Of a stretch of 22,737 nt of DNA, positions 1-22,737 are shown piece after piece (positions within the stretch are counted from its first letter, which is position 1; every line of letters starts with the position of its first letter). Location: IMG/VR virus record IMGVR_UViG_3300015371_000196, positions 1-22,737 of that record. One strand, 5' to 3'. The notes beneath the pieces are model-generated. The model was not told where the DNA came from and made no database searches. It worked only from the letters and a program-made list of their open reading frames with translations. The stretch comes from a virus. A program made the position numbers and the translations under genes.

Positions 1-2934
1 GGACAACGGAATCTGATGCGAAAGGTATTCAGGGATCGTCTTAAACTCACGGTTTGTGAGCAACTCTCGTTTAGATCCGAGTTCGAATGGTGCTCGAATG
101 GCAGGATGCAACGAGGCTGCCTGGTTACGAATGAAATCGGTAAACGATTGTTGGCCAAATGTCTGCTTCCATTGAGCAAGCGGAGTATTATCCTGCAGAA
201 CCATAGGCTCTTTATCGGTTCCACCGATCCGCATGAAAGCAGCATCACGAAGCCACCAAGGATATTCCACCTTGTATTGACCATCTTCGTTCGGCTGCCC
301 ACCACCAAACAACTGATCTACAGCGGATTGAGTTTTCCTCACCGCACTCACACGCCCAGGCTTCGTAACCATTGCTTCTGCAATCAATGGAATCGACTTC
401 CGCTGCCAAGCGTAAAACGGAATGATTTTCTTCAAGTAATTCCGCTCGAATGGAGTGAAGGCGCTATAGTCGATGTTCCACTTCGAGACTCTTTCACCTG
501 CCGCTGTAGCAGCATCTTGAAGACGCTTTCCTACAGTGGACAACCCAAGGTCTTCCATACTGGGATTCTTCTTAAGGAATCCCACCACTTCTTTGAGTGT
601 ACCGCGGGACTTAAGTTCACTATCAAGGGCGTGAAGGAAGTGAGCAGCACGACCGAAGTCTTCTCTATGCTGGAATCCTCTACCCGCCCACTTACCCAAT
701 CTTCCGGTAAGATCACTATTAACGTCGGCGCGAAGAAATCCTGCGCCAGAACTGTAGCGGTCATACAATTCCTTAAGAAGTTTCTTATCTACTTCCTGAC
801 CACCGATTCGGATAGTACCTGTAGTATCCCGCAGAACCTTTGCAGCCTTCTTGTACCAGATAGGATTCTGAACCCCATCAAAGAAGTTCATAATCATATC
901 TCCGAAGGTGTTGTTCACCCAGTTTCGAGGACTATAAACGGTAGCGGTTCGCTTGTACCAGTTAGTGAAGCGGTCCGCCATTCTCATCAACCGATTCAGG
1001 TCTTCGTGGTTACCCGATTCGAGCATCTTGTTGATCTTCTTGGCTGTGTTCTTGATTTCTGGGTGCATATACATACCTTCACCCAATTGGCCAAGGGCTT
1101 CTCGATCCGCAGGCTTCATGAATTCGCTAGCGTCAACGAACCCGCGCTTCTTAAAACCTTCGGCAGCGTCCTTAGATGCCCGAATACCGTAGTTATCCAA
1201 AAGAGACAGGTGGTAATTGCGTCGAATGATTTTTCGGCCTACGTCAGCGTCATACATCTTGAAGGCGTCATCCACCAAGTCATAAGGCTTGAATCCCTGA
1301 CCCTTGGCGGCTTCAAGTGTGTGCTCAGTGAGTTGCGTGACATTACCATTTCGCAAAGCGGTCTTTCGACCTTTCTTCCACGTCTTAATGGCGTCTTTAG
1401 AACCCGAGCGCATGTAGACAGGAACGTAGTTAGCGGCTTGCTTATTCGCTTCGTAGATTCCAGTGTCTTCAAGATCGAGGAACTTCTCTTTACGATAGTT
1501 ATCGAACCAGTCGTAAATTTCTCCAAGATCCTTGCCACCGTCCATACCCTCAGAGCGAACACCGCGCTCCAAATCCTTAAGAACTTGCTTCCGCCCATCC
1601 TTGGAAACACCCTTAACGAGATTATCTACTTTCTTGGAGAAGATTTCGTGCTGGCGAATCCCATAGGACTCAGCCAAGCGACGCAAACGGTTTGTCATTC
1701 CAGGGAAATGGTCACCGATCTGAAATGCGTGCTTAAGAGCACGGACAGGATACAGTTTATTAGCGCCCGCACCTGCATACTGGAATGGAACGTAAGCAGC
1801 CCGGCCAATCTTGCTGCCAATCTTACCACCGAGCACATCTTTACCTGCAACTCGGACAGCAAATCGGCGCTTATTGCCCTGTATAATACCCTTCTCAACT
1901 GCATTACGAACTTCATCCGTCAAATCAAGCGAGAGATTCTTCATACGCTCCGCACGCTGAGCATACGGCATAGCGTGACCTGTCTTCACGAACAAATCTC
2001 TGGCTTCTTCTTCAACCTGACGAACAACTTGTTTCTGAATAGACTTCTTCGTAACTTGCTGTCGGGTAACCTTCATCGCCAATGTTTTTGCTTCAGCCGA
2101 CGTGAGCGACTTAACACCTTTCGCAACTGTTCCGCCACGTTCTGTCATCTGAATGCCAGTTTCAATGGCCTTTGCAATAGTGGGCGCGTGTTCACCCAAA
2201 GCAGCCACACCCTTAAGAGCAGCAGCCTTTCCTACCGCTGTAGTTCCTCCAGAAACATATGTGAATGGATCAAGAACAACGTCACCGACCAAACCACCAC
2301 CAGAAATCAGCGCAGATTTTTGCCAGCCGCCGGACATACCACCAAGTAACTCAGGCTTTCGGAGAATATCACCTGTAGTTTCTACCTTCTCTTTCTTGAA
2401 GGTAGCACCCGCAGCACGCTTCATAACGTTCTCGTAAATGGATCCACCCTCTAGTTGAGGATCGATCAATTCACTAATACCGGACGTTACCCCGTAAAGG
2501 GGTCGGCTAACAACATCCAAACCGGTTCCAAGCGCAGCACCGACTCCATGCAAAGCGGTGTCTCCGAATGAACCGACATTCTCTGCAATATCATCCCACC
2601 AGTGTCGGCCCTTGTTCCGATCAGTTTGAACGCCCGCCAGTTTCGCCCGCTCCGTCTCAATTTGAGACCGGACAAGATCAGAACCTTCCAATTTGTCCGT
2701 GACTCTACTAACCGAACCGTCATCCTCACTACTACTAGTCTTATGACCCTTAAGTGATAGTTGATTGTACCTATCAAACCAAGGAGCGTCTTTCAATTGC
2801 TGTGCGGTCAAGTACGATCTAGGAGTTTGACCGTGCTTAGCACGAAGCACATTAACAGGATCGTAGTGACTCTTCCACAATTCTGCAATAATGGCATCGG
2901 CAGCGTCAGTAGAAACTTGGGGTGCTTGGGGCAT
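1..2934 (-). CDS. Large internal virion / ejection-type (polyvalent-like) protein, C-terminus cut by window edge
   Basis: The frame is open without a stop for 978 codons and leaves the window on the left, so the C-terminus is missing. The ATG at 2934 has an AGGAA ribosome site 6 nt upstream and starts 9 nt after the previous gene ends. The N-terminal ~110 residues are charged. Residues ~120-240 are Gly/Ala-rich and contain GLVGDVVLDPFTYV (214-227), a segment I associate with large phage internal proteins. Further in are YSPRNWVNNTFG (667-678) and FTPFERNYLKKIIPFYAWQRK (~826-846), which recall the LPD-type regions of giant phage polyvalent proteins. No protease, lytic transglycosylase or polymerase motif was recognised. 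Its place after the fibre genes and beside two coiled-coil proteins suggests an ejected inner-core protein, as T7 gp15/gp16 are. That role is inferred; the reading frame itself is secure. Confidence 0.85.
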   Translation of the reverse strand, partial: MPQAPQVSTDAADAIIAELWKSHYDPVNVLRAKHGQTPRSYLTAQQLKDAPWFDRYNQLSLKGHKTSSSEDDGSVSRVTDKLEGSDLVRSQIETERAKLAGVQTDRNKGRHWWDDIAENVGSFGDTALHGVGAALGTGLDVVSRPLYGVTSGISELIDPQLEGGSIYENVMKRAAGATFKKEKVETTGDILRKPELLGGMSGGWQKSALISGGGLVGDVVLDPFTYVSGGTTAVGKAAALKGVAALGEHAPTIAKAIETGIQMTERGGTVAKGVKSLTSAEAKTLAMKVTRQQVTKKSIQKQVVRQVEEEARDLFVKTGHAMPYAQRAERMKNLSLDLTDEVRNAVEKGIIQGNKRRFAVRVAGKDVLGGKIGSKIGRAAYVPFQYAGAGANKLYPVRALKHAFQIGDHFPGMTNRLRRLAESYGIRQHEIFSKKVDNLVKGVSKDGRKQVLKDLERGVRSEGMDGGKDLGEIYDWFDNYRKEKFLDLEDTGIYEANKQAANYVPVYMRSGSKDAIKTWKKGRKTALRNGNVTQLTEHTLEAAKGQGFKPYDLVDDAFKMYDADVGRKIIRRNYHLSLLDNYGIRASKDAAEGFKKRGFVDASEFMKPADREALGQLGEGMYMHPEIKNTAKKINKMLESGNHEDLNRLMRMADRFTNWYKRTATVYSPRNWVNNTFGDMIMNFFDGVQNPIWYKKAAKVLRDTTGTIRIGGQEVDKKLLKELYDRYSSGAGFLRADVNSDLTGRLGKWAGRGFQHREDFGRAAHFLHALDSELKSRGTLKEVVGFLKKNPSMEDLGLSTVGKRLQDAATAAGERVSKWNIDYSAFTPFERNYLKKIIPFYAWQRKSIPLIAEAMVTKPGRVSAVRKTQSAVDQLFGGGQPNEDGQYKVEYPWWLRDAAFMRIGGTDKEPMVLQDNTPLAQWKQTFGQQSFTDFIRNQAASLHPAIRAPFELGSKRELLTNREFKTIPEYLSHQIPLS

Positions 2935-2943
2935 AGTCAATTC

Positions 2944-4140
2944 CTACTTGTAAGTGACGGTACTAGCCATTCTAGGCCCGCCTGTAGGTCCACCAGCATA
3001 GAAGATATCCTGTGCAAGTTGACGAAGCCTCGCAATTTGCGCCGAAGTTTGGGGAGAAACTTGACTAGAGACACGAGGATTAAGGTTCCCCGAAGCAGAT
3101 CCTTCAAGTTTCCTAGCCTGCGCCAAAAGATCCGCAGAAGGTTTATAGTCTGCCATTCCGACGTCCCGCAATTCTGGATACAGCCGATACATTTCAGCCA
3201 TTGCATCATTAGTGCTCGTAGATTTCTGTCCGGCCTTTGTAGAACCAGATCCACCACCAGATCCACCGCCACCACGACCGCCACCACTACGACGACGTGC
3301 AGCAGCAGCCGCAGCCGCTTGTTGTGCTTGCAATCTCTGGAGTTTTGCATTCGCAATCGTATCCAGAAGCGTAGCCTGGGAAGTTGCTTCTGCTCCCCGA
3401 GCAGATGCAATTCGATCTACAAGGAAGTCATAGTAATTGCTGCGAATGATATCGTTGGTGCTCATTGAATTCGCCTGGGCGGCTGAATTCAGAGCCTTCA
3501 ATCTTTCATTCTGTTGGAACCAATCCTGAACAGCCGACCCTTGGGTAGCCTCTTGTAGACCCATTCTCTGAGCATATTCTGCTAGAGCATTTTTGGAAGC
3601 ATCATTCATTCCAGAAGCAAGACTTTGAGCATCTGCATACTGAGCCTTAATGCGATCAGCAATTTCCTGTGAACGCTTCTTGTATTGTTCAGCGTCCGCA
3701 CCGAGAGCAGTTTCTAGACCCCCGTAAGCGCCAGTAAGGTAACCGGCATATTCCTTTTGGAGCGTATCCAAAGGATCAACAGGAGGACCAGCAGGAACTT
3801 GTTGCGTAATACGACGAACTACAGCGGCTTTGGAAGGGCCAGACTTCTTAGCAGATGGTGCCGATTTCGCTTTTGGGCTAGACGGGTGTGTGTCTTGAAG
3901 CATTCCAGGTGAAACGAGTTTCATCACATCCTGAAATGGCTTCAACGCATCAGCATTAGCCTGCCCGGGAGGCTTGTAGACTGAAATTGGAGGTGGCTTA
4001 ATTCCAACCTGAGCCTTGAATTTGTTCATACCTTGCGAGATAGACTTCGGCCTATACGGCTGGAGTTTAGGATATCCCGTAGACATAACCTGGGGATTCC
4101 CGAAACTTACATTACCACCGGGGCTAACGAAAAAAGACAT
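2944..4140 (-). CDS. Internal virion protein candidate with coiled coil and Gly-rich linker (398 aa)
   Basis: The gene starts at ATG 4140, sharing one base with the stop of the upstream gene (TAATG). Residues 1-125 are Pro/Ser/Lys-rich and probably disordered. Residues ~125-280 are helical and rich in Ala, Gln and Glu, consistent with a coiled coil. A low-complexity linker (Ala run, three Arg, then Gly/Ser repeats; 275-300) leads to a C-terminal domain with MYRLYPELRDVG. It carries the motif KAAVVRR (104-110), shared with other proteins in this cluster. No enzyme motif is visible. Its position between the 231-aa protein and the giant protein suggests a member of the internal core or ejectosome; this is inferred from order and composition only. 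Confidence 0.8.
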   Translation of the reverse strand: MSFFVSPGGNVSFGNPQVMSTGYPKLQPYRPKSISQGMNKFKAQVGIKPPPISVYKPPGQANADALKPFQDVMKLVSPGMLQDTHPSSPKAKSAPSAKKSGPSKAAVVRRITQQVPAGPPVDPLDTLQKEYAGYLTGAYGGLETALGADAEQYKKRSQEIADRIKAQYADAQSLASGMNDASKNALAEYAQRMGLQEATQGSAVQDWFQQNERLKALNSAAQANSMSTNDIIRSNYYDFLVDRIASARGAEATSQATLLDTIANAKLQRLQAQQAAAAAAARRRSGGGRGGGGSGGGSGSTKAGQKSTSTNDAMAEMYRLYPELRDVGMADYKPSADLLAQARKLEGSASGNLNPRVSSQVSPQTSAQIARLRQLAQDIFYAGGPTGGPRMASTVTYK

Positions 4141-4835
4141 TAGACGTTCGTCACCCCTCCCGTTGTCGGTCGGTATCCAGTTACGCCAGAACTGGTTCTA
4201 ACCGCCTTTTGCTGAACAGGAGATTTAATAGCCACCTGTGTCTTCTTAGGGGTTGTGGCTGTAGGATGAGTAACTGTCTTCGTGACAGTCTTCATCGGAG
4301 TCGTTACTGGCTGACCAATTGCAGATTGGGCGGCTGCTTGGGATTGCTGTTGGAGCCAATCTTGTAACTGCTTCGTATAATCCGCTTCATACGCCGATCG
4401 GCCAGAAAGAAGGGAATTGATAGCCTCATTACGAGCCGTCCCGACATCTTCCAATCCCCGAGTCTTAGCCGTATTGAGAGTTTGAAGTCGATTGGCATAG
4501 TCCTGGCCAAGTTGCGCCCTCCTTCTAATTGCGGCGCCAGAGAATCCAAGTCCTCTGTCAGCCAAGTCGTTACCAAGAATTCTCGAATCACGCTTCTGAG
4601 CCTGATTCATCAGCGAAAGGTTGTTTTCATAATCTTGTCCTGCTCTTGCTTCCTGTAGATCAAGAGCACCATACTTACCCGTAGCAGTACGGTACAAATT
4701 CCTGATCTGATCGTCGAAAGCAGGGCCGCCACCGAAAGCAACCAGTTTCTTTGGATCGATCCCAAGGCGTGAAATAATAGCCGTCCGCAATGCGACGGGA
4801 TCTTTCATCAAAGCAGGATCAAGGGGGGTAGCCAT
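4140..4835 (-). CDS. Helical, probably internal virion, protein (231 aa)
   Basis: Two in-frame ATGs are possible. I chose the second (4835) because it overlaps the stop of the upstream 59-aa membrane protein as TGATG, while the first ATG (4850) would lie inside that gene with no ribosome site. Residues 35-165 are amphipathic helical sequence rich in Ala, Gln, Arg and Leu (for example GQDYENNLSLMNQAQKRDSR and GQDYANRLQTLNTAKTRG, two similar heptad-like segments starting near residues 66 and 110). The C-terminal ~60 residues are a Thr/Val/Lys/Pro-rich tail. SGAAIRRR (99-106) matches the motif shared by its neighbours. The function is not recognised; by context it is a second internal core protein. 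Confidence 0.78.
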   Translation of the reverse strand: MATPLDPALMKDPVALRTAIISRLGIDPKKLVAFGGGPAFDDQIRNLYRTATGKYGALDLQEARAGQDYENNLSLMNQAQKRDSRILGNDLADRGLGFSGAAIRRRAQLGQDYANRLQTLNTAKTRGLEDVGTARNEAINSLLSGRSAYEADYTKQLQDWLQQQSQAAAQSAIGQPVTTPMKTVTKTVTHPTATTPKKTQVAIKSPVQQKAVRTSSGVTGYRPTTGGVTNV

Positions 4836-5014
4836 CAGAGTAGGAGCCATCCAATCGCAACAACAGTAAGTCCCGCAGCGAGAAGGATCTGGTCGACAGA
4901 ATCCCTAGGGGCCATAACTCTCAGGATAAACACAACTCCAAAGAGAATAGCACCGACCAGGAACATGATGTCTGCCCAGTCAACTTCACCGTGAACAATA
5001 TCGGCCAGTAACAT
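4835..5014 (-). CDS. Small two-TM membrane protein (59 aa), holin-like
   Basis: Short gene with an excellent ribosome site: GGAGG lies 4 nt before the ATG. The product is 59 aa. TM1 spans ~16-33 (IMFLVGAILFGVVFILRV), followed by a short charged loop (APRDSVDQ) and TM2 at ~42-59, which ends in WLLL at the C-terminus. The stop overlaps the start of the 231-aa gene (TGATG), so the two are translationally coupled. The topology resembles class II holins, but the gene lies among internal-virion genes far from the lysins. It could instead be a virion-associated or membrane-targeting peptide used at DNA entry. The coding call is strong because of its ribosome site and fit between neighbours; the function is open. 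Confidence 0.75.
   Translation of the reverse strand: MLLADIVHGEVDWADIMFLVGAILFGVVFILRVMAPRDSVDQILLAAGLTVVAIGWLLL
4985..5014 (+). promoter_or_regulatory. Weak candidate promoter for the plus-strand micropeptide
   Basis: TTCACC (4985-4990), an 18-nt spacer and TAACAT (5009-5014) form a poor sigma70-like pair. They are placed so that transcription would begin just before the AAGGAAG ribosome site of the 42-aa gene. The match is weak and lies within the opposing 59-aa gene. It is listed because something must transcribe the plus-strand gene, and I see no better candidate nearby. Confidence 0.2.
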
Positions 5015-5034
5015 TCTACCTCCAAGGAAGATAC

Positions 5035-5163
5035 ATGCTGAGTATCAACATGCCCGCCTTCTGGTTTCTGATTGAAATGTTCGGCCTGTTTCTGATGCTG
5101 ATTGTTGCTGGTGTGGCAATCAGAAATGCCATTCGAGATTGGTGGTACGATCGAGAACTCTAG
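5035..5163 (+). CDS. Plus-strand single-TM micropeptide (42 aa) inside the minus-strand block
   Basis: The ATG at 5035 follows AAGGAAG (5024-5030) with a 4-nt spacer, a good ribosome site on the plus strand. The product starts MLSINMPAFWFL and has one hydrophobic helix at ~7-27 (PAFWFLIEMFGLFLMLIVAGV), then a short charged, aromatic tail (IRNAIRDWWYDREL). It fits exactly between two minus-strand genes. Its start is 20 bp from the divergent start of the 59-aa gene, and its TAG stop shares the palindrome CTAG (5160-5163) with the stop of the 64-aa gene on the other strand. It is the only plus-strand gene in the late block. Possible roles are a holin antagonist, a spanin-like peptide or a superinfection-exclusion peptide; none can be chosen from sequence. 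Confidence 0.62.
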   Translation: MLSINMPAFWFLIEMFGLFLMLIVAGVAIRNAIRDWWYDREL

Positions 5164-5354
5164 ATAGCCCTTCGAGTACCCCTATTAGGTGATCGGTGAA
5201 TCGGACCAACAGAACTAGTCTGAGCACGACGTGATCGAACAAATTGATTAGCGGCCCGTTGATCCCTCTTATCACCCAAGGACCGATCATCATTCGCCGC
5301 ACCAAATCGACGCATGATTGCCGCCTTGGTAGGCTGACTCTTGTTTTGCCTCAT
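5160..5354 (-). CDS. Small basic protein (64 aa) with AAIMRR motif
   Basis: ATG at 5354 is preceded by a purine-rich AGGGAGAGGGG ribosome site, 9 nt after the previous stop. The product is strongly basic and hydrophilic, with no predicted TM segment. It opens MRQNKSQPTKAAIMRRFG and ends RSPNRGTRRAI. The PTKAAIMRR segment (8-16) closely parallels PKRAAIGRR in the next small gene upstream. Its stop (TAG) and the stop of the plus-strand 42-aa gene overlap in CTAG. Not recognised as a known family. A small DNA- or nucleoprotein-associated virion component is plausible from composition and place. Confidence 0.65.
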   Translation of the reverse strand: MRQNKSQPTKAAIMRRFGAANDDRSLGDKRDQRAANQFVRSRRAQTSSVGPIHRSPNRGTRRAI

Positions 5355-5363
5355 CCCCTCTCC

Positions 5364-5627
5364 CTAAATTAATCTAAGTCGGCGTCCAATGGCTGCACGC
5401 TTGGGCTGTGCTCGTTTAGGAGTTCCTCTTTGCATAGCCCTTTTAGCGTAGACTTCCTTCTTAACAGGACTCAACGCATCGTTAACGTTAGTCCAAGGCT
5501 TAGGCTCTAATGACTTAGGGGCCATTCTGGTTCCTCCGTAAACGTTTTTACCCCGAGCCGCAATTCCTCTGGAACCCCGAGCGTCCGCTAGACCTAAGAG
5601 ACTCTTGTGGAATGTCGTTCGGTTCAT
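5364..5627 (-). CDS. Small basic protein (87 aa) with AAIGRR motif
   Basis: ATG at 5627 with a GGGCAAGGG ribosome-site region just upstream. The 87-aa product is rich in Arg, Lys and Ala, has a central segment LEPKPWTNVNDALSPVKKEVY (~40-60), and ends KRAAIGRRLRLI. The last residues hold the AAIGRR motif (78-83). No transmembrane helix, Cys pair or enzyme motif. It sits between the fibre gene and the other small basic protein. No family recognised. The 64-nt gap upstream (5628-5691) holds no supported gene. Confidence 0.65.
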   Translation of the reverse strand: MNRTTFHKSLLGLADARGSRGIAARGKNVYGGTRMAPKSLEPKPWTNVNDALSPVKKEVYAKRAMQRGTPKRAQPKRAAIGRRLRLI

Positions 5628-5691
5628 GGTCCCTTGCCCTCGTTGAAAACACGATACAAAGACCTACAGCGGCAAACCAGCATTGAACAAA

Positions 5692-6930
5692 TTATGGCGG
5701 AGTAGGACCAAGATCCTGAATATAGGACCACATTGTATCGTTATAGAACGTAATCGTTACGGCTGCATTTGACCGGCCATCAACTCCAACAGTAAGAGCA
5801 CCGGAAGCAGTAACAGTAAACAACGTTTCGATTTGTCCGCCGTTAAACTGACCAGTAGCAGCATACAAATACGTGTCGAGATTAAGCGTATTTGCAACAC
5901 CTGCAACTGCATGAGTAAATCTCATTGCTGTAGTGCCGGAGGCAGCATACAGCGCACGAATACCGCAGACGAGTCGATACTGTCTTCCTGTCTCCAAGTT
6001 TACGCTTGGAAGCGTAAACAACCTAGTGGCGGTTGTCGTAATGGATGCACCTGCTAAAGTACCGACAACCCTAGTTAGAATTCCCCGAGGTCTAGCATCG
6101 ACATACTGCTTTGTTACTGCATGAAGCGCACTCGTAGGATCAGCGTTCAACGTAAGAAAGCCGGTCATAGTGTCTCCGGCGTCCTTAACGTATTGCGTGT
6201 GATCGTCACCAGTCGTTAGTCCTGTGAGTGCTGAGTGAGCAGTAATTCCACCGGCGACAGTTTGCCAGGTAGCATCATCACGGAGAAATTTACCTGATGC
6301 GGGATTCGGAGCCGGAACAACACCTTTCACTGTTCCCGAGAAAACATTGACGTCCAATGTTCTGTCGGCAGTTAAATTTCCGCCACCCGTCAATGGAGCG
6401 GTAGTATTGATTGCTCTCGTATTCTGAACAGCGTTCGGAGCATTCGGGGCGGCAATAGTAAGAGTACCGTTACCATTATCGGTAACTGTAATTCCTGCAC
6501 CAGCCAGAATTTCTGCTAGCCTAAGATAGACAGCATGAGGATCAGCAGCAGCGGCATGAGCCGCAACCGCAGTAGAAGCAGCACCCGCAGCATCATAAGC
6601 GGCATTTCCCTCAGCGGGGGTAAGAAATAGCGCATCCCCTCTGGCATTCGTTAGATACTGTGGGTGATCGTCGTCGGCAAGTCCAGTTAAAGCGCCATGA
6701 TCTGTAACACCACCGGAACCGCCTGAGCCTACGTGAACATGATCGACTCTTGCAAATTTTTCCGATTTTCCAGCGGACGCTACGGCACCCGTAGGCTGAA
6801 CCTCATCATCATTCGGGATCAAAAAGGCTTCCCCAAATGTATGACGTTCAGGCGTATCGTGATGTTTAACGTCGATAGGTTCGCCCATGTTATCTAGAGC
6901 GAACTTACTCTTATCAGGAACCTCAGCCAT
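5692..6930 (-). CDS. Tail fibre / receptor-binding protein (412 aa)
   Basis: Starts at ATG 6930, overlapping the upstream stop as TGATG. Typical fibre repeats are visible: HGALTGLADDDHPQYL (78-93), a shorter DPHAVYL (130-136) and HSALTGLTTGDDHTQYV (232-248). Between and after them are NTTAPLTGGGNLTADRTLDV (175-194) and GDTMTGFLTLNADPTSALHA (252-271), a linker seen in many tail fibres. Residues ~285-412 form a beta-rich C-terminal domain (TRVVGTLAGASITTTATRLF, then MWSYIQDLGPTPP at the end), a likely receptor-binding or trimerisation head. A Gly/Ser linker occurs at 68-74. It lies directly after the nozzle-like gene, as expected for a fibre attached to a short tail. Confidence 0.88.
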   Translation of the reverse strand: MAEVPDKSKFALDNMGEPIDVKHHDTPERHTFGEAFLIPNDDEVQPTGAVASAGKSEKFARVDHVHVGSGGSGGVTDHGALTGLADDDHPQYLTNARGDALFLTPAEGNAAYDAAGAASTAVAAHAAAADPHAVYLRLAEILAGAGITVTDNGNGTLTIAAPNAPNAVQNTRAINTTAPLTGGGNLTADRTLDVNVFSGTVKGVVPAPNPASGKFLRDDATWQTVAGGITAHSALTGLTTGDDHTQYVKDAGDTMTGFLTLNADPTSALHAVTKQYVDARPRGILTRVVGTLAGASITTTATRLFTLPSVNLETGRQYRLVCGIRALYAASGTTAMRFTHAVAGVANTLNLDTYLYAATGQFNGGQIETLFTVTASGALTVGVDGRSNAAVTITFYNDTMWSYIQDLGPTPP

Positions 6931-8564
6931 CAGCGGGGACTTTCAGCCAGTTGCCTCTTAAGGTGCATGATGAAGTGTAGGAAGTGGATAGTGAAGAACT
7001 GAGCATCAGATTCCGTCATAGATAATTGGAACGTACGGAAGTATCCCGTACCAGGAATCTTGAAAGCACCCAGGTTCGTAACCGTGAATGGATCAAACGA
7101 GAACGACTCCCGCTGGATACCATCTACCGTATACCAAAATGTAGGCGTGCTACCTGGACTAGAGAAGCCCACTGTATTTCCAGCCCCTGAATCAAATCTG
7201 GAAGCCTGTAGTCCAACCATAGCGTACTTCAAACGCTTCACTCGACTGATATTGCCGATGTTGTATCTCTTTGTAGCAAATGAAGTAACTACGGGAACTG
7301 AGTTCATGTGAGCGGGTGCTGCGGTTACATAGTGGGTATCGTCTTTCCAGTACGTTATTTCCTGCTGGCGTTGGAAAAGACGATCAATTCCACCTTGCAT
7401 GAAGACTGGACTACCTTGATTTCGTCCTGCCTTGGGTCTTGTCAGTCCACCGATAACATCAATCGGAAAGATTTCCTCAGACCATGCATCAGCCGCTAAA
7501 CTGTAGGAGAAGAAATACGACCTTCGTAATCCCAGTGTGGCATCTGAGTATGTTTGCATGTGGAGTTGCCCACCCGACTCATCTGGAATTTCACCTCCTC
7601 CACCTGTTTGAAGACGAACTTTCAAATGACCTTCGTTATAAGCAATCCAATCGGTTTCATCAAATGCCCAATCAATAGATCGTCCGATCCAGGCATTTGA
7701 AATTGGCTTACTCAGTTCTGAGAAGGCATTGCCATCCGTTCTCCACACACCATCTGCGGCGATAAAATAGATAAGATCGTTCACGGTAACAATAGATTCT
7801 GTCGAGATAGCGCCTCTAGTCGAAGTTAAAAGACGAGTCGCTGAGATAGGAAAATCGTTGCCTTGGAGATACATATTCCAAATTGAGAACTTTTTAAACA
7901 CGATGATGCGATCCGAATACGGAACGAGATTCGTAATCACATCACCCATATTAGGATCGACAATGTTGATATTATCAGGCTGCCAATCCTCAAAGTTGTA
8001 GGACTCCGAGAATTTAATCGTATTGGAGAGAGCATTTCCAATATCTGGATTCGGCTCTACAACCCACAGACGACCCTTGAAGTTAACAAACACTTCGACC
8101 TTAGGCGCTCCTGCTACTGCGGACGCAGTTGGATTGATTGCAGGAGTTGCCTTATAGATCCCTCCGTTGTTCCGGCAAAGAAAGTACCAAACATCATTGA
8201 AAGACGTCATGCCCACACAGTACGTGCCATCTGGAATTCCGGCTACCTTCGTCCAGTTGATACCAATTGCAGGAGCCTGGACGTAATAGGGTTGACCAGC
8301 AACTGTGCAAAATTGAAGAGTGTTATCCGGTGGAGCAGGAAATGAACCCAGGTATTTTATTTCCTTGCCATTAGTCCATCCACCCACGTTGGTAAAATCC
8401 GTGACCAACTGTAGACCAGTACGCTTCTTCAATTCGGCTTGATCGCCAAATTCAAAATTGGTCAGCCCACAAAACTCTGCATCATCAATCAAATCTGAAC
8501 GCGTGAATGTGTTCAGACCCTTAAACTTGGCAATCTCCATATTGTCTTCGCGGGGGACTACCAT
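6930..8564 (-). CDS. Tail nozzle / head-tail stabilisation-like protein (544 aa)
   Basis: ATG 8564 was chosen over the upstream in-frame TTG (8570). It gives a one-base TAATG overlap with the previous stop and has AGGAGAT about 8 nt upstream. The protein has recurring beta-strand units with aromatic cores (for example VWYFLCRNNGGIYKA, KGRLWVVEP, NDLIYFIAADGVWRTDGNAF, RIIVFKKFSIWNMYLQGNDF). This resembles the beta-propeller-like tail nozzle or tube proteins of podoviruses (T7 gp12-type) and stabilisation proteins next to portal adaptors. There are no TM segments or enzymatic motifs. Its position between the adaptor and the fibre supports a role at the tail tip or nozzle. The family assignment rests on pattern and gene order, not on a signature motif. 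Confidence 0.75.
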   Translation of the reverse strand: MVVPREDNMEIAKFKGLNTFTRSDLIDDAEFCGLTNFEFGDQAELKKRTGLQLVTDFTNVGGWTNGKEIKYLGSFPAPPDNTLQFCTVAGQPYYVQAPAIGINWTKVAGIPDGTYCVGMTSFNDVWYFLCRNNGGIYKATPAINPTASAVAGAPKVEVFVNFKGRLWVVEPNPDIGNALSNTIKFSESYNFEDWQPDNINIVDPNMGDVITNLVPYSDRIIVFKKFSIWNMYLQGNDFPISATRLLTSTRGAISTESIVTVNDLIYFIAADGVWRTDGNAFSELSKPISNAWIGRSIDWAFDETDWIAYNEGHLKVRLQTGGGGEIPDESGGQLHMQTYSDATLGLRRSYFFSYSLAADAWSEEIFPIDVIGGLTRPKAGRNQGSPVFMQGGIDRLFQRQQEITYWKDDTHYVTAAPAHMNSVPVVTSFATKRYNIGNISRVKRLKYAMVGLQASRFDSGAGNTVGFSSPGSTPTFWYTVDGIQRESFSFDPFTVTNLGAFKIPGTGYFRTFQLSMTESDAQFFTIHFLHFIMHLKRQLAESPR

Positions 8565-9211
8565 TACCAATTATCTCCTGCATAGTCACGGATAACGGGG
8601 TACTGATCTTTGTACGGACTGAAAGCCTCAGAACGTGACTGAACCATACGGTTCGCAAGGTCGGTTCCCATTGCATTTGCCTGTTCAACATCCTCATTTA
8701 GTTCCCGAGCACGCATGAGAGCGTACCGAACTAAATCCTCGTGCATATACAACGGGATTTGCAACTGATCCGTGATCTGTGTGAGTGGTTCAGGAGAACA
8801 CACATACCACAATTTGAGCGCCTTCGGAACTGCTTTCGATCCTACAGGCCAGGGATAAACAGAGCCACCCCAAAAATAATAGAGCGAGACCTTCTGATCG
8901 CTCACAGATTGTGGATCGCCAATGTATTGATCCAAATCCATGAGCGTCGTCTTCTGTAGATTAATAGTACTCGTACCATCATTCCACGTCACACGCTTTT
9001 CGAGAATGAAATCGGCGGGTAGAACAAATCCGTTCGAGAACGTAACAGGATCGAAATCGAACTCCTTCGACTTCGTAAGGATTTCTGTCTGCCGGGCAAC
9101 TTCCATCTGACCATCGGAAACCCAAGAAATGATATCCTCAACAGAGATTTGGACTTCATCTTCATCGCCGAAAATCCTCTGTACCCGAGTAATGATATCA
9201 GTCAGTTGCAT
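8564..9211 (-). CDS. Head-tail adaptor protein, SU10-adaptor-like (215 aa)
   Basis: ATG at 9211 overlaps the previous gene by 14 nt. The protein opens MQLTDIITRVQRIFGDEDEVQIS followed by WVSDGQMEVARQTEIL, the helical N-terminus typical of podoviral and SU10-like adaptors. A central beta-rich insert follows (FVLPADFILEKRVTWNDG, LYYFWGGSVYPWPVG, LKLWYVCSPEPLT), then a C-terminal helical part (HEDLVRYALMRARELNEDVEQANAMGTDLANRM). The length and the helix-beta-helix layout suit a dodecameric adaptor ring below the portal. Its position between a capsid-proximal gene and the nozzle-like protein agrees. Confidence 0.75.
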   Translation of the reverse strand: MQLTDIITRVQRIFGDEDEVQISVEDIISWVSDGQMEVARQTEILTKSKEFDFDPVTFSNGFVLPADFILEKRVTWNDGTSTINLQKTTLMDLDQYIGDPQSVSDQKVSLYYFWGGSVYPWPVGSKAVPKALKLWYVCSPEPLTQITDQLQIPLYMHEDLVRYALMRARELNEDVEQANAMGTDLANRMVQSRSEAFSPYKDQYPVIRDYAGDNW

Positions 9212-9689
9212 CTCGTTTCACCACGCCCTTGTCGTCCTCAATCGTGACGAGTTCACCATCACTATTTGTGAGGGTGTATGACGTCTTCGGATTTTTCAAC
9301 AGATGCACAACTTGATCGTGCGCTTCTGCCATACTGTCCTTGAATGCTTCCTGCTGACTATCTCGGACGCCTTGATTATTTGCTTCGAGTCGTCCCTGGA
9401 CGTCTGTTATCCAGGTGTCTGCGGCTATGATACGCTCTTTCACACGCTCATCAAGCGTCCAGCAAGAAAAGACAACTCTCGTTAGTCCATCAGGACAACG
9501 CTCGATTACTTTGTACGGCGGGTCATCCACAGAAAGATCAAACCGATTAGGATCAAGATAAACAACGTCCAAGTCAGGATCGTAATTTCTGATCCACTCC
9601 ACAATTGCCAGAACATCACGCTCTACCACTACACCTGGAGCAATTGTTACCATCTTGCTCCACTCGGCTGGAGTTAAAGGAATAGTCAT
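9198..9689 (-). CDS. Hypothetical connector-region protein (163 aa)
   Basis: The internal ATG at 9689 is preferred over a longer reading (to 9875) because AAAGGAAG lies 5 nt before it, and the longer form would run through the terminator hairpin and into the capsid gene. The product opens MTIPLTPAEWSKMVTIAPGVV and contains WIRNYDPDLDVVYLDPNRFDLSVDDPPYKV (~33-62). The C-terminal half is helical and charged and ends VTIEDDKGVVKRDATD. No family recognised. It sits between the capsid and the adaptor, where head-completion or decoration proteins are often encoded, but no motif fixes its role. Confidence 0.7.
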   Translation of the reverse strand: MTIPLTPAEWSKMVTIAPGVVVERDVLAIVEWIRNYDPDLDVVYLDPNRFDLSVDDPPYKVIERCPDGLTRVVFSCWTLDERVKERIIAADTWITDVQGRLEANNQGVRDSQQEAFKDSMAEAHDQVVHLLKNPKTSYTLTNSDGELVTIEDDKGVVKRDATD

Positions 9690-9703
9690 TGGCTTCCTTT
9701 CGT

Positions 9704-9737
9704 AAATAAGAAAGGGGAGTGCCGAAGCACTCCCCTT
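9704..9737 (-). terminator. Rho-independent terminator after the major capsid gene
   Basis: Read on the minus strand, AAGGGGAGTGC, a TTCG loop and GCACTCCCCTT form a perfect 11-bp stem (9712-9737) closed by C(UUCG)G, the extra-stable tetraloop. It is followed by a T-rich run, TTTCTTATTT (down to about 9704). It begins 29 nt past the capsid stop codon and ends 15 nt before the start codon of the next gene. It should stop or reduce transcription downstream of the most strongly needed gene. Confidence 0.88.
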
Positions 9738-9766
9738 CCTGGCTCCTGACCCGCTCAGGAGATTTG

Positions 9767-10954
9767 TTAGACCTCGGTAACACCAGTATGGAGAACGTGC
9801 GCTCCACGCATAGAAGTTCCGAGTTCCCAATACTGCTTCATAAGACCCTGCCAAGCATCGTAATCGGCAATCCACTTAAGGACCGCACCATCATCGTCGG
9901 CAAAGTACCAAGCCTTACGACGATACTTCTTGATCTTGGACTCGTCCATGAAGAACATGTACGTGGGAGGCGCATCAACATCCTCAACCACAGGAATCTC
10001 AGTTCCGTAGTTGAAAGGAAGTCCCTGGAAACCACCAGGATACGACTTCGTATCTGTATAACGCCGCTGATTTGTCAGCAAAGCGAAATACGCACGACGA
10101 ACTCCGAGAGAAGTGAAAATGACTGATGTCTTTCCACCTCGGGTACGAGCCGTATCACACGCCTTAATCATGTTCGTTTCCGAAAGGGCACCGTTAATAG
10201 CAACCGTATTTCCGGCCCACTTTGGCTCGATGGCGGGATCGAGGCCATAAACTGAACCTGTAGCCGCACACATCGGAACGAAACCAGTTGGCTCCAAACC
10301 ACGGTTACCAGCACGATAGATACCCATCGTGGCCGTTGTTGCACCAGTGACACCTGAGAAAACAACTGTGTTAGTTGTCTTATCAACCGAGTTGATTGTC
10401 AGGCCAGTTCCTGTCGGTGCCGCAACACCGGTGGCAACTTCACGGATATCAACGATCATACCTGCTTCCAGGTTCTGAGCATTGACAACCGTATGAGTAG
10501 CACCCGTAGCCGTATCGTTAATCATCGCACGGACACCATTGTTGATGTTTCCGTAGGTGATGATGTTCTCATCCTTAACCAGATCGTTCTTCAATCCATC
10601 CATTTCCTCGTCCATCATATTACTGAACGCCTGGAAATTCGTGGATGCAAGTTCCATCGTCTGGCCCGAAATACGGAAGCGGCCATATCCGTACTTCAGT
10701 TTGACCTGCACGGCAGCGTAACCCTGCTGGCCAGGATTCGCCAACTGCGTTTCCTCATCTCGATATGAGATACCAGCATTACGCTTCACTCGAATTGGGA
10801 AAGTCACGTACTTCCCACCGACCGTATCCGTTACGCCTGCGCTGGAGGATTCGATTCGGCGAGTAGCAACAACTTCCTCGTTGGACTGATCGACAATACG
10901 GCCTTCGTAAATTTCCTTCAAAGCCGCATTGACCGTTGTCATGGTTGCGCCCAT
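9767..10954 (-). CDS. Major capsid protein, HK97-fold type (395 aa)
   Basis: ATG 10954 has AGGAGA 7 nt upstream and follows the scaffold gene by 12 nt. The ~395-aa length, the order portal-scaffold-capsid and the composition mark it as the coat protein. Features include GGKYVTFPIRVKRNAGISYRD (~46-66), a long helix with TMELASTNFQAFSNMMDEEMDGLKNDL (~98-125) that could be the spine helix, a Thr/Gly/Val-rich insertion (~150-215), and a C-terminal part with SVIFTSLGVRRAYFALLTNQ and YMFFMDESKIKKYRRKAWYF. No N-terminal delta domain or protease is evident, in keeping with a separate scaffold. A terminator follows directly, which suggests a high local transcript level ending here. The fold is inferred from length, order and texture. 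Confidence 0.85.
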   Translation of the reverse strand: MGATMTTVNAALKEIYEGRIVDQSNEEVVATRRIESSSAGVTDTVGGKYVTFPIRVKRNAGISYRDEETQLANPGQQGYAAVQVKLKYGYGRFRISGQTMELASTNFQAFSNMMDEEMDGLKNDLVKDENIITYGNINNGVRAMINDTATGATHTVVNAQNLEAGMIVDIREVATGVAAPTGTGLTINSVDKTTNTVVFSGVTGATTATMGIYRAGNRGLEPTGFVPMCAATGSVYGLDPAIEPKWAGNTVAINGALSETNMIKACDTARTRGGKTSVIFTSLGVRRAYFALLTNQRRYTDTKSYPGGFQGLPFNYGTEIPVVEDVDAPPTYMFFMDESKIKKYRRKAWYFADDDGAVLKWIADYDAWQGLMKQYWELGTSMRGAHVLHTGVTEV

Positions 10955-10966
10955 TGGCGTTTTCTC

Positions 10967-11758
10967 CTATTGACCCTGCGCCGCAGCATCCGCTAGCATT
11001 TGTGCTACCAAATCCTGCGTCTGTTGACGTGTGAGTTTCGTAGGGTCAACTCCGTTTGTCGGAACGCTTCCGCCACCGCCCAAAACTGGGACAGGACGTT
11101 TCCCTGACATTCGGCTATTGATGGTATCCTGAACGAACTTTCCATACTGCTGTACGGCTTGTTCGCCATCCATACCCTTCATCATCTTGGACAATACCCA
11201 ATCCTCGTCGAAATCACCATAACGTTCTTTCAACTGACCGAGATAATCGTCCAATTCACGATCTTCTAGATCGGCTTGTTGCTGTTGTTCGGTTTGCATG
11301 AATCGTTCGGCTAGAGACTCTAGAATGCCCTCCATCCGCGTGAACTTCTCCACGAAAGCCTGCGGAAGTTGCTCACCGAATTCATCAGTGTATTGCTGAA
11401 CTTGCTGTTGTTGCTGCTGTTGATCTTCCTGACCTTGATTAACGAAGTTGCCCAAGAGTTCATAGACTCTTGCTGGGTCTTCGTTAATCATTTGCTGGAG
11501 CGCCATAGCGCCCTGAATTGACTCTATGTCGCCAAGATCCTTATAGGGAGCGTACTGCTGGTGAATCTGCTGGAAACGTCGAGTAACACCAGCATCCCAA
11601 TCCTTAATGTATTTGGCGACAACGTTTCGATCGGCGTCTGGAATCTTGGAGAGAAATGGATTCGCTAGGCTATCCTGATTCTCAGGAGCAAGATCACTCC
11701 CATCAGAACCGATGCCAGGATCATTCCCGTCACCAAGATCAAGATTGAAATCTGACAT
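10967..11758 (-). CDS. Capsid scaffolding protein (263 aa)
   Basis: ATG 11758 lies 12 nt after the portal stop, with AGGAAG about 10 nt upstream. The protein is acidic and hydrophilic, with a disordered N-terminus (MSDFNLDLGDGNDPGIG), a heptad-like helical centre containing a Gln run (DQQQQQQQVQQ, ~112-122), a Glu/Gln/Leu helix (~136-170), DYLGQLKERYGDFDEDWVL (~171-189) and a short C-terminal helix-rich tail (KLTRQQTQDLVAQMLADAAAQG). Its position between portal and coat genes and its low-complexity helical nature are the usual marks of a phage scaffold. The basic residues of the C-terminal region could bind coat subunits. No protease domain is fused to it. Confidence 0.85.
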   Translation of the reverse strand: MSDFNLDLGDGNDPGIGSDGSDLAPENQDSLANPFLSKIPDADRNVVAKYIKDWDAGVTRRFQQIHQQYAPYKDLGDIESIQGAMALQQMINEDPARVYELLGNFVNQGQEDQQQQQQQVQQYTDEFGEQLPQAFVEKFTRMEGILESLAERFMQTEQQQQADLEDRELDDYLGQLKERYGDFDEDWVLSKMMKGMDGEQAVQQYGKFVQDTINSRMSGKRPVPVLGGGGSVPTNGVDPTKLTRQQTQDLVAQMLADAAAQGQ

Positions 11759-11770
11759 TTTCGGTGCTTC

Positions 11771-13819
11771 CTACTGAGTTGGTTGTGGCTGTTGAGATTG
11801 CTGCGGCTGCTCTCCGGGTGCCCCCTGGTCTGGACTGTTCGGAGGCGCCTGATTCAGTATCGCCATCTGAGATTGCTGCCTCTGACGGTGCAACTGCAAG
11901 TGCTGAACATGAACCTGTTGGATTTGTGGATCCAGATTCTCAAAATCCTGCGTCTTCATGTAGTCTGTATGATACAGAACGTGAGCCTGGTCATCATCCC
12001 ATTCGTTAATGGGCAACGGTTGTGGACCCATAGGTTGACCCGTCATAGGATCAACTTGCGGCTGACCAGTCATTGGATCCATTTGCTGCTGCATCATAAA
12101 TTGCTGAGCAGATTCAGTCATCTGGTGATTTTCACGCTGAACCTGACGAGCATCCAACTGAGATTCTTCGTAAAGACGTCCAGTTTCAACCATATCCATG
12201 TACCGGAGCGCTTTGTCGGGAGTGATCCACCCCATCTTGCCCAACTCAGTGATAAATGCTTGCTTTGCAGCGCGTGAACGTGGAGCGGCGGAACCTGATT
12301 CAACTCGGAGATTGGTGTTACCGTTGATATTCGCTTTGGAGTATTCCTTCGCCTCGTAGACACTGTTTTCTCCGAGTACGTTGATCTTTCGGCTGACGTC
12401 CCAATACTGAGCAACGTAACCGAGAATTTGCTGCCCTACCTTCTCTGTTGCTTCCTCAAGAGAAGCAGATGTGTGGGCAAACTTCGTGTCGTTTTCTTCC
12501 TGTAGATACGCAATGGCAGAAGCAGCCTCAACTCCCGGCGGAGTTCTGCCCTTCGTAATTTCGTAGGAAGCCGTTTGTTCGTCAATGTCCTGCTGTAGCC
12601 TGTTCAGTTCCTCAGCGATATATTCCGGCAGATTAGAAAGGGGGATCGGTGTGGGTGGATTAAACCCTGGCGTATACAAAATCACCAGCCCTGGTTCGGA
12701 AGTGATCTTGTTAACGTCCACCGACCCCTTAACAGCGAGAAGTTGCGGCTTAGCCATTTTGTTTTTGGCTTCGACAATTTGGGACCGTGTGCGGTTCAGT
12801 TCCCGCTGTAGGGGAATGAGATCCGTAATCGTCGATTCTCCGTAAAATCTCCCTGTAGGAAGGTGGTCAATTTTGGCGAATGGGAAATCAGTGACATCAT
12901 AAGGCCACTGTTCAAAGAACGTTAAGATTTGATCCCCAGCCCACGATACAAGCGCCCCATTCTCAAAGTCTTTGCAAGGCTTAATCCATGCTTCCTTAAC
13001 GTAGACTTGATCCGAAGTCGCTTGATTCTGTGCATTGACACCGAGTGCGGACAAGAACTGTTGTTCCAGAACACCAGAGCCTACAGAAGAATCGGCTGGG
13101 ATTTCTTTACCAAACCTCCAATTGATCCACGCCTTATCCTTCGTCATAGCATGAATCAAGAACGGCTGATTCTCAATTTCTTCTTCCTGCATGAGCGGAG
13201 CCAAAATGTGGAACGCATTGACAGGCTCGACGCAAATTTTCCCAGGAACGCCAGAGGGGTCCATCTGTTCTTCGTCATAATACGTCTTCAAGAACGATGA
13301 ACCACACAAGAGCGCCCAGAATACGCTACGCCGGATAAGACGGTTGAACTTCATTTCCGACATTTCGTATTCAGCGATCTGCTCGCCTGCACGCGCAGCA
13401 GCCACATCAGAATCCTCAGTGGAGGCTGGGATTACGTAGATTTGAGGCTGCTCTTTGGTAATTTTCGTCAACTCGAATCGGACCGACGGACGAATCTTGT
13501 TGACAACCAAACGCACACGCCATTTCGGCGCAGCAGGCTCGTACAGGCGAGTCATGGTGCCAGATGCCCCGGGTGCCCACGTTACATACTGGCGACCAAA
13601 GTAGAACGCCATGTTCATGTACCATTGGCGTTCGAACTGTGTCCTTGCCTTTCGGCAAGTATCAAACATCTTATTCAGTTTGGAAAGGAGTTCTTGTCTC
13701 TCTTTATCGGAAAGGGAATCAGCGCGGTTCTCATTCACGTTTTGAGCCATGAATTGAGAAGGATCAGCGCCCTCACCGCCCTGCATTCCACCCATGAGGG
13801 CGCTCATCATATCAGTCAT
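11771..13819 (-). CDS. Portal protein (682 aa)
   Basis: ATG 13819 overlaps the stop of a small upstream gene by 8 nt, with a weak GGGGAT ribosome site. The 682-aa length fits the long portals of podoviruses such as P22. After a Met/Gly-rich N-terminus come RKARTQFERQWYMNMAFYFGRQYVTW (~56-81), RLVVNKIRPSVRFELTKITKEQP (102-124), a beta-rich wing, GRFYGESTITDLIPLQRELNRTRSQIVEAKNKM (the clip/stem segment typical of portals), and SYEITKGRTPPGVEAASAIAYLQEENDTK. The C-terminal ~120 residues are Gln-rich, with the tandem repeat DPMTGQPQVDPMTGQP, followed by a helical, Gln/His-rich tail that may form a barrel. It lies directly before the scaffold. Confidence 0.9.
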   Translation of the reverse strand: MTDMMSALMGGMQGGEGADPSQFMAQNVNENRADSLSDKERQELLSKLNKMFDTCRKARTQFERQWYMNMAFYFGRQYVTWAPGASGTMTRLYEPAAPKWRVRLVVNKIRPSVRFELTKITKEQPQIYVIPASTEDSDVAAARAGEQIAEYEMSEMKFNRLIRRSVFWALLCGSSFLKTYYDEEQMDPSGVPGKICVEPVNAFHILAPLMQEEEIENQPFLIHAMTKDKAWINWRFGKEIPADSSVGSGVLEQQFLSALGVNAQNQATSDQVYVKEAWIKPCKDFENGALVSWAGDQILTFFEQWPYDVTDFPFAKIDHLPTGRFYGESTITDLIPLQRELNRTRSQIVEAKNKMAKPQLLAVKGSVDVNKITSEPGLVILYTPGFNPPTPIPLSNLPEYIAEELNRLQQDIDEQTASYEITKGRTPPGVEAASAIAYLQEENDTKFAHTSASLEEATEKVGQQILGYVAQYWDVSRKINVLGENSVYEAKEYSKANINGNTNLRVESGSAAPRSRAAKQAFITELGKMGWITPDKALRYMDMVETGRLYEESQLDARQVQRENHQMTESAQQFMMQQQMDPMTGQPQVDPMTGQPMGPQPLPINEWDDDQAHVLYHTDYMKTQDFENLDPQIQQVHVQHLQLHRQRQQSQMAILNQAPPNSPDQGAPGEQPQQSQQPQPTQ

Positions 13820-13988
13820 CGCCGATTATCCCCAAGTCTCGATAATCCTGTGTCATATCTATCAAAACTTCACCATCACCGACCCAATTGATTTTCTCCA
13901 ACTCTGATTCATCATCGTTGCGGAGAATTTCCCTCTCAGGTGAGTGAGAGTTTGGGCTGGGTTCCTGGCTGAGAATCTGATACGTCAT
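13812..13988 (-). CDS. Small acidic protein (58 aa), start uncertain
   Basis: A frame ending in a TGA that overlaps the portal start (ATGACTGA) fills the space between the zinc-ribbon gene and the portal gene. The likely start is ATG 13988, with AGGGA 4 nt upstream, giving MTYQILSQEPSPNSHSPERE and ending YRDLGIIGDD. It overlaps the 3' end of the zinc-ribbon gene by 53 nt. The product is acidic and hydrophilic and has no recognised family. The open frame continues further upstream in the shadow of the zinc-ribbon gene, so the start could differ. The tight join with the portal gene is the main argument that it is translated. Confidence 0.5.
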   Translation of the reverse strand: MTYQILSQEPSPNSHSPEREILRNDDESELEKINWVGDGEVLIDMTQDYRDLGIIGDD

Positions 13989-14400
13989 CGGATCCCTGCT
14001 CATCAGTTTGTTCATCAACAGGGTTCGTTCGTTCGATGAGCGCGTCGAGATTTCGCTCCGTTCCTTCAAGAGAAACATGATGATCTTCAACATACCGATG
14101 GATTGTAGACACGTCAATGCCAAGAGTAGCAAGGTTACCCATTGCTGATTCGGCTTCCTCGATTCTTGCATGAGCGTCTCTGACTTTCTGTTCGAGTTCC
14201 TGTCGTTTAGCGGGCGTAAGAAATCCTGCTTCTGTAGCCATCTGCCCGAAACAAATCGAGCAGTAATACACACGGCCATAGAAGTCTTCTATGATTCCTA
14301 CATCGAGCCACCATTCTCTACCTTCTGAAAGTGAGCCTGCTCCACACATTCTGCATTGCGCGGGTGAGGCTACAGGCTCACTAACAATTCGAATCAACAT
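13936..14400 (-). CDS. Zinc-ribbon / coiled-coil small protein (154 aa)
   Basis: The ATG at 14400 was chosen because AAAGGAAG lies just upstream and it starts 19 nt after the previous gene. An earlier in-frame ATG would lie inside that gene. The N-terminal half holds two Cys-x2-Cys pairs (C16/C19 and C47/C50: CRMC and CSIC), a four-cysteine zinc-ribbon pattern. Residues ~60-90 form a charged helix (TPAKRQELEQKVRDAHARIEEAESAM) that may be a coiled coil. The C-terminal ~40 residues are acidic and disordered. It lies between the large terminase and portal genes. A DNA- or protein-binding role in packaging is possible but unproven. Confidence 0.75.
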   Translation of the reverse strand: MLIRIVSEPVASPAQCRMCGAGSLSEGREWWLDVGIIEDFYGRVYYCSICFGQMATEAGFLTPAKRQELEQKVRDAHARIEEAESAMGNLATLGIDVSTIHRYVEDHHVSLEGTERNLDALIERTNPVDEQTDEQGSDDVSDSQPGTQPKLSLT

Positions 14401-14419
14401 GCTGCTTCCTTTGTTTGAG

Positions 14420-14809
14420 TTACTTCTTCTCAGGCTTCCGATCAAGTTCATCGAGTTCGGCCTGATTACGAGCGGGGCCACCAATAGTAGCACCACGCTT
14501 TGCGGCTTCTTCGGCATCCTTTTCCGCCTGCTTAGCAGCCTTCTGTTCATCTTCTGTCAGCGGGCGAACAGGGGAAGGATTCTTGGCGGTCAGGACATAA
14601 ACACCAACAGGAAGCGCACCGCCAGTATTCGCATACGAAACTGCACCGCCCGATCCCTGAACGTAAATCCCCGTCACAGAATCACCGGTAACAGAAGCAA
14701 CTTCTTCACCATCCATGAAGACCTTTACTTCTGTTTGCACCACTACAACAGTAGCCTTTTCATCCTTCTGAGCGGGCTGCTCAGGTGCCTTCGTTGTGGT
14801 TTCGGCCAT
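14420..14809 (-). CDS. Hypothetical protein (129 aa) between terminase and zinc-ribbon genes
   Basis: The ATG at 14809 is preferred over the one two codons earlier: it overlaps the terminase stop as TAATG and sits 9 nt from the strong GGGAGGAG ribosome site. The product has a short acidic, Ala/Gln/Glu-rich N-terminus, a beta-rich core (ATVVVVQTEVKVFMDGEEVASV, ~19-40; GIYVQGSGGAVSYANTGGALPVGVYVLTAKNP, ~47-78) and a charged helical tail (DEQKAAKQAEKDAEEAAKRG, ~86-105). No family recognised. The core could be a small beta-sandwich. Confidence 0.7.
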   Translation of the reverse strand: MAETTTKAPEQPAQKDEKATVVVVQTEVKVFMDGEEVASVTGDSVTGIYVQGSGGAVSYANTGGALPVGVYVLTAKNPSPVRPLTEDEQKAAKQAEKDAEEAAKRGATIGGPARNQAELDELDRKPEKK

Positions 14810-16320
14810 TACCATTCTCCTCCCAATTGGGAATCTACCATTTCCGTGTAATCACGGTCTAGGGGCTGCTGGACGAGTGACCAGTCGATCATCCCCCCGT
14901 CAGATGCAGATGCTGTCGGAGCATGAATAATATTGCCAATGTTGGGTGAATCCGTACCATCAAACTGTGGATTACTTGCAACAATGTAGCGCAACGCATC
15001 ACAAGCATGGTCGTTCTTCTTGTGCGGTTCCTCTTTTACATTCCGCTCGGATTGCATCTTTTTAGAAGACCAGGTTGCCCACCTGTAACGGGCCAGTTCT
15101 TTCAGCAGATTCTCGCAGTTGGCCGTTACGAAAAGTTGTTTCTTTTCGAAGAGGGATGCAACAGCATTGATACCTGCTCGGACGTCATTGTTTCCAAGGA
15201 CGATGGGAACTCCGGCTTCGACGTACTCGATGTGGACGGAGGTTGCTGTAATAGGGTCGGTATTGCGGATTGACGGATCACCAACCATAAAATTAGGTTC
15301 GATTCCGTATAGCCGGTTCTTGGCCTTAACAACTTCCGCATGGTACGCCACAATTTGACCGGATTCATAGTGTTCATCGAAGATTATGATCTTTCCGTCG
15401 GGACTCAACGCTGCCCAAAGCCATGCTGTTGGGTTGTTGAAGCCATGATCCATTCCGCAGACGAATTGCCACTTGTCCTTAATCAATTTCCATCGGGATG
15501 AATGCAAAACCGATGGAATAATGTTATCCGGACCAAATTTCTTATAGATCAAGCCCCCCATCTGGACAAATTTGCCCTGACGACGTGCTGCCTTCTCGTC
15601 GTCATCCATTGTAGCAAGTAACTGGTCGATTTCAACCATTGAAAGATAAATGTTGTCGTCCATTCCTGCTTCGACAACGAAGAAGTTAGGATTTGTACGC
15701 GCCGCAATGTAAATATCGTCGTAAACCCACGTCATTCCCTCAACAGGTGTCATAGAACACCACCAAGAGCCACCTACGTCCACTAGACGTGCCATATTCT
15801 CGTTGAAAATTGGCTTCGGAGGTTCTTCATCGAAGTGAACGAAGTGTCTTGACGTACCAGCGAACTTTTCCAAGTCCATTTCGTACGACATTAGTTCTAC
15901 GAACGACCCATTTGCAAGCGTCAGCGTTCTCAAACCCCGGTTATAGGAACTTTCCCATGACTGATCTATTAATTCTGATGGTGGAATCCATCTAGCCAAC
16001 TCAGGAAGGATGATTTTCTCTACGCCTTGGAGAATATCGACAGCAACAATTCGGCCTCGAATAGGCGTTGGTGGTGTAGGTCGATATGGATGCTTTCCGG
16101 TAAGCCAAAGTACGTCCTCAGCCACTCCTGCCACAGTTTTTCCCGATCGGTTGCCTCCAATAAACAATCTTCCCTTGGCAACTGAACCATGGAATCTCTC
16201 CTGGTGATCCATTGGCTTATAGCCATAGATCGTTGGTTTGACGGCTGTTCGACGTAAACCATCAATAAAATGCTCCAACATTAGTTGTGGAGTCATCTTT
16301 TGTTCTGTTTTACGTGGCAC
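14809..16320 (-). CDS. terL: Terminase large subunit (503 aa)
   Basis: The packaging motor and headful or end-cutting nuclease. Starts at GTG 16320 (GGAAG 4 nt upstream), overlapping the lysozyme gene by 11 nt. The ATPase domain has a Walker A motif GGNRSGKT (55-62) and a Walker B region HFVHFDEEPP (159-168) with the catalytic Glu next to Asp. SMTPVEG (189-195) fits the coupling motif. The RNase H-like nuclease domain shows GMDHGF with D291, MVGDPS with D348, and NDHACDALRY with D441, the usual acidic triad. The length is typical of TerL. The gene lies between the lysis genes and the portal region, about 5 kb from the TerS-like gene, an unusual separation. Confidence 0.95.
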   Translation of the reverse strand: MPRKTEQKMTPQLMLEHFIDGLRRTAVKPTIYGYKPMDHQERFHGSVAKGRLFIGGNRSGKTVAGVAEDVLWLTGKHPYRPTPPTPIRGRIVAVDILQGVEKIILPELARWIPPSELIDQSWESSYNRGLRTLTLANGSFVELMSYEMDLEKFAGTSRHFVHFDEEPPKPIFNENMARLVDVGGSWWCSMTPVEGMTWVYDDIYIAARTNPNFFVVEAGMDDNIYLSMVEIDQLLATMDDDEKAARRQGKFVQMGGLIYKKFGPDNIIPSVLHSSRWKLIKDKWQFVCGMDHGFNNPTAWLWAALSPDGKIIIFDEHYESGQIVAYHAEVVKAKNRLYGIEPNFMVGDPSIRNTDPITATSVHIEYVEAGVPIVLGNNDVRAGINAVASLFEKKQLFVTANCENLLKELARYRWATWSSKKMQSERNVKEEPHKKNDHACDALRYIVASNPQFDGTDSPNIGNIIHAPTASASDGGMIDWSLVQQPLDRDYTEMVDSQLGGEW

Positions 16321-17047
16321 GATGCTTCCAATTCATAAAAAATGGCATTTCTTGTTCAGTTTCACCAGTTAATCCGCACGTCAACTTAAATGCGGCAGCA
16401 TCATCGACTTGATCTAGATCACAATCCCCTAAGACGCCAGGACAAGCCCCTGTGCCGGAAAATTGCCAGGCATCCCAGGGAATTCCAGCAGCATGTTTGT
16501 TCCGGGCATCTGATTCAGATGAATAGGCAGCAAATACACGCGCTCGTTGTCCATTATAAATAGAAGAGGATCGCCAAAGCGTACCACCCGCCACGTAGCC
16601 CCCGGTATAAACTGCAACAGGCAATTTTGTGGCAACCTCGACCGTTTGACACCATAATAGTGTAAGTTGCTCTGAAATGCCTTCTGTCTCTGCATCACAC
16701 ATGACTCCTTCCCCCGATAACAACCGACCTACAGCAGAAACGAAATTCCGTGCTTGTTGATCCCAAGGAGTATTCGTAGCCTGATTCGGACTGTGCGGGG
16801 TCGTTGGGTAGCCATATGCTAATCTATAGCGAAAACCGAGTGTGCCCGCAGGAGCATCGGCGGGAATACTCAAACGAGCACACTCGGATCTATTGTAGGC
16901 GAATGATGGATCTACTGAATCACCCTTGATCGTTTGGTAGGCGACCCACCAAACGCCTGCGTTCTTAACAGCCTCCCAATCAACCGGTTTTGCTTGATAT
17001 GGAGGATGCTGAAATCGACTTACGTCGATGCCATCTTTTCGAGGCAC
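16310..17047 (-). CDS. GH25 lysozyme (endolysin, 245 aa)
   Basis: A GH25 muramidase that cleaves the glycan strand of peptidoglycan. The start is GTG 17047, overlapping the stop of the 87-aa gene (TAGTG); the longer upstream frame has no support. The protein opens MPRKDGIDVSRFQ, the family's first strand with a catalytic-site Asp, continues with DWEAVKNAGVWWVAYQTIKGDSVDPSFAYN (23-52), has the family's D-x-E pair at D118/E120 (MCDAETEG), then LPVAVYTGGYV (142-152) and the closing AWQFSGTG with DCDLDQ (208-213). There is no separate wall-binding domain and no signal peptide, so export probably depends on a holin. It is the second of two peptidoglycan hydrolases in this cluster. Confidence 0.92.
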   Translation of the reverse strand: MPRKDGIDVSRFQHPPYQAKPVDWEAVKNAGVWWVAYQTIKGDSVDPSFAYNRSECARLSIPADAPAGTLGFRYRLAYGYPTTPHSPNQATNTPWDQQARNFVSAVGRLLSGEGVMCDAETEGISEQLTLLWCQTVEVATKLPVAVYTGGYVAGGTLWRSSSIYNGQRARVFAAYSSESDARNKHAAGIPWDAWQFSGTGACPGVLGDCDLDQVDDAAAFKLTCGLTGETEQEMPFFMNWKHRAT

Positions 17048-17310
17048 TATTGACCGCCAGCGGCACGTCTTTGTTGTGAGGCTTGCTCTGGATCCCATCC
17101 AGCGGTTGCTTCCAGAAGCAATCTCTGGTATTGATCGGAACCCATCGTAATAGCAGAGTTCTTCACGCCCATTTGCTGAGCAAGAGTTGTTTCTGCGTTC
17201 GATGCCCAACCGAGATAGCCAGAAGCCCAACGAACAAACCACGCTGGATTAGAAACGCCTCCGACTGTCGGCACAATGATTTGGACAATGGGCTTAACTG
17301 GATCTGCCAT
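17047..17310 (-). CDS. Hypothetical protein (87 aa) in the lysis block
   Basis: ATG 17310 has a strong AAGAAGGAG ribosome site 5 nt upstream and follows the amidase stop by one base. Residues 1-40 (MADPVKPIVQIIVPTVGGVS, then NPAWFVRWASGYLGWA) contain moderately hydrophobic, aromatic sequence that could associate with membrane but is not a clear TM helix. The rest (TLAQQMGVKNSAITMGSDQY, then QRLLLEATAGWDPEQASQQR) is helical. No family recognised. Its place between amidase and lysozyme makes a lysis accessory (holin partner or lysin chaperone) possible. Confidence 0.7.
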   Translation of the reverse strand: MADPVKPIVQIIVPTVGGVSNPAWFVRWASGYLGWASNAETTLAQQMGVKNSAITMGSDQYQRLLLEATAGWDPEQASQQRRAAGGQ

Positions 17311-17311
17311 G

Positions 17312-18124
17312 TTATCTCCTTCTTGAGATTGGATACGAATACAAATCGAGCGTTTCTTCCTCAGGAGGCGGGCCAGCACCAATTCTATTCTGAACGTTCT
17401 GTCGAAGTCCGTTCATGTGCCACTCAAATGGTCCCGTATAGCTAAAGCCTGGAGTCGGTGAATTTCCACCCCAAGGGTCAATCTTCCTTGTTGGGGCCCA
17501 CTCGAAATGAGCCATAATGTCGCTGAGCGGTGCAATTCCATAGGCTTTACAGAGGGCGGCGTCGAGGATTTCGTAGGCTTCAACCATTTCTGGGGACCAC
17601 AACTCTCCGACTCCATTATTTTGCGCCTCGATTCCAATCGTCCTTGAGTTTGCAGAGTCTAGGGGGATTTGTCCTCGGGAAGTTTGCCACGGCCCTCCTT
17701 TTCCTGCATGATTGGAAGCACCCGCTGCATGGATTCCCACTTGACCGGAACGACCCAAGAGCATATTAGCGACAGGGGCGTCAGGATGGCCAACAGCGCA
17801 GTAGGACCAATCGTTTTGGAAGGACTGAGTAGAAGGAGAAGCAGTATGATGGTCCACAATCCCAATAGGACCGGGAGAATCGTACCCGCCGGTAGATCGG
17901 GATCGTGTTTGCCACCCTGACCAAACTTGGGTGTCGAGTCCTGCGTCACGACAGACTTGCTCCAAACTCGGTAAGTTACTACCATTCATGTAGAGGCTAC
18001 CCACAACAATACCTCCGATGACGACAAGGCCTAACTCTCTTATCGAAAAATAGCCAGAGGAAGCAATCGAGGGCACTCCACCAAGCATTTGTTCGACAAC
18101 TACAGGTATTACCCATTCTTCCAC
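17312..18124 (-). CDS. N-acetylmuramoyl-L-alanine amidase (Amidase_2) with N-terminal hydrophobic helix (270 aa)
   Basis: Cuts the amide bond between muramic acid and the stem peptide. The zinc-amidase core is visible: IVDHHTAS (first His ligand), GIEAQNNG (catalytic Glu region) and AHFEWAPTRKIDPWG (second His plus the K-x-D segment typical of the family). The start is GTG 18124, overlapping the upstream gene by 16 nt, with AGAGGGA directly before it. This gives ~48 extra N-terminal residues containing a Gly-rich hydrophobic stretch, LGLVVIGGIVVGSLYM (31-46). A start at M46 would remove it but leaves a 120-nt gap in an otherwise gapless operon and has no ribosome site. The helix could be a signal-arrest-release type anchor. 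The C-terminus is short and Arg-rich, with no repeat-type wall-binding domain. Confidence 0.88.
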   Translation of the reverse strand: MEEWVIPVVVEQMLGGVPSIASSGYFSIRELGLVVIGGIVVGSLYMNGSNLPSLEQVCRDAGLDTQVWSGWQTRSRSTGGYDSPGPIGIVDHHTASPSTQSFQNDWSYCAVGHPDAPVANMLLGRSGQVGIHAAGASNHAGKGGPWQTSRGQIPLDSANSRTIGIEAQNNGVGELWSPEMVEAYEILDAALCKAYGIAPLSDIMAHFEWAPTRKIDPWGGNSPTPGFSYTGPFEWHMNGLRQNVQNRIGAGPPPEEETLDLYSYPISRRR

Positions 18125-18327
18125 TCCCTCTTCAACTTCTCAACGATGAGTGCAAGAGCGAAGATGAACAGCGCTCGCTCAAAGGGATGAACTTCATCCC
18201 AATGGGGCCGCATGTTATCTCCGGACAGTTCCTTACACTTCTCCACGAACATTCTCGCGAGAAACTCTGGATCAGGTGGAGTTGGATCGAGAACATCGTC
18301 AGATTCAATATCTCCAAAATCAGACAT
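18109..18327 (-). CDS. Small protein with hydrophobic C-terminal helix (72 aa)
   Basis: The ATG at 18327 has AAGGAAG 4 nt upstream; an earlier in-frame ATG (18357) lies deeper in the previous gene and lacks one. It overlaps the holin-like gene by 8 nt and the amidase by 16 nt. The N-terminus is acidic (MSDFGDIESDDVLDPTPPDP), the middle is helical with two Cys-free turns, and the end has a hydrophobic segment (ERALFIFALALIVEKL, 50-65) followed by KREWKNG. This could be a single tail-anchored membrane helix. By position it may regulate or assist the holin. Confidence 0.72.
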   Translation of the reverse strand: MSDFGDIESDDVLDPTPPDPEFLARMFVEKCKELSGDNMRPHWDEVHPFERALFIFALALIVEKLKREWKNG

Positions 18328-18541
18328 CTTGCTTCCTTTTGATATCGTACCTTCCACCGAAGATAGCTATTCCTCCTAGCAACATCAAAGCACCAATGAT
18401 GATTGAGATAACCGTTACCACACCGTCTAGATCGGCTGTAGCAAGACTATGTGAATGAATCAACCACGCCATATTAATTATCAACAGTGATCCCATCACC
18501 GTTAGACAGATCGCTACAACTGTCTTAAGATGTCCGTTCAT
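18320..18541 (-). CDS. Two-TM holin candidate (73 aa)
   Basis: ATG 18541 overlaps the upstream stop as ATGA and lacks its own ribosome site, so it is probably translated by coupling. TM1 is at ~7-28 (TVVAICLTVMGSLLIINMAWLI), a polar linker (HSHSLATADLDG) follows, TM2 is at ~41-62 (VVTVISIIIGALMLLGGIAI), and the tail is basic (GGRYDIKRKQDV). Length, two helices, a charged C-terminus and the position just before two lysins fit a class II holin, the membrane pore that times lysis. No sequence family is claimed. Confidence 0.75.
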   Translation of the reverse strand: MNGHLKTVVAICLTVMGSLLIINMAWLIHSHSLATADLDGVVTVISIIIGALMLLGGIAIFGGRYDIKRKQDV

Positions 18542-19896
18542 GAGAAATTGTTTATGATTACGAGTTGCCCGTTTACAACCCCTCCGATAATCTCACCTGG
18601 ATAGCCAAATTCTGCGTATGTGTTGGCGGTGTTATCTCCGTAGACCGCAGGAGAACCGTACTGTGGCTGAGCGGCGTCCGCAAGTGCCAAAGACCAGTTC
18701 CGGGGTAGTGTGAACAGTTCGCCCTGCCCTCTCTGCCAAGTACGTGTATACCATAATGTAGTAAGGGGTCCAGGCGCACCGGATTGACCCTGTACGAGAG
18801 CAGCACCAGCAACCGAAAACGTAACGCTTAGATTTCCGCCATCATTTCGTCGTCCGAGTCCATGTTGGAAATCTTGTCCGGCTCTAATTCGATTTCCGAT
18901 TCCCAAATCGGAAATTATGTTCTTATCGAAGAACCACACCGTTTCCATATCACCCTGATTACCACCACAACGAGGTACGCCACCAACCCATCCAACAGAA
19001 TTAGAAGGCTGACGTCGATAAGTGTTGACGGATGCAGCATTGATCCGTAGAACCTTATCCCCCGGATTTCCAAGTCGCCAAATACCCTGGAACGGTGCAA
19101 ATCCCCAAACGGCTCCATACGGACTTCCAGATTGGTTATTCTGCTTACCCCAAGCATTCTTGCAATAGAAATTCCACGCAATTTGATCGGAATAAGCATC
19201 CGCAGTATTTGTCGATCCCGCCTTCGATCCGCTATAGTAAGCCGTAGTTAATTGGTCTACACAATTCATCGTTCCACCGGTAATGGTGTAGACCTTACCT
19301 ACAGCAGTTTTACCTACTTGGGTTCTCACCATATCGTATGTGACGTTATTTGGATTTCCGTCGTGAATGAGTTGGCAATACATCTTGCCCCACACATCAC
19401 CTACAGGGCCCACAAAATTCACCCGACAGAATCCCGCATCACCAGGAGTCGTTGTTGTAATCAATGGGGACCACGGAGAACGGTAGCCCGACTTGTAACT
19501 GCGGACTCGATAACTTACAACAATTCCACCAGTCTCACCTACAGCAACGTCAGTGATAAAGTTATTTCGAGAGCCTGTATCAATAATCGTCGGCGGAGTT
19601 GCATATGGTCCACCAACTCGGGTAATTTCCAATTCGTAACCATCGAATAGACTCGACTGAACCGGATCCCAAACGGTTTGGACTTCGTAATGTGCATTAA
19701 TCCATTGCGTCGTTCCAAACCGCATGTTTGTTGGCGTGGGAGGATTAACAGGGGGCCAAACTCGCACCCATGCGCCCGAACTTTTAACGTGGATTTCCTT
19801 AATGGCCTTCCAAGTTCCTCCTACAAGCGCAGACGGGACATCAGTGTCGTCCAATTCAGTCCAGACACCTGCCTGCTTGTAGAAAGTACCGGGCAT
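18538..19896 (-). CDS. Tail appendage / receptor-binding type protein (452 aa)
   Basis: ATG 19896 overlaps the 44-aa gene's stop as TAATG. The N-terminus (MPGTFYKQAGVWTELDDTDV, then WKAIKEIHVKSSGAWVRVWP, ~29-48) resembles the short beta modules repeated in fibre and baseplate proteins. Residues ~50-150 look like a fibronectin-III-type domain (PPTPTNMRFGTT at the start, FDGYELEITRVGGPY, YRVRSYKSGYRSPWS). The C-terminal ~300 residues are Gly/Asn/Trp/Tyr-rich beta sequence with four widely spaced Cys. They end VNGQLVIINNFS. No depolymerase motif was recognised. It lies next to the collagen-like fibre, so it is likely part of the same adsorption apparatus. Confidence 0.72.
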   Translation of the reverse strand: MPGTFYKQAGVWTELDDTDVPSALVGGTWKAIKEIHVKSSGAWVRVWPPVNPPTPTNMRFGTTQWINAHYEVQTVWDPVQSSLFDGYELEITRVGGPYATPPTIIDTGSRNNFITDVAVGETGGIVVSYRVRSYKSGYRSPWSPLITTTTPGDAGFCRVNFVGPVGDVWGKMYCQLIHDGNPNNVTYDMVRTQVGKTAVGKVYTITGGTMNCVDQLTTAYYSGSKAGSTNTADAYSDQIAWNFYCKNAWGKQNNQSGSPYGAVWGFAPFQGIWRLGNPGDKVLRINAASVNTYRRQPSNSVGWVGGVPRCGGNQGDMETVWFFDKNIISDLGIGNRIRAGQDFQHGLGRRNDGGNLSVTFSVAGAALVQGQSGAPGPLTTLWYTRTWQRGQGELFTLPRNWSLALADAAQPQYGSPAVYGDNTANTYAEFGYPGEIIGGVVNGQLVIINNFS

Positions 19897-20030
19897 TACT
19901 TACCTTTCATCAATCGACGACCTACAGCCGCATTGGAAATCCTGGCGGCATTTTGTTTCGCGTACCCTTTACGCTTGAGCGCCTCGTACATGGGAACGTT
20001 TTTAATGGAGTTCATCTTCTTGCCAGGCAT
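19896..20030 (-). CDS. Small basic protein (44 aa) of a type common in actinophages
   Basis: Short gene joined on both sides by one-base overlaps (TGATG with the 95-aa gene, TAATG with the 452-aa gene), which makes translation very likely. The product begins MPGKKMNSIKNVPMYEALKR, continues KGYAKQNAARISNAAVGRRL and ends MKGK. The pattern of a short basic start, IKN-x-x-x-YEALKRKG-x-[A/S]K-x-x-AARISNA resembles small proteins of unknown function frequent in actinobacterial phages (DUF7218-like, from memory). It contains AAVGRR (34-39), the motif shared with four other proteins here. The function is unknown. Confidence 0.75.
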   Translation of the reverse strand: MPGKKMNSIKNVPMYEALKRKGYAKQNAARISNAAVGRRLMKGK

Positions 20031-20317
20031 CAGACCGGACCCCTAAGTTTACGCGACGGTGCGTATTGTGTGGCATTGATATATTGCGCCCCACCGTAGG
20101 TCCAGTTTGCTGGATCCTGTTTCCGGACTCCGAGTTTGATTGGTGGTCCAGATCGCTCTGTCAATCCCCAATGAGCAGCAGGACCCATTAAACGTCTACG
20201 TGCAGCAGCCATTCTCCGCTCGTTGCGATTCTGCATGGTGTTGCGAATCATTCCTCTTTCGGATAATCCGAAATGAGTTGCTGGACCAGTTGTCGTGGCT
20301 TCATCTTCTAATGCCAT
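20030..20317 (-). CDS. Small basic protein (95 aa) with an internal duplication
   Basis: ATG 20317 with GAGGG about 8 nt upstream, 12 nt after the fibre stop. Two copies of one motif are visible: GPATHFGLSERG (11-22) and GPAAHWGLTERSG (45-57), separated by an Arg-rich helix (RNTMQNRNERRMAAARRRLM). The C-terminal part (KQDPANWTYGGAQYINATQY) is more neutral. No family recognised and no TM segment. It could be a small virion or fibre-assembly protein. Confidence 0.7.
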   Translation of the reverse strand: MALEDEATTTGPATHFGLSERGMIRNTMQNRNERRMAAARRRLMGPAAHWGLTERSGPPIKLGVRKQDPANWTYGGAQYINATQYAPSRKLRGPV

Positions 20318-20329
20318 CCTACAGCCCTC

Positions 20330-21334
20330 TCAAACGGTCTTGAACCAAATGTCACCATCTTGTCCCCCGGAAGGATCACTTGCGCTAACCGTGTAGAATT
20401 TCCTCACATAAAGTTTGCTATCTGTTCCAAGTGTGGCGAAGTTGTTTGCGTCGGTACTGATTGAGGTTGGTCCTGCTGGACCTTGCGCGCCTGTGGCTCC
20501 GGTGGCTCCGGTTGCTCCTGTCGGACCTGTTGCGCCAGTATCTCCCTTTGGCCCTGGAGAACCAGTCGCACCCGTTGCTCCAGTTGGTCCCTGAACTCCT
20601 TGCGGACCTTGAAATACAGTTCTATTCCAAGAAGAACCGCCCCAAATGTAGAGATAACCTGGATCGGCCGTAACGGAGTATGCGTCACCATTTACGTTTC
20701 CACTAGGAGGGAGATTTCCTACAGCCGCAACTTGGCCCTTGTAATTAATTCCAGTTCCTGCTGGACCTACCGGACCTGCGGGACCAGTTGGACCCGTTGC
20801 GCCAGTTGCACCTGCCGGACCCGTATTTCCTGTCGCTCCAGTTGGACCCTGAGCACCTTGTGGACCAGTTGGACCTGGATTTCCTTGAATTCCTTGCGGT
20901 CCGGCTGGTCCTTGTGTCCCAACTTCACCTTTATGGGCGTAGATTGCTTCTGCTTCTGACTGAGTGAGAAACTCTCCTACAACACCAATAGCACGAACCT
21001 CGGGGACTAGCAAATCCCTTACAGGCGTAGTTGCGGGACTAACTGGCAACGTATCTGGAACCCGGAACATGAATTGTCTGGTATTACCGCTTACCTTAGG
21101 AACGAATTCCTCGAGTTTGTAAAGTGTCCCCTCGGGAGTTATGTTGTCGTTTGTTTCCAGCGCCCCCTGCCACTTTCCATTCGAATCCGTGACAGTAGTT
21201 TCTACAGGGATGATTTCTGTGTCGTCTGAAATCCTGAACCCGTAGTTAGGAAAGAGTGAGATGGAAACTTTCACCCCGCTCATCGGGGAACCATCCAGAT
21301 CCTTGATCGTGTTCGTCACCAAAAACGTCGACAT
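20330..21334 (-). CDS. Collagen-like tail fibre (334 aa)
   Basis: ATG 21334 (GAGG 6 nt upstream) lies 89 nt inside the previous gene. The first ~100 residues form a beta-sandwich-like head ([20 protein letters not shown], then [20 protein letters not shown]), probably the virion attachment domain, so the long overlap is probably real. Two Gly-X-Y collagen-like blocks (139-193 and 243-289; mostly GPT, GAT, GPA and GPQ triplets) are separated by a compact domain ([20 protein letters not shown], then [15 protein letters not shown], 196-240), a module often seen in phage fibres. The C-terminal 45 residues ([20 protein letters not shown]) form the end domain. It most likely trimerises as a flexible fibre. 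Confidence 0.88.
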
Positions 21335-21998
21335 CCGGTGCCTCGATTGATTCTACAGGGATGAATTCCTGGGTGGGTTCTTTAGGGGGAATTTGGTTGT
21401 TCAGGATGGATTCCAGTTGCTCCGCAACGGCTAGCAACTCGGCCGGTGCGAGGTATTTAACCAGGAGTTCGAGGACCTGCGCCAGGATTCGTTGAAGATC
21501 GAATACCTGCGTGCTGGCCGGGGAATAAATCCCCGAGACTTCCATGTAGTACTTAATTGCGTTCAGATCGCTGTCTTGAACTAGTTTCACTAGGCCGAGC
21601 CTAGCATCAACGTCTGCGTTCCCGAACCGGGCAATAGACTCTCGTCGGAGGTAATCTTGGAACGCACTCTGTTTTTGCCACGCCTGAAATTGAGTGGTCG
21701 TAACGCCTAGTGTCGTCAACTTTTTTCTGAGGGTGTTGCGATCGTGAGTGTTCAACAAGATATTCGCTACAGCAAGTTGCATTGGGGTCAATAGACCCTT
21801 ATCGTTCTGTTTAACTGTCTTGTAATCCGGTAGACCTCTCGCTCGAAATGCATTTATGAAGTCTGTGCGGCGGAAAATACCCGCCAAATTTCTAAGAGAG
21901 ATGTTAAAGTGCTCTGCGGTCTTCTCTTTTGTGGGTAAGAGTCCCGTTTCGTAGTAATTTTGCTCGATGAAGGCCAAAACCTGCATTGTTTCCGGCAT
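21246..21998 (-). CDS. Terminase small subunit-like HTH protein (250 aa), first gene of the late block
   Basis: ATG 21998 lies 7 nt after a good -10 element, so the mRNA is probably leaderless; a second ATG at 21986 has a GGAAAC site. Two helix-turn-helix-like regions are visible: [20 protein letters not shown] (23-42) and a longer one with [20 protein letters not shown] (90-109) followed by [15 protein letters not shown] (111-125). Then comes [23 protein letters not shown] (138-160), a pattern typical of phage small terminases and phBC6A51-type HTH proteins. A helical oligomerisation-like region (167-200) and an acidic tail follow. It could recognise the packaging site or act as a late regulator. 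The terminase role is inferred, since terL is 5 kb away. Confidence 0.72.
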
Positions 21999-22003
21999 GG
22001 AGC

Positions 22004-22030
22004 ACAGTCTAGAGGTAAACTCTAGACTGT
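22004..22030. repeat. Perfect 27-bp inverted repeat over the late promoter (candidate operator)
   Basis: Arms ACAGTCTAGAG (22004-22014) and CTCTAGACTGT (22020-22030) are perfect 11-bp reverse complements around the 5-nt spacer GTAAA. The dyad covers the -10 element, the whole spacer and half of the -35, so a bound dimer would block the polymerase. The lack of a T-run argues against a terminator. Confidence 0.85.
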
Positions 22031-22033
22031 CAA
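22006..22033 (-). promoter_or_regulatory. Late-operon promoter (sigma70-type), leaderless
   Basis: On the minus strand, TTGACA (22028-22033), a 16-nt spacer and TAGACT (22006-22011) match -35 and -10 elements, with a perfect -35. The start codon of the HTH gene is 7 nt after the -10 hexamer, so transcription would begin at or next to the ATG. It is the only convincing promoter seen ahead of the ~22-kb leftward gene block. Confidence 0.75.
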
Positions 22034-22082
22034 GTGAAAAGTGAAATTAAACCTTTGGAATGTACCTCCAAATCTCGGTTAG

Positions 22083-22102
22083 GGACCACAAGGGAATGGT
22101 CC
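22083..22102. repeat. Small inverted repeat upstream of the operator array
   Basis: GGACCA (22083-22088) and TGGTCC (22097-22102) are 6-bp arms around an 8-nt loop. A purine run, AGGAGGGGG, follows at 22108-22116, but no well-placed start codon follows it. Role unknown. Confidence 0.4.
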
Positions 22103-22115
22103 GTCGCAGGAGGGG

Positions 22116-22127
22116 GAACAAACGTTC
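22116..22127. promoter_or_regulatory. LexA/Cheo-box-like site 1
   Basis: GAAC-AAAC-GTTC fits the Gram-positive LexA core GAAC-N4-GTTC, including the R-N-R-Y centre. It stands apart from the periodic sites. Just to the right are half-sites in the reverse order, GTTCG-ACCTA-CGAAC (22135-22149). Confidence 0.6.
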
Positions 22128-22160
22128 GTGGGCCGTTCGACCTACGAACATATGATCCCA

Positions 22161-22215
22161 TTTCCCACTTTATCTATAGGAAATCTCGAGATTCGTTTCC
22201 CACTAACCCGATAGG
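22161..22215 (+). repeat. Two copies of TTTCCCACT-N6-ATAGG, 35 nt apart
   Basis: TTTCCCACT starts at 22161 and again at 22196. In both, ATAGG follows after six variable bases (22176-22180 and 22211-22215). The 35-nt step continues into the 34-nt operator array on the right (next unit at 22231). Between the copies lies a perfect 12-bp palindrome, AATCTCGAGATT (22182-22193). The copies could be promoter or binding elements; they are absent from the coding part as far as I can see. Confidence 0.55.
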
Positions 22216-22230
22216 GATAGAATTAAATGC

Positions 22231-22344
22231 GAACACTCGTTCGGTATATACGTGAATGCGATACGAACACGCGTTCGATATACCCACGAATGATCGACGA
22301 ACATTCGTTCGGTACAGAGAATGTACCTGATCGAACAAACGTTT
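22231..22344. promoter_or_regulatory. Array of four LexA/Cheo-box-like operators, exactly 34 bp apart
   Basis: Sites GAAC-ACTC-GTTC (22231), GAAC-ACGC-GTTC (22265), GAAC-ATTC-GTTC (22299) and GAAC-AAAC-GTTT (22333) start exactly 34 bp apart. The first three extend to CGAAC-N4-GTTCG. Each is followed at offset ~12-14 by a TA-containing segment (GGTATATA, GATATAC, GGTACAG, GTAGG). A degenerate further copy, GAAT-N5-GTTC, lies at 22370-22382. The third unit also has the inverted repeat GGTACA-N5-TGTACC (22311-22327). The pattern suits a repressor binding in series between divergent operons. Confidence 0.75.
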
Positions 22345-22423
22345 GTAGGCCAAACGAATCATCGTGATCGAATAGTCCGTTCGGCCTATTCCTTCCGGGC
22401 CGAATCGGCGTAGCGTGGTCCCT

Positions 22424-22610
22424 GTCAGATCGAGTCCACGGCGGCCACGGCGAGCCGGACTCTGACGGGCGAGTTCACCCGGCTTCGGCCAAGAGCCAGT
22501 CCATTCGTGGGCGATCTTCGGATCGTGGCCACGGCGGCAGAACGGTGCAAGACAAAGGCCGTTCTAGTGCCAGTACCGTACTCCAGGGAGGATGGGCAAT
22601 CCCCTGGCAC
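22424..22610 (+). ncRNA. GC-rich structured leader or small RNA (candidate)
   Basis: This segment is much richer in G+C (43 of 60 bases at 22441-22500) than the operator array (26 of 60 at 22201-22260) and is full of stems. GAGTCC/GGACTC (22432-22437 with 22457-22462) is extended by GTCA/TGAC. CGATC-TTCG-GATCG (22512-22525) has a C(UUCG)G loop. AGAACGG/CCGTTCT pairs 22539-22545 with 22559-22565. CCAGG-GA-GGAT-GGGCA-ATCC-CCTGG is a hairpin at 22583-22607, and it competes with GTGCCAG/CTGGCAC (22567-22573 with 22604-22610). It ends 30 nt before the rightward start codon, so it may be the 5' leader of that mRNA or a separate RNA. No tRNA or known ribozyme core was found. Confidence 0.5.
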
Positions 22611-22640
22611 GACTTCCCTACGAAACGAAAGGTCTAGATC

Positions 22641-22737
22641 ATGGATGATCTGACATTCGAGTCGATCTTGGCAGATTGCGATCTGTCGATGATCGACTTC
22701 CTAGGTGATGGGGCGAATGACGCCTTCGTCAAGATCC
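22641..22737 (+). CDS. Start of a rightward gene, cut by window edge (first 32 codons)
   Basis: ATG 22641 has GAAAGG 8 nt upstream and an open frame to the window end: it begins MDDLTFESILADCDLSMIDF and continues LGDGANDAFVKI. The visible part is acidic and helical-looking; too little is present to assign a family. It is the first gene of the divergent operon controlled from the intergenic region, probably early or regulatory by position. The composition of this stretch differs from the GC-rich segment before it. Confidence 0.65.
   Translation, partial: MDDLTFESILADCDLSMIDFLGDGANDAFVKI

Follow-up and report, generated by a model that had tools for sequence, protein, structure and literature searches.

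What reads the evenly spaced dyads that lie between two divergent genes of this phage? The stretch of DNA that we analyzed (the window) is a virus record of 22.7 kb (22,737 nucleotides), and its control region holds four boxes of the form CGAAC-N4-GTTYG. We weighed LexA of the host as the protein that would bind them against a phage-encoded factor, as well as against roles of the boxes in packaging, replication, or RNA folding.

The phage and its control region

The leftward genes of the window are late genes, which encode TerL, a P22-like portal protein, SU10-like head proteins, endolysin domains, and a collagen-like fibre. The first of them, and the one nearest to the control region, is terS, and a gap of 642 bases (21999 to 22640) separates it from the divergent gene early1 (Table 1). 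A sister contig of 31,566 bp (G001), near-identical to the window (99.87% over the 7,489 bases compared), supplies the rest of early1 and further carries genes for a PD-(D/E)XK exonuclease, a Sak4-like AAA protein, a DnaB/primase-like protein, a family A DNA polymerase, and WhiB. Over the bases compared, it differs from the window at 10 positions. Four of these are in the control region, one of them within the degenerate box at 22145, and the four-box array is unchanged. The contig ends just past early1, and no repeat common to both ends of G001 was found. The early1 product matched no Pfam or PHROG family and nothing in the phage collection, and its predicted structure (mean pLDDT of 49.8) was too poor for a fold search. 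Nor were an Rfam family at gathering score or a tRNA found in the window, or DNA similar to positions 21200 to 22737 in named phages and plasmids.

Table 1. Features of the control region and its two flanking genes, in window coordinates
Feature	Position	Strand	Remarks
terS, terminase small subunit-like	21246..21998	-	phrog_24579 (terminase small subunit), E 2.3e-5; phrog_33113 (unknown), E 2.2e-6
Perfect 10-bp inverted repeat CAGTCTAGAG-GTAAA-CTCTAGACTG	22005..22029		spans -35/-10 of the predicted terS promoter
Predicted sigma-70-like promoter TTGACA-16-TAGACT	22006..22033	-	directly before terS; 1 found vs shuffle mean 0.7
Outlying box GGAACAAACGTTCG	22115..22128		one mismatch to CGAAC-N4-GTTCG, outer C changed
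L139-shared element, first copy (CGTTCG-CCTACGAAC and TTTCCCAC motifs)	22134..22180	-	local alignment score 46
Degenerate box CGAACATATGATCC (core GAACATATGATC at 22146)	22145..22158		two mismatches; 30 bp from the 22115 box
Box 1 CGAACACTCGTTCG	22230..22243		N4 score -0.18
Box 2 CGAACACGCGTTCG	22264..22277		34 bp from box 1; N4 score 2.30
Box 3 CGAACATTCGTTCG	22298..22311		34 bp from box 2; N4 score -0.01
Box 4 CGAACAAACGTTTG	22332..22345		34 bp from box 3; N4 score -0.01; within the L139-conserved element
L139-shared element, second copy (box 4, then TAGGCC and AAACGAATCA)	22332..22361	+	local alignment score 40
GAATAGTCCGTTC, GAAT-AGTCC-GTTC	22370..22382		5-base spacer; 37 bp from the previous site
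early1, start of rightward gene	22641..22737	+	269 aa, complete in L005

The best TerL matches were to Manatee Spring podovirus MW202795 (45% identity) and to Arthrobacter phages Brad, Adat, Jasmine, and others (42%), followed by Cellulosimicrobium phage DS1 (39%) and Microbacterium phage Shocker (35%); the uncultured phage genome G004 reached 51%. A nearer relative, L139, has a TerL 74% identical to that of the window; homologues of terS in L135 and L139 are 50% identical, and those of early1 in L139 and L142 are 33 to 35% identical. With a related TerL, a P22-like portal, and SU10-like head proteins in the window, and WhiB in the sister contig, the record is part of the genome of a distant relative of Jasmine, a podovirus of Arthrobacter. 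Since WhiB is encoded in G001 and the best TerL matches include, next to an uncultured phage, phages of Arthrobacter, Cellulosimicrobium, and Microbacterium, the host is probably an actinobacterium. A prophage search with TerL (E value of 1e-20, run without a positive control) gave no match in 396 genomes of the phylum of G006.

The four sites that a preliminary description of this DNA had reported, GAAC-N4-GTT(C/T) starting at 22231, 22265, 22299, and 22333, were confirmed, and their steps are exactly 34 bp; each begins one base inside a CGAAC-N4-GTTYG box. The 642-base gap has four such boxes, whereas 5,000 dinucleotide shuffles of it had 0.003 on average and never more than 1; the five occurrences of GAAC-N4-GTTY, against a mean of 0.034, were reached in none of the 5,000. 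These intergenic shuffles rule out chance or base composition as the source of the array, which is real and nonrandom. Across the whole window, GAAC-N4-GTTC with at most one mismatch occurs 16 times against a mean of 11.0, a mild enrichment that 6 of 100 shuffles attained; the signal is therefore a local cluster rather than a window-wide enrichment.

A repeat search grouped the first three boxes as one family (spacings of 34 and 34 bp). Spacers of adjacent 34-bp units are identical at only 11, 5, and 5 of 20 positions, so a simple tandem duplication was rejected and any duplication would be at most partial and old. The claim that such precise spacing means selection on position is sound as to the divergence of the spacers but unproven, given that exact 34-bp spacing does not exclude an old duplication free of indels. 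The core CGAAC-N4-GTTCG of the LexA, or Cheo, box is present in three perfect boxes, the fourth having GTTTG, but the outer T..A of the mycobacterial form, also invoked at first, is mostly absent. All six boxes, the degenerate one included, have a purine at N1 and a pyrimidine at N4, a rule (R..Y) that we derived here from the boxes of bacterial lexA arrays (below). The four array boxes are all A..C and point the same way, a pattern closer to what duplication or an asymmetric site would give than to a LexA array of mixed boxes.

Two further copies had been proposed. The one at 22116 is real but not isolated, as had been thought, because the degenerate box (core at 22146) lies 30 bp on. The other, at 22370, is probably outside the array: its spacer has 5 bases, and it does not keep the register. 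A direct repeat, TTTCCCACT....C.ATAGG at 22161 to 22180 and 22196 to 22215 (35 bp apart), adjoins the 34-bp array; its first copy is conserved, inverted, in L139.

Promoter signals in the region were sparse. The predicted terS promoter is not significant alone, because the shuffles gave a mean of 0.7; it lies 82 bp from the nearest box, and its transcript would begin almost at the ATG. The inverted repeat that spans it is likely a separate operator, as a candidate. The promoter scan found no consensus promoter beside the array, and the GC-rich leader from 22380 to 22640 folded no better than shuffles (z of -0.50; 60 of 200 shuffles as good). A terminator scan of the minus strand flagged box 1 and the second dyad of the box-4 element, 2 against a shuffle mean of 0.6, as would be expected if the boxes acted as RNA hairpins, for instance as weak terminators of leftward transcription to terS. 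We regard this as exceedingly improbable: boxes 2 and 3 went unflagged, the dyad stems have 5 to 6 pairs with few T, and the loop bases obey the R..Y rule of bacterial lexA operators.

Similar arrays in bacteria and in other viral contigs

A scan of bacterial genomes (one per species) for three CGAAC-N4-GTTYG boxes 30 to 40 bp apart returned 92 stretches, many of them titled Acidimicrobiia or other Actinomycetota, and 80 were examined. The array lay at most 300 bp upstream of lexA in 56 of the 80, namely in 52 of the 59 with R..Y boxes (at least 75% of the boxes being R..Y) and in 4 of the 21 others; many of the non-R..Y arrays are perfect repeats. NCBIfam models identified LexA in 8 of 10 neighboring frames tested and no family in 2. 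In the 41 lexA arrays identified first, 133 of 141 boxes were R..Y and 81 of 100 spacings were 30 to 36 bp, a range that includes the phage spacings of 34, 34, 34, and 30 bp. The paired pattern occurred in 41 of 148 genomes of one class, with no match of the reversed control pattern in any row; three genomes had it at one place each, again with no control matches. The LexA reading of the preliminary description is strengthened by the prevalence of R..Y arrays upstream of lexA and by the R..Y state of every box in the phage cluster; the binding protein may be host LexA or a repressor of the phage itself.

The individual boxes agree with this reference set to different degrees. The lexA boxes used for reference are, by record title, mostly from Acidimicrobiia, and the host may belong to another class. 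Measured against them, the N4 of box 2 is typical, whereas the scores of boxes 1, 3, and 4 fall between the 5% (-1.21) and 10% (0.84) quantiles. The N4 of box 1 was found in none of the 141 lexA-array boxes and in 5 of 127 viral clusters among the matches listed. The 14-mer of box 2 is identical in lexA-linked arrays of four loci, and that of box 3 in one lexA-linked array. Flanks of lexA boxes carry little information, and the flank scores of the array boxes were mixed (1.43, 1.52, -0.57, and -1.04).

Like the phage, lexA promoters of Actinomycetota, many of them from Acidimicrobiia, carry three to five boxes of the CGAAC-R-NN-Y-GTTYG type, mostly 30 to 36 bp apart with diverged spacers. Unlike the phage array, they lie upstream of lexA itself and mix their boxes and spacings (33/30/44 and the like). 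The phage array has three equal 34-bp steps, boxes that are all A..C, and terS and early1 as neighbors in place of lexA. Judged by this comparison, it has the operator layout of a lexA promoter but is not one.

Triple arrays with R..Y boxes were also found in 18 stretches of viral contigs, including G001, against 3 for the Y..R control. Only one stretch, again in G001, had the exact 34-bp triple pattern, the window's own record possibly lying outside the scan. The paired pattern occurred in at least 120 viral stretches against 68 for the reversed control; taken as clusters, 120 of the 127 among the matches listed were distinct, against 40 of 68. The raw pair count is a weak argument, and the R..Y share and the Y..R control are better tests. 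Among the matches listed, 268 of 305 sites in viral clusters were R..Y, against 9 of 159 for the reversed control, and 107 of the 127 clusters were R..Y at every site; the 20 exceptions include L018 and L099, with T..A boxes. In R..Y clusters, 41 of 109 spacings were 30 to 36 bp (P = 0.0003 in a binomial test against even spread), and in non-R..Y clusters 9 of 24 were (P = 0.07), again among the matches listed. This preference is no mark of R..Y boxes, because the non-R..Y clusters show a like share.

Searches for lexA near the viral arrays, in loci that are parts of contigs, gave no match in the 120 loci listed (two lexA queries, E value of 1e-5) or in the 18 triple-array loci (four queries, E value of 1e-3). 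The WhiB frame of G002 was matched in 5 of the 120 listed loci. The view that five or more sites in one control region are unusual was too strong, because other viral contigs have three to eight LexA-like boxes in a row. The longest such row, eight boxes 15 or 17 bp apart (L313:20-144), stands right before a 638-aa frame. Arrays of seven and three LexA-like boxes (L024:13045-13254 and L055:2228-2319) adjoin phrog_62 DNA helicase genes, and the early and control region of G002 likewise encodes a protein with a phrog_62 match.

In the sister contig, a single box, CGAACACCTGTTCG (L127:7427-7440), lies in the gap before whiB. By eye, it sits after a gene end within a longer GC-rich inverted repeat; because this repeat may be a terminator, the whiB-linked box was set aside as independent support for LexA and was not counted.

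A conserved element and rival binding factors

Local alignment with L139 revealed two copies of a shared element in the control region, mutually inverted and bracketing the three inner boxes. Their scores (Table 1) compare with a maximum of 28 in 1,000 mononucleotide shuffles. Positions 22116 to 22135 likewise align to the L139 element (score of 25; 0 of 500 shuffles as high), and the L139 sequence aligned to the degenerate box at 22145 is a complete dyad. The stretch with boxes 1 to 3 has no match to the element past the box itself (scores of 18 and 20; 110 and 24 of 500 shuffles as high). Because box 4 lies in the second copy and the stretch with boxes 1 to 3 has no wider match, it seems that boxes 1 to 3 were added between two copies of an element that is older.

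The control sequence of L142 is that of L139. Each has one box and no array, and the N4 of the box, ATAA, is outside the R..Y rule and scores -2.53 against lexA boxes. In the alignment of the window with L139, the outward dyad GTTYG-TAGGC-CRAAC keeps its symmetry, both arms being different. The early1 homologue in L139 (853 to 1671) runs in the direction of terS, opposite to the arrangement in the window, so that the control region is rearranged between these related phages.

These observations bring in the main rival to host LexA, a phage-encoded factor with LexA-like half-site specificity that would bind both the array and the composite element (box, TAGGCC, and third half-site) and time the divergent promoters, host LexA being uninvolved. 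Its gene would be either unannotated or located beyond the sequenced part of the genome. We hold this to be somewhat unlikely, although several features speak for it: the array boxes are all A..C in one orientation, three of the four have low N4 scores against lexA boxes, the L139-conserved element joins a non-R..Y box to a third half-site, and the second dyad stays symmetric in both phages despite the differing arms. A precedent is gp6 of phage GIL01, a phage-encoded LexA homologue (PMC6182141). On the other hand, bacterial lexA arrays share the R..Y rule and the spacing of the phage boxes. The LexA-like or helix-turn-helix repressor gene suggested at first did not turn up: five records of the phage group, all possibly incomplete, encode no Peptidase_S24/LexA-like or HTH_3 protein, and no regulator family was recognized among 17 proteins from the early and control region of G002, many of which match no family at all.

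The position of the array next to terS also raises the question of packaging, in which the terminase small subunit would bind the repeated dyads as a pac- or cos-type site. The terS homologue of Shocker is annotated as a helix-turn-helix DNA-binding protein, and a genome end could lie near, given that Jasmine, a podovirus, has 1,330-bp terminal repeats, which contain its leftward first gene (PMC5513430). This role appears very unlikely to us, since in L139 and L142 the early1 homologue follows the conserved box at a distance of 277 bp, and in L139 terS is about 1.7 kb away from it, so that the box stays with early1; the terS-proximal inverted repeat in L139 is, moreover, a different sequence.

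Evenly spaced repeats could also belong to a replication origin with iteron-like sites for a phage initiator, and by gene order the array is beside a gene that would point to the replication genes if the genome were circular or terminally repeated. We give this reading very little credence, as L139 and L142 have no array despite their homologous control element, no initiator gene was recognized, and the boxes obey the R..Y rule of LexA boxes.

More distant relatives offered few sites of this kind. GAAC-N4-GTTC is absent from the Jasmine genome and from the 42,421 bp of G004; DS1 and Shocker have a single occurrence each, within an annotated gene, and the 24.8 kb read of MW202795 contain one that is intergenic. 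The absence of spacing and dyads from related phages, which had been named as evidence against the LexA reading, was thus seen in part: the three cultured relatives examined (Jasmine, DS1, and Shocker) lack the array and any intergenic dyad, but L139 and L142 keep one dyad in the homologous element.

Host LexA as the candidate regulator and known systems

We favor, at about an even chance, the reading that the four boxes and the outlying pair at 22115 and 22145 constitute a multi-site operator for the LexA of an actinobacterial host. Dimers of LexA would sit next to one another on the CGAAC-N4-GTTCG dyads and cover about 115 bp, or about 230 bp once the outlying pair is counted. So bound, LexA would keep the rightward early1 gene low, and perhaps the leftward terS and late genes too, until its RecA-driven cleavage in the SOS response released the repressed genes. 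What we observe are the boxes and how they are spaced, the divergence of the two genes, and an arrangement that matches bacterial lexA promoters; binding by LexA, repression, SOS release, the genes controlled, and the host itself are what we infer. The core equals the LexA site of Bacillus subtilis, CGAAC(n)4GTTCG (PMC4551915), and is close to the consensus tCGAAC-N4-GNNCGa from Streptomyces ChIP data (PMC9380542).

A lysogenic switch gated by SOS would have no obvious lifestyle to serve here, because no integrase was found in the five possibly incomplete records of the phage group and the paper on Jasmine describes its Arthrobacter phages as primarily lytic (PMC5513430). It is conceivable, though rather unlikely, that a phage group with no detectable integrase or repressor adopted the layout of the host lexA promoter, either placing an early gene under the damage sensor or acting as a LexA sponge. 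As a sponge, many replicating genomes with multiple boxes would draw LexA off the chromosome and turn on SOS repair of the host, to the benefit of phage replication. The same strategy would then apply to the other 17 viral stretches that have lexA-like triple arrays and no lexA match in the DNA examined.

If host LexA does bind, a relative of phages described as lytic would read or manipulate the DNA-damage state of its host by way of an operator whose layout resembles that of the lexA promoter in the host. SOS-wired phages could then be sought in metagenomes by a simple sequence rule, namely R..Y boxes spaced by about 30 to 36 bp; 18 viral stretches matched our scan for R..Y triple arrays.

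Among open-licence papers, our searches found none whose title concerns arrays of several LexA boxes in actinobacterial podoviruses. A paper on actinobacterial tectiviruses, in which two Streptomyces phages were scanned for LexA sites, reports none (PMC6950372). Jasmine and its relatives resemble this phage in TerL (42% identity) and in having annotated WhiB-like, exonuclease, ATPase, and polymerase genes, and Jasmine also has a leftward first gene facing rightward late genes. Unlike this phage, Jasmine has no GAAC-N4-GTTC site and has an Lsr2-like gene in place of early1.

The closest precedent, by analogy, is the Bacillus thuringiensis phage GIL01, which does not integrate (PMC9700832) and in which host LexA and the phage protein gp7 bind dinBox1 and dinBox1b at promoter P1 and the tandem dinBox2 and dinBox3 at P3 (PMC4551915, PMC6182141). 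Like this phage, GIL01 has boxes of the CGAAC-N4-GTTCG type in its control regions, two of them at one promoter. It differs in having two boxes per promoter, with the P3 pair about two helix turns apart, and in its proven LexA binding and Bacillus host, whereas the present phage is Jasmine-like, has a probable actinobacterial host, and carries four candidate boxes at 34-bp steps.
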